From positions 3,038,001-3,102,000 of the forward strand of contig NC_016112.1 in the NCBI RefSeq assembly GCF_000968535.2: a DNA stretch of 64,000 nt, written 5' to 3'. This stretch comes from Methylotuvimicrobium alcaliphilum 20Z. Lineage in GTDB: Bacteria > Pseudomonadota > Gammaproteobacteria > Methylococcales > Methylomonadaceae. Made by a program: the position numbers and the translations under genes. Numbering within the stretch: position 1 is the stretch's first letter; every line of letters starts with the position of its first letter. Of the stretch, positions 1 to 64,000 are shown one piece after another. The notes under the pieces are model-generated. The model was not told where the DNA came from. It was given only the letters and a program-made list of their open reading frames with translations, and ran no database searches.

Positions 1-1173
1 GAGAAAAAGATCGCCGGCGCCGTCGTACTCGTCGCGCGTAAAGGCGAGATCGCCTATTTTCGCGAAGCGGGACAAGCCGGCACCGACCAGGCCATGCAAA
101 AAGACACTATTTTTAGAGTGGTGTCGATGACCAAACCGTTGACTAGCGTGGCGACGATGTTGCTGTACGAAGAAGGCAAGCTATTGCTGTCCGATCCCGT
201 TTCTAAATACATCCCCGAATTCAAAGATCCCAAGGTATTGGAAATGCAACCGCCCGGCTCGGCATCCGAATATAAACTGGTGCCGGCAAAACGGGAAATA
301 ACCATTCGCGATCTACTTAGCCATACTTCCGGCTTGCTATATCTGTTTCCTAATAACTATTATCATGAACGAAACCGGCAATTAGTGGTCGACTTCTATA
401 AAGAAGCGGGGATTACCGACGGTTTTTGCCGGCCGAACGAAACCATTGGCGACATGGTCAAACGACTTGCGCGCTTGCCGCTTTATCAGCATCCGGGCGA
501 ACTTTGGGAATACAGTCTCGCCAGCGACGTGTTGGGTTATCTGGTAGAGGTCGTATCCGGCATGCCGTTCGACCGATTCATGCAACAACGCATTTTCGAT
601 CCGCTAAAAATGCACGACAGTCATTTTTATTTGCCCAAGGAAAAAATGCACCGCCTGGCTTCCGTTTGGAAAAGCGATTGGCAAGGCTCCTTGGCTCCCG
701 CCCCCGACAAGATGCTTGACGGCGATCTAGCCCTATGTCCATCCGATGCACTGGCCTTATCCGGAAAATACCTTACCGGCGGCGCCAATGTGCTATCCAC
801 GGCACATGACTATTACCGTTTCGCGCAAATGCTGCTCAACAAGGGCGAACTGGACGGCGTGCGCCTGTTGAGCCGTAAAACGGTGGAGTTGATGACCGCT
901 ACCAACCATATCGGCCATTTCGATGCGGACTTCTTACACGGGCCGGGCTGGAAATTCGGCTTAGGCTTCGCCATTCAGCAAGACCGCGAACATGATGTCG
1001 ATTCCGGCGATCCGGGCGTATTCGAATGGGCAGGCATCTATTCGACCCGCTTTAGCATTAACCCGAAAGAAGAAACCATTACGATATTCCTGTCGCAAAC
1101 CTCGCCGTTCAACTTGCATTTCGGATTGTGGGATACCTTGCTGGTGTTGACCAACTCGGCCATTATCGATTAA
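1..1173 (+). CDS. Serine beta-lactamase-like hydrolase / EstB-type esterase, 5' end cut by window
   Basis: The frame is open from base 1, so the gene starts upstream; the first ATG inside the window (94) is probably internal. The protein has the class C beta-lactamase/family VIII esterase fold signature: an S-x-x-K motif (S-M-T-K, codons 124-135), whose Ser would be the nucleophile and Lys the general base. A tyrosine motif Y-S-L-A-S follows, where true beta-lactamases have Y-x-N and EstB-like esterases have Y-S-x-A. The family hydrolyses short-chain esters or beta-lactam-like amides; the substrate here is unknown. It ends 13 bp before the next gene on the same strand. Not a penicillin-binding protein as far as can be seen, since no other domain is present. 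Confidence 0.8.
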   Translation, partial: EKKIAGAVVLVARKGEIAYFREAGQAGTDQAMQKDTIFRVVSMTKPLTSVATMLLYEEGKLLLSDPVSKYIPEFKDPKVLEMQPPGSASEYKLVPAKREITIRDLLSHTSGLLYLFPNNYYHERNRQLVVDFYKEAGITDGFCRPNETIGDMVKRLARLPLYQHPGELWEYSLASDVLGYLVEVVSGMPFDRFMQQRIFDPLKMHDSHFYLPKEKMHRLASVWKSDWQGSLAPAPDKMLDGDLALCPSDALALSGKYLTGGANVLSTAHDYYRFAQMLLNKGELDGVRLLSRKTVELMTATNHIGHFDADFLHGPGWKFGLGFAIQQDREHDVDSGDPGVFEWAGIYSTRFSINPKEETITIFLSQTSPFNLHFGLWDTLLVLTNSAIID

Positions 1174-1186
1174 ACGAAGGACTGAC

Positions 1187-2020
1187 ATGAAATTCACTAA
1201 AAATCCGTTTCGATTGAGCATTGCGTTAATCGCAATCTTATTGTTTTCCGCCAACTCCTCAGCGACGGGACCTCGCATCAAACTCGACATGTTCACCGAC
1301 AGCGCCAATGTCATTTACGCGCTTGACGGCCCGCCCTTGATCACGACCCAGCTTAGCGGGGGCGGAGTAGCGCTCGAACTCGTCAACACGATCATGGAAA
1401 GACAAAATATCCAAGCTCCGATCAATACCCTCCCTTTATCGCGCATGCTGAAATATTACATGTTTCAAGAAAACGCCTTGGCCTTGGTCGGCTCTCCGCT
1501 TAGCTTTACTAAAGACCAACAAAAATCACTGATTTTCATTCCGCTATTGCGCTTACAGGATCATTATTTTATTTACCGCCCCAATCAATCCGAAGGATTT
1601 CCGTGGTCGGGCGACCTTACAGCCCTAGAAGGACGCGTCTATGGCGCGAACCCGGAAGAAGATGTCAGCGCTTACCGGCAAGCCGGTATTAAAACGATAA
1701 CAGGCAACACACTCAATCTATTGGAAAGGTTGAAATCCGGTTCGGTCGATTTCATCGGCGATACGGAATTGACCGTCGATTGGTTTCTCGATAAAAACTT
1801 ATCGACCGAAAAACCGCGTTTTATCAAGCTGGAACCCGCTGCGGGAGAGCGCAACTTATCCATTATTTTCAATAAAAAGCACCCGGAAGGCGAATCCTTG
1901 GCAAAGCAATTCAGACAAGGCCTCGATGCCATCATCGCCGACGGAACCTACCAAAAAATACTCGAACAGGCATTCGGCGAAAATAAAGCCGTAAGCACGT
2001 CCGTCTTACCTCTCAAGTAG
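1187..2020 (+). CDS. Periplasmic solute-binding protein, SBP_bac_3-like
   Basis: 277 residues with a clear signal peptide (charged MKFTKNPFR start, hydrophobic core to about residue 21, S-S-A-T-G cleavage region). The rest resembles family 3 extracellular solute-binding proteins: two alpha/beta lobes, an aromatic-rich middle (DHYFIYRP) and the C-terminal GTYQKILEQAFG pattern typical of this fold. It should bind an amino-acid-like or other small ligand in the periplasm. No ABC permease or ATPase is nearby. A second binding protein and a sensor kinase follow immediately, which suggests ligand sensing rather than import. Ligand unknown. Confidence 0.75.
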   Translation: MKFTKNPFRLSIALIAILLFSANSSATGPRIKLDMFTDSANVIYALDGPPLITTQLSGGGVALELVNTIMERQNIQAPINTLPLSRMLKYYMFQENALALVGSPLSFTKDQQKSLIFIPLLRLQDHYFIYRPNQSEGFPWSGDLTALEGRVYGANPEEDVSAYRQAGIKTITGNTLNLLERLKSGSVDFIGDTELTVDWFLDKNLSTEKPRFIKLEPAAGERNLSIIFNKKHPEGESLAKQFRQGLDAIIADGTYQKILEQAFGENKAVSTSVLPLK

Positions 2021-2021
2021 A

Positions 2022-2816
2022 TTGTCGATGCGTTGGTTTTTGTTATCGCTTTGGCTAGGCATCGCGATCGCGCGTGCCGATACCGATTTCGTCGTCATCG
2101 ATGCGAATGAAAGCGTCCCCTATTGGTGTCGATTCACCCCCGAAGGAGGCATGGGCAGCGAGTTACTGCAAGCCATGTCGTCCGCCGCGGGCTTAACCAC
2201 GCAAATTCGTTTCGTACCGCTGTCGAGAATGATTGAAGACCGGTCCAATAACGACTCGGGTAACCCCGAGTTTTTCATGTGGCAACAAGAGTTTGCCGCG
2301 ATCATCCCGATCGCGATTTCGGAAATGTCGCTATTTTATTATCGCCCTCATCACTCAAAACCGCTGAAAGTCAAAGGCTTTAACGATCTTAAATCCTATA
2401 AAATCGGCGTTTTGAAAGGCATTTTGATTAATCGGAAAGCCTTGGAACAAATGGGGCTCACTTTTGAAAGCAGTTATACTCAAGCCTCCTTATTCAAAAA
2501 ACTTAAAGTAGGCCGTATCGACTTGGTCATTGAAATCGATTTAGTAGGCCGGCAAATGATTAATCAACTTTATCCGGAACTTGCCGATGATTTCGTCCGC
2601 ATGCCGCTATCCAATACCGTTTCGCCGATCGCGATCATGATCGATGCCAATTATCCGAACGCCGACAGTATTGCCGAACGTTATCGAGAAGGCTTAGCAA
2701 GCATTATCGCTAATGGCGAGTATCAACGAATCGTCGAACGTTATTATCCTGACGGAAAACTGCCGGATGGTTGGTTTGACAGTTTGAGCCGTTTTCAACA
2801 AATGTATGCCTATTAA
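2022..2816 (+). CDS. Second periplasmic solute-binding protein, SBP_bac_3-like
   Basis: About 264 residues. The frame opens with TTG at 2022, one base after the stop of the previous gene, and has an ATG two codons later at 2028; either could be the start and the protein is nearly the same. A short signal peptide (RWFLLSLWLGIAIARA) is followed by a binding-protein fold like the neighbour's, including a near C-terminal G-E-Y-Q-R-I-V-E-R-Y motif. It ends 8 bp before the hybrid kinase. The pair of related binding proteins ahead of a membrane kinase points to a shared sensory operon; the ligand cannot be read from sequence. Confidence 0.72.
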   Translation: MSMRWFLLSLWLGIAIARADTDFVVIDANESVPYWCRFTPEGGMGSELLQAMSSAAGLTTQIRFVPLSRMIEDRSNNDSGNPEFFMWQQEFAAIIPIAISEMSLFYYRPHHSKPLKVKGFNDLKSYKIGVLKGILINRKALEQMGLTFESSYTQASLFKKLKVGRIDLVIEIDLVGRQMINQLYPELADDFVRMPLSNTVSPIAIMIDANYPNADSIAERYREGLASIIANGEYQRIVERYYPDGKLPDGWFDSLSRFQQMYAY

Positions 2817-2824
2817 GGCTCTGC

Positions 2825-5137
2825 ATGAAATTCCGCTTAAAAAGCATCAAGTCCAGACTCACCCTCTTACTGCTGACCATTGCCGTAATGGGTTTCGGCC
2901 CTTACGAAACCTATAACTATATCCAGACAAAGCAGCGTCTCCATGATGAACTGGAAATTTCGGCCGATAGGCAAATAAGGCGCTTGAAAGAAAGTCTCAT
3001 CATTCCATTATGGGAAATGGACGACCGTTGGATCGACAAATTAATCAACATCGACATGCTCAACGAGGATACCTATGCGATACAAGTATCCGGCGATGAA
3101 CAATTATGGGTCGCCCGAATCCGAAATGACGAATGGCAAACCATTCCGGGAAATCGTCAACCGATCGACGGCAACTTTGTTTTTCGCGAAGGCTCGGTGA
3201 AACAGGATGATGTCGAAATCGGTCGAATAAAGCTTTATCTCAGTAAAAAGCGCTTAGATGAGCAATTGCAAGAGGCTCGATTGGTCACCACGATCAGGGG
3301 GCTAACGCTCATTTTTCTAATTGTGTTTTGCCTTCGTCTCGCTTTGGAACTGATCGTCGTCAAACCGCTGTTACAGTTGCTTGACGTAGTCAAACGAATT
3401 GCCGCCGGCAATTACAACGTCACTTTTAACCAGAGGCTACATGGCGAGTTAGGATTATTGGCGCGCGGCATTCTGCAAATGATGCAAAATCTGCATCAGC
3501 GTGAAACGGAACGCGATATCGTTACCGCCGAATTACAACAAACCAACAAAAAACTGGCTCACGAATTACACGAGCATGCCAAGGCGCAAATCGCTCTGAA
3601 AGAACTGAACGAAACCCTAGAGCAGCGCATCGATGAACGTACCAATGATTTAAATCGCAGCAATCAATCCTTACGGGAAATCAGTCTTGCCTTCGAAAAA
3701 GCCAAAAATGACGCCGAATCGGCCAATAAAGCGAAAAGCATTTTCCTAGCCAACATGACTCATGAACTGCGTACGCCAATGAATGCCGTATTGGGATTTT
3801 CCAGGTTGATGCAAAGCGATAGCGACCTAACCGCCACGCAACGCGAAAACCTCGACATCATCAATCGAAGCGGAACTTACCTGTTGGAATTAATCAATCA
3901 AGTGCTGGACATGGCTAAAATCGAATCGGGGCGCATGATCGTCGAAAACGCACCTTTCGATTTAGGCTCCGTAATCCGCAACATCATCGACATGATGCAA
4001 GAGCGCGCCAAGTCGAAAGGCTTGCAACTACGTATCGACCAATGCTCGACCTTTCCCCGGTTTATCGATGCCGACACCGCAAAATTTCGGCATATCCTGG
4101 TCAATCTTTTGAGCAATGCAATCAAATACACGAAACAGGGCGAAATCACCTTAAGGCTCAATGCGCACCGCCAAACCGACCGAGACGGTTTGATGTTGGT
4201 TTGCGAGGTTGAAGATACCGGGATTGGCATAGCCGCCGAAGACATACCCTATATTTTTGCCCCATTCGTACAGCTAGGTTCTTTATCGGATCAACAAGGT
4301 ACGGGCTTAGGCCTTGTCATTACCAAGCAATATGTCGAACTCATGGAAGGCGTGATTAGCGTTCATAGTCAGCCGGGAAAAGGTTCGCTATTTCGCGTCG
4401 AGATTCCGGTCGGCGATGTCGCCGAATCTACGATCGAAGACTTTCATGACTCCATCAATAGCCGCGTTATCGGTCTGGAACCCGGCCAACCCGACTACAA
4501 AATACTGGTCGTCGAAGACAAAGCGGAAAATCGCTTGTTGTTGAAAAAAATATTGGAATCGGTCGGCTTTAACGTTATGGAGGCAACAAACGGACAAGAA
4601 GGCGTCGAGGCATTCAAACAGTGGCATCCAGATTTTATTTGGATGGACCGTCGCATGCCGGTCATGGATGGAATCGAAGCGACTAAAACCATTCTAGCCT
4701 TGCCGGAAGCCGACAAGGTCAAAATCGCCGCGGTCACGGCATCGGTTTATTTGGAAGATCGGCAAGCTTTTTTCACGGCCGGAGTCTGCGACATCGTCAA
4801 TAAACCGTATCGTAACGAGGAGATTTTCGATTGCATGGCCAAGCATTTAGGGGTACGTTTTTTATATGCCGAAGACGAAGACTTAAATAAACCTAGCGAT
4901 GTGGCGATGCAGGAAAATGTACTTGACCGACTCAAACATCAGTCATCAAAATGGCTCAAGTCGTTCGAACATTCGGCAATTGAACTGGACGTAGAGGGAT
5001 GCTTGGAGCTAGTCAAAAGCATCGGCGCGGACGATACCGAATTAGCGGAACAATTATCGGTCATGATTAATCACTTCGAATTTGACCTTATTCTTCAGCT
5101 ATTATCAACGGTCCAGCAAACTATGAAAGAAAGTTAG
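2825..5137 (+). CDS. Membrane hybrid sensor histidine kinase with receiver domain
   Basis: 770 residues. Order: transmembrane helix about 12-30; periplasmic sensor region about 31-155; second helix about 157-177; HAMP and coiled coil about 178-300; HisKA with the phospho-accepting His313 in the motif THELRTPMN; HATPase with N-box (VNLLSNAIKYT) and G boxes (DTGIGI, GTGLGL); receiver domain from about 560 with acidic VVEDKAEN start and phospho-acceptor Asp608 in WMDRRMPVMDG; then a C-terminal helical segment without an obvious HPt histidine motif. It autophosphorylates and passes phosphate to its own receiver; an output regulator is not encoded here. Its periplasmic part is not itself a binding-protein domain, so the two upstream binding proteins may present ligand to it. 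Confidence 0.9.
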   Translation: MKFRLKSIKSRLTLLLLTIAVMGFGPYETYNYIQTKQRLHDELEISADRQIRRLKESLIIPLWEMDDRWIDKLINIDMLNEDTYAIQVSGDEQLWVARIRNDEWQTIPGNRQPIDGNFVFREGSVKQDDVEIGRIKLYLSKKRLDEQLQEARLVTTIRGLTLIFLIVFCLRLALELIVVKPLLQLLDVVKRIAAGNYNVTFNQRLHGELGLLARGILQMMQNLHQRETERDIVTAELQQTNKKLAHELHEHAKAQIALKELNETLEQRIDERTNDLNRSNQSLREISLAFEKAKNDAESANKAKSIFLANMTHELRTPMNAVLGFSRLMQSDSDLTATQRENLDIINRSGTYLLELINQVLDMAKIESGRMIVENAPFDLGSVIRNIIDMMQERAKSKGLQLRIDQCSTFPRFIDADTAKFRHILVNLLSNAIKYTKQGEITLRLNAHRQTDRDGLMLVCEVEDTGIGIAAEDIPYIFAPFVQLGSLSDQQGTGLGLVITKQYVELMEGVISVHSQPGKGSLFRVEIPVGDVAESTIEDFHDSINSRVIGLEPGQPDYKILVVEDKAENRLLLKKILESVGFNVMEATNGQEGVEAFKQWHPDFIWMDRRMPVMDGIEATKTILALPEADKVKIAAVTASVYLEDRQAFFTAGVCDIVNKPYRNEEIFDCMAKHLGVRFLYAEDEDLNKPSDVAMQENVLDRLKHQSSKWLKSFEHSAIELDVEGCLELVKSIGADDTELAEQLSVMINHFEFDLILQLLSTVQQTMKES

Positions 5138-5333
5138 GATTGGATCACACTCCTTTCATACTGAAAAACCGTACGACTTGATTTATACCTTTCGCACTTC
5201 AAATTTCGGCAGTGCCCGAGTAGGCGCCGTGGCATACGCATCAAGCTAAGGATGTCGCTAAAATTAACTTACTGAATTGCCAAAGTTTCATTTAGGCCGC
5301 TTCCCCAAATATGCTGTTACCCAAGCCCCAGCT

Positions 5334-5560
5334 CTCATCGTTATACATAAGTCAAAAATTACCCTTTTGCAATCTTAACCAATGAGACCTCGATACCATT
5401 TATTGTCACTTCATATTAGCGGATCACCTAACGCTAGCCGAACCGCGTAGGGTACGCTGTGCGTACCATGGTAACCCCGCGATATTCATGTGCCAACCGA
5501 ACCGCCAGGGCACGGCTTTGGTACGCGCAGCGTACCCTACAATTTATGTATAACGATGAG
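5334..5560 (+). repeat. MITE family A, copy 1
   Basis: 227 bp with perfect 17-bp terminal inverted repeats (CTCATCGTTATACATAA). It is flanked by an exact 10-bp direct repeat AGCCCCAGCT, which is half of a REP palindrome. The interior has an inverted pair around GGTACGC and GCGTACC. It has no coding capacity. Other copies are at 16854 and 30938; family B shares the ends. Confidence 0.85.
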
Positions 5561-5712
5561 AGCCCCAGCTTGGGTAACCTGTTCAGGAAGCTCTAGCTTC
5601 CCGACAATCAAGGAAGATTGAACAAGCAAGTCAGGTTTGATTGAGAATGTGCCGAGGTTGCGTCGGTCTCAGGAAGCTGGAGCTTCCGGGGTGTCTTTCC
5701 CAAGCTGGAGCT
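5561..5712. repeat. REP-like palindromes between two MITEs
   Basis: Contains several inverted-repeat units of the form CCAGCTTGGG and GGAAGCTxxAGCTTCC, the same palindromes that flank the RAYT gene at 40210-40743. One unit is split by MITE A on its left and another by MITE I on its right. Confidence 0.6.
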
Positions 5713-5846
5713 CACTGCCATTAAGTTAAGCCGTTCGTGGTGAGCCTGTCGAACCATGGACGGCTTAACTTATCGACCCAGGATTTTTCCATTCACCCTT
5801 CGACAGGCTCAGGGCGAACGGAAAAATCCTTAACTTAATGGCAGTG
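5713..5846 (+). repeat. MITE family I, copy 1
   Basis: 134 bp bounded by CACTGCCATTAAGTTAAG and its reverse complement. It is flanked by an imperfect 11-bp direct repeat (AAGCTGGAGCT / AAGCTGGAACT, the right copy one base away), again REP sequence. A better-preserved copy is at 50391-50529 and a truncated one near 40069. Confidence 0.75.
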
Positions 5847-6176
5847 CAAGCTGGAACTAGGGAAAGAGCGTGATGTGGGTTGGCCGTTTTTAGCTTTATG
5901 CGCATGGGCGCCGGGCCGAATTTTTATCTACGAAGGGTATATTTACAGGGCTGTCAATCGCATCCCTGCCCTCAAAATCATCGAACAATTTTTCAGAATG
6001 AAGGGCGCAATGAGGAACCCAAGCCTTATTCTAAACATAAGGCCGTCAAGGTTGTTGCTTATTTCGAAATGCCGGTGTTAAAGTACAGATAAGATTGATT
6101 GAATCAAGTCGCATGGCGTCTTAATAAAGGTTAGTCACATCAATTAACGGTCACACCACTTTTTACGGTTACGCTT

Positions 6177-7364
6177 ATGATCCATCATGCCCTAGCCTTA
6201 CATTTTCACCAACCAGCCGGTAACCTTGAGTTTCTTTGGGAACATGAGCCCTGGGAAGCGGAAAAAATTCTCTTCGCGCTTGACCGGATTCCGAGAACGC
6301 TTTGGCCATATCAAGGCTTGGGTAAAGTCCATATTTCATTATCGGGAACTTTGCTCGAAACCCTGTCGAACCCGTTTTTCCAACAGCTCGTATACGGAAA
6401 AGTCGACTGCGGTACGTTGCTATGGTATCTCCAAAATGAAGAGATCATCCGAGTACTCGGCTCCGCATATTACCACCCTGTTCTGCCTCTGATTCCCGTA
6501 GCCGATCGCGAGCCTCAGGTGGAGCGCTGGCTGGGTATAGGAAAACACCTTCTCAACCGCGAGAAATTTCCAGGTTTTTGGCCTCCGGAAATGGGTTTCA
6601 CGATGGAGTTGATTCCACTACTCAAACGATTCGGCTACCGATATGTGTTTGTCGATAGCGAACATGTGGAGGCATTAACACCGATGAGTTGGGAAGAATT
6701 GCACTATCGGCCTCACATAGCCCGTAACGGCAACGATAGCATCGTAGTGATCGTCAGAGACAGAGACCTATCGAACGCTCAAGAGTCGGGAATGGAATAC
6801 GCTTGGTTTAGCCGCGAGGTTCACGATAGAACGCGTTGGTGCCATTTTGAACCGTTAGTGACAACCTGCTCCGATGGGGACAATGGCGGCTGGTTCCGCG
6901 ACACCTCACCTCATAACAACTTCTGGGGCGTGTTTTACCAAGAGTTCATGGCTCAAGCCCAAAGCGGCACCGACGATATTCGACCCGTATTTGTGGAAGA
7001 TTATTTGGCCAGACACGGTACCTATGGCGAAGTCTACGTCCGCCCCGGTGCTTGGAATACCGGTTGGCATCACGGCCGCGACTTTCAACAATGGACCGGC
7101 TCGCAAGCTCAAAAAGACGCCTTGTCTCGTGTCCATGCGATAAGCAAAATCGTTCACGAAGCCCACTGGCAGAATTTAGAACAACAAAATACCGACTCTA
7201 CATTGGAGGATTTACTGGAATCCACGATGTGGCACTTACTTCGTTCGGAAACCAGTTGCAACTTCTATTGGGGAGAGGACTGGGTTCATCGTTGTCATGA
7301 AGACCTTAACGACTGTGTATCGACCTTGGAAGCCATTCACGAACTTATTGCCAACCCGAGATGA
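6177..7364 (+). CDS. Glycoside hydrolase family 57 protein
   Basis: 395 residues. The N-terminus carries the GH57 H-x-H-Q-P signature (residues 9-13). The nucleophile region is GFWPPEMGF with Glu138, and the second acidic region is CSDGDNGGW with Asp233/Asp235, matching the family's catalytic pair. GH57 enzymes act on alpha-glucans (alpha-amylase, 4-alpha-glucanotransferase, branching enzyme) with retention of configuration; the exact activity cannot be chosen. No signal peptide, so cytoplasmic. The start codon ATG at 6177 directly begins the conserved strand. A second GH57 gene follows 395 bp downstream on the same strand, suggesting joint action on storage glucan. Confidence 0.85.
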   Translation: MIHHALALHFHQPAGNLEFLWEHEPWEAEKILFALDRIPRTLWPYQGLGKVHISLSGTLLETLSNPFFQQLVYGKVDCGTLLWYLQNEEIIRVLGSAYYHPVLPLIPVADREPQVERWLGIGKHLLNREKFPGFWPPEMGFTMELIPLLKRFGYRYVFVDSEHVEALTPMSWEELHYRPHIARNGNDSIVVIVRDRDLSNAQESGMEYAWFSREVHDRTRWCHFEPLVTTCSDGDNGGWFRDTSPHNNFWGVFYQEFMAQAQSGTDDIRPVFVEDYLARHGTYGEVYVRPGAWNTGWHHGRDFQQWTGSQAQKDALSRVHAISKIVHEAHWQNLEQQNTDSTLEDLLESTMWHLLRSETSCNFYWGEDWVHRCHEDLNDCVSTLEAIHELIANPR

Positions 7365-7398
7365 TTGATTAAAATAAGATCACACATAATAATTAATT

Positions 7399-7731
7399 TT
7401 GATAAGCAAGAGCATTAAGCCGATTGCCAAGAATAAACCTACCCAATTGACTCAGGATTTTTGTTCGACTACAACATCCGGAAAGGAGCCTAGAGTTGCG
7501 CTCTGTAACCCTTTCCGGCTTGCAGTAGTAGATGAGCCGAAAGACCATCAGTTGAGTATGTTTTTCGCCGGAAATCGCTTAAACCAACGTTTCTCGTTGG
7601 AATTCCACCCCCATCATCCCTATCGGCCGGATACCGTCGTCAAGCTTTCAAGGAAGTTAAAGCCCATTGCTATCCACGATGTCACCCCGGCAGCCTATGC
7701 CCGAGCGATAATTAACGCATATATAATCTAA
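7399..7731 (+). CDS. Small ORF between the GH57 genes, unknown
   Basis: An open frame of 110 codons fills the gap between the two GH57 genes. It has no ATG start; TTG at 7399 is the first possible start and there is no strong ribosome-binding site. The predicted product has no signal peptide or membrane segment. It is rich in basic residues and contains the stretch FFAGNRLNQRFSLEFHPHHP, which I do not recognise. It may be a real small protein co-transcribed with the GH57 genes, or a relic. Codon use is not obviously foreign. Confidence 0.35.
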   Translation: MISKSIKPIAKNKPTQLTQDFCSTTTSGKEPRVALCNPFRLAVVDEPKDHQLSMFFAGNRLNQRFSLEFHPHHPYRPDTVVKLSRKLKPIAIHDVTPAAYARAIINAYII

Positions 7732-7759
7732 TGTAAACTCAACCAATGAGGAATCTCAA

Positions 7760-9223
7760 ATGGATCAACTTCCGGAATATGTCGATGAATTTCCCAATTT
7801 TTGCGGTGCCGAAGAACAAGTCTTGAAAACCGTCCGACAAGGACGTAGTCAAGAACTCTTTCGAGAAGCCGGGAAAATAGACTTCGCCAATACTCGCGCC
7901 GCCTGCGCGATTGCACTGCACATGCATCAACCGTTGATTCCTGCCGGTGGAGACGACTTGTCGACTGCTGCCATTATCAGCAATCTGCAATATATGATGG
8001 AACACCCCGATATCGGCGACAACCACAATGCCGGCGCGTTTCATTATTGCTACAAAAGGATAGGCGAATTTATCCCGCAACTAATCAGTGAAGGCAAAAA
8101 CCCTCGCGCGATGCTGGAGTATTCCGGCACGCTATTCCATGGTCTGCGTAAGATGGGCCTTCACGATGTTTTCGATACGCTCAAAACCGTCACCTGCAAT
8201 CCCGAATTCAATCACGCGGTCGAATGGTTAGGCGCGCCATGGGGGCATGCCGTCGCCCCGTCGACACCGGTTCAGGATTTTCGTTTACATGTATTGGCCT
8301 GGCAACAGCATTTCGCGGCTATTTTCGGTTGGCAAGCCTTAGAGCGCGTCAGAGGCTTTTCGCCATCGGAAATGGCATTGCCCAATCACCCGGATGTCGC
8401 TTATGAATTCGTTAAAACACTTGTCGATTGCGGTTATCAATGGGTGCTCGTGCAAGAACATAGCGTCGAACATCCCGAAGACGGCAACAACCCGCGTCAG
8501 CCGCATTTACCGCATCGTCTGGTTTGCACCAACTCAGCCGGCGAAACCGCGAGCATTATCGCTATTATCAAAACTCAAGGCTCCGATACCAAACTGGTAG
8601 CGCAAATGCAGCCTTGGTACGAAGCACAAAGCCTATCGACGCTAACGCTAGCCGGACACGAGGTACCGCCATTAGTAACGCAAATCGCCGACGGCGAAAA
8701 CGGCGGCGTCATGATGAACGAGTTTCCCGCCAAGTTCATGGAAGTTGCCAGAGAATCTTCTTGGAGCGATGTGCCGATGATGAATGCCAGCGAATATCTG
8801 GAGCATCTTTGGTCGATCGGCATAAAAGAAGATGACTTGCCGGCGATTCAACCGGTTTTTCAACGGGCTATTTGGCAGCGGATGAAGCCGGGAGACGGCT
8901 CGGATCGCTTAGCTAAAGTCATCGAAGAGATTAAAGGCGAAGACCATCGATTTCATATGGATGGCGGCAGTTGGACCAACGACTTGTCCTGGGTCCACGG
9001 TTATGAAAACGTGCTGGGACCGATGGAAGAAATCAGCTCGTTGTTCAATGAAAAAGTCATTAAAACGAAAATACCAAGTTCCGATGCGCGTTATCGCAAC
9101 GCCCTCTTTCACTTACTTTCCTCGCAAACCAGTTGTTATCGTTACTGGGGTCAAGGCCAATGGACCGACTACGGACGGGAAATTTGCCGGCGCGCAAAAA
9201 ATGTATTGGAATACGATTTTTAA
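7760..9223 (+). CDS. Glycoside hydrolase family 57 protein, longer paralog
   Basis: 487 residues. About 45 N-terminal residues precede the GH57 core, which starts with ALHMHQP (H-Q-P from residue 56). The nucleophile region is GFSPSEMALP with Glu204; the second acidic region is ADGENGGVMM with Asp311/Glu313. The C-terminal TSCYRYWGQGQW parallels TSCNFYWGEDW in the upstream GH57, so the two are related but diverged. No signal peptide. A cytoplasmic alpha-glucan enzyme is expected; precise activity unresolved. No glg genes (synthase, phosphorylase, pyrophosphorylase) lie in the window. Confidence 0.85.
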   Translation: MDQLPEYVDEFPNFCGAEEQVLKTVRQGRSQELFREAGKIDFANTRAACAIALHMHQPLIPAGGDDLSTAAIISNLQYMMEHPDIGDNHNAGAFHYCYKRIGEFIPQLISEGKNPRAMLEYSGTLFHGLRKMGLHDVFDTLKTVTCNPEFNHAVEWLGAPWGHAVAPSTPVQDFRLHVLAWQQHFAAIFGWQALERVRGFSPSEMALPNHPDVAYEFVKTLVDCGYQWVLVQEHSVEHPEDGNNPRQPHLPHRLVCTNSAGETASIIAIIKTQGSDTKLVAQMQPWYEAQSLSTLTLAGHEVPPLVTQIADGENGGVMMNEFPAKFMEVARESSWSDVPMMNASEYLEHLWSIGIKEDDLPAIQPVFQRAIWQRMKPGDGSDRLAKVIEEIKGEDHRFHMDGGSWTNDLSWVHGYENVLGPMEEISSLFNEKVIKTKIPSSDARYRNALFHLLSSQTSCYRYWGQGQWTDYGREICRRAKNVLEYDF

Positions 9224-9298
9224 TCTTTCAAGCTAGAAAAAGCAGTTGGCATGTGTTGTATACCCGCCGAATTTCACGCTGTTTCCCAAGCTCCAGCT

Positions 9299-10326
9299 CT
9301 CGCCGTTATACACAAGTATCGGTAAACTTGCTAAACAGAACTTGGAAGCGGTGCTGTTTGATAAATCTGCGGATATTGGACATCAGTGGCTTCGAAATCG
9401 CGACGAAGGCGTCGCTCCCACAAGGGGCCGGAGGCTCTGATAGGGGTAGGGAAGATTTCTCTCCCCTCCCTCCGAACCGTGCATGCGGTTCTCCCGCACA
9501 CGGCTCTCCAGTCGGTGGTTTCCTCATCGGGACAAGCTGGTGAGCAATGGTGTTATTAATTGGTGAACCCCATTACTCCGCGTTACCACGTCAGCCCGCA
9601 AACTCGGTTTGATTCGTTACCTTCGGCTCCCTTCAACGGCTGAGCCTCTTTAAGCCTTTTACCTGAGGTTGGCTTAATGGCCGTGACACCGAACGCTACC
9701 TCGTTTCCACCTTCCTACCCTTCTTTCCTATGGCCGGTTTTGCTAGCCGGCTTTTACCATCTTTTCCCCTCTCGGTTTAGGCTCGTGTTTGTTTTCTCTG
9801 TTTCCGCCTGGTTTCCCAGCGGTGCCACACTGTCCTCGCCTTGCCTTGAGCTTCCTCGACTTACGGTAATATAAGGGTTCTGACTCCTGCCACGGTCACC
9901 TCCGTAACAGGTCTCCCCAGTTTCTTCACAATACCTTCTGAACATTCCACTCCCAACCACAAGGTAGGCCCATTTATCGTTTTATCTGCCACAACAACGT
10001 AAATGATGGTTTTCAGGCTTCGTCGACTCCCAGGGGACTCGCCGCCTTACCCCGCCGAATCGGATTCGCTTTACTGCGGACTGCTCTTTTGCCTCCAGTT
10101 GCTCTCCACCCCACCTCGCGGTGACGCAGTTACTTTCAGCTACGACGTTATGGCTTACGCCGACAGGGACTTACACCCTGCTGATTTTGTGCCCTCCTGG
10201 GCGCACTGGGAGCGATCCCCTGATCGCGATTTCGAAGTCGGGCACGTTGGGCGACAAAAAATGGTATCGAGGTCTCATTGGCTAAGATTGCAAAAGGGTA
10301 ATTTTTGACTTATGTATAATGATGGG
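9299..10326 (+). repeat. MITE family B, copy 1, interrupted by a group II intron
   Basis: Starts CTCGCCGTTATACACAAGT and ends with the inverted end ACTTATGTATAATGATGGG. It is flanked on both sides by the identical 10-bp repeat AGCTCCAGCT (9289-9298 and 10327-10336), so it landed inside the REP palindrome CCCAAGCTCCAGCTTGGG. Without the intron it would be about 261 bp, close to the uninterrupted copy at 34499. The B core holds two long hairpins (TTCGAAATCGCGA arms). Confidence 0.8.
9440..10206 (-). mobile_element. ORF-less group II intron, complete ends
   Basis: Read on the minus strand, the insert starts GTGCGCCCAGGAGGGCAC, matching the GUGYG 5' end of group II introns, and ends CTACCCCTAT, matching the required 3' AY. 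A domain V hairpin lies at 9474-9506: GAGCCGTGTGCGG stem, GAGA loop, ACCGCATGCACGGTTC stem, carrying the catalytic AGC. A domain VI-like purine/pyrimidine stem follows. The empty site is visible in the MITE copy at 34499: GCTCTG joined to TGGGAGCG. At 767 bp it has room for the RNA domains but not for a maturase; no reverse transcriptase frame exists in it. It would need a maturase from elsewhere to splice or move. Confidence 0.85.
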
Positions 10327-10381
10327 AGCTCCAGCTTGGGAAACAGCGGACAGCGCGCCTCCTCGCGAGTTGAATTTTATT

Positions 10382-10987
10382 TTAAAAACCCCTGATTTTC
10401 CTAAACGTCAAATTGATCCGGGGCGATTTCAATTGCCCGATTTTTGGAATGGCATGGCGCCAATGATGCTGAAGCGAACCGGCCATGACCAATAAATCTC
10501 CATGACCCAGCACCAAGTCCAACTTCTCCTTAGATTTATTATGAACCAGTCTGAACAATCTTTCATCCCCCAAACTCAATGAAGCAATAGCAGGATTCAT
10601 ACCCAGTTCTTTTTCGTTATCGGCATGGTAACCCATCGAGTCCTGTCCGCTTCGATATAGATTCGCCAGTACGCTATTGAAAGTAAATGCAAAATCCGAT
10701 TGGATTCGTTGCCGTATCGCATTCAGTTCAGCCGTCCAAGGCAATGGTTCATGCTTGACGCCGGAATAGGAATAAACCGCTTCAGGATCGCCGTACCAGC
10801 ATGTCAAACGCGGCACGTTAACCGGCTTACCAAACATCAATATCGACTCTTCCTGCCAAGACAGCCTATCGAGCAATATAGCAAACAGTTTGTTCGCATC
10901 ATCTGACGAGTAATATTGCTTGAGCAAAAAAACCTCGCCATCCCGAGGCGCTAAATTGTTGAGGGCGAATGAATCGAATGACGGCAT
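10382..10987 (-). CDS. AlkB-like 2-oxoglutarate/Fe(II) DNA repair dioxygenase
   Basis: 201 residues. The iron ligands H-x-D are in MGYHADNEKELG and the distal His is in LQHHWRHAI; the 2-oxoglutarate-binding arginines are in PRINLTFR. This is the AlkB-type double-stranded beta helix that oxidatively removes alkyl groups from N1-methyladenine or N3-methylcytosine. The length and the pattern (YSG...PLPWTAELNAIR upstream of the core) resemble the ALKBH2/3-like bacterial subgroup rather than E. coli AlkB. Cytoplasmic. It sits 34 bp downstream of the GGDEF/EAL gene on the same strand; no Ada gene is present, so no evidence for adaptive-response control. Confidence 0.85.
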   Translation of the reverse strand: MPSFDSFALNNLAPRDGEVFLLKQYYSSDDANKLFAILLDRLSWQEESILMFGKPVNVPRLTCWYGDPEAVYSYSGVKHEPLPWTAELNAIRQRIQSDFAFTFNSVLANLYRSGQDSMGYHADNEKELGMNPAIASLSLGDERLFRLVHNKSKEKLDLVLGHGDLLVMAGSLQHHWRHAIPKIGQLKSPRINLTFRKIRGF

Positions 10988-11021
10988 TTGTTTGACGGAA
11001 TGAAAAGCCAGTGATCGTTTT

Positions 11022-13400
11022 CTATTGAGCCTTAGCGGCCAAATCGATCAACTGAAGATCTTGTAACAACACCGGCTTGCCGATTCCGTAACCTTGCGCA
11101 TAATCGACACCCAGCTCACTTAGCAGCTTTAAAATGCGCTCGTTTTCGACAAACTCGGCAATGGTTTTCTTACCCATCACATGACCGACCTCATTGATCG
11201 ACCTGACCATCGCCAAATCGACCTCATCGTCAATAATGTCCTTGACGAATAAACCGTCAATCTTGAGAAAATCCACCGGTAAATTTTTCAGGTAGGCGAA
11301 TGAAGACAGACCGCTACCGAAGTCATCCAACGAAAACAAACTGCCCCGATCTCTCAGCGCATGAATCGCACGCGTTGCGTTCGATAAATTGGCAATCGCG
11401 GCAGTTTCGGTGATTTCGAAACAAATTTTATCTGTCGGCACTTCCCATTGCTTAAATTGATTGGAAATATATTCCAGCATCGTTTCGTCGGATAACGATA
11501 ACCCCGACAGATTAACCGAACATAACGACATTTTATCGATAAACCTGGGGCGCATCGCCAGCCATTCGAATAACGAAGCAATCACCCACTTATCTAAGGC
11601 GGCCGCCAAATTATAACGTTCCGCGGCCGGTAAAAAAGCACCTGGCGGTACGATATGCCCGGCGTCGTCTTGGTATCGAATCAAGGTTTCAAAATGTAAA
11701 CCTTCATTGTTATGGCCGATAGGCACGATCGGCTGTCCGTACAAACGGAATTGATGATTTGCGATGCCTCGTTGAATTTTCTCGACCCACTGCATTTCTC
11801 CCTGCCGGGAAGCCAATTCTTGATCGTTCGGCCGAAAAATATGTACCCGGTTTCGGCCTTTTTCCTTAGCCGCATAACAAGCCGCATCGGCATCCTTAAG
11901 CGATTCTGTGCTATTGCCGCTAATACTATTGATCCCGGCAATGCCAATACTAACGCCGATCGAAAAAGTTCGATCTTCCCAAGCAAAACGAAACTCTTGT
12001 ATCGCCTTTCGGATTTTTTCACAGGTAATCGCGGCCTGCGTCAACAAACAACCTTTCATCAAAATACCGAACTCGTCTCCGCCCAAGCGCGACAATAAAT
12101 CATCTTGGCGGATTTGACTTTTGATCAATACGCTCAATTGCCTCAATAACTCGTCTCCGGCCACATGACCGCATGTATCGTTTACGACCTTAAATTGATC
12201 TAAATCGAGATAGCATAAGGCATATTCAGTTCTCGAATTACGTGCGGAACGCAAGGCTTGTTGTATTTGTTTATCGAATTCGGTTCGATTAAGCAGACCG
12301 GTCAAGCTATCGTGTTGCGCTTGATAGGTAATCTGCTCGGACAATTTACGCGCCTCGGTTATATCCTCGCACACCAATAAAATATTCATTTTATTTTGAG
12401 CTTGAATTACCCTCGCCGCACCTCTGACCCAAATAATACTATTGTCCTGACAAATCATACGAACTTCGATTTTATTGACCCGGAGCGGGTCCTTCACACA
12501 AAGTCCAAACATCTCCTCCATCAATTCGCGATCATCGAAATGAATGAAATTAAAAATCAACTCGCCTTGCAAGCGCCGGTCGCTATGAATTAATTGTCTC
12601 GCTCCAAATTTATTGACGGAAATAATGCGTCCGTCCGGTTCGACATTAAAAATAATCGTCGGGTTATCGTCATAAAGCAGTAAATAGCGATTCTTCGCTT
12701 CTATCAGCGCTTTATTCTGCGTTTGTACGGTCTCGATCATCGCATTGAAAGTATCGGCTAACACCCCTAACTCGTCGTCCGCAAACTTTGTTGCCCGCAA
12801 CGAATAATTCCTTCCGACATCGATTTTCTTTACGGTATCGAGCAAATGATTGATCGGTGCGACGATGAATCGAGACAGTTGGATTTTCAATAGTAACGTC
12901 AACAAGATACTTGCCAACACTGTGATCGAGAACCAACGGAATAAATGAATCCGCTCCCAAAACAAGCCCGATACATCACCCGCGAGATATACCAAGCCAA
13001 CAGTCTCCTTATTGGCTTTGATCGGAATACGGGCAATCGTTTGAAACCAATGATATTCTTCTATCCTATGTAAATCCGGGCATTGGTTCGAACCGTTTAA
13101 ACTCGAAAAAACACTTCCCTGATTATCATAAACACACGCCAAGTTGATGGCGTTCAGTCGACTAGCCGTTTTCAATTCATGCTCGATAGACCCATGCCGA
13201 CTCATTGATAAGGCCATTGCACTACGCTCGCTAATCGTCTCGGCTGCTGAAACCAGTGCAGTGGAAGACGTCTGTTTTATTGCGACCAGTTCAAAAAATG
13301 CCCACAACAGAGAAATGCATAAGCCGAGACAAAGAGCGGCGAAAAATGTCGCCATCGAAATTTTATGCTCAAGCGACAAACTACGTATCGAGCGCATCAT
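11022..13400 (-). CDS. Membrane GGDEF/EAL protein with HAMP and PAS domains
   Basis: 792 residues. N-terminal helix about 15-40, periplasmic region about 41-140, second helix about 145-168, HAMP about 169-225, PAS about 235-360, GGDEF about 365-520, EAL about 540-785. The cyclase motif RLGGDEFG is intact, and an inhibitory-site R-x-x-D (RQDD) lies five residues before it. The EAL domain has ETLIR in place of EALLR, keeps FEITET, DDFGSG and KIDG, and so may be an active c-di-GMP phosphodiesterase. A bifunctional or switchable c-di-GMP enzyme at the inner membrane; the net activity cannot be deduced. Periplasmic stimulus unknown. Confidence 0.9.
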   Translation of the reverse strand: MMRSIRSLSLEHKISMATFFAALCLGLCISLLWAFFELVAIKQTSSTALVSAAETISERSAMALSMSRHGSIEHELKTASRLNAINLACVYDNQGSVFSSLNGSNQCPDLHRIEEYHWFQTIARIPIKANKETVGLVYLAGDVSGLFWERIHLFRWFSITVLASILLTLLLKIQLSRFIVAPINHLLDTVKKIDVGRNYSLRATKFADDELGVLADTFNAMIETVQTQNKALIEAKNRYLLLYDDNPTIIFNVEPDGRIISVNKFGARQLIHSDRRLQGELIFNFIHFDDRELMEEMFGLCVKDPLRVNKIEVRMICQDNSIIWVRGAARVIQAQNKMNILLVCEDITEARKLSEQITYQAQHDSLTGLLNRTEFDKQIQQALRSARNSRTEYALCYLDLDQFKVVNDTCGHVAGDELLRQLSVLIKSQIRQDDLLSRLGGDEFGILMKGCLLTQAAITCEKIRKAIQEFRFAWEDRTFSIGVSIGIAGINSISGNSTESLKDADAACYAAKEKGRNRVHIFRPNDQELASRQGEMQWVEKIQRGIANHQFRLYGQPIVPIGHNNEGLHFETLIRYQDDAGHIVPPGAFLPAAERYNLAAALDKWVIASLFEWLAMRPRFIDKMSLCSVNLSGLSLSDETMLEYISNQFKQWEVPTDKICFEITETAAIANLSNATRAIHALRDRGSLFSLDDFGSGLSSFAYLKNLPVDFLKIDGLFVKDIIDDEVDLAMVRSINEVGHVMGKKTIAEFVENERILKLLSELGVDYAQGYGIGKPVLLQDLQLIDLAAKAQ

Positions 13401-13492
13401 AATGGCCTATATTGTTTGGCAGCGCTGATGTCATGACATTTCCAGCACATCCTCAGAGCAAATCTCAATCGACAACTTCGATCATAACCGAA

Positions 13493-14794
13493 TCAATATT
13501 GAAAAAAACATTTGAACGCATCGATCATGTAACCGTGATCCAAAACACCGGCGCTTTCGCGAATACTGTGCATCGCCCACATCGGATTACCGACATCGAC
13601 CGTACGGAGACCCAACTTGGCTGACGTCATCGGGCCGATGGTACTACCACAGGGCAAATCACTTCGATGAGAATATTTTTGATACGGTACGCCGGCTCGC
13701 TCGCACCAGCCCGCGAACATCGCCTCGGAAAGGCTATCCGAGGCGTAGCGTCGATTGGCATTGACTTTAATAACCGGCCCCTTGTTGACCAATACCTTAT
13801 GATCGGGTTCGTAGAACATCGGAAAATTGGGTTGATAGGCATGCGCCATATCCGCGCTGATCATGAAACTTTGCGTCAATGCGCGTTGATAATCTTCGCC
13901 TTGCAATCCGGAAATCGTTGCAATCCGGCCCAACATATCCGGTAGAAAACTACCATCGGCGCCTTTGCAAGTCGTGCTGCCGATTTCTTCATGATCGAAA
14001 AACGCGCATACCAAAGTTTTACCCGATGTCAGCACCGTTTCGTCCAACAAAGCCGTTAACGCGGCATGACAAGAGGCTAAATTATCCAGCTGGCTGTCCG
14101 CATAGAATTCATCGTCCGCTCCCCAAAACGCACCTTTCTGCGTATCGTAGACGTTTAATTCAAAAGCCAGCAATTGCTCCGCCCTGATATCGGAGACTTG
14201 TTCGAGTAATTCCGAAAAATAGGTCGGCGGCAACTGCTGTTCGGCGAACAACGAGAGTATTAACGGTAGTTCGAGTTGCTTGTTTAATTTCAAGCCGTCT
14301 TCATTGACGCCTCGATTCATATGAATCGCCAAATTAGGCAAGCGCAGCAACGGCCGCTTGAAATCGATCAATTCAGTATGTATGCCATCGCCGGACTTAT
14401 AACTAATTCGGCCCGCCAAACTTAAATCCCGATCGGTAAACGTAGCCAGAATCGGTCCGCCATACACTTCGACGCCAACTCTGATATAGCCATCCAATAA
14501 ATTCGCGGCATTCGGCTTGACTCGAAGCCCTGGAGAATCGGTATGCGCACCGATAATCTTGAAACCGGTTTCATCGAGCGATTGATGCCCTTGTACAAAC
14601 ACGACGACCGATGAATCGTCGCGAACGACATAGTAGCGCCCGCCGGACTCCAGGGACCATTTAGGAGTCTCGTCCAGCTTGACGAACCCGTAAGGCAGCA
14701 AGGCTTGTTCAACCGTGCTGACGGCATGCCACGGACTCGGGCTCGTATCGATAAAATCCAGTAACTGTTGAACCTGTAGATGTGAATCGATCAT
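13493..14794 (-). CDS. apeB: M18 family aminopeptidase (aspartyl aminopeptidase-like)
   Basis: 433 residues from ATG at 14794, chosen because it overlaps the stop of msrB as ATGA; a longer in-frame extension runs back into msrB and is unlikely. M18 metal ligands are visible: [20 protein letters not shown], the catalytic pair in [17 protein letters not shown], and a distal His in AMHSIRE. These form a dinuclear zinc site that removes N-terminal, often acidic, residues from peptides in the cytoplasm. Last gene of a three-gene set (macrodomain, msrB, this) with 4-bp overlaps, which implies translational coupling. Confidence 0.9.
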
Positions 14795-15180
14795 TTCTTT
14801 TTCAACTCCAATGCAGCCGAATTGATGCAATAACGAAGGCCGGTCGGTTCGGGACCGTCCTCGAAAACATGCCCTAAATGCGCATGACATGATTTACACG
14901 TCACTTCGACACGGCGCATGCCATGACTGCTATCCTCCGATTGAATTAAGCTGTCGGCGGAAAAGACATCCCAAAAACTGGGCCAACCCGAACCTGAATT
15001 GTATTTAGTATCGGAATCGAAAAGCGGATTTCCGCAGCAAACGCAATGATAAATCCCCTCCTCCTTACAATCGGTATATTTTCCGGTGAACGGCGGCTCG
15101 GTCCCTTTATTCCAACAGATGTTGTACTGTTCCGGCGTCAGTTTTTCTCGTAATTTTCGATCTTGTTTAGGCTCCGTCAT
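14791..15180 (-). CDS. msrB: Peptide-methionine (R)-S-oxide reductase
   Basis: 129 residues, the usual MsrB length. Two zinc CxxC motifs (CVCC and CKSC), the GSGWPSFW motif and the catalytic Cys in [10 protein letters not shown] are all present. It reduces the R epimer of methionine sulfoxide in free or protein-bound form using thioredoxin. No signal peptide, so cytoplasmic. It starts within the last codons of the macrodomain gene and ends within the start of the M18 peptidase gene (ATGA at both junctions), so the three are probably one transcript, perhaps for damaged-protein turnover. Confidence 0.95.
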
Positions 15181-15701
15181 AGCACACCTTTAATGCAGTT
15201 AAATTGCTCATGATAAGCCTTAAGTACCGGTTCGGCAAAACAGACCAAGTATACCGTTTCCAAGTCGACACAATTTTGCAAATTATCGGCTATCGAATTA
15301 ATCGCGATTGCTGCAGCCTGATCCGCTGGATAGCCGTATACGCCGCACGAAATCGCAGGAAAGGCCATCGACTTGAATCCGTGTACGGCTGCGATATCCA
15401 AACAAGAGCGATAGCAAGAAGCCAACAGCTTCGACTCATCGTTGTCGCCTCCCGACCATATCGGCCCGACGGTATGAATCACGAAACGGGCCGGCAAACG
15501 AAAGCCGGGCGTTATTTTTGCCTGACCGACTCGACAGCCATTCAGTTTTTTACAGGCTTCGAGTAACTCCGGACCCGCGGCACTATGAATCGCGCCGTCG
15601 ACGCCGCCTCCGCCCAATAACGAAACATTAGCCGCGTTGACGATCGCGTCGACTTTCAGCTGGGTAATATTATCCTGGATGATTTTTATCGTCGCCGTCA
15701 T
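15177..15701 (-). CDS. Macrodomain protein, O-acetyl-ADP-ribose deacetylase-like
   Basis: 174 residues from ATG at 15701, which has CGGAGAG upstream; the frame also opens 33 bp earlier without a good site. The macrodomain ADP-ribose pocket is visible: [23 protein letters not shown] with the catalytic-type Asn and Asp, and the phosphate loop [10 protein letters not shown]. MacroD/YmdB-type proteins hydrolyse O-acetyl-ADP-ribose or remove mono-ADP-ribose from proteins. First gene of the overlapping operon with msrB and the M18 peptidase. Confidence 0.92.
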
Positions 15702-15770
15702 AGTGCTCTCCGAATAATTTAACCTAACGTTCATGAAGGCCTAGCCATCGCCCCGGCAAATGAAAGTTCT

Positions 15771-15894
15771 CTGGTGGCGGAGGGTGCGGTCACTCGCCCG
15801 ACAGGACGCCGTGAATACGTCCATGTAGGCTCGACGGCGGCTCCCTGCCGCCGACGCCTGTCGATCGAGCAACCGCACCCTCTCTGGAACCGGT
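15771..15894. repeat. Palindromic repeat related to MITE D interior
   Basis: A long inverted repeat: GAGGGTGCGGT on the left pairs with ACCGCACCCTC on the right. The interior (GACAGGACGCCGTGAATACG and GACGGCGGC) matches the core of MITE D copies at 27149, 30704 and 44094, but the ends differ. A chimeric or internally deleted relative. Confidence 0.55.
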
Positions 15895-15962
15895 ATTGCC
15901 AGAACAGAGTTTTGTATATCGAAAAATTAGATAAAGTGTCCAAATCTACGAACTTTCACAGT

Positions 15963-16150
15963 AAAAAGAGCAGTTGAGAGCCTCAAACTCCCGTTCGCCC
16001 TGAGCCCCTTCGGCTACGCTCAGGAGAGCCCTGTCGAAGGGTGAACGGTAGTTTGAGGCTTCACCAGGCCGGTGAACGTGTTGTAGACCCTTCATGCTTC
16101 GACTTTACTCAGCACGAACGGTCTACAACACATGCCAACTGCTCTTTTTA
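15963..16150 (+). repeat. MITE family G, copy 1
   Basis: Bounded by AAAAAGAGCAGTTG and CAACTGCTCTTTTT. Inside are two further stem arms: CAAACTxCCGTTCGCC with GGTGAACGGTAGTTTG, and TGTAGACCCTTC with ACGGTCTACA. A second copy is at 53511-53678. Confidence 0.75.
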
Positions 16151-16238
16151 GGTTTAACGCTAAAACTTTGTCCGCGCCGTGTCGCTTGGCCTTATGATAC
16201 AATTTTGCGATAGTAACTTTATAGATAAATCACAAACT

Positions 16239-16502
16239 ATGACTGAAATATTAATTAGGGGCGGTGAGTTAATGGCGATAGGCATGGGAATTGTATTTCT
16301 GTTCCTTGTGATGTTGATTTTTGCCGTCAATTCGATGTCGACACTAATCGCGCGCTTTATCGATGGACCGACAATTAATGCAGACAATACCAAACCCGCT
16401 CCCGCACCTTCTCAAGGGGACATCGATCCCAGTCTAATTGCCGCTATTTCATCCGCGGTTCATCAATATCGCAATAAAGGTCCTCAATCCACTCTTTCTT
16501 GA
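16239..16502 (+). CDS. oadG: Oxaloacetate decarboxylase gamma chain family protein
   Basis: 87 residues starting at ATG 16239 (MTEILIRGGELMAIGMG); the upstream in-frame extension lacks a good start. One N-terminal transmembrane helix (about 10-32, GMGIVFLFLVMLIFAV) and a polar tail with the proline/alanine linker KPAPAPSQ fit the OadG family. In the sodium-pump decarboxylase, the gamma chain anchors alpha to the membrane beta subunit. The alpha and beta genes that normally follow are absent; repeats begin directly downstream, so it is an orphan in this window. Confidence 0.7.
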   Translation: MTEILIRGGELMAIGMGIVFLFLVMLIFAVNSMSTLIARFIDGPTINADNTKPAPAPSQGDIDPSLIAAISSAVHQYRNKGPQSTLS

Positions 16503-16602
16503 TCGAAAAGCGTCTCACTATTTAAAGGTACGAGATATGCCTGGCGATCTCGCCTCGGCAATTGCTACTGCATTGCCCTGTACCCTTATATATACCCATC
16601 GT

Positions 16603-16826
16603 AGATCAAAATTCAGCACCGGGGTGTCCGTCAAAGGACGCCGTGAACCCTGCACCTAAATTATCCAAGATAGTTAATCATAGCCAATGGACTATGGAAT
16701 TTAGGTGCTGGGTGAATACGTCCATGTAGGCTCTATGACAGCTCCATGCTGGCAAAGCCTTTGTCGGACACCCCGGCGCCTCCTCGGGCACTGCCGAAAT
16801 TTGAAGTGCGAAAGGTATAACAAAAA
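16603..16826. repeat. Repeat family C, copy 2, holds an empty site
   Basis: Ends resemble the outer ends at 5184-5941. Inside is a long inverted pair GGGTGTCCG / CGGACACCC, and a stretch CACCTAAATTATCC ... GGAATTTAGGTGC. The bases GTTAATCATAGCCAATGGAC mark the site which, in the copy at 18603-19085, is split by the 314-bp element. Confidence 0.6.
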
Positions 16827-16853
16827 ATATATGCTGTTACCCAAGCTCCAGCT

Positions 16854-17073
16854 CTCATCGTTAAACATAAATTGTAGGGTACGCTGCGCGTACCAAAGCC
16901 GTGCCCTGGCGGTTCAATTGGCACATGAATATCGCGGGATTACCATGGTACGCACAGCGTACCCTACGCGGTTCGTCTAGCGTTAGGTGATCCGCTGATG
17001 TTAAGTGACAATAAATGGTATCGAGGTCTCATTGGTTAAGATTGCAAAAGGGTGATTTTTAACTTATGTATAC
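16854..17073 (-). repeat. MITE family A, copy 2, right end truncated
   Basis: Inverted relative to copy 1. The left end CTCATCGTTAAACATAA is intact and sits in the REP sequence CCCAAGCTCCAGCT. The right end stops at ACTTATGTATA, directly against the stop codon of the O-antigen ligase gene, having lost the terminal ACGATGAG. Confidence 0.75.
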
Positions 17074-17074
17074 T

Positions 17075-18346
17075 TTAATGACCTATCGTTTTCGTTTTGG
17101 TCGATGTTTTGTTTTGGTAACGGTATTCCACTGCAAATGCGATAAAAAGCAGCATCCATAACCAGGCAATGGACCGAACACCATAGAATTCCCAATGCAT
17201 ATTGAAAGGTAACATCATCGCCCCAGCCGCCAACCAAAACGGAAAAGCCTTGGTTTCATACCAAACCGAAACCGCAGCTTTCCAAAAAACCAAGCCAAAA
17301 GCGACTAGATAAGCAATCAAACCGATAATACCGGTCACCATCAACACATCCAGCCCGTAAAAATGAGCATGCCCGAAAGGAATAGACGTATAGCCTCTTT
17401 GAAAACCCAAATCGCCCAATGCTTTAACTCCGACACCGGTAACCGGGTAGTCGAGAAACAATTGCCAGGCGCCCTGCCATGCCTCGATTCTCAATGAAGT
17501 CGCCGTATTAATGGCTTCCGGATCGGTCGATAAGCCGCTCAAGGTTTGTTCAAGCCGGTTTTTTAGCTTATCTGAAACCAACATACTTGTGCCGATTGAT
17601 ACGGCCAATATCAGCAAAATTTGCCCAATGGTTTTAATATCGCGACGCCGTAAGAGAATCACGGCATATACGAACCACACGACCAACAATGTCAACCAAG
17701 CGGAACGGCTACCCGATAATAAGACGACCGCAAAATAAGGCGCTAATAATAGCCAATGCCAATTTTGCCCTGAACGCAATGACAAGCGACGGCCCGCTTC
17801 AATCAAAAACGGCGACAAATGAGCAAAGACAATGCCGATTCTTATCTTAGGATGAAAAATCCCGGTTAAACGATAGCCGTTATAGGGCCACCCAAAAAGA
17901 TTATGACCAACGAAATATTGTATCAACGCATCGAATGTCCAAAACATCAAGATCGCGGCAATCCCGTAAAACAAAAAATCGGAGCTGAAGTCTTGCGCAA
18001 ACCGGCGAATCACATAGACCCCGGCTACTGTATACAACATAAAATACAATACAGTAATGAGCGTTTTATCAATTTTATAGGCGCTAACGCTAGCAATCAG
18101 TAACGGTACCGTAAGCAATAAGGCGACACTCATATACAGCGATAAATCCGGTAGGCTCCGAATACCTTCCCGATAAAAGCCGTTCAGGCTAAGCAATAGT
18201 AAAATAATAACCGGCAAATAAAAGCTTTCGCCAAACGGCTGCACAACCACGAAAAGAATGACCAGCAATTCGACATGACGGCGCACAAGCCAATCCCGCC
18301 AAAATGAAGTTGACGGTGAATCCGTAAAACGGTTTTCTGGTTTCAT
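17075..18346 (-). CDS. O-antigen ligase / polymerase-like membrane protein
   Basis: 423 residues with about ten to twelve hydrophobic helices. Features of the O-antigen ligase (Wzy_C/WaaL) family: the LSGSRSAWLTLLVVW segment, a large periplasmic loop after about residue 255, the GAWQLFLDYPVTGVG motif and GHAHFYGLDVL with the loop histidine used in the glycosyl transfer. It would join lipid-linked glycans to lipid A core or act as a polymerase at the periplasmic face. The stop codon abuts a truncated MITE. In several pseudomonads glnE-ilvE is followed by LPS core genes; here this gene takes that place, with repeats between. Confidence 0.8.
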   Translation of the reverse strand: MKPENRFTDSPSTSFWRDWLVRRHVELLVILFVVVQPFGESFYLPVIILLLLSLNGFYREGIRSLPDLSLYMSVALLLTVPLLIASVSAYKIDKTLITVLYFMLYTVAGVYVIRRFAQDFSSDFLFYGIAAILMFWTFDALIQYFVGHNLFGWPYNGYRLTGIFHPKIRIGIVFAHLSPFLIEAGRRLSLRSGQNWHWLLLAPYFAVVLLSGSRSAWLTLLVVWFVYAVILLRRRDIKTIGQILLILAVSIGTSMLVSDKLKNRLEQTLSGLSTDPEAINTATSLRIEAWQGAWQLFLDYPVTGVGVKALGDLGFQRGYTSIPFGHAHFYGLDVLMVTGIIGLIAYLVAFGLVFWKAAVSVWYETKAFPFWLAAGAMMLPFNMHWEFYGVRSIAWLWMLLFIAFAVEYRYQNKTSTKTKTIGH

Positions 18347-18460
18347 AAGGATATGAATAGATCAAGATAACAAGATTAAATGGCCGCAAAATAGACTTAT
18401 CTGACTTTTCTGGTTCCCACGGTCCTTCGCTCATCGTTATACATAAGTCAAAAATTACCC

Positions 18461-18571
18461 TTCCTATCGTTCCCACGCTCCGGCGTGGGAACGAAGACCG
18501 AGACGCTCTAGCGTCTCGTACCGCTGGAGCGGTACTCAGGCGTTCCCACGCAGAGCCTGGGAACGATAATT
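18461..18571. repeat. Palindromic repeat family H, copy 1
   Basis: Contains paired arms CGTTCCCACGCTCCGGCGTG, AGACGCTCTAGCGTCT, TACCGCTGGAGCGGTA, and closes with GGGAACGATAA. It is preceded by a fragment of a MITE A end (CTCATCGTTATACATAAGTC at 18431). Related copies are near 30920/32798, 34440, 50290 and 52775. Confidence 0.65.
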
Positions 18572-18602
18572 GCCGGGGGGACTGAATAGTTGCCTCGTCG
18601 TT

Positions 18603-19085
18603 ATATACCTTTCGCACTTCAAATTTCGGCAGTGCCTAAGGAGGTGCAGGGGTGTTCGGCAAAGGCTTTGCCGGCATGGAGCCTACATGGACGTATTCAC
18701 CCAGCACCTAAATTCCATAGTCCATTGGCCAAGCGCGCCAAGATTTTTCGCGAAAGCTGAAATGGGGTCCGTCCGATTTCAGCAGCGAAAAATGACTTGG
18801 CGATTATTGCCTTCGGCGGCCCCGATTCGCCCTGCGTCCGTGCCACTACGCCACATCATCGTATACTCGATGCGGCTCCGTAGCACTCCCACAAATGGCT
18901 TTACGCCGTGTCGCGATGCCTTGTATTTTGCCTCCGCCTGCGCTATTCGCGCAGACTCCGGCAAAACACCCGGCGCTACGGCTATCGGGGACTAAAAATC
19001 TTCACTTCGCTAACGCTCCGTTTCCAAGATTTTCAGCGTATGATTAACTATCTTGGATAATTTAGGTGCAGGGTTCACGGCGTCC
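18603..19085. repeat. Repeat family C, copy 3, split by a 314-bp element
   Basis: Inverted relative to 16603-16826. It runs from ACCTTTCGCACTTCAAATTT to GTCCATTGGC, is interrupted at 18730, and resumes at TATGATTAAC. The same sequence is continuous at 16673-16692 on the other strand. Confidence 0.65.
18730..19043. mobile_element. 314-bp perfect repeat, copy 1 (unknown mobile element)
   Basis: Identical base for base to 62975-63288, as far as I can compare by eye. It starts CAAGCGCGCCAAGATTTTTC and ends AAGATTTTCAGCGTATGA. It interrupts repeat family C, whose uninterrupted form is at 16673-16692, so it moved or was copied in. The minus strand has a 61-codon frame but no recognisable protein; both ends carry CCAAGATTTT in direct orientation. 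Type of element unknown. Confidence 0.75.
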
Positions 19086-19377
19086 TGTCAATCGAGCCAC
19101 CACCCCCCCTTCCGACAGTTGTCTAAGTTATTTCATGCTCGTTCCTTAGCTAATGTGACTTCGGTACCATTTATTGTTACCTAACGTACCCGACTTCGAA
19201 ATCGCGATCTGGGGATCGCTCCCACAGAGCACCCTACCCCCTTGTGGGAGCGACGCCTTCGTCGCGATTTCGAAGCCACTGATGTTCAATATCCGCAGAT
19301 TTATCAAACAGCACCGTTTCCAGGTATACGGCGACCTCTGTTTAGCAAGTTTACCGATATTTGGGTATAACGGCGAG
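19067..19377. repeat. Partial MITE D end joined to MITE B, copy 2
   Basis: 19067-19145 matches one half of MITE D (CAATCGAGCCACC ... TTATTTCATGCTCGTTCC). From about 19150 the sequence is MITE B, with the TTCGAAATCGCGA hairpin arms and ending TTGGGTATAACGGCGAG; its left terminal repeat is missing. It fills the gap downstream of ilvE. Confidence 0.6.
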
Positions 19378-19483
19378 CGGTCCTCCATGGGAACCCATAC
19401 CTTCGCTGCCGAGGCAAGATCGGTATGCATTCCCTCGCAGAGCGTAGGAACGGTAGCGAATAGGGAAGTTATACAGCCATATC

Positions 19484-20404
19484 CTAAACGTAACTCAACC
19501 ACTCCTGATGGTCGGCGCGCCTGCCATGCACGTAGTCGAAATACAGCGTTTGCAGTTTTTCGGTTATAGGTCCTCTAGTACCGTTACCGATGGACCGGCC
19601 GTCCAATTCGCGAATCGGCGTCACTTCGGCGGCTGAACCCGTGAAGAAGGCTTCATCGGCGACATAGATTTCATCGCGCGTAATACGTTTTTCCGACACT
19701 TCCAAGCCCTGCTCTCTCGCAATCGTGATTACCGTATCGCGGGTAATGCCTTCGAGTGCCGACGTCGTTTCCGGAGTATAAATTTTACCGTTACGAACGA
19801 TAAACAAATTTTCTCCGCTACCTTCCGCCGCAAAACCTTCATGATCGAGCAATAAAGCTTCGTCATAACCGGTCGCCAAAGCTTCCTGGAGAGCCAAGAT
19901 CGAGTTGATATAATTACCGTTAGCCTTGGCTTTGCACATCGTACTGTTGACATGATTACGCGTGTAAGATGATGTCCTGACGCGAATGCCGCGCTCCATG
20001 TTTTCGACGCCGAGATAAGCTCCCCATTGCCAGGCCGCGATCATGACATGCACTTGCAAGTTATCGGCTCGAAGTCCCATGCCTTCCGAACCGTAAAAAC
20101 ACATGCTTCTGATATAGGCGGTTTCCAAATTATTCTTGGAAACAGCTTCGCAGTGCGCTTGATTGAGCTCTTCCTTGGCGTAAGGAATGGTCATGTTGAG
20201 AATTTTTGCGGAACGAAACAACCGGTCGGTATGTTCGGCCAATCTAAAAATCGCCGTGCCTTGCTCGGTCTTATAAGCGCGTAAACCCTCGAAAACGCCG
20301 GCGCCGTAATGCAGCGTATGCGTCAACACATGGACTTTGGCCTCCCGCCATTCCACCCATTTGCCGTCCAGCCAAATCAGCCCGTCTCTATCGTCCATCG
20401 TCAT
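19484..20404 (-). CDS. ilvE: Branched-chain amino acid aminotransferase
   Basis: 306 residues, class IV PLP aminotransferase. The PLP lysine is Lys160 in CKAKANGNYINS, and the cofactor-phosphate region is EGITRDTVI. HYGAGVFEGLRAY and GSGENLFIV are typical of IlvE. It interconverts Val, Leu and Ile with their 2-oxo acids, using glutamate. The start MTMDDRDG is used; the second Met is an alternative. It lies 37 bp after glnE on the same strand, the conserved glnE-ilvE order of pseudomonads, so both probably share a transcript. Confidence 0.95.
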   Translation of the reverse strand: MTMDDRDGLIWLDGKWVEWREAKVHVLTHTLHYGAGVFEGLRAYKTEQGTAIFRLAEHTDRLFRSAKILNMTIPYAKEELNQAHCEAVSKNNLETAYIRSMCFYGSEGMGLRADNLQVHVMIAAWQWGAYLGVENMERGIRVRTSSYTRNHVNSTMCKAKANGNYINSILALQEALATGYDEALLLDHEGFAAEGSGENLFIVRNGKIYTPETTSALEGITRDTVITIAREQGLEVSEKRITRDEIYVADEAFFTGSAAEVTPIRELDGRSIGNGTRGPITEKLQTLYFDYVHGRRADHQEWLSYV

Positions 20405-20441
20405 TATCGTGTCTCCACTTCAACTTGAAAAATGCTTGTCA

Positions 20442-23312
20442 TTAATCCATCACCTGTTGCCATATACGTTCCACTTGAGCTCTCGATTGCGCAAAACTTT
20501 CTTCCGAAACCACGGCTTTATCGCCTTGTAGCGCTTGTTTGTGACCGTAGTCGCGATAGCAGCAATAAGCCTGTTTGAGCTGCTCGGTCACCGGCTCCGA
20601 TAAAGTCCCGATTTTCGCCAACCCGTCCAACAAACGGATATTATCGGTATAGGTTACCAAGGACTCGTTGGCTGCCGCCTGATCTAAAACGCAGAATTGT
20701 ACTATAAACTCAATATCCGCAATACCACCTTTGCTTTGTTTTAAGTCGAACTCGCCGGCTTTGGTCGTATCGAGATTTTCACGCATTTTTTCGCGCATGT
20801 CGCGCACTTCTTTTTTCAAGACATAATGATCCCGGGGCATGCACAGAATTCGTTTGCGAATCGCCTCGAACTCGGTTTTTATCGTCGGGTCGCCGGCGAT
20901 GAAGCGGCCTCTAACCAAGGCTTGATGCTCCCAAGTCCAAGCATTATCGCGGAGATAGTCCTCGTAAACATCGACATGATTGACCAGCAAGCCGGCATTG
21001 CCGCTTGGCCGTAAACGCATATCGACTTCATACAAAATGCCGGACAACAGACGCGTATTGAGCATCTGCATGACTTTTTGCCCGAGCCTCCCGTAAAAAT
21101 GCGAACAACTGATCGGTTTAGCACCGTCGGTCAGCGCATGCGTATCCTTGCTGTCATACAAAAACACCAGATCGAGGTCGGACCCGTAGCCGAGCTCGAT
21201 GCCCCCCAATTTACCGAAACCCAGCACTCCGAAACCGATCGAAACATTATCGGTATTCGGCGGAACGCCGTGCTTGTCGGTCATGATCCGCCAACATAGC
21301 GAGACGGTGTGCTCGACAATTGTTTCGGCGATATAGGTCAAATAATCGCTGACCACCATGATAGGGATAATGCCCATGATATCGGCGGCGGCCACCCTAA
21401 GCAGATTGATATGCTTAAACTTACGCAGCACCATCATCAATTGCTCGGTATCTTGAATGTTGATATCGGTCAGCATCTCGGCAAGATCGGCTTGCAAGGC
21501 TTGCTTTTTCAGAGGTTCGTACAACGAACGGGTATCGAGCAACTCGTCGAATAACACCGGATAGTGAGCCAAATAATCGCAAATCCACGGGCTTGCCGCC
21601 GACAATTTAACCAATTGCGTCAGCGCTTCGGGATTTTCATAGAGCAACGATAAGTAAACATTTCGTCCCGCTACCGCTTCGAATAAACGTAAAATACGTT
21701 TCAAGGTTTCATCCAGATTTTCGACTTGCCGCACCGACTCCAGCAGTTGCGGCATCAAGCGATCCAACACGGCTGCTCCTTTGGCGGTGAGCCGCTTGAC
21801 GGCCGGGGATTTTTTGAATTCACGTATTTGAAGCAACATTTCTTCGGCGCTATTAAATCCTAAATCCACCAATTGCGAACAAAGCTCTTCGTCATCCGTA
21901 TGTGCCGCCCAAATCGATTCGGCCTCAAGATTTTTTTTATCTTGTTTGGACAGCGAAAACACCAGATCGAATTCGTCATGAACTTGCCCGCGAATATCAT
22001 CCAACTTCGCCTTGAAACTCGGCCAGTCCGAAAAGTCCATCGAATACGCCAGGATGAGTTGAGCCTGGGGATCTTGCGGCAAATCATGAGTTTGCCGATC
22101 TTGATATTGCTGAATGTGATTTTCTGCTTCGCGCAGAAACCGGTAATGACCGATCAATTGCTCGGCATCCTCCGGCGCCAATAACTCCATCTCGCCTAGC
22201 CTCTGTAAAACTTCGACGATACGTCGATTTTGCAAAGACTTTTCCTGGCCGCCGCGGATTAATTGAAAAGCTTGTCCGATAAATTCGATTTCGCGAATGC
22301 CGCCGGGACCGAGTTTAATATTGTCGAGCCTGTCCTTGCGCTGCAACTCTTGCGTGATTTTATACTTTAACGAACGCAGTTCCTCGAACGCGCCGTAATC
22401 GAGATAACGGCGATACACAAATGCATGCAGCATCTTCATCAATTGCGGACCGGTGTATTCATCCCCTGCAACCTGACGGGCTTTGATCATCGCATAGCGT
22501 TCCCATTCGCGCGCCTGGGTCAGATAATAATTTTCCATGCCGTCGAAGGTCATGATCACAGGACCGCTATCGCCAAACGGCCGAAGCCTGATATCGGTTC
22601 TGAACACAAAACCGTCGGCAGTGGTTTCATCTAACATTTTGACCAGCTTACGGCAAATTTTGCTGAAAAATTCGCCATACGTGGTTTGTTTTCTATCGTT
22701 TAAAACCCCGTCCTCGGCGAATGCGAAAATCAAATCGATATCGGAAGAATAATTCAACTCATAGGCGCCAAGCTTACCCATGCCCAGCACCACTATTTGC
22801 TGGGCTTGGCCGTTTGCAAGCATTGGCGTGCCGAATTTATCGCAGGCTTGCCGGTATAAAAAATCCAAGACAAAACGAATGCAAGCTTCGGCTAGCCATG
22901 TCAACTCATGCAAGGTTTCTTCGAGTGTCGCCCAACCAGCCAGATCGCGCCAGGCAATACGGACCATTTCCCTATTACGCAAGCGTCGCAGCGACACCAT
23001 CAATTCGGCTTCGCTCTCATCCGTCAATTTCGATAGTTTTTCGGCATACTGCGTCTCGGCATAAGCCTTAAACAACTCGTCTGATTCGATCAAATCAAAC
23101 AACATTTCGGGGCGGCGAATGCAACTATCGGCCACGAAAAGGCTCGATGTCCAAACCTTAACCCACGAAGCCAATAAGGGTTCGGGATAATCCGGGCCAG
23201 TCGTGAATGATGCGGTTTTCTCGCCCCATTGCTGCAATTTTACCTGCACGTTTTCAACAAGTTCCGCAGGCAAAGTTTGCAATTGCGATTGAAGTTGGTC
23301 GATTAAAGTCAT
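20442..23312 (-). CDS. glnE: Bifunctional glutamine synthetase adenylyltransferase/deadenylylase
   Basis: 956 residues from ATG at 23312 (MTLIDQLQ); an 11-codon upstream extension has no support. Two nucleotidyltransferase modules are visible: the N-terminal one with ELNYSSDIDLIFAF (deadenylylase half) and the C-terminal one with ELGYGSDLDLVFLYD (adenylylase half), separated by the helical linker. The enzyme adds or removes AMP on glutamine synthetase in response to PII state. Full length for the family (about 945). Confidence 0.96.
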   Translation of the reverse strand: MTLIDQLQSQLQTLPAELVENVQVKLQQWGEKTASFTTGPDYPEPLLASWVKVWTSSLFVADSCIRRPEMLFDLIESDELFKAYAETQYAEKLSKLTDESEAELMVSLRRLRNREMVRIAWRDLAGWATLEETLHELTWLAEACIRFVLDFLYRQACDKFGTPMLANGQAQQIVVLGMGKLGAYELNYSSDIDLIFAFAEDGVLNDRKQTTYGEFFSKICRKLVKMLDETTADGFVFRTDIRLRPFGDSGPVIMTFDGMENYYLTQAREWERYAMIKARQVAGDEYTGPQLMKMLHAFVYRRYLDYGAFEELRSLKYKITQELQRKDRLDNIKLGPGGIREIEFIGQAFQLIRGGQEKSLQNRRIVEVLQRLGEMELLAPEDAEQLIGHYRFLREAENHIQQYQDRQTHDLPQDPQAQLILAYSMDFSDWPSFKAKLDDIRGQVHDEFDLVFSLSKQDKKNLEAESIWAAHTDDEELCSQLVDLGFNSAEEMLLQIREFKKSPAVKRLTAKGAAVLDRLMPQLLESVRQVENLDETLKRILRLFEAVAGRNVYLSLLYENPEALTQLVKLSAASPWICDYLAHYPVLFDELLDTRSLYEPLKKQALQADLAEMLTDINIQDTEQLMMVLRKFKHINLLRVAAADIMGIIPIMVVSDYLTYIAETIVEHTVSLCWRIMTDKHGVPPNTDNVSIGFGVLGFGKLGGIELGYGSDLDLVFLYDSKDTHALTDGAKPISCSHFYGRLGQKVMQMLNTRLLSGILYEVDMRLRPSGNAGLLVNHVDVYEDYLRDNAWTWEHQALVRGRFIAGDPTIKTEFEAIRKRILCMPRDHYVLKKEVRDMREKMRENLDTTKAGEFDLKQSKGGIADIEFIVQFCVLDQAAANESLVTYTDNIRLLDGLAKIGTLSEPVTEQLKQAYCCYRDYGHKQALQGDKAVVSEESFAQSRAQVERIWQQVMD

Positions 23313-23422
23313 AAATAGTCGAAGAATTGAATAAGGCGGATGCACAAGAGCTTTTTATCCTAGAAACAGCATTTCACCATGAAGATCATGAAGAATAAGG
23401 GAGTCAATTTAATAACTTATTA

Positions 23423-23542
23423 CCTGATTAGCAAGATGCTTGAGCCTGCCGAAGCCACTTCTGCGGGACGGGGTTGAAAACCCCGTCCTGCTAAGGTCTC
23501 CTGGTTTTTGGGCTCTAGCTGAAGAAACTTGCTAATCAGGAC
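23423..23542 (+). repeat. Repeat family F, copy 1
   Basis: Ends CCTGATTAGCAAG and CTTGCTAATCAGGAC are inverted copies. The interior has the short hairpin GGGACGGGGTTGAAAACCCCGTCC. A longer copy is at 47026-47311. It lies between glnE and the ABC permease gene. Confidence 0.7.
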
Positions 23543-23586
23543 TTGTTATCCGTTTAGTATTAATTTCAACTTTACGCGAACACAGC

Positions 23587-24351
23587 CTAATTTTTTATAC
23601 CGACACCTTTATGCAACAAATACAGACTGAATAGCGTGAGAAAAACGATAAAACCGCCGGTTATCGCAAACGCTATTTGAATATCGACATCGGTCACGTT
23701 GATCAGGCCGTAACGAAATGCATTGATCATATAGAGTATCGGATTACCCAACGAAATTTTCTGCCAGATGCCGGGCAGCATCGATACCGAATAAAACACG
23801 CCGCCGAGATAACTTAGCGGCGTCAACACAAAACTGGGAATGATCGCAATATCGTCGAAGCTCTCGGCAAATACCGCATTGATAAAGCCGGCCAACGCAA
23901 ACAAAGTTGCGGTCAACACGAATACGGCAACAGTAATCCAAGGGTGCGCGACATCGATTTGAGTAAACAACAATGAAATTGCAGCGACCACCAAACCAAC
24001 CATGATGCCTCTAACGATACCGCCGCAAACGTAACCGGCCAAAATCACCCAATTCGGAACCGGCGCCACTAACAACTCCTCGATATGGCGCTGAAATTTA
24101 GTCGAATAAAACGACGACACGACATTCGCGTAGGAATGACTAATCACCGACATTAAAATAATGCCGGGTACGATGTATTCCATATAACTGGCCCCATCGA
24201 TCGGGCCGATACGATCGCCGATCAATTTACCGAAGATCAAAAAATACAACGCAGTCGTCACGGCCGGCGGCAAGAGTGTTTGCGGCCAAATTCGCGTAAA
24301 TCGGCGCACTTCTTTCACCACGATGGTTTTGAATGCAATAGCGCTATTCAT
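23587..24351 (-). CDS. ABC-2 type transporter permease
   Basis: 254 residues with six hydrophobic helices and the ABC-2 permease pattern (YLIFGKLIGDRIG, HRHIEELLVAPVP-like RHIEELLVAPVPNW, LTPLSYLGGVFYSVSMLPGIWQ). It forms the membrane channel of a small exporter together with the ATPase encoded just upstream; the two genes overlap by one base. YadH-like. Substrate unknown. Confidence 0.9.
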   Translation of the reverse strand: MNSAIAFKTIVVKEVRRFTRIWPQTLLPPAVTTALYFLIFGKLIGDRIGPIDGASYMEYIVPGIILMSVISHSYANVVSSFYSTKFQRHIEELLVAPVPNWVILAGYVCGGIVRGIMVGLVVAAISLLFTQIDVAHPWITVAVFVLTATLFALAGFINAVFAESFDDIAIIPSFVLTPLSYLGGVFYSVSMLPGIWQKISLGNPILYMINAFRYGLINVTDVDIQIAFAITGGFIVFLTLFSLYLLHKGVGIKN

Positions 24352-25280
24352 TAAGTAGCTCCTTGCTGCTTAGTCGAATCGATCAGATCCATAAACAATT
24401 GTTCAAGCCGATTCGATTTATTTTTGAGACTGGCGACCTGAATGTTTTGTTCGGACAGCAATGCAAATAATTTATTCAAACCCTCTTCTTTCGGCACCCC
24501 GACATCCAACGAAAAATCGGATAGGCGTTCGATGTGATATCCTGGTATCACCGGCACCGATACCAGTGGAGCGGCCAGATCCAAAACGAAATGATTGACA
24601 TGCAAACGGGCCAATAAACCTGCCATGTCGGAATTCTCGACAATACGACCATGATTGATAATTGCAATGTTGCGGCACAGGCTTTCGGCCTCTTCGAGAT
24701 AGTGCGTCGTCAAAATTATCGTCGTGCCCTGCCGGTTGACTTCCTGCATCATTTCCCACATAGAGCGCCTGATTTCGATATCGACACCGGCGGTCGGCTC
24801 GTCCAAGACCAACAACTTTGGCGAATGCACCATCGCTCTGGCAATCATTAATCGTCGCTTCATGCCCCCTGACAGACGCCTAGAAACATCGTTGCGTTTA
24901 TCCCATAAATCCATTTGTTTCAGACAAGTTTCGGTGCGACGGATCGCTTCTTTCTTCGGCATGCCGTAATAACCAGCCTGATTTAGTACAATTTGCTGCG
25001 GCGTTTCGAATTGATTGAAGTTGATCTCTTGCGGCACGATGCCGATACAGCTTTTCGCGAGATCGCGTTGTTTTCTTAAATCATAATCGAATATCGTCAC
25101 ATCACCGCTAGTTGCGGTGACCAGAGAACTGATAATACCGATTGTGGTAGATTTACCGGCGCCGTTCGGCCCAAGCAGCGCAAAAAAGTCGCCGGCTTGT
25201 ACATCCAGATCGATGCCTTGCAACGCCTGAAAACCGTTATTATAAATTTTAGTGAGATTACGAATGGATAGGGCATTCAT
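24351..25280 (-). CDS. ABC transporter ATP-binding protein
   Basis: 309 residues. Walker A GPNGAGKSTT (about residues 39-48), signature LSGGMKRRL, Walker B KLLVLDEPTAG, and the switch His in LTTHYLEEAE. The C-terminal 90 residues form the extra domain seen in ABC-2 exporters of the YadG/NodI type. It powers the ABC-2 permease encoded next. No other partner gene is adjacent. Confidence 0.93.
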   Translation of the reverse strand: MNALSIRNLTKIYNNGFQALQGIDLDVQAGDFFALLGPNGAGKSTTIGIISSLVTATSGDVTIFDYDLRKQRDLAKSCIGIVPQEINFNQFETPQQIVLNQAGYYGMPKKEAIRRTETCLKQMDLWDKRNDVSRRLSGGMKRRLMIARAMVHSPKLLVLDEPTAGVDIEIRRSMWEMMQEVNRQGTTIILTTHYLEEAESLCRNIAIINHGRIVENSDMAGLLARLHVNHFVLDLAAPLVSVPVIPGYHIERLSDFSLDVGVPKEEGLNKLFALLSEQNIQVASLKNKSNRLEQLFMDLIDSTKQQGAT

Positions 25281-25341
25281 CGGAAAAGTAAGACTTAACG
25301 CAAACCAGCAAATAAGTTAAATTAGGCGCCTGCCCACCGTA

Positions 25342-25552
25342 TATACTTCGCGCGGCCACATTTTCGGTAAGCTAACGCGCTCTTTTGTCCGGTAGCTGCG
25401 TTACCTACATGGATGTAGGTAAGGGGCGTGAGCAGGAGCGGAAGCTTTGCGAAAACAGTTACATAGCTTAGCTTAACGCCTGTTTTCGCGCCTTGCTACC
25501 GAACAAAATAGCATTACCATAAAAGCCGAAAACATGACCGCACGGAGTATAT
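25342..25552 (+). repeat. MITE family E, copy 1
   Basis: Ends TATACTTCGCGCGGCCACAT and its imperfect inverse. The interior has the arms GCGAAAACAGTTACA and CCTGTTTTCGCG, plus an extra hairpin CTACATGGATGTAG not present in the copies at 29741 and 51564. It lies between the divergent ABC and ppx genes and may carry part of their promoters. Confidence 0.75.
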
Positions 25553-25651
25553 GACGATACGCGCGTTCGGCGTCGATATTTCGATTTGGCAGAAAAAACC
25601 ATGCAATTCTATCAGAAACCCAACCTTTTCGCCGACTAAACTGGAAAGACA

Positions 25652-27151
25652 GTGCCTCAAAAAATACCCGAAATCGTAGCCGCCGTGGACCTCGGTTCCA
25701 ACAGTTTCCATATGATCGTATGCAGCCTAAAAGACGGCAAAATGCATATTATCGACCGAATCAAAGAAATGGTCCGATTGGCGTCCGGCCTCGATAAAAA
25801 AAATCATTTGGATTTGATCACACAAAAAAGAGCGCTCGAATGCCTTGAGCGATTCGGTCAACGCATTGGCAATCTTCCCTCCGAAAGCGTTCGTTGCGTC
25901 GGCACCAGCACCTTACGCAACGCGACGAATTCAAGACAATTCATTCTCAAGGCCGAGCGCGCTTTAGGCCACCCGATTCATGTCATTTCCGGCGTCGAAG
26001 AAGCGCGCTTGATTTATCAAGGTGTCGCCTACAGCTTAAGCAGCAGCGCCACCAAACGATTCGTAATGGACATCGGCGGAGGCAGCACCGAATATATCAT
26101 CGGCACCGACGATAAACCGCGCATCAAGGAAAGCTTGAATATGGGCTGCGTGTCGGTCAGCAACTTGTTTTTCCCGGACGGAAAACTGTCCGCACAAGCG
26201 GTCGATGACGCACTGCTGTTTGCCCAGCAAAAACTCGATCCGCACCAAAAAAATTACAACCATAAGAACTGGGATGAAGCGATCGGCGCTTCGGGTAGCT
26301 TAAGAGCCATTCAAAAAGTTCTGGAAGCGACCGGTTGGAGCAATAACGGCATTACCTTAGAAGGCCTCGACAAACTCATGGAGCGCATCAAGTCGGTTAA
26401 GCATATCAATGACTTGAATTTACCGGAACTCGACCCGGAGCGCTTGCCGGTATTCCCTGGCGGCGCCGTGATCGTCGCAGCCACCTTCAAAGCCTTGGGC
26501 ATCGAACAAATGACGGTATCCGACGGCGCATTACGCGAAGGTCTGGTCTATGATTTATTGGGGCGCATCTATAACCGGGACATCCGTTCCGAGACCGTGC
26601 AAATGCTAAGCGATCGCTATCACACCGATCAAGCTCATGCCGACCGCATCAAAAAAACATTACATACGATGCTGAAACAAATCGAACTTTTTTCGGATGA
26701 CGATAACAAAGAAAACGGTATCAACTTTTTAGATTGGGCTGCCGACCTACATGAAATGGGCCGCGACATCGCTCACAGCCAATACCATAAACATGGCGCC
26801 TATATCATCGCAAATGCCGATCTGGCCGGCTTTTCCAAACAGGATCAAGCTATAGTGTCGGTTTTAATTAAATCGCATCGCAGAAAATTTTCAATGAAAC
26901 GCTTCGAAGGACTGTCTGAACCATGGCAACAATATGCGCCGTTCATGACAATATTGCTGAGACTTGCGATATTGCTCCACCGCAACCGTAATGACATTGA
27001 ATTACCCGAATTTTCAATAACAATCGTTAAATCCAAACTGAAATTAACCTTCCCTGAAGGTTGGCTCGACCAGTCGCCGCTGACCCGTGCCGATTTAAAC
27101 AAAGAGGCCGATTATTTAAAGGCAGCCGGATTCAAACTATCCTGTTTCTAA
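25652..27151 (+). CDS. ppx: Exopolyphosphatase / guanosine pentaphosphate phosphatase family
   Basis: 499 residues. GTG start at 25652 with GGAAAG upstream; no better ATG precedes the first conserved strand. The ASKHA-type motifs are present: AAVDLGSNSFHMIV (phosphate 1), GTSTLRNATNS, and MDIGGGSTEYIIG (phosphate 2). The C-terminal half, from about residue 310, is the HD-like helical domain of long Ppx/GppA proteins. It hydrolyses polyphosphate from the end and possibly pppGpp; no ppk gene is adjacent. The stop codon overlaps the end of a MITE D copy. Confidence 0.9.
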   Translation: MPQKIPEIVAAVDLGSNSFHMIVCSLKDGKMHIIDRIKEMVRLASGLDKKNHLDLITQKRALECLERFGQRIGNLPSESVRCVGTSTLRNATNSRQFILKAERALGHPIHVISGVEEARLIYQGVAYSLSSSATKRFVMDIGGGSTEYIIGTDDKPRIKESLNMGCVSVSNLFFPDGKLSAQAVDDALLFAQQKLDPHQKNYNHKNWDEAIGASGSLRAIQKVLEATGWSNNGITLEGLDKLMERIKSVKHINDLNLPELDPERLPVFPGGAVIVAATFKALGIEQMTVSDGALREGLVYDLLGRIYNRDIRSETVQMLSDRYHTDQAHADRIKKTLHTMLKQIELFSDDDNKENGINFLDWAADLHEMGRDIAHSQYHKHGAYIIANADLAGFSKQDQAIVSVLIKSHRRKFSMKRFEGLSEPWQQYAPFMTILLRLAILLHRNRNDIELPEFSITIVKSKLKLTFPEGWLDQSPLTRADLNKEADYLKAAGFKLSCF

Positions 27152-27386
27152 GGAACATGCACAAAATAACAATTACAAGTATTAAGCTTTGTGGCGGTTC
27201 GGTGACTCGCTTGACAGGACGCCGTGAATACGTCCCTGTAGGCTTGACGGCGACTATCAGATTGCCAGGGATGGCATGAATGCAGATTTTGCAGGAGCAA
27301 AAATCTGCCCTGCCGCCGACACCTGTCAATCGAGCCACCAAGCCCCCTTCCAACGGTTGTCGAAGTTGTTTCATGCTCGTTGCTAA
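27149..27386 (-). repeat. MITE family D, copy 1
   Basis: Begins AAGGAACATGCACAAAATAA at the ppx stop codon and ends TTTCATGCTCGTTGCTA, an imperfect inverse, six bases before the next start codon. The interior has CTTGACAGGACGCCGTG and CACCTGTCAATCGAG arms, plus an extra insertion around 27255-27300 absent from the other copies. It therefore supplies the whole intergenic region between ppx and the next gene. Confidence 0.75.
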
Positions 27387-27392
27387 CTTTTA

Positions 27393-28643
27393 ATGTTACT
27401 GCTTACCCGTTTTTTATTCGCCTTATTCACCGCACCGCCGGTACTTTTGGCCTTAGTCATGCTGTATGCCGTAGCACCCGAACCTTCGGTTCAAGCCGAT
27501 TGGCAAATGAATGACGAGGATATCGAACGGGCTAAACAAATTTTCGAAGGCAGCCCGGTTAGCGACAACATCAGAACCATCGAGCTGAACGAACGGGATT
27601 TGAACATAGCGCTGAACTACATTCTCGATAACTATCTAAACAGCAATTCAATACTGACACTTGATGATACATCGATCGGCTTTAAAATATCGCTGCACTT
27701 ACCGAAGAATCTTTTCGGCAATTATCTTAATCTGCAGTTCAACTTAGCTAAGACGAACGGCTCGACACACATTCACTCATTAAAGATCGGACGCGTCGAT
27801 GTCGCCGACGAGCTTGCCGGATGGCTAATTAAGAAAACGATCAAATATGCCCACCTGAAACAACACTATATATTGGTAACCGAGCAAATTTTGGACTTTC
27901 ATTTCGACAAAGAAGGCCTAAGACTCACTTATTTCACCGACCCCGCTTTCGCAGAACACACAGCCGATTTATTGCATCGCGCCAAAGACCGTCAGTCGAT
28001 GATCTTTTATCAACAAAAACTGACCGAAGTGATCAATACTCACGACCCTGACTGGCTTTTATCGCTCGCGGATCTAATTCAACCGCTGTTTAAACTCGCC
28101 TACCAACGATCTAGTCTCAAGACGGCTGTCAAAGAAAACCGGATCGTGATTTTTACGATCAATAGCTATGTCAACAAACATGAAACAATGCCCTATCTGC
28201 CTAGAAACATCATTGCCAAGCCGCACACTGAATATCCGGTATTTTTATATCGAAGAATCGATCTAGCAAAACATTTCATCGCATCGGCAACGCTAACGGC
28301 GACCGGCGGCGGTCATTTGGCAAATATAATAGGAATGGAGAAAGAATTGAGCGACGCAAGAAGCGGCAGCGGATTTAGTTTTGTCGATTTGGCCGGCAAC
28401 CGGGCCGGCATGCGTTTCGGCCAATTGGCCGTATCGAGCCCGGAAAATGCGCGCCGTCTGCAGCAGGCGATGACTGAAATTAAAGACTATACGGCGTTCA
28501 TGCCGGATGTCAGGGATTTTCCGGAAAACCTTGACCGTTCCGCATTCAAAAAACAATACGGATCGGTTTACAGTCCGAAATATCAGGAAATGTTGATGGT
28601 GATCGATAAGCGTATCGATCAACTAGAGATCTATCAAAATTAG
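27393..28643 (+). CDS. Unknown protein with N-terminal membrane anchor
   Basis: 416 residues. A strong N-terminal hydrophobic helix (about 3-26, FLFALFTAPPVLLALVMLYAVA) serves as anchor or uncleaved signal; the rest is soluble, with no recognisable catalytic motif. The C-terminal third contains an ordered-looking stretch with HFIASATLTATGGGHLANIIGMEKELSDARSGSGFSF, reminiscent of lysozyme-like or chaperone-like secreted proteins but not assignable. I do not recognise the family. It lies between ppx and a peroxidase gene, with only a MITE as upstream region. Confidence 0.7.
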   Translation: MLLLTRFLFALFTAPPVLLALVMLYAVAPEPSVQADWQMNDEDIERAKQIFEGSPVSDNIRTIELNERDLNIALNYILDNYLNSNSILTLDDTSIGFKISLHLPKNLFGNYLNLQFNLAKTNGSTHIHSLKIGRVDVADELAGWLIKKTIKYAHLKQHYILVTEQILDFHFDKEGLRLTYFTDPAFAEHTADLLHRAKDRQSMIFYQQKLTEVINTHDPDWLLSLADLIQPLFKLAYQRSSLKTAVKENRIVIFTINSYVNKHETMPYLPRNIIAKPHTEYPVFLYRRIDLAKHFIASATLTATGGGHLANIIGMEKELSDARSGSGFSFVDLAGNRAGMRFGQLAVSSPENARRLQQAMTEIKDYTAFMPDVRDFPENLDRSAFKKQYGSVYSPKYQEMLMVIDKRIDQLEIYQN

Positions 28644-28674
28644 CGAACGTCTAGCGCAACAAGCTAGACGTTCG
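28644..28674. terminator. Bidirectional terminator hairpin
   Basis: A near-perfect stem CGAACGTCTAGC / GCTAGACGTTCG with a short loop, between two convergent genes. The plus strand continues into AGTTAAATAAAA, and the minus strand into an A/T-rich run. Well placed to stop transcription from both sides. Confidence 0.75.
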
Positions 28675-28688
28675 AGTTAAATAAAAGC

Positions 28689-29693
28689 TTATTTTGCAAC
28701 ACGCCCCGGAGTACCCGGTAAAGTCGGCATGCTTTGTTTAGGAAATTGACCCGTCAGCCCATTCAAGAACGCAACGATATCTTCAATATCCTCGTCCGGT
28801 AAATCTTTGTCCAACTGCAATTTGCCCATCAATTTAACGGCTTTATCCAAAGTATCGACCGAACCGTTATGGAAATAAGGCGCGGTTAACGCTACATTGC
28901 GCAAAGTCGGTACTTTCCACATATGTTCGTCTTCTGGTTTATTGGTAACTTCGGCGCGGCCTTTGTCTCTTTTGAATTTATATTGCGCTTCAAAATAACC
29001 GTTGCTGTTGACAGGAAATTTTTGATAGGTGCCTGCACCGTTGAATGCCGGGCCGCTATGACAAGCGGTACAACCCAATTCGGCCATTTTATTCATGCCG
29101 CGAACTTGTTGCTCGGTGAGGGCCGATTTGTCGCCATTGACATATTTATCATAAGGGCTGTTAGGCGTGATCAATGTTCTTTCATAAGCCGCTATCGCTT
29201 TGGTTACGTTTTCTTGGCTGATCGAATTTTCACCGAACACCTTAGTAAACGTCTCCTGATAACCCTCGATGGCTTTTAAACGGGCAACCACATCGTCCCA
29301 GTTTTTCATGCCCATTTCGATAGGATTGGCCACGGGTCCTGCCGCCTGCTCCTCGAGACTGGCCGCACGGCCGTCCCAAAATTGAACCTTGTTGAAGGCC
29401 GCATTCCAAACGGTCGGCGCGCTTCTGCCGCCGGTCTGGGCGTTTACGCCCATCGAATTCGGGCGATTGTCATCGCCGCCGAGCATGGTGTTGTGACAAG
29501 AAGCACAAGACACAGTACCCGTTGAAGACAAGCGAGGGTCATGATAAAGCATTTGACCTAATGCCACTTTTTCAGCAGTCGTTGGATTATCGGCTGGCTC
29601 CGGCGCCTTCGTAGGTAATGCCTCCCAAGCATAAGCACCCGATACCGAACCGGCTAAAACCAGAGCTGTCACCAGCGAACGAATTTTAAACAT
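28689..29693 (-). CDS. ccpA: Di-haem cytochrome c peroxidase
   Basis: 334 residues with a signal peptide (MFKIRSLVTALVLAGSVSGAYA). Two haem c sites: CASCH (Cys63, Cys66, His67) and CTACH (Cys208, Cys211, His212). The WDGRA motif between them and the GSVDTLDKAV region near the end match bacterial CcpA/MauG-family proteins; PYFHNGS supplies the Met/His region typical of peroxidases. It reduces hydrogen peroxide to water in the periplasm with electrons from a small c-type cytochrome or cupredoxin. Monocistronic by position. Confidence 0.92.
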   Translation of the reverse strand: MFKIRSLVTALVLAGSVSGAYAWEALPTKAPEPADNPTTAEKVALGQMLYHDPRLSSTGTVSCASCHNTMLGGDDNRPNSMGVNAQTGGRSAPTVWNAAFNKVQFWDGRAASLEEQAAGPVANPIEMGMKNWDDVVARLKAIEGYQETFTKVFGENSISQENVTKAIAAYERTLITPNSPYDKYVNGDKSALTEQQVRGMNKMAELGCTACHSGPAFNGAGTYQKFPVNSNGYFEAQYKFKRDKGRAEVTNKPEDEHMWKVPTLRNVALTAPYFHNGSVDTLDKAVKLMGKLQLDKDLPDEDIEDIVAFLNGLTGQFPKQSMPTLPGTPGRVAK

Positions 29694-29740
29694 ACTATCC
29701 TCCTAATTATTATTAAACTTATTAAACGACATAAGTCGAC

Positions 29741-29902
29741 TATACTTCGCGCGGCCACATTTTCGGCTTTCTGACTCGCTCTTTTGTCCGATAGCTGCGT
29801 TACGAAAACAGTTACAAGCTTGCTATGCGCCTGTTTTCGCGCCTTGCTACCGAACAAAATAGCATTGCCATAAAATCCGTAACCATGGCCGCGCGAAGTA
29901 TA
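29741..29902 (+). repeat. MITE family E, copy 2
   Basis: 162 bp with ends TATACTTCGCGCGGCCAC and GGCCGCGCGAAGTATA. Same length class as the copy at 51564. It lies 48 bp upstream of the peroxidase start. Confidence 0.8.
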
Positions 29903-30042
29903 ACCGGAACATCAATTCGCTATGAATGATCGAACCGGCTTTGCACACTGCACACGAATTGTATTCCAAGCAATCAGTTAGGTAAAACCGAAATCGTTAC
30001 ATCGCGCCAACCGCATAACGTAGCGCGCTCAATGCCTTAACC

Positions 30043-30525
30043 TTATTCCGACAAACCGCGATAAGCCGACCGGAAATAAAGCAACGGCGAACCTGATCGG
30101 CACACGACATCCTGTACTTCGCCAATCATAATCCAATGAGTGCCCGCTTTGACTTTTTCGACAACCTTGCATTCCAGACTTGCGAGGCAATCGTTTAAAA
30201 TCGGCATACCGCAAATGCCATTTTCCCACGATACATTCGCAAAACGCTCTTCTTGACTGGCGCCGCCGGCAAATTGATTGGAAACCTCTTCTTGTTCCGC
30301 AGTGAGAATATTGACCGCGAAATGCCGACTTTCTTCAATACCGTCACCGGTATCCGCATTTTCATTGATGCAAACCAAAATTTGCGGCGGCTCCAGCGAA
30401 ACGCTGCAAAAAGAAGTTGCCGTCATGCCTTGCGTGCCGTAGCGTTCGGTATTTGTTGTAATAACCGTCACACCGCTCGCCCAAAGTTGCAGAGCGTTTT
30501 TAAATTCATTTGCTTCAACAGCCAT
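30043..30525 (-). CDS. Flavin reductase family protein (HpaC/RutF-like)
   Basis: 160 residues with the FMN-binding split-barrel fold: FKNALQLWASGVTVITT at the start, MTATSFCSVSLEPPQILVCIN in the middle, and HWIMIGEVQDV near the end. Members supply reduced FMN to a partner oxygenase or act as stand-alone NAD(P)H:flavin oxidoreductases. No oxygenase gene is adjacent, so the partner is unknown. No signal peptide. The neighbouring DNA on both sides is repeats. Confidence 0.85.
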   Translation of the reverse strand: MAVEANEFKNALQLWASGVTVITTNTERYGTQGMTATSFCSVSLEPPQILVCINENADTGDGIEESRHFAVNILTAEQEEVSNQFAGGASQEERFANVSWENGICGMPILNDCLASLECKVVEKVKAGTHWIMIGEVQDVVCRSGSPLLYFRSAYRGLSE

Positions 30526-30703
30526 TTTTTTCTTTGTATCCTTTTTAAGTGATTGGACAGATGCCGATTGAACATAAGGCCGATCATTATAGGGTAAATT
30601 GTTTTGATGTTGAAAAACTAAGTCGGATTTCGAGACAACATGCCAACGAAACGAGGCAAATATAAACGCAAAAAATGGCTAAGGATTTCGTGAAAAATAA
30701 CTT

Positions 30704-30895
30704 CCTAGGGAACGAGCATGAAATAACTTAGACAACTGTCGGAAGGGGGTTTGGTGGCTCGATTGACAGGTGTCGGCGGCAGGGATAGCCGCCGTCAAGC
30801 CTACATGGACGTATTCACGGCGCCCTGTCAAGCGAGTCACCAAACCGCCACAAAGCCTACTACTTGTATAAGTTATTTTGTGCATATCCCTAGGT
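30704..30895 (+). repeat. MITE family D, copy 2
   Basis: About 192 bp, from CTAGGGAACGAGCATGAAAT to TTATTTTGTGCATATCCCTA. Very close to copy 3 at 44094. Internal arms ATTGACAGGTGTCGGCGGC and GCCGTGAATACG-type sequence repeat with slight differences. Confidence 0.8.
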
Positions 30896-30937
30896 AACTA
30901 TTCAATCCCCCGGCAATTATCGTTCCCACGCTCTGCG

Positions 30938-31165
30938 CTCATCGTTATACATAAGTCAAAAATTACCCTTTTGCAATCTTAGCCAATGAGACCTCAATAC
31001 CATTTACTGTCACTTAACACTCGCGGATCGCCAAGCGCTTGGCGATCCGCGTAGGGTACGCTGTGCGTACCATGGTAACGCCGCAATGTTCATGTGCCAA
31101 CCGAGCCTGCCAGGGCACGGCTTTGGTACGCGCAGCGTACCCTACAATTTATGTATAACGATGAG
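30938..31165 (+). repeat. MITE family A, copy 3
   Basis: 228 bp with perfect 17-bp ends CTCATCGTTATACATAA. It is flanked by near-identical direct repeats CGCTCTGCG and CGCTCTGCC. It landed in a family H palindrome and carries an extra perfect inverted pair, CGGATCGCCAAGCGCTTGGC, in its centre. Confidence 0.85.
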
Positions 31166-31241
31166 CGCTCTGCCCTCTGTGTCAATATACCTGAGACACC
31201 GCCCCATGCATTAATTAGGGAACATTTTCGGAGAAAATCTC

Positions 31242-31736
31242 ATGACTGACACAACCGTACAAGCTATTCCTCATGCCGCGGCGAACGCGGAGGACACGCA
31301 AGACGCCCGTAGGGCGGCTGAAGTGTCCTCCGCGTTCGCCGCGGAACCTTCCCGCATCACCAGCGAAGTGCTTGAAAAGGCCGCCCGCCGGACGTTTACC
31401 GCCGAATACAAAGAGCGCATCTTGACCCAGGCTGATGCGTGTAGCGAACCGGGCTGCATCGGCAAGTTGCTGCGCACAGAGGGATTATATTCCTCACATC
31501 TCAGCAAATGGCGCAGCGAACGTGAGCAGGCCATCCGCGCCGGTCTATCCAAGCCGCGTGGCCGCAAACCTTCGGACAAGAATCCGTTAGCCGCTGAAAA
31601 TGCTCGTCTGCAAGCCGAAATTCAGCGTTTGCAGGCATGCCTAACACAGGCGGAGGCTATCATCGATGTCCAAAAAAAACTTTCGCAACTGCTGGGCTTG
31701 TGCGAGATTCCAGCCCACACCGGGAGAGCATCATGA
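31242..31736 (+). CDS. Transposase OrfA, helix-turn-helix subunit
   Basis: 164 residues. After a variable N-terminus of about 45 residues comes a homeodomain-like helix-turn-helix (RRTFTAEYKERILTQADACSEPGCIGKLLRTEGLYSSHLSKWR), then basic residues and a leucine-zipper-like coiled coil (LAAENARLQAEIQRL). It recognises the IS ends. Its stop codon overlaps the OrfB start as ATGA. The N-terminal segment includes a perfect DNA inverted repeat (GAACGCGGAGGACAC / GTGTCCTCCGCGTTC, 31274 to 31340), unusual for this subunit. Confidence 0.88.
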   Translation: MTDTTVQAIPHAAANAEDTQDARRAAEVSSAFAAEPSRITSEVLEKAARRTFTAEYKERILTQADACSEPGCIGKLLRTEGLYSSHLSKWRSEREQAIRAGLSKPRGRKPSDKNPLAAENARLQAEIQRLQACLTQAEAIIDVQKKLSQLLGLCEIPAHTGRAS

Positions 31737-32746
31737 AGGCCACGCTTGAACTCAGCCGTGAGGTTGGCGTTAAGGCCGCCTGCGAGGCGCTCAACTTCAA
31801 CCGTGCCTCGTTTTATCGCGCACAACAAGATCGCTCTTCGTGGCCGGTCGAACGTCCGCGCCCGCCGCTGGCACTGAGTACGGACGAAGAGCTACACGTC
31901 CTGGCGCATCTGCACAGCGAGCGTTTCATGGATTGCTCGCCTTATCAGGTCTATGCGGCGCTGCTCGACGAGGGCGTTTACCTGTGCTCCATCAGCACCC
32001 TCTATCGCATCCTGGTGCGCCACCAGGAAGTGCGCGAGCGCCGCAACCAGCTTCGTCGTCCCAACTACACCAAGCCCGAGTTACTCGCCACTGCGCCCAA
32101 CCAAGTATGGTCATGGGATATCACCAAACTCAAAGGCCCGGCCAAATGGACGTATTTCTACCTCTACGTCATTATCGACATTTTCAGCCGCTGCGTGGTC
32201 GGCTGGATGGTAGCGCACCGCGAATCCACCGAGCTGGCTAAGCGACTGATTGGCGAAAGCTGTACTCGGCAAACTATCCGTGAAGGCCAATTGACTATTC
32301 ACGCCGACCGCGGCAGCAGTATGACCTCCAAAGGCGTCGAGCAACTGCTGGCTGACCTGGGCGTGACCAAAACCCATTCACGGCCCCATGTCTCCAACGA
32401 CAACCCGTATTCCGAGGCGCAGTTCAAGACCTTGAAATACCGACCGGGCTTTCCGGCTCAATTCGGCGCTATCGAAGATGCCAGAAGCTTTTGCGGAACG
32501 TTCTTCGACTGGTACAACCATGACCACTATCACTCCGGCATTGCACTGTTAACCCCGGCCAGCGTTCACAGCGGCCAAGCCGTCGAGATAGTTACGCAGC
32601 GCACGCAAGTCCTGCATGCCGCATTCGAGCGCAATCCGGAACGCTTCAAAAACCGCCAACCCCATGCCCAAGCCGTACCTGAAGCCGCTTGGATTAACCC
32701 GCCCCCTTCACGGACGGCAAATGAGGCTCTCGACCAGGAAAACTAA
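31733..32746 (+). CDS. Transposase OrfB, DDE integrase
   Basis: 337 residues from ATG at 31733, coupled to orfA by a 4-bp overlap; the frame also runs 96 bp further back into orfA, so a frameshift fusion is possible. A rve-type DDE core is present: first Asp in WSWDITKLKG, second in IHADRGSSM, Glu in NDNPYSEAQFKTLKY. The protein is uninterrupted, so the element may be active. Confidence 0.92.
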   Translation: MKATLELSREVGVKAACEALNFNRASFYRAQQDRSSWPVERPRPPLALSTDEELHVLAHLHSERFMDCSPYQVYAALLDEGVYLCSISTLYRILVRHQEVRERRNQLRRPNYTKPELLATAPNQVWSWDITKLKGPAKWTYFYLYVIIDIFSRCVVGWMVAHRESTELAKRLIGESCTRQTIREGQLTIHADRGSSMTSKGVEQLLADLGVTKTHSRPHVSNDNPYSEAQFKTLKYRPGFPAQFGAIEDARSFCGTFFDWYNHDHYHSGIALLTPASVHSGQAVEIVTQRTQVLHAAFERNPERFKNRQPHAQAVPEAAWINPPPSRTANEALDQEN

Positions 32747-32797
32747 ACTCACAATCTACACTAATTTTTTATTATGGGTGTCTCAAAATCATTGACA

Positions 32798-33030
32798 TAT
32801 ACCGCTGCGTGGGAATGCCTGAGTACCGCGCCAGCGGTACGAGACACTATTGCGTCTCGGTCTTCATTCCCGCACTGGAGCGTGAAAACAATAGGGGTGT
32901 AAATAATTACCTTCCTGGAGCTATGTGTTTTGTAGCGGGTTCGGTAACTCGCTTGACAGGACGCTATGAACCTCGGTGCCGAATTTTGATCTACAATGGG
33001 TATCGATCAAAAGGGAGTAGATTGAAAGCT
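32798..33030. repeat. Family H remainder and MITE D/C fragments
   Basis: 32798-32890 is the second half of the family H repeat broken by MITE A3 and the IS (GCGGTACGAGACACTATTGC region). 32930-33000 contains a MITE D core fragment (GGTAACTCGCTTGACAGGAC) joined to a family C end (GCCGAATTTTGATCTAC). No gene is visible. Confidence 0.5.
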
Positions 33031-33037
33031 TCCAAAC

Positions 33038-33340
33038 CTAGCTTTCGTAGCGTTGCCTCAACATTTCGACTTCTTCGAGCAACTCCAGCACCAATGCCGC
33101 ACCGGGGAGATTTATGCGAAGATCGCGCTGAAGCCGTTGAACGGCTTGAAGCCTTTTCAGCGCGTCCGCCCCGAAACGCCAGTCGCCGATTTCAGAACCT
33201 TCCGGCTCCAAAACGCCCTCCTCGACCAGTTCGATAACCCACTCGGCGCTGGTTTGTCCGAGCCGGCACAATTCAAGCAACGTAAAACGGGTATTATCAT
33301 CCAGAACGGTTACGCTGCTTATGATGACTTCATTGCTCAT
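33038..33340 (-). CDS. cbpM: Chaperone modulator CbpM
   Basis: 100 residues of the MerR-like CbpM family (FTLLELCRLGQTSAEWVIELVEEGVLEPEG, then LKRLQAVQRLQRDLRINLPGAALVLELLEEVE). It binds the J-domain of CbpA and blocks its DnaK stimulation. It starts one base after the cbpA stop, the standard cbpA-cbpM order. Confidence 0.9.
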   Translation of the reverse strand: MSNEVIISSVTVLDDNTRFTLLELCRLGQTSAEWVIELVEEGVLEPEGSEIGDWRFGADALKRLQAVQRLQRDLRINLPGAALVLELLEEVEMLRQRYES

Positions 33341-33341
33341 A

Positions 33342-34295
33342 CTAGACTCCCATCCCGACTCTCGGATTCAGCGGCATCGCTTTTGCCATTTGTTCGTATA
33401 TCGCTTTATCGGCATCAGACTTGGCTGGAGGCACGACAACTTTCAAAACGGCAAACTGATCGCCGGGCGGATTGCCGGGTAAGCCTCGCCCTTTCAGCCG
33501 CAGCTTATGGCCGGTTTGCGAACCGGGCGGTATTTTTAATTCGACCGCGCCGCCCAGCGTCGGCACGGCAACCGTTGCGCCCAAGGCAACCTCCCAAGGC
33601 GTTACCGGCAGTTCCAAATAGATATCGAGCCCTTCGGCATGAAAAAGACGATGCTTTCTGAACGCAATTTCGAGATACAAATCGCCTTGCCGACCATTTC
33701 CGATGCCGGGCCCGCCTTGACCGGTCAATCGGATTTGTTGCCCGGTCTTCACGCCTTTGGGAATTTTGACGTTCAATGTGCGCGTTTTATTGATCATGCG
33801 CCCGGCTTCATCGAGCTCAGGGATTTGTAGACTAATTAAGCGAGAAGCGCCATGATAGGCATCTTCGAGATCGATCAGGATTTTAGCGCGATGGTCTTGT
33901 CCTTGTGCCGAAAACGACCGGCTATAGGCTTGCCTGCCTGCACCGAACGGCCCGCCTCGCCCGAACAGCGATTCGAAAAAGTCGCTGAAACCCGACGTGT
34001 CGCCGCCGGTAAAGCCGCCGCCGGAAAATTCGAAACCGACATCCCAATCGGGCGGCGGCGTAAAAGGCTGACCTTCGCGCCATTGACTGCCGATGCGGTC
34101 GTAGGCCGCTCTTTTTTGAGGATCTTTCAGGACTTCATAAGCCTCGCCGACTTCCTTGAATTTTTGTTCGGCATCGGGCTCCTTGCTGACATCGGGATGA
34201 TATTTTCGCGCCAGTTTACGATAGGCGCGCTTAATCTCGTCTTGAGTCGCGGTTTTTTCGACGCCCATTATTTTGTAATAGTCTTTGTATTCCAT
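33342..34295 (-). CDS. cbpA: DnaJ-class co-chaperone CbpA
   Basis: 317 residues. J-domain at 1-70 with HPD at 33-35 (KYHPDVSKE), a Gly/Phe-rich linker about 85-125 ([11 protein letters not shown]), then two C-terminal beta-barrel substrate-binding domains ([47 protein letters not shown]). No zinc-finger cysteines, so type II. It stimulates DnaK and may bind curved DNA. It heads a two-gene operon with cbpM. Confidence 0.94.
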
Positions 34296-34319
34296 CGATA
34301 AACCTTTCCTTATCTGTTT

Positions 34320-34498
34320 CTATGCTTCAGGTTTCATGGCTCCGGCGTATGGAGATGGGACGAGTACTTGTGTAGGATGGGTAGAGGCGGAAGCCGAAAC
34401 CCATCCTACGTCTACAATTTATGTATGATAATGAGTTGAGTGCCGCTCCCGCGGCACGGGACGCAGAGCGTCCCGGACTGTATTCCCACGCCGGAGCG
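34320..34498. repeat. Short palindromes and a partial family H repeat
   Basis: Contains GTAGGATGGGT / ACCCATCCTAC, then ACAATTTATGTATGATAATG (a MITE A-like end), then GCGGCACGGGACGCAGAGCG of family H, which is broken at 34498 by MITE B. No gene. Confidence 0.5.
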
Positions 34499-34769
34499 CT
34501 CGCCGTTATACATAAGTCGTAGATACCGTCTTGCCATCTTGGCGAATGTGACCTCGATACCCTTTATTGTTACTTAACGTACCCGACTTCGAAATCGCGA
34601 CGAAGGCGTCGCTCCCACAAGGGGGCCGGATGCTCTGTGGGAGCGATCCCCAGATCGCGATTTCGAAGCCACTGATGTTCAATATCCGCAGATTTATCAA
34701 ACAACACCGTTCCCATAGGTATACGATGAACTCTGTTTAGCAAGTTTACCGATATTTGTGTATAACGAG
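34499..34769 (+). repeat. MITE family B, copy 3 (intron-free)
   Basis: About 271 bp, from CTCGCCGTTATACATAAGTC to GATATTTGTGTATAACGAG. It is flanked by CGCCGGAGCG on both sides, within a family H palindrome. It contains GCTCTGTGGGAGCGATC, the exact empty site for the group II intron in copy 1. Confidence 0.78.
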
Positions 34770-34804
34770 AGCGCCGGAGCGTGGGAACGATAATCGATAG
34801 CGCC

Positions 34805-35053
34805 TCAACGACTGCCTTGCATCAAGCCCCGAATTTTTGCGACCAACTCCGCTTGCATGCCTGGCGCGGGTTCGCAATCGCCCATCAATAACGGCAAAAG
34901 CAACGAATCTTCCAAGTTCAGCAAGGCTAGAAACGTTTTTTTTTCGTCGTCCCCGGCGGCCAGATAACCATACTCGAGATAATTGATCAGCATGATATCC
35001 AGCTCCAGCGTGCCGCGTCGGCATCTCCAGCGAAGTTTGGCCAATTCGCTCAT
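34805..35053 (-). CDS. sdhE: FAD assembly factor SdhE
   Basis: 82 residues, all-helical, with the family RGxxE motif in WRCRRGTLELD. It promotes covalent attachment of FAD to SdhA (SDHAF2/Sdh5 homologue). Its start overlaps the stop of sdhB by one base, so it closes the sdhCDAB-E operon. Length matches E. coli SdhE (88). Confidence 0.93.
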   Translation of the reverse strand: MSELAKLRWRCRRGTLELDIMLINYLEYGYLAAGDDEKKTFLALLNLEDSLLLPLLMGDCEPAPGMQAELVAKIRGLMQGSR

Positions 35054-35838
35054 TACCCCAGTTTTCGTTGCACCAGCAGTTTTTTAGTTTCCGCTATCGC
35101 CTTGGCCGGATTCAAGCCTTTCGGACAAGTATCGGTACAGTTCATGATCGTATGGCAACGATACAGCTTGAATGGGTCTTCCAATTCGTCGAGGCGTTCG
35201 CCGGTTCCTTCATCGCGGCTGTCGACTAGCCATCGATAAGCCTGCAACAAAATGGCCGGACCCAAATAGCGCTCGCTGTTCCACCAATAACTCGGACAAC
35301 TGGTCGAACAGCAAGCACACAGCACACATTCGTATAGCCCGTCCAGTTTTGCCCTATCCTCCCGGCTTTGGAGTCTTTCGGAATCGGCCGGCGGCGGTGT
35401 TTGCGTTGCCATCCACGGTTTGATCGAGGCGTATTGCGCATAGAAATGCGTCATATCGGGAACCAAGTCTTTGACGACCGCCATATGCGGTAACGGAAAA
35501 ATCTTGATCGTGCCCTTGTATTCGTCGATCGCCTTGGTACATACCAAGGTATTTTTACCGTTGACATTCATCGCACAAGACCCGCAAACCCCTTCGCGGC
35601 ACGAGCGCCGGAACGTCAAGGTGCTGTCGATCTCGTTTTTAATCTTGATAATGGCATCGAGCACCATCGGGCCGCAACTGCCGACATCGACGTCATAAGC
35701 ATCGATGCGCGGATTTTCACCCGAATCGGGGTCCCAGCGGTACACTTCGAATCGCCGGACATTCGTTGCGCCGTCGGGAGCCTTGAAAAATTTGCCCCGG
35801 GTCAACTTGGAATTTTTCGGCAGTGTAAACTCAACCAT
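35053..35838 (-). CDS. sdhB: Succinate dehydrogenase iron-sulfur subunit
   Basis: 261 residues. [2Fe-2S] ligands Cys80, Cys85, Cys88 and Cys100 (CREGVCGSC ... C); the second cluster region [17 protein letters not shown] (Cys171, 174, 177, 181); the third [17 protein letters not shown]. It carries electrons from the flavin of SdhA to quinone. It begins in the last base of the sdhA stop. Confidence 0.97.
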
Positions 35839-37622
35839 CAGTAAACCCTCTCTTTCGGCGGAATGGCTTCGACTTCATCGGTCAAGGTATATAAATGCAC
35901 CGGCCGATAGTCGATTTTGACTTCATTATCGTTTAACCAAAGCAAACTATGTTTCAGCCAATTCGCATCGTCGCGCTGACTGAAATCCTCTCGGGCATGT
36001 CCTCCCCGGCTTTCGGTTCGATTCCCGGCCGCTGCCATCGTCACGACAGCCTGACTCATCAAATTATCCAATTCCAAGGTTTCGACCAGATCGGTATTCC
36101 AAATCATCGACTTGTCGGCCACGTTGACATCGGCAAAGGTTTCCCTAATGGCTTTCAGTTGCGTCAAACCTTCCGCCAATGTCGAACCGGTTCTAAATAC
36201 GGCCGCCTTGCTTTGCATGACGCGCTGCATGTCGAGACGGATCTCGGATGTCGTACGGCTGCCGTTGGCATTGCGCAATTTGTCGAACCGCTCCAAGGCC
36301 TTGTCGCATGCATCATTCGCGAGCGGTTTATGAGCCGTGCCGGGCTTGATCAATTCAGCGCAGCGAATCGCCGCCGAACGCCCGAAGACGACTAAATCGA
36401 GCAGCGAATTGGAACCCAAACGATTGGCACCATGCACCGACACGCAAGCCGCTTCGCCGATCGCCATCAAACCCGGTATCACTTTGTCGGGATCGCCGTC
36501 TTTCAACGTGACGACTTCGGCTTTGTAATTGGTCGGAATACCGCCCATGTTGTAATGCACGGTCGGCAAGACCGGAATCGGTTCCTTGGTGACATCGACG
36601 CCGGCAAATATTCGTGACGTCTCGGCGATTCCCGGCAGACGTTCGTGAATGATCGCCGGATCCAAATGTTCGATGTGTAAATACACATGGTCCTTGAGCG
36701 GACCGACACCGCGGCCTTCGTTGATCTCGACCGTCATCGCGCGGCTCACGACGTCGCGGGATGCCAGATCTTTCGCCGACGGCGCGTACCTTTCCATGAA
36801 GCGTTCGCCTTCGGAGTTGGTCAGATAACCGCCCTCCCCGCGCACGCCTTCGGTAATCAGACAACCCGAACCGTAAATACCGGTCGGATGAAACTGAACA
36901 AACTCCATATCCTGCAATGCCAAACCGGCCCGCAGCACCATCGCGTTGCCGTCGCCGGTAACGGTATGCGCCGACGTGCAGGAAAAATAACTGCGCCCGT
37001 AACCGCCGGTTGCCAACACCGTCATGTGTCCCTTGAAAAGATGCAACGAACCGTCATCCAAACACCAAGCCAATACGCCGCGGCACTCCTCGCCTTCCAT
37101 AATCAAATCGAGCGCTATATATTCGACGAAAAATTCGGCATTATGCTTCAAAGACTGCTGATACAAGGTATGCAAAATCGCATGACCGGTCAGATCGGCC
37201 GCCGCGCATGTGCGTTGCGCTTGCCCTTTTCCGAAATGCGTGGTCATGCCGCCGAACGCGCGTTGATAAATCTTGCCTTCCGGCGTTCTGGAAAACGGCA
37301 CGCCGTAATGCTCCAACTCGATCACGGCCGGAATCGCTTCACGGCACATATATTCGATCGCATCCTGATCGCCCAGCCAATCCGAACCTTTGACCGTGTC
37401 ATACATGTGAAAACGCCAATCGTCCTCGCCCATGTTGCCGAGCGCGGCGCTGATGCCGCCTTGAGCGGCCACGGTATGACTACGGGTTGGAAAGACTTTC
37501 GAAATACAAGCAGTCTTCAAGCCTTTTTCAACCATCCCGAAAGTCGCACGCAGTCCCGCCCCTCCTGCGCCGACCACCACCACGTCGTAACTGTGTTCGA
37601 TAATCTTATAACTTCCCGTCAT
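35838..37622 (-). CDS. sdhA: Succinate dehydrogenase flavoprotein subunit
   Basis: 594 residues from ATG at 37622 ([13 protein letters not shown]), two bases after the sdhD stop; a longer in-frame start would lie inside sdhD. FAD Rossmann motif [12 protein letters not shown], the flavinylation His in [11 protein letters not shown], and active-site regions ([19 protein letters not shown]) are present. It oxidises succinate to fumarate in the TCA cycle as part of Complex II. Confidence 0.97.
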
Positions 37623-37624
37623 GT

Positions 37625-38005
37625 TTAGCCTGCTAGAGATATTTGTAAAACAGCGAACAATGCCGCGACAGCGATTGCCGTAAACAGTAAATGGCACGTC
37701 CAGACCGCAATGATTTTAGCGCCTTCGGCGGAAACATAATCCTCGATGACCACTTGCACGCCCAATGCCGCATGGAAGCATACCGCTAAAATCCATAGCG
37801 CGATAACAACCGCATTAAGCGGCGCCGACAACCAGGCAATCGTTTCCTGATAGGTCGCTGTGGTAGCCAGCTTAAGCAACATGATCAACCAATACGACAA
37901 AGGGATTAAAGCCGCGGCGGTAACGCGCTGCATCCACCAATGTTCGGTTCCGGATTTTGCCGAACCCAAACCGCGCGCTTTCGAAATCGGAGATCGATAG
38001 TCCAT
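37625..38005 (-). CDS. sdhD: Succinate dehydrogenase membrane anchor subunit SdhD
   Basis: 126 residues, three hydrophobic helices. The His in [15 protein letters not shown] (second helix) is in the place of the haem b ligand; the following D-Y is the usual quinone-site region. It is preceded by sdhC with a 9-bp gap and followed by sdhA with a 2-bp gap. Confidence 0.93.
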
Positions 38006-38014
38006 GTTTGACTC

Positions 38015-38395
38015 CTAGAGAATAAAAAATGCAAAGGTGGCTGCTGTCAAAACCAGCGAAACGAAAAGCTCGATTAGCGCATACCGGTTCAAGGTGTCGT
38101 TCTCGAAACTGCAACCGGCATCCCAAATCAGATGACGAACACCGTGACATAAATGAAAAAACAGCGCATACATAAAGCCCCAAAGTACGATTTGCAGCAA
38201 AATCGAATCGGTCATCGCCTGCATTGCCGCGAAGGCTTCGGCGCCGCCGGCAATCGCATAAAGCATGCATAAAAATAGGATCAAGCCTAAAGAGAGCATG
38301 ACGCCGGTCATGCGATGGGTAATGGAAATGAGGCCCGTCAAGGGCAATCGGTAGACTTGTAGATGAGGGGATAAAGGTCTGTTAGTACTGTTCAT
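38015..38395 (-). CDS. sdhC: Succinate dehydrogenase cytochrome b556 subunit SdhC
   Basis: 126 residues, three membrane helices. The family signature RPLSPHLQVYRLPLTGLISITHRMTG is at the start, and the haem His lies in LFFHLCHGVRHLIWD. It forms, with SdhD, the quinone-reducing membrane anchor of Complex II. First structural gene of the operon. Confidence 0.95.
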   Translation of the reverse strand: MNSTNRPLSPHLQVYRLPLTGLISITHRMTGVMLSLGLILFLCMLYAIAGGAEAFAAMQAMTDSILLQIVLWGFMYALFFHLCHGVRHLIWDAGCSFENDTLNRYALIELFVSLVLTAATFAFFIL

Positions 38396-38455
38396 AACCG
38401 CCGCCTGCTGTTATTGAAAGCCACATACTACCCTTAGCATAGGGAATTTTCCAGG

Positions 38456-38626
38456 TTAAAAGTCGATACACCGGCCTTTCTTTTCCCAATCGCCGTATCG
38501 GGTCGGTTCAGGGCCCGGCGTACCTCCTATTTCGGGAGTAGAATTCGATTGCGTGGAATCCGGCTCTACAGGCCTTTCTTTGTCTTGCTCGTTGGTTTGG
38601 CGTTCTTTATTCGGGTCGTTTTTCAT
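38456..38626 (-). CDS. SDHAF4-like (DUF1674) Complex II assembly factor
   Basis: A 56-residue gene. ATG at 38624-38626 is preceded by TAGGAGTAAACGAC, a strong ribosome-binding site. The N-terminal half is polar and unstructured (KERQTNEQDKERP); the C-terminal half has the DUF1674 signature GPEPTRYGDWEKKGRCIDF. The family (Sdh8/SDHAF4) binds the flavinated SdhA and protects it before it joins SdhB. It lies 60 bp upstream of sdhC on the same strand, so the locus encodes both SdhE and SDHAF4-type factors. Confidence 0.88.
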   Translation of the reverse strand: MKNDPNKERQTNEQDKERPVEPDSTQSNSTPEIGGTPGPEPTRYGDWEKKGRCIDF

Positions 38627-38639
38627 GTCGTTTACTCCT

Positions 38640-38945
38640 AAATTATATAGCGACTTAAGCCAGGTTCATGGCAGAGCGGGTTGAATAACCATACGCATCA
38701 AGCTAAAAACGACCAACCCGCATCCCGCTCTTTCCCAAGCTCCAGCTTCCAGAGACCGAAACAACCGCAACCAAACCCGACTTGCTCGTTCAATCTGCCT
38801 GATCGTCGGGAAGCTAGAGCTTCCTGAACAGGTTACCCAAGCTGGAGCTTGGGTAACAGCATAAAAGTTTCGACCGTGGCCAAAGCAAGTCGGAACGTTT
38901 GGGGCGGGTTGAATAACCCGCCCCGCGCTAGACTTACCGTATTAT
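38640..38945. repeat. REP palindromes and short hairpins
   Basis: Contains TTTCCCAAGCTCCAGCTTCC, GGGAAGCTAGAGCTTCC, TACCCAAGCTGGAGCTTGGG and GGGGCGGGTTGAATAACCC hairpins, the same palindromes that border the RAYT gene. No gene is visible. Confidence 0.65.
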
Positions 38946-39015
38946 TCGATTTCCGATTCTTAAACCGGCCTGCAGATAGGGGCGGCAAGATTTTGCCATC
39001 GATCCCGTCATGTTA

Positions 39016-39044
39016 TTGACGCAATTAATTCATAACATTGATAT
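39016..39044 (+). promoter_or_regulatory. Possible sigma-70 promoter of the GGDEF gene
   Basis: TTGACG at 39016-39021 and TGATAT at 39039-39044 with a 17-bp spacer, 72 bp before the start codon and in an A/T-rich stretch. A pattern match only. Confidence 0.4.
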
Positions 39045-39116
39045 AAAAAGATTTTTTACGTTTTGGCACGATCATAGCTGTAATCCTACAAACAAATCTT
39101 TATCGAGGATTTAGCC

Positions 39117-40001
39117 ATGCAAAAAAAAGCCGCCAATCTTGCCGTTGTCACTAATAACACATTCGAAGCCTTCAAAGCGGATAATTTGACTCATTATGAC
39201 ATTAGCAGCGCCTTGCAAACCACACTGGAGTTCGATGAATTGGTTCATATCTTCAGCAATAAAATCCAAAATCTGATACCACATAGCGGCTTTGTTTACA
39301 GCAACGAAGAATTCGATCTCGAAATCAAAAACGGCATAGTCACTCGAAGCTCATGCTCTTATGCAATGAAAGTCGAAGAACAGCAACTCGGCGAACTAAA
39401 ATTGATGCGTCGTCAGAAGTTTTCCGAACAAGAATTAACAATGATTGAAACGTTGCTTTGTTGCTTAATTTATCCGCTCAGAAACGCGACCTTATTTCAA
39501 CAAGCAATGAATCTGGCATTTACCGATGTGCTAACGCAAACACGAAACCGTTCCGCCTTCAATGACATCGTTCGCCGCGAAATACGTCTTGCGCATAGAA
39601 ACGGCAACCATTTATCGGTGATATTTATCGATATCGACCATTTCAAAAGCATCAACGATAATTATGGACATCAATGCGGCGACCTTGCGTTAACATCTGT
39701 CGCCAAATGGATCAATGAAAGCATTAGAAGCAGCGACATCGTGTTTCGTTATGGCGGCGAGGAATTCGTCGTTCTTCTCAGCGAGACCGATTTAGACGGC
39801 GCCGAATTGTTGGCGGAAAGAATTCGGCAAAACATCGAAAATCATATCTTCGCTTACGGACTGGAAACAATACGCATGACCGCAAGCCTCGGCACCAGCA
39901 CATTACGCGGCGACGACACGCTAGATAAATTCATCGACCGTGCCGATCAAGCCATGTACCGAGCCAAACAAACCGGCAGAAACCGAGTCGTTACGGCTTA
40001 G
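39117..40001 (+). CDS. Diguanylate cyclase with N-terminal GAF-like domain
   Basis: 294 residues, soluble. About 1-130 is a GAF-like sensor region (ISSALQTTLEFDELVHIFSNKI ... LGELKLMRRQKFSEQELTMIETLL). About 135-294 is a GGDEF domain with FIDIDHFKSINDNYG and the active-site variant RYGGEEFVV. An inhibitory-site R-S-S-D lies five residues before GGEEF, so feedback by c-di-GMP is likely. It makes c-di-GMP in the cytoplasm. Ribosome-binding sequence GAGGA lies ahead of ATG 39117. Its last codons are duplicated 856 bp downstream. Confidence 0.92.
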   Translation: MQKKAANLAVVTNNTFEAFKADNLTHYDISSALQTTLEFDELVHIFSNKIQNLIPHSGFVYSNEEFDLEIKNGIVTRSSCSYAMKVEEQQLGELKLMRRQKFSEQELTMIETLLCCLIYPLRNATLFQQAMNLAFTDVLTQTRNRSAFNDIVRREIRLAHRNGNHLSVIFIDIDHFKSINDNYGHQCGDLALTSVAKWINESIRSSDIVFRYGGEEFVVLLSETDLDGAELLAERIRQNIENHIFAYGLETIRMTASLGTSTLRGDDTLDKFIDRADQAMYRAKQTGRNRVVTA

Positions 40002-40036
40002 TGATGATTTTTCGCCTGAAACCAAAGCGCCAACAT
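39991..40036. repeat. Duplicated junction, copy left of the RAYT island
   Basis: TTACGGCTTAGTGATGATTT and the bases after it repeat at 40847-40892. The shared segment holds the last codons of the GGDEF gene and, on the other strand, the last 14 or so codons of the amidotransferase (ALWFQAKNHH). This left copy has three or more mismatches in the amidotransferase part. Confidence 0.75.
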
Positions 40037-40041
40037 CACCA

Positions 40042-40208
40042 ACAAGCTGTTTCCCAAGCTCCAGCTTCACTGCCATTAAGTTAAGGATTTTTCCGTTCGC
40101 CCTGAGCCTGTCGAAGGGTGAATGGAAAAATCCTGGGTCGATAAGTTCAGCTGTTTCCCAAGCTCCAGCTTGGGAAACCCAACCCGGAAGCTCCAGCTTC
40201 CCGAGACC
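40042..40208. repeat. REP palindromes with a truncated MITE I
   Basis: REP units CCCAAGCTCCAGCTT (40054) and TTTCCCAAGCTCCAGCTTGG followed by GGAAGCTCCAGCTTCC (40150-40202). Between them, 40069-40145 is a MITE I fragment (CACTGCCATTAAGTTAAG, then CCGTTCGCC / GGTGAATGG-type arms) lacking its right terminal repeat. Confidence 0.7.
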
Positions 40209-40209
40209 C

Positions 40210-40743
40210 TCACCATTGCCGAATCACTTCGATCATCCCTTCTTGACCTAAATAATTTCGCGCACTGGAATAACGCCAATGTTCCGGCTTATCTACATAG
40301 CCGCGTTTAACGGGGTTTTGATGAATATATTCCAGCTTTTGACGCATAACCTTCTCTGACTCTATTATTTGCGGATGGCTGCCTTCTTCCCAAACCTGAT
40401 AGTCACTCTCATGCTTATGTACTCGTTTAAATAATGCCAGTAATTCCAATAACCTATTTGAACGATGCTGTTCAAGATGGGCAATGAGTTGTTTTGCCGT
40501 GTATGACTTAAATCGCTGGATATCACGGCTTAAATTTTCGGAAGCGGCAATCAGATGTAAGTGATTTTCAAGGATGACATAACCGTATAGTTGAAAATTG
40601 TCATTGCGCTGGAGATAACGCCAGGAGTCAAGCACGATATCGACTAACTTTGGATTTGTGAACAATGGCAGCCAGTGGTTTATTGTTGCTGTCAGGAAAT
40701 GCGGGCAAGGGTTGGTTAACACTCGATAACTGCTTCTTGGCAT
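40210..40743 (-). CDS. REP-associated tyrosine transposase (RAYT)
   Basis: 177 residues from ATG at 40743 (MPRSSYRV). The open frame runs back to 40905, but that extension is REP sequence and reads into the amidotransferase gene on the opposite frame. HUH nuclease motif H-x-H is at residues 61 and 63 (LENHLHLIA), the candidate catalytic Tyr is 81 (RFKSYTAKQLI), and the family C-terminal YIHQNPVKRGYV...HWRYSSARNY is present. RAYTs bind and cleave REP hairpins as single strands and are thought to spread them. REP palindromes lie directly on both sides of the gene. Not a full IS200/IS605 element. Confidence 0.92.
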   Translation of the reverse strand: MPRSSYRVLTNPCPHFLTATINHWLPLFTNPKLVDIVLDSWRYLQRNDNFQLYGYVILENHLHLIAASENLSRDIQRFKSYTAKQLIAHLEQHRSNRLLELLALFKRVHKHESDYQVWEEGSHPQIIESEKVMRQKLEYIHQNPVKRGYVDKPEHWRYSSARNYLGQEGMIEVIRQW

Positions 40744-40759
40744 GTTTTTGCACCTTAAG

Positions 40760-40845
40760 TAGAACGGGAAGCTAGAGCTTCCGGAACCGGTTTCCCAAGC
40801 TGGAGCTTGGGAAACAGCAAAAATCTGGAGCTTGGGAAACCGCGA
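40760..40845. repeat. REP palindromes upstream of the RAYT gene
   Basis: GGGAAGCTAGAGCTTCC, then TTTCCCAAGCTGGAGCTTGG, then a half unit CTGGAGCTTGGGAAAC. Together with 40042-40208 they bracket the RAYT gene, a typical BIME-like arrangement. Confidence 0.75.
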
Positions 40846-40846
40846 A

Positions 40847-40892
40847 TTACGGCTTAGTGATGATTTTTCGCCTGAAACCAAAGCTCCAGCAT
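40847..40892. repeat. Duplicated junction, copy right of the RAYT island
   Basis: Matches 39991-40036. This is the functional 3' end of the amidotransferase gene (minus strand stop at 40854), preceded by a non-functional copy of the GGDEF gene's last codons. Confidence 0.75.
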
Positions 40893-42653
40893 CATCAAGA
40901 TCCAAATCAATTCGCCGTAATAGGCCGCATGTATGCTTTGGTGCATCTTAACGGCATGATCGAGAAAATCGGCGCGAAAATAATCGCGCTTTTTCAAGGC
41001 GCCGATACTATCGTATGCCAGCTCTTTCAACGGTTGATGGTCCTGCAACCAAATCCCGAACGGCAAACCGAAACCATGCTTGGATTTGTTGATGATGGCT
41101 TCGGGCAAAAAACCGCGCATCGCTTGCTTATAAAACCAACGCAATTGCCGTCCTTTCAACTTTTCCGAAGACGGTACCCGACAAGACAAATCCACGATCT
41201 CGTTGGTCAGCAACGGATAACGCACCTCGACACCGACCATCTCGCACATTCGGTTGACCTTGACCAGATCATTGTCATGCAAGGTCGTTTTCCAGTCCAT
41301 GTACAACATACGGTTTAAAGCCGATGCATTTTCAGGACGGTGATAACAATCCCGCAGACTCTGAATCGGCCGGTCGATATCGATGCCTGCCAGAAAATCG
41401 CCGGTAAAAATCTCCTGAGCCGGATGTCGGTTCATGAAGTTATAGTCTTGCAAGCGGTCCGGTAACGGCACTTCGGCTTGCTCGACATAGCGCTTGGCTT
41501 TAAAAAGAACTTTATTTTTCAGCAGCGCATCGGGCGCATTGTACAGACCGGTTCTCAGAAACGTTCTGGCAAAGCCCGGAATACGATAATAACGGTCGAA
41601 CAACAATTGTTTCGCATAACGCTCATTGCCCGCGAACAACTCATCGCCGCCGTCGCCGGCCAGCATTACCTGAATGCCGTTCTCTTTAGCCAATTTGGCG
41701 CAATAATAAGCCGCCAACGCAGACGAATTACCGAACGGTTCGTCGTAAAACGCGGCAATTTTCGGCACGGCTGCCACGGTATCCTCCGGCGTCACATAGT
41801 ACTCATGCGGCCGGGTTTTGAAACAATCGACCGCAATACGCGCATACTCGATCTCATCGTAGCCTTCGACCGGAAAACCCATCGTAAAAGTTTTGGCTTG
41901 CTCCGGATACACTTTAGACAACGCACCGGCAACGCTCGAACTGTCCAGGCCCCCACTCAAAAACGCGCCGGTCACATTCGAATCGGCAGCCGACTGCCGG
42001 ACAGCTTCGATGATTTCATTCCGTAACTCTTGTCCCGATTGCTCGAGCGAATAAGCCCCTTGTTCGGAAAAAACCGGCATCCAATAATACTGCAGAGCGA
42101 TTTTTCCATCTTGATAAGTCAATACTTGCCCGCCCTCCAATTTTTGGACTTGCCGATAAATCGTATGCGGGCTCGGACAATGATGAAAATAAACATAATC
42201 GTAAATCGATTGGCGGGAAATCTCCGAACTGACTTCGGGATGCGCAACGACACTATCGGCCGTCGAACCGAACACGATTCCGTTCAGCGTTTGCGCATAA
42301 TAAAGATTGTTTTGCCCTAGGCGGTCTGTCGCCAACAACAAGCGTTTCTCGTATTCATCGAACAACATCAAGGTAAATGCGCCTTGCATATCCTTGATAA
42401 AATCGTCACCTTTAGTTTTATAGTTTTCGACAATCGCTTCTAGCGGACCGAAACCGTGACCGGTAAGCGCAAGCCGGCAATCCCCCTGTTCAAGCGACCG
42501 TTTATCATCGGAGACTAAAGCAAGCGATTCGGCTATGCGTATGCCGATCGTTTTTTTAGTCGACTCGGGCGCACAACCTTTCAGCGATTCGGCAAGCTCA
42601 GACGCTTGATTTCGATCGATACCGGTACCATACCAGCCAGCAATAAATCCCAT
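40854..42653 (-). CDS. Asparagine-synthetase-like amidotransferase, exosortase-A type, no N-terminal Cys
   Basis: 599 residues. About 1-200 is a class II glutamine-amidotransferase-like domain; about 210-599 is the asparagine synthase domain with the ATP pyrophosphatase loop SGGLDSSS (233-240) and GDGGDELFAGN. Relatives in exosortase-A polysaccharide clusters belong to the amidotransferase 1 group (TIGR03108). The protein begins MGFIAGWYG: the position of the essential Cys2 nucleophile (normally MCG) is Gly, so the glutaminase half is probably inactive. Ribosome-binding sequence AAAGGGTG precedes ATG. Upstream on the same strand lies the tail of a glycosyltransferase. Confidence 0.85.
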   Translation of the reverse strand: MGFIAGWYGTGIDRNQASELAESLKGCAPESTKKTIGIRIAESLALVSDDKRSLEQGDCRLALTGHGFGPLEAIVENYKTKGDDFIKDMQGAFTLMLFDEYEKRLLLATDRLGQNNLYYAQTLNGIVFGSTADSVVAHPEVSSEISRQSIYDYVYFHHCPSPHTIYRQVQKLEGGQVLTYQDGKIALQYYWMPVFSEQGAYSLEQSGQELRNEIIEAVRQSAADSNVTGAFLSGGLDSSSVAGALSKVYPEQAKTFTMGFPVEGYDEIEYARIAVDCFKTRPHEYYVTPEDTVAAVPKIAAFYDEPFGNSSALAAYYCAKLAKENGIQVMLAGDGGDELFAGNERYAKQLLFDRYYRIPGFARTFLRTGLYNAPDALLKNKVLFKAKRYVEQAEVPLPDRLQDYNFMNRHPAQEIFTGDFLAGIDIDRPIQSLRDCYHRPENASALNRMLYMDWKTTLHDNDLVKVNRMCEMVGVEVRYPLLTNEIVDLSCRVPSSEKLKGRQLRWFYKQAMRGFLPEAIINKSKHGFGLPFGIWLQDHQPLKELAYDSIGALKKRDYFRADFLDHAVKMHQSIHAAYYGELIWILMMLELWFQAKNHH

Positions 42654-42663
42654 TTTTCACCCT

Positions 42664-42795
42664 TTAATCGATTTCTGTTTTTTCTATAATCTGCTTAAAT
42701 TCGGCAACCAAAGTATCGACACGGTGATGCCACGCGTTCTGCTCGGCATAATGCCTGATCGCCTGTTTGTCCGGTATTCTAATAAACCCCTAATC
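42664..42795 (-). pseudogene. Glycosyltransferase C-terminal remnant
   Basis: On the minus strand the frame reads GFIRIPDKQAIRHYAEQNAWHHRVDTL and ends VAEFKQIIEKTEID before a stop at 42664. The pattern (RHYAEQN-W-HRVD-LVAEF) is that of the last helix of GT4 glycosyltransferases. An in-frame stop precedes it and nothing further upstream continues it. It is probably the 3' end of a lost gene that once preceded the amidotransferase. Confidence 0.5.
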
Positions 42796-42838
42796 GACAA
42801 AAAAAGACGAGGCGAGGAGTTTTATGGGTCATGGACAA

Positions 42839-44044
42839 TCATTTTTGAAGCAAACGCTGATAGACATTTTGATAACGGCTTACGCTATAGGCCCAATTCC
42901 GTTTTTCCTCGACAAAACGGCGCCCGTTAGCACGAATCGCATCCCATTGGGAACGATTATTCAACAAGCGCAGAACCGTTTGCGCGAGACTTTCAGCATT
43001 TCCCGCTGCAAATAAATAACCGGTCTTTTCATCGTCGATCAATTCCTTATGCCCGCCGACATCGGACGCTACGACCAATCGCCCTTGTGCCATCGCCTCC
43101 AACGGTTTGAGCGGCGTAACTAAATCAGTCAAACGCATCGACAGGCGCGGATAAACGAAAATATCGACCTGATTGTAATAGCCTTGCACTTGATCGTGCG
43201 GCACTCGCCCGGTAAAAACGACCTTGTCCTGCAAACCCAAATCGCGGGCCTTTTGCTTAATCGCGGCATCCTGAGGGCCGCCGCCGACCAACAATAAACG
43301 GACATCCGGAATTTCCTTCAGAATCGCGGGCAAGGCATCGAGCAATAAAGGAATGCCTTCATAGGCATAGAACGAACCGATGAATCCCAATACCACCTTA
43401 TCCACCAATCCCAGTTGTTCGCGCAATGGCAGGTCCGGCTCGACTCCGTAACTGAATTTATCGATATCGACCGCATTCGGAATCACGGTAATTTTGCTAT
43501 CGGCAACGCCCCGACCGATAATGTCGTTTCGCAGGCCCTCGCAGATCGTCGTCACGGCATCGGCATTTTTAAACACATGGGTTTCCAGAAAATGAGTCAC
43601 GCGATAACGCAAACTGCCTTCGGTCGTCGATCCGTGATCGACCGCAGCGTCTTCCCAAAACGCGCGGCATTCGTAAACCAATGGAATATTGTGTTTTCGT
43701 GCCGCTTTCAGAGCGGCCAATCCGTTCAACGCGGGGGAATGCGCGTGCAAAACATCGGGTTTAATTTCAGGAATGATTTCATCCAAGCGTTTACCGAGCG
43801 ATTTTACAATCGCCCATTGGTTTACAATCGGCCAATCGGCCCAAAAAAATCGCGGCATCGGCGACCGGTAAAAAAGCAGCCCGTCGACTTCTTCAACCGC
43901 TTGCTCGGCGATTTTATGTTTGGCCGAAGTCACATGAAACGTTTGCCAACCGAGTTTTTTTTGTTGTTCTAAAATAGCACGGGTTCTAAAAGTGTAACCG
44001 CTATGCAGTGGAATCGAATGATCAAGTATGTGCAGTATTTTCAT
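42839..44044 (-). CDS. Exosortase-A-associated GT4 glycosyltransferase (TIGR04063-like)
   Basis: 401 residues. N-terminal MKILHILDHSIPLHSGYTFRTRAILEQQ is characteristic of the Daro_2409-type glycosyltransferases of exosortase A loci. The GT4 C-terminal nucleotide-sugar region is present (GFIGSFYAYEGIPLLLDALP; PLKPLEAMAQGRLVVASDVGG with the acidic E). It adds a sugar in exopolysaccharide synthesis at the cytoplasmic membrane face. A MITE D lies directly upstream, and amidotransferase and glycosyltransferase remnants downstream. Confidence 0.9.
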   Translation of the reverse strand: MKILHILDHSIPLHSGYTFRTRAILEQQKKLGWQTFHVTSAKHKIAEQAVEEVDGLLFYRSPMPRFFWADWPIVNQWAIVKSLGKRLDEIIPEIKPDVLHAHSPALNGLAALKAARKHNIPLVYECRAFWEDAAVDHGSTTEGSLRYRVTHFLETHVFKNADAVTTICEGLRNDIIGRGVADSKITVIPNAVDIDKFSYGVEPDLPLREQLGLVDKVVLGFIGSFYAYEGIPLLLDALPAILKEIPDVRLLLVGGGPQDAAIKQKARDLGLQDKVVFTGRVPHDQVQGYYNQVDIFVYPRLSMRLTDLVTPLKPLEAMAQGRLVVASDVGGHKELIDDEKTGYLFAAGNAESLAQTVLRLLNNRSQWDAIRANGRRFVEEKRNWAYSVSRYQNVYQRLLQK

Positions 44045-44093
44045 TTTTTGTTGTTATTCAAACTGGCTTCCCACTTAAAGAGGGACAAAAGCA

Positions 44094-44284
44094 CTAAGGA
44101 ACGAGCATGAAATAACTTAGACAACGGTTGGAAGGGGATTTGGTGGCTCGATTGACAGGTGTCGGCGGCAGGGATAGCCGCCGTCAAGCCTACACGGATG
44201 TATTCACGGCGTCCTGTCAAGCGAGTCACCAAACCGCCACAAAGCCTACTACTTGTATAAGTTATTTTGTGCGTATTCCTAAGG
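44094..44284 (+). repeat. MITE family D, copy 3
   Basis: About 191 bp, from CTAAGGAACGAGCATGAAAT to TTATTTTGTGCGTATTCCTA. Almost identical to copy 2 at 30704. It lies 50 bp upstream of the glycosyltransferase start, so that gene's promoter may be partly inside it. Confidence 0.8.
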
Positions 44285-44446
44285 ATTAACCTTAAACTAT
44301 CCCGCGTTAAGTGAGTAGCCTTCAAACTCGACACGGCCATCGATAAGTTTGGAATTTTTTATTAAGTTTAGCCCGAAAATTGCGTCAATATACACTATCT
44401 TTTTTAGCAACGAGTCACTTGCACCACAATTTCAAACAAAACTCTC

Positions 44447-44572
44447 ATGAACTTACTATTATTAGGTAAAAACGGACAAGTCGGACGGGAACTTCAACTA
44501 ACACCTCTGCGGGACGGGTTATTTAACCCGTCTCAACGTTTCTATTTATCCCAAACACCTCTGTGTGCTTAG
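44447..44572 (+). pseudogene. rfbD start fragment fused to repeat
   Basis: ATG AAC at 44447 opens MNLLLLGKNGQVGRELQL, the Rossmann start of dTDP-4-dehydrorhamnose reductase (RfbD/RmlD). From about 44503 the DNA is family F repeat (CTCTGCGGGACGGGTTATTT), and the frame ends at 44572. Only the first 18 codons of rfbD remain. Confidence 0.65.
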
Positions 44573-44640
44573 ACATGGTCCTAACGTTTAGGACGGGGCT
44601 GTAAGCCCCGTCCTGCCAAGGTAAAATACTTCTGTGGGAC
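44505..44640. repeat. Repeat family F fragment
   Basis: Hairpins GACGGGTTATTTAACCCGTC and GGACGGGGCTGTAAGCCCCG, as in the copies at 23423 and 47026. It is joined to the rfbD fragment on the left, and on the right (44645-44695) to a GACGGAATGACGC repeat. Confidence 0.6.
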
Positions 44641-44775
44641 TTACCATCCCTGACGGAATGACGCATCATTTCCTTAGATTGGCGCTTATGGTTGCAAACC
44701 CGGGTTTGCCAAAAATCCTTATCCTATTAGAGTGAAAAACACCAAACCCTTTCCCAGTAAAATTACAATCAAACC

Positions 44776-46052
44776 ATGCTAATCATCATCACTGCACTAC
44801 TGACACTATGGATTTTACTAGCCACAATCCTTTTTGTTTGGAAGCGCGATCTATTCCTAAAAACCTGGCAAGAACCTTATTTCGCCGATACGCCGATACG
44901 CCGATATTAATCGAAAGCGACGACTGGGGGCCGGGCGGCGATTTTCATGCCAGCCGCCTTGAGGCCCTGTTAAATGCCTTATCCGAACAACAAGACAGCA
45001 CCGGACGCAGCGCCGTGCTGACCGCAGATGTCGTGCTGGCGGTACCCGATACCGCTGCGCTAGAAAAAGCATCCGGCGGAGAATACCCGAGAAAAATACT
45101 CGACCGCGATTTCCCCGGCATTTATCAAATGATGCAAAAAGGCATCGAGAACGACGTATTCGTCCCGCAATTACACGGATTGGAACATCTGAACGGCGAT
45201 GCCTTCGTTAAACTCTGCCGAAATAACGACCCGCGCACGGCAAATGCACAAGCCGATTCTCACTGGTGGGACTGGGAAACTCTCGACTCGCCTTTGCAAG
45301 GGCATTATGTCGATGGCAGCAGCTTACCGACACAAGCGGTCGGCACGGAAAAAGCGCGTAAAATCATCGAAACGGCCACCGAAACCTTTCAACGCTTGTT
45401 CGGTTATCCCACTTTAACGACCGTCGCCCCTTGTTATCTCTGGGACGACGACATCGAAGCCGAATGGAGCCGCCATTCGATACAAGCGATTCAAACGGCC
45501 GGCTACCGCTGTCCCGAAAGAGCGCACGACGGACGCTATATTCAAGACAAGCAATTGATCAGAACCGGCGATATCAATGCCTTCGGGCAAGTTTATTTAG
45601 TCAGAAACGTCATGTTCGAACCGGTCGACGGTAAAAACACGCCGGACAGCGCCTATCAAGAAGCGCTACAAGCCTACCGACAAGCCTTACCCGTTACGAT
45701 TTCGACCCACCGCTACAACTTCACGCGCACTGAAAACGAATTCGAATTTTCGCTCGCGGGACTGAAGATTCTGTTGAATAAACTGACGGAAAACTTACGC
45801 GGAACACGCTTTTTATCCTCGGCCGAATTGGCCGAAGTTCTTCTTGCGCCAAACAGCCCCGTCGTCAATCGCTTCAATCAAAAAACCCTGCTCCCGATTG
45901 AACGAATCGAAGGCCCCGCCAAACTCGGCCCGTTTTTATACCGGCTTTATTATCGGCACCCGAAACTTGCCATGATCGGTAAAATAAGCGGTTTAATAGT
46001 GCCCGGCTGGCTAATTTGCCAATACACCCCAAAAAAATCCGTTAACTCATGA
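44776..46052 (+). CDS. Polysaccharide-deacetylase-like protein, N-terminus out of frame by an 8-bp repeat
   Basis: The main frame (to 46052) encodes a soluble domain with SDDWGPGGDFHASRL, LHGLEHLNG and ISTHRYNF, i.e. an Asp-Asp near the start and paired His motifs resembling the NodB/deacetylase barrel. A membrane anchor, MLIIITALLTLWILLATILF from ATG 44776, runs in another frame up to YFADTPI. The two frames join exactly if one of three tandem copies of CGCCGATA (44883-44906) is removed. The in-frame ATG at 44808 gives an unrelated N-terminus and is unlikely to be the natural start. Role: probably sugar modification in exopolysaccharide synthesis. Followed by a GT2 gene overlapping by 4 bp. 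Confidence 0.65.
44883..44906 (+). repeat. Octanucleotide tandem repeat CGCCGATA x3
   Basis: Three exact copies inside the deacetylase-like gene. Two copies would keep the anchor and the catalytic domain in one frame; three shift it. Confidence 0.9.
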
Positions 46053-46996
46053 AAATCAGCGTCGTCATTCCCGCCTATAACAGCGCCGCATTCATTGCAG
46101 ACGCCGTCCGGAGCATCCTGAACCAATCTCAGCCGGTTGATGAAATCGTCATCGTCGACGACGGCTCGACAGACGATACGCAAACCGTCGTCGAATCGCT
46201 ATCAGGCCCTATTATTTACATCAATCAGCCAAATCAAGGCCCTTCGACCGCTCGAAACACAGGCATCGATACCGCAAAAAACGATTGGATAGCCTTTCTC
46301 GATGCCGACGACCAATGGACGCAGCAAAAGATCGAACGACAATTAAATGTCCTACAAAATTATCCCGAGTTAGTCTTGATCGCCGGCGACATGGCCGAAA
46401 TCGACAACAGCAACCGGATCATCACCGAATCGGTATTAAACAAACACAATCTGTTGAGCAAATTTCAAGCACTCGAAAACCGCCCTATTCCGAACGCCTT
46501 GGCCGAACTCGTCACCAAAAACTTCATCCCGACCGGCACCGTGCTGGTCAAAAAATCGGCGTTGATTGAAGCCGGTTGTTTCAATCCAAACATACGTTTC
46601 GGCGAAGATTTGGAATGTTGGAGTAAAATCGCCGCGAAACATCCGATCGCCTGTATGCCCGACATTCTGATGCTGCGCCGACAACAAGGCAACAACGCCA
46701 CGCAACTAACCGCGCCGCTATTCAACGATCTGGCGAGAGTCATGACCTCGATTCGAAATTACGCGGCAAAAGACCTGTCATTACAGAATATCGACCCCGA
46801 CCGGCTCGTCGCCGATGCCTATGCCTATGCCGACTTAGGCTATTGGCATTTTAGCGAGTACGATTTGATCACCGCCCGGCAAGCATTTTCGGCCAGTCTC
46901 AAAGAAAAGCCCAGTAAACGCGCCCTGCTCTATTGGCTAGCCTGCTTAATGCCAGAAGGAATAATCAAGATGTTGCGCAAAATAAAAAATCTATGA
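46049..46996 (+). CDS. Family 2 glycosyltransferase
   Basis: 315 residues. GT-A fold: SVVIPAYNSAAFI, EIVIVDDGSTDDT, GPSTARNTGI, and the DxD-type LDADDQW. The acceptor region contains GEDLECWSKIA. No membrane helix before the last 40 residues, which are weakly hydrophobic. It transfers a sugar from a nucleotide donor in polysaccharide assembly. Translationally coupled to the upstream gene (ATGA). Confidence 0.92.
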   Translation: MKISVVIPAYNSAAFIADAVRSILNQSQPVDEIVIVDDGSTDDTQTVVESLSGPIIYINQPNQGPSTARNTGIDTAKNDWIAFLDADDQWTQQKIERQLNVLQNYPELVLIAGDMAEIDNSNRIITESVLNKHNLLSKFQALENRPIPNALAELVTKNFIPTGTVLVKKSALIEAGCFNPNIRFGEDLECWSKIAAKHPIACMPDILMLRRQQGNNATQLTAPLFNDLARVMTSIRNYAAKDLSLQNIDPDRLVADAYAYADLGYWHFSEYDLITARQAFSASLKEKPSKRALLYWLACLMPEGIIKMLRKIKNL

Positions 46997-47025
46997 CCGA
47001 CCAAACCAATCAACCTAAAAATCAG

Positions 47026-47311
47026 TCCTGATTAGCAAGATGCTTCAGCTTGCCGAAGCCAAGTGTCCGAGCGAAGTCCAGTCGTAGCCACTTCTGCGGG
47101 ACGGGGTTGCAAACCCCGTCCTGCTAGGAAGTCCAGTCGTAGCCATTTCTGCGGGACGGGTTATTTAACCCGTCCCCAACGTTTCGGTTTGCCCTAAACA
47201 TTTCGACTGACTTCGGCCAAAGTCAAAACGTTTAGGACGGGGTTGCAAACCCCGTCCTGCTAGGGATATGCTGGTTTTTGGGCTTTAGCTGAAGAAACTT
47301 GCTAATCAGGA
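47026..47311 (+). repeat. Repeat family F, copy 2 (long)
   Basis: Ends TCCTGATTAGCAAGATGCTT and CTTGCTAATCAGGA. It contains three hairpins of the GGGACGGGTTxxxAACCCGTCC type, including a duplicated GTCCAGTCGTAGCCA segment. Confidence 0.7.
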
Positions 47312-47480
47312 CGTTTTTTAATATGTTTACCCTGGTTTTAAGCGCCTTTCTCATAGAACCGGGTAGATACGCTCAGCGAAAATCAGAGGACGATGTCGAG
47401 TTCATCTAAAGCTTGAAAAAACCGAGCAATAGATATGCTAAACTCCGCCATAATATCGCGTATTAAGCTCAAACCGTGCC

Positions 47481-48386
47481 GTGAAAGAAAAATATATCAA
47501 CCTGTTTACCGACTTCGGTTTCAAAAAAGCGTTTGGCGAAGAGGCCAGTAAAGAGCACTTGATCAGCTTTTTAAATACCCTGCTGCCGGAAAAACACCAA
47601 ATTCAAGAGTTGCAATTCAATCAAAATGATCGTCAGGGGGCTTCGGCTTTAGACCGCAAAGCGATTTTCGACCTCAGCTGTGTCAGCTCGACCGGCGAAT
47701 ACTTCATTGTAGAATTGCAAAAAGCTAAGCAGAACTTCTTTAAAGATCGTAGCGTGTTTTATGCCACTTTTCCCATTCAACAGCAAGCCGAGCGAGGTGA
47801 CTGGAATTTTAAGCTGGCTGCGGTTTATACGATCGGCATCCTGGATTTTGTCTTTGATGAAGACGAAAGCCAAGGCCGTCACGAAGTCGTGCATCGGGTC
47901 CAATTGAAAAACCAGCATCATCAGGTTTTTTACGACAAATTAACCTTTATTTATTTGACCCTGCCCAATTTTACCAAAACCGAGGATGAACTGGACACTC
48001 TGCAAGATAAATGGTTTTACGTGTTCCGCCACCTGCATGAACTGGACGAAATTCCGCCAAGGCTGCGCGAAAGGGTCTTCCTGAGCCTGTTCGAAAAAGC
48101 TCGGATCGCCCGCTTTCAACCGGAAGAACGCGACGCCTATGAATCCAGTCTGAAATACTACCGCGATCTAAAAAACGTGATCGACACAGCGAGGGATGAA
48201 GGAAGAGAAGAAGGTCGTCTTGATGAAAAACGCAACTTAGCGATCAGAATGATCCGCCGGGAGATGAGCGATGAAGACATAGCAGAATTGACTGGGCTCA
48301 GCATCGATGCCATTGCCGAAATACGTGCTAACCCTGCGCATTTCATTTCAGATGAACCTTTAAAAAATCGTGGTCAAGCGCATTAA
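47481..48386 (+). CDS. Rpn-like PD-(D/E)XK nuclease, copy 1
   Basis: 301 residues from GTG at 47481. This is the Rpn/PDDEXK_2 family: start MKEKYINLFTDFGFKKAFGEEASKEHLISFLN, then the nuclease core with Asp in DRKAIFDLSC and Glu-x-Gln in GEYFIVELQKAKQ. The C-terminus has an E-E-G/R-E charged stretch and a short helical tail (DEDIAELTGLSIDAIAEIR). Rpn proteins are endonucleases that promote RecA-independent recombination and are often multicopy. The gene and about 165 bp upstream and 35 bp downstream are repeated at 51447-52751. Confidence 0.88.
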   Translation: MKEKYINLFTDFGFKKAFGEEASKEHLISFLNTLLPEKHQIQELQFNQNDRQGASALDRKAIFDLSCVSSTGEYFIVELQKAKQNFFKDRSVFYATFPIQQQAERGDWNFKLAAVYTIGILDFVFDEDESQGRHEVVHRVQLKNQHHQVFYDKLTFIYLTLPNFTKTEDELDTLQDKWFYVFRHLHELDEIPPRLRERVFLSLFEKARIARFQPEERDAYESSLKYYRDLKNVIDTARDEGREEGRLDEKRNLAIRMIRREMSDEDIAELTGLSIDAIAEIRANPAHFISDEPLKNRGQAH

Positions 48387-48949
48387 AATAACTACCAATT
48401 AATAAGTAAAAGGGATCGGGTTACTTTTCTTACCGTCGGCGCAATAAAGAATAAGAAGAGTATCGGCGCTTTGGAATGACTGGAAAGATTAGCTTACTGT
48501 AAGGCTGACCGCATTCCAATCGCTCCCCATTTGGTGAGCATTCTCAATCCCGCCCACCCTTCGACTAGAATCAGGGCGAACGGTTAATCATTAGTGCTCT
48601 TGTCCCGCCTTAAGTGGGAAGCCGAATTTCGGCAGTCGCATAGATCGGGTTAGCGCTAGCCTAACCCGACGTTTTATCCATCGATAATCGGGTTACGGCT
48701 CCGATTAACTCGACCTTCCCGGCTTCAGATACACCAGAACAAATAACCGCGTAGCCCAGATGGAGCAACGCGCAATCCGGGGCAATCGAAGCCACGAAAG
48801 CTCGTATTCCGCTAACTCTGCATACGGCTACGCAATGCCGGTATGATAGTTTTCGGCGCCCCTTGCGCTATGCTAGACTATCGAATCGACCGGCTTTAAC
48901 GAATAAATCCGGTTTAAAACACATCCCCCGGAATACCAGGAGCAAGACC
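48387..48949. other. Gene-free spacer between Rpn copy 1 and nuclease A
   Basis: The first 35 bases repeat after Rpn copy 2. The remainder has short inverted repeats (ATCGGGTTAGCGCTAGCCTAACCCG near 48646) and no plausible coding frame. Confidence 0.5.
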
Positions 48950-49618
48950 ATGACCACCGTAACCCGTGATGAAGTTTGGGAAATGTTTCGCGAAGTGGCA
49001 CGCCGCTTCGAAGAGACCGATAAGCAATTCAAAGAAACCGATCGAAAATTTCAAGAAACTACTAAGCAATTCAAAGAGACCGATCGGAAGTTTCAAGAAA
49101 CTACTAAGCAATTCAAAGACACCGACCGCAAGTTTCAAGAAACCGACCGTAAATTCCAAAACACCGAACGCCTAGTTAAAGAAGTCAGCAAAAGCATCGG
49201 CGACCTGGGCAACCGATTAGGCGAATTCGTACAAGAAATGGTCCGTCCGGCACTCGTGAACTTATTTCGCGAGCGAAACATCGATGTGCATGAAGTCCAT
49301 CCGAACATCTATGCCGAAAGAAACGGCGAATCGGCCGAAATCGATCTATTGGTCGTTAACGAACAAACCGCGATTGCCGTAGAATGCAAAAGCCAAATGA
49401 CCATTGACGACGTCAACGAACATTTGAACCGACTGGAAAAATTGAAACGCTTATTGCCAAAATACCGGGATGTCGAACTGATGGGCGCAGTTGCCGCAAT
49501 GGTCATGCCGAATGACGTTGCCCGCTATGCATACCGCAAAGGCCTATACGTACTCGCCCAAAGCGGCAACACCGTCTTGATCCGCAACGACGGCAAATTT
49601 TCACCGAAAATTTGGTAA
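48950..49618 (+). CDS. Coiled-coil PD-(D/E)XK nuclease-like protein A
   Basis: 222 residues from ATG at 48950 (MTTVTRDEVW), preceded by AGGAGCAAG; an 87-bp longer frame has no support. Residues 18-75 are eight tandem 7-residue units of the type ETDRKFQ/KETTKQF, predicted coiled coil, encoded by a tandem DNA repeat. Then SKSIGDLGNRLG and a nuclease core with GESAEIDLLVV and AVECKSQM (D ... E-x-K). The C-terminal third ends GNTVLIRNDGKFSPKIW. DUF3782-like. Probable DNA-binding or nuclease role; function unproven. Close paralog at 50668, and a third tail at 52935. Confidence 0.8.
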   Translation: MTTVTRDEVWEMFREVARRFEETDKQFKETDRKFQETTKQFKETDRKFQETTKQFKDTDRKFQETDRKFQNTERLVKEVSKSIGDLGNRLGEFVQEMVRPALVNLFRERNIDVHEVHPNIYAERNGESAEIDLLVVNEQTAIAVECKSQMTIDDVNEHLNRLEKLKRLLPKYRDVELMGAVAAMVMPNDVARYAYRKGLYVLAQSGNTVLIRNDGKFSPKIW

Positions 49619-49667
49619 CCATTCAGTCACTGCCATCAAGTTAAGACTTTGGCGGAGGAGGAAGGCT

Positions 49668-50258
49668 TCATGAAAGCGCTTGTTTTTGCAAATAAGCAAG
49701 CATATCGGGATTCTGAACACGCCGATACATATCGGCAACCGACAAAGTCAATCCTACGGATTCAAGCATAAATTCATCGCCTAAAAAATAATGCCGTGAC
49801 AACCAATCGTTGCTGCGTCTGCAAACTTCGACATCGACAAAATCCTGCTCGATCAAAACCAACTCTTGTAAACATGGAATCGATTGGTAAGCCAAGCGCT
49901 TTATCGTTTGATCCATGCGGCGCGTCGATGAAGACAACACTTCGACTAAAACCGTCGGAGACTCCGTGTAATAAGGGTTTTCGGAACGATCCTCACACAC
50001 CACCATGGCATCGGGATAAAAAAAATTTTCGCCGACTTTAACTTTGACGTTACTGCTATATGCTTCACAGGACGAATTTTGCAATAGTGGTAGTAACTGT
50101 GAAAAAACATTAATAATGATGCGCTCATGATTCTTACTGGCACCCGCCATCGCATAAGCAACACCATCGATCAACTCATGCTTGATTTCCGAAGACAGCT
50201 CACCCAGCAAATAGTCGTCTTCACTAATGCCCTGTTTAATAGCAACGTTTGATGCCAT
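49668..50258 (-). CDS. Uma2 family (DUF820) endonuclease-like protein
   Basis: 196 residues from ATG at 50258 (MASNVAIKQG); the upstream extension is repeat sequence. Uma2 pattern: YLLGELSSEIKHELIDGVAYAMAGAS, then PDAMVVCEDRS...SPTVLVEVLSSSTRRMD (D ... E-x-L) and IPCLQELVLIEQD. The fold is PD-(D/E)XK. Role unknown; frequent in cyanobacteria and multicopy in some genomes. It converges with nuclease A. Confidence 0.85.
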   Translation of the reverse strand: MASNVAIKQGISEDDYLLGELSSEIKHELIDGVAYAMAGASKNHERIIINVFSQLLPLLQNSSCEAYSSNVKVKVGENFFYPDAMVVCEDRSENPYYTESPTVLVEVLSSSTRRMDQTIKRLAYQSIPCLQELVLIEQDFVDVEVCRRSNDWLSRHYFLGDEFMLESVGLTLSVADMYRRVQNPDMLAYLQKQALS

Positions 50259-50285
50259 GACTAACCTCAGGTAATTATTCACACC

Positions 50286-50570
50286 CCCCCCTATCGTTCC
50301 CACGCTCCAGCGTGGGAATGCAGCCCGAGACGCTCTAGCGTCTCGTACCGCTGGAGCGGTACTCAGACATTCCCACGCAGAGCATCACTGCCATTAAGTT
50401 AAGGGAAACCCGTCATTCCGCCATGGATTGGCTGAATCCAGTGCCATGGATGGCAGGCTTTTGAGGCACATTCGAGCCTGAATGCCAACATTACTTATTC
50501 TGTGACGGCTTAACTTAATGGCAGTGACGCAGAGCATGGGAACGAGAATGGTCGTGGAACTGAATACTCA
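50286..50570. repeat. Family H palindrome interrupted by MITE I
   Basis: 50286-50390 and 50530-50560 are one family H repeat (CGTTCCCACGCTCCAGCGTG, AGACGCTCTAGCGTCT, TACCGCTGGAGCGGTA). It is split at ACGCAGAGCAT, which appears on both sides of the MITE I insert. Confidence 0.75.
50391..50529 (+). repeat. MITE family I, copy 3
   Basis: About 139 bp, from CACTGCCATTAAGTTAAG to its exact inverse. It is flanked by an exact 11-bp repeat ACGCAGAGCAT. The interior carries a CATTCCGCCATGGAT segment that also occurs at 55192 and 53935. Confidence 0.85.
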
Positions 50571-50667
50571 CAACCTCAGTAATTCCCGCCATATCTAAAA
50601 AACAATTATAAACACGGCATTAGATCATTGATAAAATGCTTATGTCAAAAGTATCACGAGAGCCGCA

Positions 50668-51210
50668 ATGACCACCGTAACCCGAGATGAAGTCTGGGAA
50701 ATGTTTCGCGAAGTCGCCCGCCGCTTCGAAGAAACAGACCGAAAATTCAAAGACACCGAACGCCTAGTTAAAGAAGTCAGCAAAAGCATCGGCGATCTAG
50801 GCAACCGATTGGGCGACTTCGTACAAGAAATGGTTCGACCGGCACTTGTTAACCTGTTTCGTGAACGCGGCATCGACGTACACGAGGCACACCCGAACAT
50901 CTATGCCGAAAGAAACGGAGAATCGGCCGAAATCGATCTATTGGTCGTCAACGAACAAACCGCGATTGCCATGGAATGCAAAAGCCAAATGACCATTGAC
51001 GATGTCAACGAGCATTTGAACCGGCTGGAAAAACTAAAACGATTATTGCCCAAATATCGGGATGTCGAACTAATGGGCGCAGTTGCAGCAATGGTCATGC
51101 CGAATGACGTTGCCCGCTATGCTTACCGAAAAGGCCTATACGTACTCGCCCAAAGCGGCAACACCGTCTTAATCCGCAACGACGGCGAATTTTCACCGAA
51201 AATTTGGTAA
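50668..51210 (+). CDS. Coiled-coil PD-(D/E)XK nuclease-like protein B
   Basis: 180 residues, 42 fewer than protein A. It is nearly identical outside the coiled coil, but the 7-residue repeat block is reduced to EETDRKFKDTERLV. The nuclease core GESAEIDLLVV...AMECKSQM is intact. Start ATG 50668. Paralog of 48950-49618; its last 58 codons and the following DNA are repeated at 52935. Confidence 0.82.
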   Translation: MTTVTRDEVWEMFREVARRFEETDRKFKDTERLVKEVSKSIGDLGNRLGDFVQEMVRPALVNLFRERGIDVHEAHPNIYAERNGESAEIDLLVVNEQTAIAMECKSQMTIDDVNEHLNRLEKLKRLLPKYRDVELMGAVAAMVMPNDVARYAYRKGLYVLAQSGNTVLIRNDGEFSPKIW

Positions 51211-51428
51211 CAGATCCATCCACTGTGGAAACTATCGCCAGCTGTAGGATGGGTAGCAGCGAAGCGGAAACCCATCGCTTTGTTTGGGCGCAGGTAAGAT
51301 TTTAGTAACGCCTTTGGGGCAGATTATTCCGCTGTTTCCCAAGTTCCTGCTTGGAAAACCGATACGTGAAGCTCTAGCTTCGCGATATCAGTAAAAAAGA
51401 GGCTAATGTTCCTTCGCTGGCAGCGATT
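51036..51428 (+). repeat. Segmental duplication, copy 1
   Basis: Spans the last 58 codons of nuclease B and about 218 bases after it, including a REP palindrome (51332-51395). It matches 52935-53327 at a constant offset of 1899 bp with few mismatches. Confidence 0.85.
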
Positions 51429-51563
51429 TTATGTATCCAACGAATTTTTAATATGTTTGCCCTGGTTTTAACCGCCTTTCTCATAGAACCGCGTAAATAC
51501 GCTCAGCGAAAATCAGAGGAAGATGTCGAGTTCATCTAAAGCTTGAAAAAACCGAACAATATA

Positions 51564-51726
51564 TATACTTCGCACGGCCACATTTTCAGTTTTCTGGCGC
51601 GCTCTTTTGTCCGGTAGCTGCGTAGCGAAAACAGTTACATAGCTTGCTATGTGCCTGTTTTCGCGCCTTGCTACCGAACAAAATAGCATTGCCATAAAAG
51701 CCGAAAATATGACCGTGCAAAGTATA
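51564..51726 (+). repeat. MITE family E, copy 3
   Basis: 163 bp, ends TATACTTCGCACGGCCACAT and its imperfect inverse. It is inserted in the upstream region of Rpn copy 2; the corresponding place in copy 1 (GCAATAGATATGCTAA, near 47428) is empty. Confidence 0.88.
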
Positions 51727-51771
51727 TGCTAAACTTCACCATAACAACTCGCATAAAGCTCAAACCGTCCC

Positions 51772-52692
51772 GTGAAAGAAAAATATATCAACCTGTTTAC
51801 CGACTTCGGTTTCAAAAAAGCGTTTGGCGAAGAGGCCAGTAAAGAGCACTTGATCAGCTTTTTAAATACCCTGCTGCCGGAAAAACACCAAATTCAAGAG
51901 TTGCAATTCAATCAAAATGAACGCCAGGGTGCTTCGGCTTTAGACCGTAAAGCAATTTTCGACCTCAGCTGTGTCAGCTCGACCGGCGAATACTTCATTG
52001 TAGAATTGCAAAAGGCTAAGCAGAACTTCTTTAAAGATCGTAGCGTGTTTTATTCCACTTTTCCGATTCAACAGCAAGCCGAGCGAGGTGACTGGAATTT
52101 TAAGCTGGCTGCGGTTTATACGATCGGTATCCTGGATTTTGTCTTTGATGAGGACGAAAGCCAAGGCCGTCACGAAGTCGTGCATCGGGTCCAATTGAAA
52201 AACCAGCATCATCAGGTTTTTTACGACAAATTAACCTTTATTTATTTGACCTTGCCCAATTTCACCAAAACCGAGGATGAACTGGACACGCTGCAAGATA
52301 AATGGTTTTACGTGTTCCGCCACCTGCATGAACTGGACGAAATTCCGCCAAGGCTGCGCGAAAGGGTCTTCCTGAGCCTGTTCGAAAAAGCTCGGATCGC
52401 CCGCTTTCAACCGGAAGAACGCGACGCCTATGAATCCAGTCTGAAATACTACCGCGATCTCAAAAACGTAATCGATACAGCGAGGGATGAAGGTAGGGAA
52501 GAAGGAAGAGAAGAAGGAATTGAAAAAGGAAGAGAAGAAGGCCGGCTAGATGAAAAACGCAACTTAGCGATCAGAATGATCCGCCGGGAGATGAGCGATG
52601 AAGACATAGCCGAACTGACTGGACTCAGCATGGATGTCATTGCCGAAATACGGGCTAACCTTGCGCATTTCATTTCAGATGAACCCTTATAA
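51772..52692 (+). CDS. Rpn-like PD-(D/E)XK nuclease, copy 2
   Basis: 306 residues from GTG at 51772. Almost identical to copy 1 (47481), with the same core DRKAIFDLSC...GEYFIVELQ. The charged tract is longer (GREEGREEGIEKGREEGRLDE versus GREEGRLDE), a change made of 12-bp-type repeats GGAAGAGAAGAA. The last residues differ from copy 1 because of a base change near the end. An upstream MITE E separates the shared leader from this copy. Confidence 0.88.
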   Translation: MKEKYINLFTDFGFKKAFGEEASKEHLISFLNTLLPEKHQIQELQFNQNERQGASALDRKAIFDLSCVSSTGEYFIVELQKAKQNFFKDRSVFYSTFPIQQQAERGDWNFKLAAVYTIGILDFVFDEDESQGRHEVVHRVQLKNQHHQVFYDKLTFIYLTLPNFTKTEDELDTLQDKWFYVFRHLHELDEIPPRLRERVFLSLFEKARIARFQPEERDAYESSLKYYRDLKNVIDTARDEGREEGREEGIEKGREEGRLDEKRNLAIRMIRREMSDEDIAELTGLSMDVIAEIRANLAHFISDEPL

Positions 52693-52774
52693 AAGTCGTG
52701 GTCAAGCGCATTAAAATAACTACCAAGTTAATAAGTAAAAGGGATCGGGTTCTGAGGTATCCCCTCAAAACGCT

Positions 52775-52931
52775 CGTTCCCATGCTCTGCGTGGGAATGC
52801 CGCTTTAGACGCTCTGCGTCGACTGCGGCGGGCAATTGGACTAAGGAATATACTTGCTCTTGTCGGGATTATCGACCTCTGGGGACGCAGAGCGTCCCGG
52901 GATGCATTCCCACGCAGAGCGTAGGAACGAT
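52775..52931. repeat. Family H palindrome, copy 5
   Basis: CGTTCCCATGCTCTGCGTGG at the left and CATTCCCACGCAGAGCGTAG at the right, with GACGCTCTGCGTCG and GACGCAGAGCGTCCC arms. It lies between Rpn copy 2 and the duplicated nuclease tail. Confidence 0.65.
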
Positions 52932-52934
52932 GAA

Positions 52935-53109
52935 AAAACGATTATTGCCCAAATATCGGGATGTCGAACTAATGGGCGCAGTTGCAGCAATGGTCATGCC
53001 GAATGACGTTGCCCGCTATGCTTACCGAAAAGGCCTATACGTACTCGCCCAAAGCGGCAACACCGTCTTGATCCGCAACGACGGCAAATTTTCACCGAAA
53101 ATTTGGTAA
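52935..53109 (+). pseudogene. Third copy of the coiled-coil nuclease, 3' tail only
   Basis: Frame reads KRLLPKYRDVELMGAVAAMV and onwards to FSPKIW stop, i.e. the last 58 codons of nuclease B without its start or catalytic core. It begins abruptly after GAACGATGA of the family H repeat. Part of the 393-bp duplication. Confidence 0.85.
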
Positions 53110-53327
53110 CAGCTCCATCCACTGTGGAAACAATCCCCAGCTGTAAGATGGGTAGCAGCGAAGCGGAAACTCATCGCTTTGTTTGGGCGCAGGTACGATT
53201 TTAGTAACGCCTTTGGGGCAGATTATTCTGCTGTTTCCCAAGTTCCTGCTTGGGAAACCGATACCTGAAGCTCTAGCTTCGCGCTACCAGTGAAAAAGAG
53301 GCTAATGTTCCTTCGCCGGCAGCGATT
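52935..53327 (+). repeat. Segmental duplication, copy 2
   Basis: Matches 51036-51428. With copy 1 it brackets the 1506-bp segment that holds Rpn copy 2 and a family H repeat. Confidence 0.85.
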
Positions 53328-53361
53328 ACAGGAAAGCCAAATTCAACCGGTCGAGTAGGTC

Positions 53362-53480
53362 TCGGGAAGCCAGAGCTTCCGGTTTTGCTCCAAGCTAGAG
53401 CTTGGGAAGGAGAAAAATGAGATGGATTTCGCTCGTTCCCAAGCTCCTGAGACTGTGAAAGTATTGGCGAATACATCGTA
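53362..53480. repeat. REP-like palindromes
   Basis: GGGAAGCCAGAGCTTCC and CTCCAAGCTAGAGCTTGGG and a partial unit TTCCCAAGCTCCTGAG. No gene. Confidence 0.55.
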
Positions 53481-53510
53481 AAAAAATTATTCACCATGAA
53501 GAACATGAAC

Positions 53511-53678
53511 CTAAAAAGAGCAGTTGAAAGCTTCAAACTACCGTTCGCCCTGAGCCCTGTCGAAGGGTGAACGGTAGTTTGAGGCTTCACCAATCCGGCG
53601 TGAGTGTTTTAGACCCTTCATGCTTCGACTTGGCTCAGCACGAACGGTCTACAACACTTATCAACTGCTCTTTTTAGG
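53511..53678 (+). repeat. MITE family G, copy 2
   Basis: Ends CTAAAAAGAGCAGTTG and CAACTGCTCTTTTTAGG, interior arms as in copy 1 (15963). Confidence 0.8.
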
Positions 53679-54030
53679 ATGAAGTAACATGAAGAAAAAA
53701 GCATGGAATATCAACGAGCTAATCCTTCATGTCACTTCATGCACTTTATGGTTAGTTCGTAATATTGAATACTTTCACAGTCTCAGGGTAAGTATTCAGA
53801 CCCCGTTGGCAAATTACCGCAATTCAGGCGTATTTGTTGCCCTCATAAGCGCCAACTTAGTGCCTATTCTATGGTGCGTTTATGGCTTTATTCGTCATAT
53901 CGGTATGGGTTGTCGATATCCATGTTGCATGGATGTGGTGCTACGCATTGCCATCCGTGGCCCTGGATTCCGCCAATCCCTGGCGGAATGACGAGTTCCT
54001 TCCTTAAGTTGGCGCTTATGTTTGTTGCCC

Positions 54031-54107
54031 TCCCCCTTTGAAAAAGGGGATTGAGGGGGATTTATTTTAAAAAATCTCCCCTAGCCCCTCTTTTTCAAAG
54101 AGGGGGA
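54031..54107. repeat. Imperfect palindrome, family J
   Basis: TCCCCCTTTGAAAAAGGGGA ... TCTTTTTCAAAGAGGGGGA, with ATTTATTTTAAAAAAT in the middle. A short inverted-repeat element upstream of the MNT gene. Confidence 0.7.
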
Positions 54108-54232
54108 CTGAATATTTATGTCTCAGGAGCTAGGGAAACAGCGGATTTAAATAGTCGCTTGATGCGGTAACCTTGAGGCCTAAGGCTAAAAAATAAAAGA
54201 GGTTAAGCCCCTGAAAAGCTGGAGTTTATGAT

Positions 54233-54535
54233 ATGCGACTTACCACGCAAATGATTAAAGTGATTGTCGATAAAGCTAAATCGATTGTAGGCGATGATGT
54301 TGCAATTTGGGTGTTTGGCTCCAGAGTCAACGATGAATTGCGTGGAGGAGATATCGATCTGCTAATCGAAGTGAATCGTAAATTAGAGAATCGAGTGGCT
54401 TCAGCTTGCCAAATAGGCGCAAAAATTCAAATGGTCTTAGGCGAACAGCGCCTGGATATTCTCGTTAAAGACATCGATACCGCAAATTTGCCAATTCATG
54501 ATGTGGCCAAGAAGCAGGGAATCAGATTATGTTGA
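54233..54535 (+). CDS. Minimal nucleotidyltransferase (MNT) of a toxin-antitoxin pair
   Basis: 100 residues. It has the GSRVNDELRGGDIDLLIE motif (G-S ... D-x-D), the pol-beta nucleotidyltransferase signature. MntA-type antitoxins AMPylate or otherwise inactivate a HepT toxin. Its stop codon overlaps the start of the next frame as ATGTTGA, and that next gene has decayed (see 54529-55112), so the pair is probably non-functional. Confidence 0.85.
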   Translation: MRLTTQMIKVIVDKAKSIVGDDVAIWVFGSRVNDELRGGDIDLLIEVNRKLENRVASACQIGAKIQMVLGEQRLDILVKDIDTANLPIHDVAKKQGIRLC

Positions 54536-55112
54536 CCGATGATATAGAGCCCTTAGTTAATTAGAATATGGCAGCACCTTGCTAGCCTGAGCTGAAGTGC
54601 AATTTATGTAGCTTTATTAGCTACCGGCTCTATAAAGTTCTTAAGCTACGGACTCTAGCGAGCATCGTATCAAAAGAATGTAAACACCTAGAACAAACTA
54701 CCAGTCGGCTGTTTGCTCAAGATGATTGGAGCTGGATTAGCCGTTTAGAGCAAGATATAGATCTCTCTGAAAGAGTCGAGCATTCGTCGGTCGATTCGGT
54801 CGTCTCCAAGATACTTTAGGCGATAAGTTGATTCCTTTAGTGTTGGTGATTGAAGAGGAAACCTTAGGCACTGCGCTTGATAATTTGGGCCGAGCTGAAC
54901 GTTTGGGCTGGCTGCCTAGCGTGGCCGATTGGTCTGAGGCGCGAGGATTGAGAAACCGAATGGTACATGAATATATGACAGATCCGGAAGAATTTCGGTT
55001 AGCGTTGGCACGCGGCAGGGACTTAGTCCCGATGCTTCTAGAAACAGCAACTAATACTCTGTCCTTTTTGAAATCTAAAAATTATATTAGCCACGCGCCG
55101 CAGGATACATAA
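54529..55112 (+). pseudogene. HepT-like toxin, frameshifted and interrupted
   Basis: ATG at 54529 gives only MLTDDIEPLVN then a stop. Pieces of a HepT-like protein follow in changing frames: CKHLEQTTSRLFAQDD ... LSERVE, then, one frame over, RAFVGRFGRLQDTLGDKLIP and ETLGTALDNLGRAERLGW, to RNRMVHEYMTDPEEF with the family R-x4-H-x-Y ribonuclease motif. At least one stop and one frameshift separate them. The catalytic motif is intact but the N-terminal half is not expressed with it. Confidence 0.8.
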
Positions 55113-55438
55113 CCATTGTGTATACTTCATCCTTAAATTTTAATAACGGTCATTATTGTCTGCTTGAATTGCGGTGATGATCTTTCGAAATGTCCGGACA
55201 GCCCTCGTCATTCCGCCATGGACTGGCGGAATCCAGCGCCATGGATGGCAGGCTTTTGAGGTACATTCGCTCGTTCCCAAGCTCGTTGCTTGGGAACGCA
55301 GTTCGAGAAGCTCCAGCTTCTCGAAACCGGTAAGCAAAAACTAACGTGAAGACTTACCAAACCCAAATTTAAGAAACATCACCTCTTACACACAAAACAC
55401 CATCTACTAATTTCGACTACAATAAAAACCGTAAAAAA
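55113..55438. repeat. Repeat-rich spacer
   Basis: Contains GTCATTCCGCCATGGACTGG ... CCATGGATGGCAGG (also at 50410) and REP-like CTCGTTCCCAAGCTCGTTGC / GAAGCTCCAGCTTCTCG. No gene. Confidence 0.55.
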
Positions 55439-55567
55439 ATGACCGAATGGCGAATAAAACATGCCAACCCTGCCCCCAGACAAATGCAAAATACCCAACT
55501 CGGAGCACTGGCCGACCAATTATGGGAACAGGATAGCCTTGATAAACTGCAGAGGGGAGTGGCTTAA
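55439..55567 (+). CDS. Possible 42-residue ORF, unknown
   Basis: ATG at 55439 opens MTEWRIKHANPAPRQMQNTQ and ends LGALADQLWEQDSLDKLQRGVA. No recognised family and no strong ribosome-binding site. It may be a relic of a larger protein. Listed only because the surrounding 600 bp is otherwise empty. Confidence 0.2.
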   Translation: MTEWRIKHANPAPRQMQNTQLGALADQLWEQDSLDKLQRGVA

Positions 55568-55643
55568 ACATACCGACTTGTAAATGTTTCGCAAGAAATG
55601 AACGGTATTAACTTCAGCTTAGATCGCTAAACAACCCAACGGC

Positions 55644-55681
55644 AAAACATCAAAACATCAAAACATCAAAACATCAAAACA
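55644..55681 (+). repeat. Microsatellite, (ACATCAAA) about x4
   Basis: Four exact tandem units of 8 bp ahead of the methyltransferase gene, 80 bp before its start codon. In a non-coding region, so any change in copy number would affect only spacing. Confidence 0.85.
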
Positions 55682-55760
55682 ATTGAGCTATACGGTGCCA
55701 TTCAAACACAGAATCTAATGCCAAATATGACGAACTTGCCAACTAACCGAGAAACCGATC

Positions 55761-56672
55761 ATGCCGACCATAACATCAAACATCACGCGCGTGAGCAAAG
55801 CTATACTGACCAATATTTTTGCGGGATTAGCGCCAAAAGCCTACATGCGTTATACCCATGAAACAGGGCGGGGTTTGCAAGAAGAAGGCAGTGGCGATAT
55901 CACGACCTACTTTTTTCAATGTTATGAAGACTATCTGCGATATCTCGATCTAACCGACGATTCAATCAAAGACTATCTCAACAATAAAGTATTGCTAGAA
56001 TACGGCCCCGGCGACCTGCCCGGCATGGCCTTGATTTTTTATGCCAAAGGTGCCAATAAAGTCTACTGCGTCGACCGCTTCCCTCTCCTTTCGTTCTCAG
56101 CCTTCAATAGCGAAGCACTGCAAACCATTATCGATAAACTGTCACCGGACGAACAGCAAAGAGCAAAAAACTGTTTCAAGGAATTCGGCAATCCCGGTTC
56201 CGGCTTAAAACCGGAATGCATCGAGTACATCACGCACAAAAAAGGCTTGTCGCAACTCGACCAAGCCATCGATCTGATCTACTCCCGAGCAGTACTTGAA
56301 CACGTCAATAGCTTGCCGGAAACCTTTCAAGACATGTATCGTGCATTAAAACCATCCGGCATCGCATTGCATAAAGTCGACCTGAAAAGCCACGGACTGC
56401 ACCAAGAAAATCCACTGGATTTTCTGACTTGGCCGGACTACCTTTGGAACATCATGTATTGCAACAAAGGGGTACCGAACCGTTATCGAATCGACAAATA
56501 TAGAAAAGTCATCGGTCAAACTGCTTTCAAAATCGAACTGCTGGAAGCCGTTGAGGAATGCGACGAGGAAACAGCGCAAAAAATCAAACCGAAGCTTGCG
56601 AAAAAATTTAGCGATATTAGTATCGTGGATCTCAAATGGTTAAGCTTCTGGATGCGGGTAAAAAAGCGATAA
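55761..56672 (+). CDS. SAM-dependent class I methyltransferase
   Basis: 303 residues. SAM motif I LLEYGPGDLPGMAL, acidic motif II VYCVDRFPLL, motif IV DLIYSRAVLEHVN, and LKPSGIALHKVDL as post-motif. The core lies at about 83-215; the C-terminal 85 residues are specific to this group. Substrate unknown; the neighbourhood suggests sugar or polysaccharide modification. No signal peptide. Confidence 0.82.
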   Translation: MPTITSNITRVSKAILTNIFAGLAPKAYMRYTHETGRGLQEEGSGDITTYFFQCYEDYLRYLDLTDDSIKDYLNNKVLLEYGPGDLPGMALIFYAKGANKVYCVDRFPLLSFSAFNSEALQTIIDKLSPDEQQRAKNCFKEFGNPGSGLKPECIEYITHKKGLSQLDQAIDLIYSRAVLEHVNSLPETFQDMYRALKPSGIALHKVDLKSHGLHQENPLDFLTWPDYLWNIMYCNKGVPNRYRIDKYRKVIGQTAFKIELLEAVEECDEETAQKIKPKLAKKFSDISIVDLKWLSFWMRVKKR

Positions 56673-56732
56673 CACCGATAGCTAACTAGGCAAAGCTTGA
56701 TACCATGCAACCAAAATATCAATAACCTCATC

Positions 56733-56858
56733 ATGACAACATTCGTTCATCAACTGCTAAGAGAAAGCGCCAAAAACACCCCTACTGCGTCGGCCCTGAT
56801 TACCAAAAAGCTTCAGCCAATGGCCAGGTTAAGAACACTACCCCGAAGCGGTAATTAA
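56733..56858 (+). pseudogene. Exosortase-A-type acyl-CoA ligase start fragment
   Basis: ATG 56733 opens MTTFVHQLLRESAKNTPTAS and then ALITKK before drifting to a stop at 56856. The first residues equal those of the gene beginning at 63976 (MVTFVHQL), and the 30 bases upstream are also similar (CATGCAACC). Resembles the start of exosortase-A-associated acyl-CoA ligases (ligA_PEP_1). Truncated duplicate. Confidence 0.7.
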
Positions 56859-56877
56859 ACAGGGCACTCATTTTTCT

Positions 56878-57330
56878 AATTGGAAACTACGGTTGAAGCG
56901 GTATTCGAACTCAGCCATATAGCGGGGTAAATGTTTCGGGTTCAGTGTGTGATATGTACCATGCAAGGCATTTTTAATATTACCCAGCATCGTGTTGATC
57001 CAATAAAACGCCAGTAGCTCAACACTGCCAGCACCACCGCCCGTCACAATGACCTCATGTTAGAGGCCGGCTGCATCAACGCCGTTGAAAGCCGTTAACC
57101 CATCGGTGATCAGATGACTGCCCTGTTGGATCTGCTGTTCGCTCCAACGCTTGATTTCCCGTTTTTGAGAGCCTTTGACAGGGTTCATTTTGATGCAAAC
57201 AGGTCGCCCCGCCTCGGTCGTTACAACAGCCGCCACGAACGGCGTTTTGTTTTCAAGGCTTGGAATTCTGTCAAACTGATGGCTTTTTGAAATTGGACTT
57301 TGTTCTTGTTCATCTCTGCCTCATTGTATT
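56878..57330 (-). pseudogene. IS1595-like (ISXO2) transposase remnant
   Basis: On the minus strand: NKTPFVAAVVTTEAGRP, then IKRWSEQQIQQGSHLITDGLTAF, stop, then FYWINTMLGNIKNALHGTYH and LPRYMAEFEYRFNR. This is the C-terminal half of an ISXO2-type DDE transposase. It has an in-frame stop and no N-terminal half. Inactive relic. Confidence 0.85.
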
Positions 57331-57530
57331 TCATAGTCTTAACTAACCCGATCAACTCCTGATTAAGCTGATGGTTCTACGTAATCAGATACAGAAATTA
57401 ATTTGCTCGACGAGATTCCGCCGGAAGCATCGAGAAAAATCAGACAAACCGTATCAAAAGTTCAAGCCGTTTTTTGAATTTGGTACTAAAATAAAAGAGA
57501 TAATTAAGACGACCAATGTCCAAACAGCAA

Positions 57531-57606
57531 CGAAGACATCGCTCCCACAACAGATATCAAGAACTGTCTGTGGGAGCGATCCCAAAATCGCGACTTTCGA
57601 CAGATA
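57531..57606. repeat. MITE B-like hairpin fragment
   Basis: AACGAAGACATCGCTCCCAC and GTGGGAGCGATCCC ... CGCGACTTTCG arms match the MITE B core, without the terminal repeats. It lies upstream of the barrel-protein gene. Confidence 0.6.
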
Positions 57607-57655
57607 ACCCTATCTATTAGCACAGTGTGGACTCAATAAATCATAATAAAAACCA

Positions 57656-58858
57656 ATGGCAAACATCCTCCAAAAACTGATCGCCCTACCCTTCAGATAC
57701 AAACCCTGGTACCCGGAACATCTGAGCATCATTATCGACGACCTGAAAGGATTGAGCAAACAGCCGGTACACTCGGATGAAGTTTCTCTGAAAGCCGTAA
57801 TCGAATGGTTGTGCAGAGCGCAAGACAAACGCATCGGACACGCCGATGAAGGCGGCGTTTCGGCGGGCTGGAGTTTCGAAGACGGCTGGCTGCCCAGTTA
57901 CCCTGAAACCAGTGGTTACATCATCGAAACCTTTCTAGCCGCCGAAAAAATACTAGCCCAACCGGAACTTGCCCAGCGAGCGCAACGCATCATCGACTGG
58001 GAACTTTCGATACAAAATCCGGACGGCTCGTTTCCGGGCCATTTCGGCGAATCCGGCAGTAAACCGGTCATCTTCAACACCGGGCAAATTATGCACGGCA
58101 TGCTTGCCGGCTATCTGACATTCGAGCGCAACGAATGCCTCGAAGCCGCCGTCAATGCCGGCCGCTGGATGGTATCGAAACAAGACGAAGACGGCTGCTG
58201 GCGACGCTCGGTACACAACGACACCCCGCATACCTATAACACCCGGGCTGCATGGGCCTTGCTCAGAACCGGTTTGCTCGCGAACGAGTCGGACTTAGTG
58301 AATGCGGCGATAAAAAATATCCGTTGGGCCTTAACCCAACAAACCAGATCGGGCTGGTTCGAAACGAACGGTTTTACCGCCGGTGGCCTGCCCTTTACGC
58401 ACAATATCGCTTACGCAATCCGCGGGATTCTCGAGTGCGGATTGCTATTGCAAGACCAAGCAATGCTCGACGCCGCGATCAAAGCCACCAAAGCGCAAGC
58501 CGAGCAACAACGTCCAGATGGCTGGCTGGCCGGACGCTATGCCGAAAACTGGAAAGCACAAGCCGGCTATTGCTGCCTGACCGGCGTTGCGCAAATGGGC
58601 ATTATTTGGCTGAGACTGTCACAAGCCTGTGACCTGAAAGCTCTGGAACAAAACGCCGATGCCGGCATTCGGTATCTAAAAACCAACCAACGAATTACCG
58701 GCAAAAAAGATCATAGAGACGGCGCAATTGCGGGCTCCGCGCCGATTTGGGGGCGCTACTCTATGTTCGAATACCCCAATTGGGCCGCCAAATTTTACGC
58801 CGATGCCTTGATGATGAGGATGTCGGGTAAAACCATTCCCGAAACACCGAGGAGTTGA
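57656..58858 (+). CDS. Unknown alpha/alpha-barrel (terpenoid cyclase/six-hairpin-like) protein
   Basis: 400 residues. A series of repeated helical hairpins with DGSFPGHFGE, DEDGCWRRS, QQTRSGWFETNGF and QQRPDGWLAGRYAENW: recurring Asp-Gly-Trp turns, the pattern of squalene-hopene/prenyltransferase-like or GH88/105-like barrels. No family-specific catalytic triad can be recognised. It lies 4 bp before a formyltransferase gene in a polysaccharide region. Possibly a polysaccharide-modifying enzyme. No signal peptide. Confidence 0.75.
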   Translation: MANILQKLIALPFRYKPWYPEHLSIIIDDLKGLSKQPVHSDEVSLKAVIEWLCRAQDKRIGHADEGGVSAGWSFEDGWLPSYPETSGYIIETFLAAEKILAQPELAQRAQRIIDWELSIQNPDGSFPGHFGESGSKPVIFNTGQIMHGMLAGYLTFERNECLEAAVNAGRWMVSKQDEDGCWRRSVHNDTPHTYNTRAAWALLRTGLLANESDLVNAAIKNIRWALTQQTRSGWFETNGFTAGGLPFTHNIAYAIRGILECGLLLQDQAMLDAAIKATKAQAEQQRPDGWLAGRYAENWKAQAGYCCLTGVAQMGIIWLRLSQACDLKALEQNADAGIRYLKTNQRITGKKDHRDGAIAGSAPIWGRYSMFEYPNWAAKFYADALMMRMSGKTIPETPRS

Positions 58859-58862
58859 CACG

Positions 58863-59675
58863 ATGTCCAACCTATCAGTCGTAATCTTATGCGGTTCCTC
58901 GGCGAGACATATTTATTTCGCCAATGAATTGTGCCGCCATTGTCAGCCGAAAGCGATCATCCAAGAAACGGGCTGCCACCAAATCCTCGGCAAGATTATC
59001 AAGCTACTAAAAGATCCAAAAAAACTGTCGCAAAAACTCTCGCGCTGGTTGCGTGATCGCAAACGTTACAGTGGCAATCCGGAAGCCAAATACTATTTCG
59101 GCGACAAAACACCTGAGCTCGAACGGCCGGAATTGCGTATCGAAGTCCCCTATATCAACGACGAACAAGTTCTTTCGATCGTCGACCAACACCAACCCGA
59201 TGTCATCGCAGTATTCGGCACATCATTGATCAAAGGGCCGTTACTGGAAACAGGGAGACTCGGTATTATCAACCTGCACGGCGGACTTTCACCCGAATAC
59301 CGGGGCGCCGACTGCACATTCTGGGCGCTTTATAACCAAGAACCCGAAAAAGTCGGTTGCACGATCCATTACATCAACGCCGGCATCGACACCGGCCATT
59401 TAATCGCTCATGTCAGCCCGGAAGTCAAAGCAAACGACACAGAGCTTCAACTCTTCTGGCGAGCGGTAAAGAGCAGTACCAAAGCATTTTGCGAATTACT
59501 CAACCGTTTAGAAAAAGGCGAACAATTCGGAGTCGTTCAAGAGAGCAAGGGCAAGCTTTATCAGGTCAAAGACCGGAAAGTCGAACATGAGCAACAATTA
59601 ACTCAATTACTAAACTACGGCTTATTAAAAGACATCAATTTAGAAGAGCGCATCGAATGGTTTAAAAAAACATAA
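58863..59675 (+). CDS. Formyltransferase-family protein (sugar N-formyltransferase-like)
   Basis: 270 residues. Formyl_trans_N core: Asn-Leu-His-Gly-Gly (INLHGGLSPEYRG, with catalytic Asn and His), the family Asp in INAGIDTGHL, and VFGTSLIKG before them. The fold binds N10-formyl-tetrahydrofolate and formylates an amine, here probably of an amino sugar. It lacks the C-terminal tRNA-binding domain of Fmt. Likely cotranscribed with the upstream barrel-protein gene. Cytoplasmic. Confidence 0.85.
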   Translation: MSNLSVVILCGSSARHIYFANELCRHCQPKAIIQETGCHQILGKIIKLLKDPKKLSQKLSRWLRDRKRYSGNPEAKYYFGDKTPELERPELRIEVPYINDEQVLSIVDQHQPDVIAVFGTSLIKGPLLETGRLGIINLHGGLSPEYRGADCTFWALYNQEPEKVGCTIHYINAGIDTGHLIAHVSPEVKANDTELQLFWRAVKSSTKAFCELLNRLEKGEQFGVVQESKGKLYQVKDRKVEHEQQLTQLLNYGLLKDINLEERIEWFKKT

Positions 59676-59879
59676 TCGGTAGGGCCCTAACCCATCCTTA
59701 ACATACTTAGAGTCAAAATCTAAGTTGCATTTCTTTGAATAAGTCATAAGCTATTGATAATATTTGTTTATGTTTTAGGCTTTTCGTGGACGAATTATAG
59801 TGTCATATTAATTACTTCCCTTGCGCACCTTATCCGCTTGCGGTAAGTTGGCGGGCATGTATATTCGACAAACCAAATT

Positions 59880-60665
59880 TCCTGCTCCGCTACGGACGAG
59901 CAGTATTACGCCTATCGCTTGATTCACTGTGAACGGCCGGCCGGTGCGTTAGTTGGGATGGATGCCTGCATCGCCACGGAAGCCGACACTGCGATCCCCA
60001 TCGGAACCGCTTTGCATATGCAACGGGTCGACGAAGTCGAACAGCAGGAAGCCCGGTTGTATTGCTATTCCGAACAGCACGAACAAAAAGAACTCGGTAT
60101 CAATCAACATTTGTGCGAGCGCTTAAATGCCGGATTGCAAAAGATCGCCGACGCCCCCGCCACAAGCCACGTGCCGAAAAGCGTCTCGACCAACTGCAAC
60201 AGCACTACGGCCGGCTCCAGAAAAATACCACGGTATCGGTCAACATTACACGATTGAATTGCCCCCCCCCCGACAAGACCGACACAAAAGTCATCGATCT
60301 GAACCGGTCGAAATAGCCCAAAACCGGCAGCCGCCTCGCCGACGCCAGCACTTACTGCCTGCGCACAACGAAACCCAATGGGACACCGAGCAACTGTGGC
60401 GCACCTAATATCATACTCACCGACCTGGAAGCGCTATTTCGTATCTTGAAATCCGAACTAGAGCTACACCCGTTCTACCGTCGCAAAGAAATCCGCGGTG
60501 GGATAACGCCCATCCATGGTCGTAACCAGTTCCTTCCGGCGCGGCGACCGGCGGTACCCTGCACATCCGTAAAACCGCCGAGCAGGCACACATCTACCGC
60601 ATCCTGATTATTGACCCGTTACCGGAGGCGTGCAAACAACATTCATCTAAATCAAAATCGCGAAG
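59880..60665 (+). pseudogene. IS1634-like transposase remnant
   Basis: Pieces in several frames: ARLYCYSEQHEQKELGINQHLCERLN, RKASRPTATALRPAPEKYHGIGQHY, TDLEALFRILKSELELHPFYRRKEIRGG and GTLHIRKTAEQAHIYRILIID match the order of an IS1634-family DDE transposase (Y-C-Y-S-E, KYxxIAQHY, LTDLExxFRSLKSEL). Multiple frameshifts and stops, including a C10-type homopolymer at 60262. Dead element. Confidence 0.8.
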
Positions 60666-60776
60666 AAAACGCGTTTGTAGTGCCTAACGACAACTTTTGA
60701 ATCTACAGCATATTGATTTGTATAACATTCTAAATCTAAGTGTCGACCATATTTAAGTATTGGTGCTGGTTTCAGC

Positions 60777-62120
60777 TCACGACTCATCTTGTCCCTGCAA
60801 CCAATCATTTTTGATAATCAGCAGTTTATCATTGCGCGACAATTCCGGCTTATCCCAAATAATTTTCCAGGTGATTTCATCGGTAATTTTTTTCCTTAAA
60901 AAATCAATTACATCGGCTTCGCTTAATGTAAAAGCTTTGCCGCAGTCCAAGCGGACAATAATTGTATCCGCCGCCGATTGAATGAATTGATACTGCTGTA
61001 AACCGTCCAGCCAACGCATGACCAAGGTCAATCCTGGCATAGCAATACGGCGACCACTCGGCAATACCAAAACATCACCGGTACGCCCATCCACCGGACC
61101 GATACGCGGCCAGCTAATCCCCGATGACGCTGGTTGCTGGCTGTGCCAATGAACGATGTCGCCGGTTTCATAGCGAATGAACGGGGTAGCCCAATTGCTT
61201 AGACAAGTTGCGATAGCGCGCCCACTTTGCTTCAGAGCATAAATGGGCTGGTTATCGTCGTCTAGTATTTCCAATATGCCACGATGGAAAAATAAATGTA
61301 GACCGTCGTGTTCAGGACCTTCGGCGGCAAACAAACCGCCATCGTTTAAGCCATACAGATCGAACACGCTTGCTTTTAAAGTATCCTCGATACGTTGCCT
61401 TACTTCTTGACGCATTACTTCCGCGGTACAGACGATGCCTTTGAGGTTAGGGAAAGTTTCGCCAAGCTCGGCCAGCAGTTCTCCAAGTTCGCGTATTGCG
61501 TTAGGATAACCATAAATAAAGCGAATTTTTTGAAAATGCGACGATTGAGTTAAAGTTTTAACCCGCGCCAAGGTTAAATTAGAGCCGCTAAATACCCAAC
61601 GGTTGATGATGCGGTCTTTCCAGGTTCGCTTGTCGGTTAATCCGGTCCCCACTGATTCGCCGCCGACGACCAGAAAGGGATCACTGAGTTGCCATCCTGC
61701 CCAATGCCATGCCGTGTACAATTGTGCCCACATGGACTCTTGATCTTCCTTGGTCATTCGAAAAATGACTGGTTGTCCCGTACTGCCGCCGGTTCTGGCT
61801 TCGACGCTTTTTATCCATGGCGCTGTAGTAATGAAGGTCGGCAATTCTGCGCGAAGCTCTTCTTTGCTCAACAATGGTAATCGTGTTAAGTCCTCAATAT
61901 GCTGAATGTCTTGCGGGCTGTCGATAAAGCCTTGCCAGCGCGAGCGATAAAATGGGACATATTGCCAACAATAGTGAATCAATTGCTGTAATTTTTCTTC
62001 TTGAAATTGCTTTATTTGCTGAACCTGCCAGTTTTGACGGCTTTGTATGTCACGCATAATGCGCACCCTTTGCGGCGCCAACATACTGATGAGTGTTTGA
62101 TGAAAAATTCTGGAGGTCAT
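60777..62120 (-). CDS. CapK/PaaK-like adenylate-forming enzyme
   Basis: 447 residues. Phosphate-binding loop ARTGGSTGQPVIF, FDLYGLNDGG and RYETGDI, the three core motifs of PaaK-type adenylating proteins. It resembles capsule/exopolysaccharide CapK-like proteins rather than true phenylacetate-CoA ligases; no other phenylacetate genes are near. It would activate a carboxylic acid (or amino acid) for transfer, maybe to a carrier or sugar. It points toward the formyltransferase gene on the opposite strand. Confidence 0.87.
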   Translation of the reverse strand: MTSRIFHQTLISMLAPQRVRIMRDIQSRQNWQVQQIKQFQEEKLQQLIHYCWQYVPFYRSRWQGFIDSPQDIQHIEDLTRLPLLSKEELRAELPTFITTAPWIKSVEARTGGSTGQPVIFRMTKEDQESMWAQLYTAWHWAGWQLSDPFLVVGGESVGTGLTDKRTWKDRIINRWVFSGSNLTLARVKTLTQSSHFQKIRFIYGYPNAIRELGELLAELGETFPNLKGIVCTAEVMRQEVRQRIEDTLKASVFDLYGLNDGGLFAAEGPEHDGLHLFFHRGILEILDDDNQPIYALKQSGRAIATCLSNWATPFIRYETGDIVHWHSQQPASSGISWPRIGPVDGRTGDVLVLPSGRRIAMPGLTLVMRWLDGLQQYQFIQSAADTIIVRLDCGKAFTLSEADVIDFLRKKITDEITWKIIWDKPELSRNDKLLIIKNDWLQGQDES

Positions 62121-62730
62121 AGTATTTAATTCGTTAAACGGATATTGCTAATTGAGTCTAAGGTTATTTAGCGACGCAACGCGGGAATTTGTTGTTTTAA
62201 AGCTTATAAATTTTTTAATGCATCGCGTGCGTTTGCGTGATGTAAGATAGATGAGGAAGATTCCGCAAAGATGCGAATGAATATTACGAGTGCTTCATTT
62301 AAGGTGAGCAGTTTAAACAGTTGCAAGAGTTTCGTTTGATAAGTGTTGCTCATAAAAAATCGCCTATTTGGAAGAAATTAAAGGCTCTTCCGGATTTCCC
62401 GTGGTAATTTGAAAAATTAGCTGTAAAGCAAATTCTTAATGAATAAATTACATTTAATATCAGTTGCTTAAACAAAATCTTATTTTCTTATTCGGTGTCG
62501 ATCCGCTATTACCACGGCAAGTACGGAAGAGCCGAAATTAAAAATTAGTAAATATTTTCCTTCTGCGTTACCAATGCCTCTTAATCACCACATCTAGTCT
62601 AAATGATTTTGAAATATTGATAAATTGTTTTGAGTATAGGATGGCGTCCTATGGCGATTAATTTTTTCAGTCAAGCCTTTATTTAAAATATCTAATTCCA
62701 AAGTCTCAAGTAATTACCCCTATAAAAACT
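62121..62730. other. AT-rich gene-free region
   Basis: Upstream of the CapK-like gene. No frame above about 60 codons has protein-like content. AT-rich runs (TTTATTTAAAATATC) could hold its promoter, but none is clear. Confidence 0.45.
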
Positions 62731-62866
62731 TAGGGAGTAGTCAATTAGCGCCTCCTGATACAAAATATAGTGGTATCATCAAACCAAAACAACTCCGATT
62801 TTAGAAGCAGGGCGAGATTACCCGCGCGCATATAAATGGGTGGAGGCGCTAACTGACTACCCCCTA
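62731..62866. repeat. Inverted-repeat element (TAGGGAGTAGTC ends)
   Basis: 136 bp. Left TAGGGAGTAGTCAATTAGCG followed by CCTCC, right the imperfect inverse. Non-coding; MITE-like. Single copy in the window. Confidence 0.7.
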
Positions 62867-62974
62867 AAACTTATAAACAGCCTGACAGGTTTTTAATGCC
62901 TAAAAATTGAAATTGTGCAGCCCTGAATTAATTGCGGCCCATGTTTTGACCCCAAGTACAGCATGAGAGTGTTG

Positions 62975-63288
62975 CAAGCGCGCCAAGATTTTTCGCGAAA
63001 GCTGAAATGGGGTCCGTCCGATTTCAGCAGCGAAAAATGACTTGGCGATTATTGCCTTCGGCGGCCCCGATTCGCCCTGCGTCCGTGCCACTACGCCACA
63101 TCATCGTATACTCGATGCGGCTCCGTAGCACTCCCACAAATGGCTTTACGCCGTGTCGCGATGCCTTGTATTTTGCCTCCGCCTGCGCTATTCGCGCAGA
63201 CTCCGGCAAAACACCCGGCGCTACGGCTATCGGGGACTAAAAATCTTCACTTCGCTAACGCTCCGTTTCCAAGATTTTCAGCGTATGA
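62975..63288. mobile_element. 314-bp perfect repeat, copy 2 (unknown mobile element)
   Basis: Identical to 18730-19043 throughout. Here its flanks are different: GAGAGTGTTG on the left, and AAAAATCAGAAAG on the right, which runs into an IS200-like remnant. Confidence 0.75.
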
Positions 63289-63482
63289 AAAAATCAGAAA
63301 GTTTATAGGTCCGATGTTTCCTAAGTTGCGGGGGCAACGTCGGAGGACGATATTGGAAGGGAATAGGTTGCAAGATCATGTGCACATGGCTGATACAGAT
63401 TTCGCCGAAGATTTCGGAAACGGAAGTGGTCGGATACATCAAACAAATCTACACCTATTTCACTAAAACCGAACAGCTCTAA
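63289..63482 (+). pseudogene. IS200/IS605 TnpA remnant
   Basis: Pieces KFIGPMFPKLRGQRRR and ILEGNRLQDHVHM (the H-x-H of HUH transposases) are followed, one frame over, by ISPKISETEVVGYIKQIYTYF to a stop at 63480. It aligns in order with the middle of IS200-type TnpA. Frameshifted and without its start. Confidence 0.75.
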
Positions 63483-63536
63483 TACGTAAAACACACCTAG
63501 TTAGGAATTGGCATGAAATAAGTAAGGCAACCGACA

Positions 63537-63685
63537 CAGGATTTTTGTTCGTATTCAAGGCGCGCAAACAGGCGCATATCAGGCTATGTAACTGTTTGCG
63601 CAAAGCTTCCGCTCACGCCCCTTACCTACATCCATGTAGGTAAGGCAGAAGACGGACCAAAAGACCTGTCGGTTGCATAACTTCT
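63537..63685. repeat. MITE E-like core fragment
   Basis: AGGCGCGCAAACAGGCGCAT ... TGTTTGCGCAAAGC and the CTACATCCATGTAG hairpin match the interior of MITE E copy 1 (25342), with degenerate ends. Confidence 0.5.
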
Positions 63686-63692
63686 AAAATGC

Positions 63693-63917
63693 ATGTTACT
63701 TAATTTAGGCTACAATGAACACGTTGTCAAAAAACCAAACGACCCAGGAGAACCAACATGTCGGCACAGCCCCCCTATATGCATTCTATATGTTGAAAAC
63801 GGCTTCAGCTATGGCGGCGCATTTATTTGTCTTCGTCATCTGATCAGGAACCTGGATTTCACTCGTTACAGACCGATAGTCGTAACCGGAAAAGAAAATA
63901 AGCCACACACCTTATAA
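63693..63917 (+). pseudogene. Glycosyltransferase N-terminal fragment
   Basis: The frame contains PICILYVENGFSYGGAFICLRHLIRNLDFTRYRPIVVTG, the start of a GT4-type glycosyltransferase as found in exosortase-A clusters, then a stop at 63915. The natural start was probably ATG 63758 (MSAQPP), now one base out of frame. About 50 of 400 or so codons remain. Confidence 0.65.
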
Positions 63918-63975
63918 ATTGAAGAATTACGAGTGTAGTAATATCATGCAACCCAATCATAGAAAAAAAATCACC

Positions 63976-64000
63976 ATGGTTACATTCGTTCATCAACTGC
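63976..64000 (+). CDS. Start of exosortase-A-associated acyl-CoA ligase, cut by window
   Basis: Only eight codons are visible: ATG GTT ACA TTC GTT CAT CAA CTG (MVTFVHQL). This equals the start of the fragment at 56733, whose continuation (LRESAKNTPTASALI) is that of AMP-forming acyl-CoA ligases of exosortase A loci. The gene runs off the right edge. Confidence 0.5.

What the first reader, a model, noticed from the sequence alone, without database searches (positions are those of the whole stretch)
40042..40845. A RAYT gene in REP palindromes whose copies serve as landing pads for MITEs
The RAYT gene (40210-40743) is bracketed by CCCAAGCTCCAGCTTGGG and GGAAGCTCCAGCTTCC units. The same units occur at about 5.6, 9.3, 10.3, 38.8, 51.35, 53.25, 53.4 and 55.3 kb. 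At least four MITEs of two families (A/B at 5334, 9299, 16854; I at 5713) sit inside such a unit, each splitting the palindrome and duplicating half of it. This suggests a hierarchy: RAYT spreads REPs, then REPs attract other transposons, perhaps because their hairpins are preferred targets or because insertion there is harmless.
Basis: partly seen in the sequence, partly recalled or inferred. Interest (0 to 1): 0.75.

Follow-up and report, generated by a model that had tools for sequence, protein, structure and literature searches.

The report
Mini-transposons that land inside RAYT palindromes
In this methane-eating bacterium, a family of tiny transposons inserts almost only at one exact spot inside the short palindromes that surround an unrelated transposase-like gene, so one kind of selfish DNA serves as the landing pad for another.

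Summary
The window (Methylotuvimicrobium) carries a RAYT gene between inverted palindromes. In 62 of 73 fetched MITE-A loci of this genome an end lies at the same point of a CCCA...TGGG palindrome. Four core types are hit. Neighbouring palindromes with other outer arms hold 3 ends against 90. Target duplications are 9 bp in 17-nt palindromes (8 of 8) and 10 bp in 18-nt ones (15, one of them a hybrid site). Four relatives' loci keep the empty palindrome, overlaps 9, 9, 9 and 10 nt. At one locus two congeners lack the palindrome unit, a third has it empty, and this genome has it with MITE-A: palindrome first, MITE second. Other genera show the same habit.

MITE-I is not specific: 30 of 70 loci. 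The signal is the outer arm CCCA/TGGG rather than a hairpin as such. The palindromes lack the GTAG head of classical REPs; spread by RAYT is plausible, unproven. MITE-A's transposase was not found; its ends fit the IS50/Tn5 subgroup. REP targeting by insertion sequences is long known, so this is a new variant.

The parts
40210..40743 (-). RAYT (REP-associated tyrosine transposase), 177 aa
   Evidence: NF047646, 100.4 bits against cut-off 80; PDB 4er8 TnpArep, E 0.0022
40153..40178 (.). outer palindrome A, GTTTCCCAAGCTCCAGCTTGGGAAAC, left of RAYT
40186..40201 (.). inner palindrome B, GGAAGCTCCAGCTTCC, left of RAYT
40767..40782 (.). inner palindrome B', GGAAGCTAGAGCTTCC, right of RAYT
40790..40815 (.). 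outer palindrome A', GTTTCCCAAGCTGGAGCTTGGGAAAC, right of RAYT
40068..40154 (+). truncated MITE-I inserted after CCCAAGCTCCAGCTT
   Evidence: (pair I6)
5334..5560 (.). MITE-A, 227 bp, in palindrome A; TSD AGCCCCAGCT (10 bp)
5561..5712 (.). rest of a REPIN-like unit A-B-spacer-B'-A' whose A holds MITE-A and whose A' holds MITE-I
5713..5846 (.). MITE-I, 134 bp, in palindrome A'; TSD 12 bp, 11 of 12 matching; a paralogous unit at G000:C2:3239114 has the same palindrome without it
9299..10326 (.). element of 1028 bp with MITE-A ends; TSD AGCTCCAGCT
16854..17072 (+). MITE-A, left end in CCCAAGCTCCAGCT; right end not intact
   Evidence: (pair I1)
18430..19377 (.). MITE-A ends, both in a CCCACGGTCCTCCGTGGG-type palindrome
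30938..31165 (.). MITE-A, 228 bp; left end in CCCACGCTCTGCG; TSD 9 bp, 8 of 9 matching; right half of the palindrome not intact
34499..34517 (+). MITE-A left end in CCCACGCCGGAGCG
50386..50526 (.). MITE-I, 141 bp, in CCCACGCAGAGCATGGG; TSD ACGCAGAGCAT (11 bp)
38734..38853 (.). REPIN-like unit without a MITE; its left outer palindrome is a hybrid (CCCAAGCTCCAGCTTCC)

Best explanation
MITE-A is a non-autonomous DNA transposon whose (unseen) transposase picks its target by the outer arms of RAYT-linked palindromes. It joins the transposon ends directly 3' of CCCA on each strand (CCCA^N9-10^TGGG), so the palindrome core is duplicated and the MITE ends up in its middle. The outer arms are what the types that are hit have in common, so the element keeps its landing pads when the core changes. 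The stagger is 9 bp in 17-nt palindromes and 10 bp in 18-nt ones, as if each half-site fixes its own cut. The palindromes are probably spread by RAYT proteins, which they flank. Shown: the exact, recurring insertion point, the duplications, empty sites, the order of events at one locus, the same habit in other genera, and the near-absence from neighbouring palindromes. Inferred: recognition by transposase contact with the arms, an IS50/Tn5-like transposase acting in trans, and RAYT-driven spread.
For: 93 of 110 fetched MITE-A ends lie at the fixed point in a known palindrome half (up to 4 mismatches) against 45 of 20,000 random positions; 90 of them are CCCA types (33, 27, 16, 14), 2 B, 1 P2, 0 P3. 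By locus: 62 of 73 in CCCA palindromes, 3 in B/P2, 8 in none. Duplications with at most one mismatch in 23 of 34 paired elements, 8 of 9 bp and 15 of 10 bp; the eight 9-bp cases are 17-nt types, the 10-bp cases 18-nt types, one of these (1700873) a hybrid site (Fisher 2e-6 counting the hybrid as 18-nt). Clean empty sites at 4 of 30 relatives' loci, overlaps 9, 9, 9, 10; a reciprocal case; a locus with unit absent in G002 and G003, unit empty in G005, unit plus MITE-A in G000. Other genomes: 47 of 66 ends under a strict rule, null 0.83%; G019, another genus, 27 of 30. Intact B palindromes are common: 103 exact matches. The ends fit the IS50 subgroup consensus printed in PMC2266710.
Against: No autonomous MITE-A relative was found in this genome: the Tn5-like family NF033590 gives one weak plasmid match (62.7 bits, cut-off 160). 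Part of the neglect of B and P3 could reflect shorter stems (7 bp against 10-12). Eight of 73 loci are in none of the palindromes, and a clear insertion outside them, TSD CCTATAAGG, exists in G002. Some loci are copies of one event: 480 bp shared at 99.6% by 3043334 and 3239114; a tandem triple near 3801 kb. A stricter palindrome test passes only 63 of 110 ends. Variable duplication length is already known in the IS4 family (PMC2266710).
Confidence: 0.86

Rival explanations
1. The transposase recognises a structure (cruciform or hairpin) rather than the CCCA/TGGG sequence.
For: The main targets are long palindromes and the cuts are symmetric about the axis; the CCCA palindromes have the longer stems, 10-12 bp where measured at RAYT loci of this genome.
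Against: P2 palindromes (CGAGACGCTCTAGCGTCTCG, 8-9-bp stem) sit in the same clusters, 15 intact in the sample, with 1 MITE-A end assigned; B 35 intact with 2; P3 15 intact with 0. The cut follows CCCA across four cores.
Confidence: 0.2
2. MITEs insert widely but survive only in palindromes because insertion there is harmless.
For: REPs are extragenic (general knowledge).
Against: A single insertion point in 90 ends; adjacent palindromes of the same clusters nearly empty; MITE-I in the same genome is found in many other places.
Confidence: 0.04
3. The palindrome halves are part of the MITE, or MITE-carrying blocks are copied by RAYT or recombination, so that few true insertions occurred.
For: 3043334 and 3239114 share a MITE-containing block at 99.6% identity with different outer flanks; tandem triple near 3801 kb; a left flank of 2523710 recurs at 2449168.
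Against: Palindrome type differs between copies but usually agrees on both sides; duplications; empty palindromes in G002, G004 and G005. Of 23 paired elements tested, 21 have at least one flank (200 nt) without a second match in the 297-kb sample; the whole genome was not compared.
Confidence: 0.07
4. The 448-aa IS4-family transposase found between MITE-A ends mobilises MITE-A.
For: It lies between MITE-A ends at 3178349-3180881 and, broken, at 1705285-1706952.
Against: It belongs to a separate 1432-bp IS with its own ends CATAAGCGCCAACTTAAG; 6 of its 7 full-length copies in this genome have no MITE-A ends in the 1.5 kb held on either side; G003, G005, G009 and G019 have MITE-A ends but no such gene at E 1e-20.
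Confidence: 0.03

Closest known systems
REP-targeting insertion sequences ISRm22, ISRm19, ISPsy8, ISPa11, ISPpu9, ISPpu10 (Tobes and Pareja 2006, PMC1525189; Results section and passages seen)
   Same: Every copy inserted at one point of a REP; ISRm22 and ISPsy8 at a palindromy axis; the IS4 family (ISRm22) among the five families listed
   Different: Whole insertion sequences, 4-9 copies where the Results give a number, each in one REP kind with one repeat length (6 bp for ISRm22); here a MITE at 62 loci uses four palindrome types by their common outer arms and duplicates 9 or 10 bp
IS50/Tn5 subgroup of the IS4 family (PMC2266710, passages seen)
   Same: MITE-A end CTCATCGTTATACATAAGT fits the printed end consensus CW------Y---CA-A--W- (compared by eye); direct repeats there 8-9 bp; a Tn5-like IS in G002 has ends CATCCCGTTATACACAACT
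   Different: No transposase for MITE-A found; 10-bp duplications lie outside 8-9; strong target choice
RAYT/REP and REPIN systems (PMC2817692 and PMC3733652, passages seen; REPIN paper PMC3116915, listing only)
   Same: RAYT flanked by inverted palindromes; dispersed units with palindromes at both ends
   Different: No GTAG head (0 of 66 palindrome ends); may be closer to the RAYTs flanked by inverted repeats unrelated to GTAG in PMC3733652
IS1397 and IS621 in E. coli REPs (seen in the reference list of PMC1525189; bridge RNA of IS110 elements in PMC11208160, listing only)
   Same: Insertion sequences that choose REPs
   Different: Other transposase classes; I expect no bridge RNA for an IS4-type element (recalled, not tested)

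Membership tests
RAYT (REP-associated tyrosine transposase) | sequence match to the family model | tested here: met
   NF047646 at 100.4 bits, cut-off 80; PDB 4er8 TnpArep E 0.0022
RAYT (REP-associated tyrosine transposase) | gene flanked by two inverted palindromes | tested here: met
   Window: A-B-RAYT-B'-A'. Over 20 RAYT loci (this genome and 19 relatives) a CCCA...TGGG palindrome lies within 120 nt in 20, on both sides in 15
RAYT (REP-associated tyrosine transposase) | cleaves or moves its palindromes | not testable with these tools
   needs an assay
Classical REP | GTAG (or GTGG) head | tested here: not met
   0 of 66 CCCA palindrome ends; GTAG in 1 of 70 B ends
Classical REP | short palindrome in many copies per genome | tested here: met
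   175 exact matches of CCCAMGCN{2,5}GCKTGGG, control 0
MITE | short element, terminal inverted repeats, no transposase, target duplication | tested here: met
   many copies of 226-234 bp; duplication in 23 of 34 paired elements
IS50/Tn5 subgroup (IS4 family) | terminal sequence consensus | tested here: met
   read by eye against the consensus printed in PMC2266710
IS50/Tn5 subgroup (IS4 family) | direct repeats of 8-9 bp | tested here: inconclusive
   8 of 9 bp, 15 of 10 bp
IS50/Tn5 subgroup (IS4 family) | autonomous relative with its transposase and the same ends | tested here: inconclusive
   none found in this genome; G002 has a Tn5-like IS with similar, not identical, ends
REP-targeting transposable element | insertion at one fixed point of the REP in nearly all copies | tested here: met
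   MITE-A 62 of 73 loci; MITE-I only 30 of 70

The most novel reading that the evidence does not exclude
A transposon family in methanotrophs has specialised on the one conserved part of RAYT-linked palindromes. It reads the two CCCA half-sites separately, so the palindrome's own length sets whether 9 or 10 bp are duplicated. It is thus a second-order parasite whose targets are renewed and spread by RAYTs, and it has kept pace with palindrome turnover across genera.
Probability: 0.4. Interest if true: 0.7.

Novelty: new variant of a known kind. Interest (0 to 1): 0.5.

Why it matters
It is a natural target-choice experiment with 62 loci in one genome and built-in controls (neighbouring palindromes with similar cores). 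It shows a DNA transposon specialised on the repeats of a different, single-strand type of transposase, which links two layers of selfish DNA. The match between target length and duplication length is a testable statement about how such a transposase holds its target.

Tried and rejected
1. The 448-aa IS4-family transposase between MITE-A ends was first taken as the mobiliser; two searches showed it to belong to a separate, nested IS, so that idea was dropped. 2. A stricter palindrome test passed 63 of 110 A ends and 39 of 121 I ends (null 0.085% and 0.05%), because decayed copies failed; the anchored comparison with known palindrome halves replaced it. 3. The anchored test misses MITE-I copies that sit in palindromes in another register (5713, 4002791), so 30 of 70 is a lower bound. 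4. Of 21 loci with Tn5-like transposase matches that were checked (of 30 fetched), 19 had no MITE-A-like end nearby; G002 (L349) and G032 (L368) had one each with 2 mismatches. 5. An empty site was sought first at window 9299: G002, G003 and G005 carry an insertion at that place too, and G004 is rearranged there. 6. One search used a position filter that left out L146 altogether; one search repeated the palindrome check over all 20 loci. 7. Papers: nothing on REP-targeted MITEs in methanotrophs was seen in the searches (open-access library only; no search aimed at duplication length alone). 8. Not listed or not fetched: searches list only the first 100 or so of 125 and 149 places, the most decayed ones being cut; the counts rest on 110 A ends (up to 4 mismatches) and 121 I ends (up to 3) found in the fetched loci. 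The locus count uses the 105 A ends with up to 3 mismatches. The null was drawn from the same palindrome-rich sample.

Full report
What is there. The window is G000:C2:3038001-3102000 of a 4.80-Mb, two-contig genome. The RAYT at 40210-40743 (-) matches NF047646 above cut-off and, weakly, PDB 4er8, TnpArep (E 0.0022). It is enclosed as A-B-RAYT-B'-A', where A is GTTTCCCAAGCTCCAGCTTGGGAAAC and B is GGAAGCTCCAGCTTCC. The same order, with a spacer in place of the gene, forms dispersed units with similar spacers (five printed). The genome has 8 matches to the RAYT family, 5 above cut-off. Of 20 RAYT loci (this genome and 19 relatives) all 20 have a CCCA...TGGG palindrome within 120 nt of the gene, 15 on both sides. 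The core varies with the RAYT: AAGC in the loci at 68-100% identity, mostly ACGC types in those at 54-60%, with exceptions (G045 AAGT, G007 AAGC, G002 ACGG).

Are these REPs? By copy number and RAYT link, yes: 175 exact matches of CCCAMGCN{2,5}GCKTGGG, control 0. By the GTAG head, no: 0 of 66 palindrome ends. PMC3733652 (passages) describes RAYTs flanked by inverted repeats unrelated to GTAG; this may be the better heading.

MITE-A. The end pattern CTCRYCGTTATACAYAAGT has 62+63 matches at up to 3 mismatches in the genome, control 3+1. In the fetched loci 110 ends were found at up to 4 mismatches. 93 of 110 lie at the fixed point in a known palindrome half, against 45 of 20,000 random positions of the same sample. 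Of the 93, 90 are in CCCA types, 2 in B, 1 in P2, 0 in P3. Intact palindromes in the same sample: 44 CCCA types, 35 B, 15 P2, 15 P3 (Fisher p 1.8e-19 for 90:3 against 44:65; split palindromes are not counted as intact, and ends of one element are not independent). By locus, with ends of up to 3 mismatches: 73 loci, 62 in CCCA palindromes (21 AAGCT, 20 of the 17-nt type, 12 ACGC 18-nt, 9 ACGG), 3 in B/P2, 8 in none; both ends lie in one of these palindromes in 27 of 32 paired elements.

Duplications. Of 34 paired elements, 23 show a duplication with at most one mismatch: 8 of 9 bp, in CCCA[CGCTCTGCG]TGGG, its complement or a close variant (at 3068938 the right half is not intact), and 15 of 10 bp in 18-nt palindromes, among them the hybrid site 1700873 with a B-like left half. 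The other 11 have no clear duplication; some of these pairs join ends that do not belong together (3056594) or have halves of different palindromes (3178349).

Empty sites. Nine flank pieces were sought in four congeners: 36 matches, 30 fetched and aligned. Four loci hold the intact palindrome where G000 has MITE-A: G002 (4021408), G004 (1439763) and G005 (4516463) with 9-nt overlaps, G005 (4584147) with 10 nt. Two lack the MITE but have an altered palindrome (L232, L235); one has an intact palindrome in an inverted unit (L220); two lack palindrome and MITE alike (L229, L233); five align through the insertion (L207, L212, L223, L228, L231); two align with part of it (L214, L219); the other 14 do not align across the junction. 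In reverse, G002 has a MITE-A in a palindrome that is empty in G000 at 4021756, again with 9 nt.

Order of events. At 4516463, G002 and G003 have neither palindrome nor MITE (...GCATTAAATG|TAGCCGTG... in G002), G005 has the palindrome unit, G000 the unit with MITE-A in it; in G000 TTAAATG stands on both sides of the unit. Loss in G002 and G003 is the alternative.

Other genomes. Thirteen of 61 genomes (G000 included) have MITE-A ends at up to 1 mismatch. In the 12 others, 47 of 66 sampled ends pass a strict rule (CCCA with at most 1 mismatch at the right distance and a palindromic core) that passes 0.83% of random positions; the same rule passes 66 of 110 in G000. G019, another genus, gives 27 of 30, with cores such as CGCGCCGCG not met among the G000 insertions; the other 11 genomes are represented by 1 to 5 ends each. 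A clear exception is in G002, TSD CCTATAAGG, outside any such palindrome.

MITE-I. 82+67 ends at up to 2 mismatches in the genome. In the fetched loci 49 of 121 ends, or 30 of 70 loci, are in a palindrome at the anchored point, 27 of the 30 in the 17-nt type. Of 51 paired elements 39 show duplications: 20 of 11 bp, 15 of these in the 17-nt palindrome, and 19 of 12 bp, 17 of these with TA at the centre of the left copy (counted). The copy at 5713 is a true palindrome insertion: the paralogous unit at 3239114 has the palindrome without it. So MITE-I is enriched in palindromes (null 27 of 20,000) but not specific to them.

Mechanism. The insertion point is directly after CCCA on both strands whatever the core. 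A target read as two CCCA half-sites explains four core types, two duplication lengths and the neglect of neighbouring palindromes. Stem length is a partial confounder for B and P3, less so for P2. The transposase is unknown. The MITE-A end fits the IS50 subgroup consensus (PMC2266710), and a Tn5-like IS in G002 shares the GTTATACACAA box, but no such gene with MITE-A ends was found. The 448-aa IS4-family transposase between some MITE-A ends belongs to a nested, separate IS.

Known or new. That insertion sequences of five families, IS4 among them, choose REPs, some at one point in every copy, is established (PMC1525189, Results section and passages). Variable duplication length in the IS4 family is in print too (PMC2266710, passages). 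As far as the searches show, not described before are a MITE family with this habit, the use of the outer arms across several palindrome types and genera, and the tie between target length and duplication length (for the last no dedicated search was made).

Noticed in passing
G000:C2:3043234 and 3239014 onwards (window 5234 onwards): A block of at least 480 bp with a palindrome unit and its MITE-A is present twice at 99.6% identity with different outer flanks, so a MITE-carrying unit has itself been copied.
   Followed up: partly
G000:C2:4516395-4516764, with G002, G003 and G005: The palindrome unit itself looks like an insertion: absent in G002 and G003, with TTAAATG on both sides in G000.
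   Followed up: partly
L317 1449-2880 (G000:C2, around 3179407-3180750): A 1432-bp IS4-family insertion sequence with ends CATAAGCGCCAACTTAAG; seven full-length copies in this genome, one with a stop, one nested between MITE-A ends.
   Followed up: partly
G020: 45 matches to that same IS transposase in one genome, many with stop codons: a decayed expansion.
   Followed up: no
window 5713, 40068, 50386 and genome-wide: MITE-I's 12-bp duplications are nearly all centred on TA, while its 11-bp ones are mostly in the 17-nt palindrome: two target modes for one element.
   Followed up: partly
L031 (G000:C2:530766-532118): A second RAYT has CCCACGCAGAGCGTGGG palindromes upstream and a MITE-A in a palindrome of the same type downstream.
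   Followed up: partly
window 49011-49185: Array of 21-nt repeats amid larger repeated blocks at about 47.3-53.2 kb.
   Followed up: no
window 18461-18560 and 50288-50403: A second compound unit of four palindromes (ACGC types); in the copies seen, MITEs sit in its CCCA-type members.
   Followed up: partly
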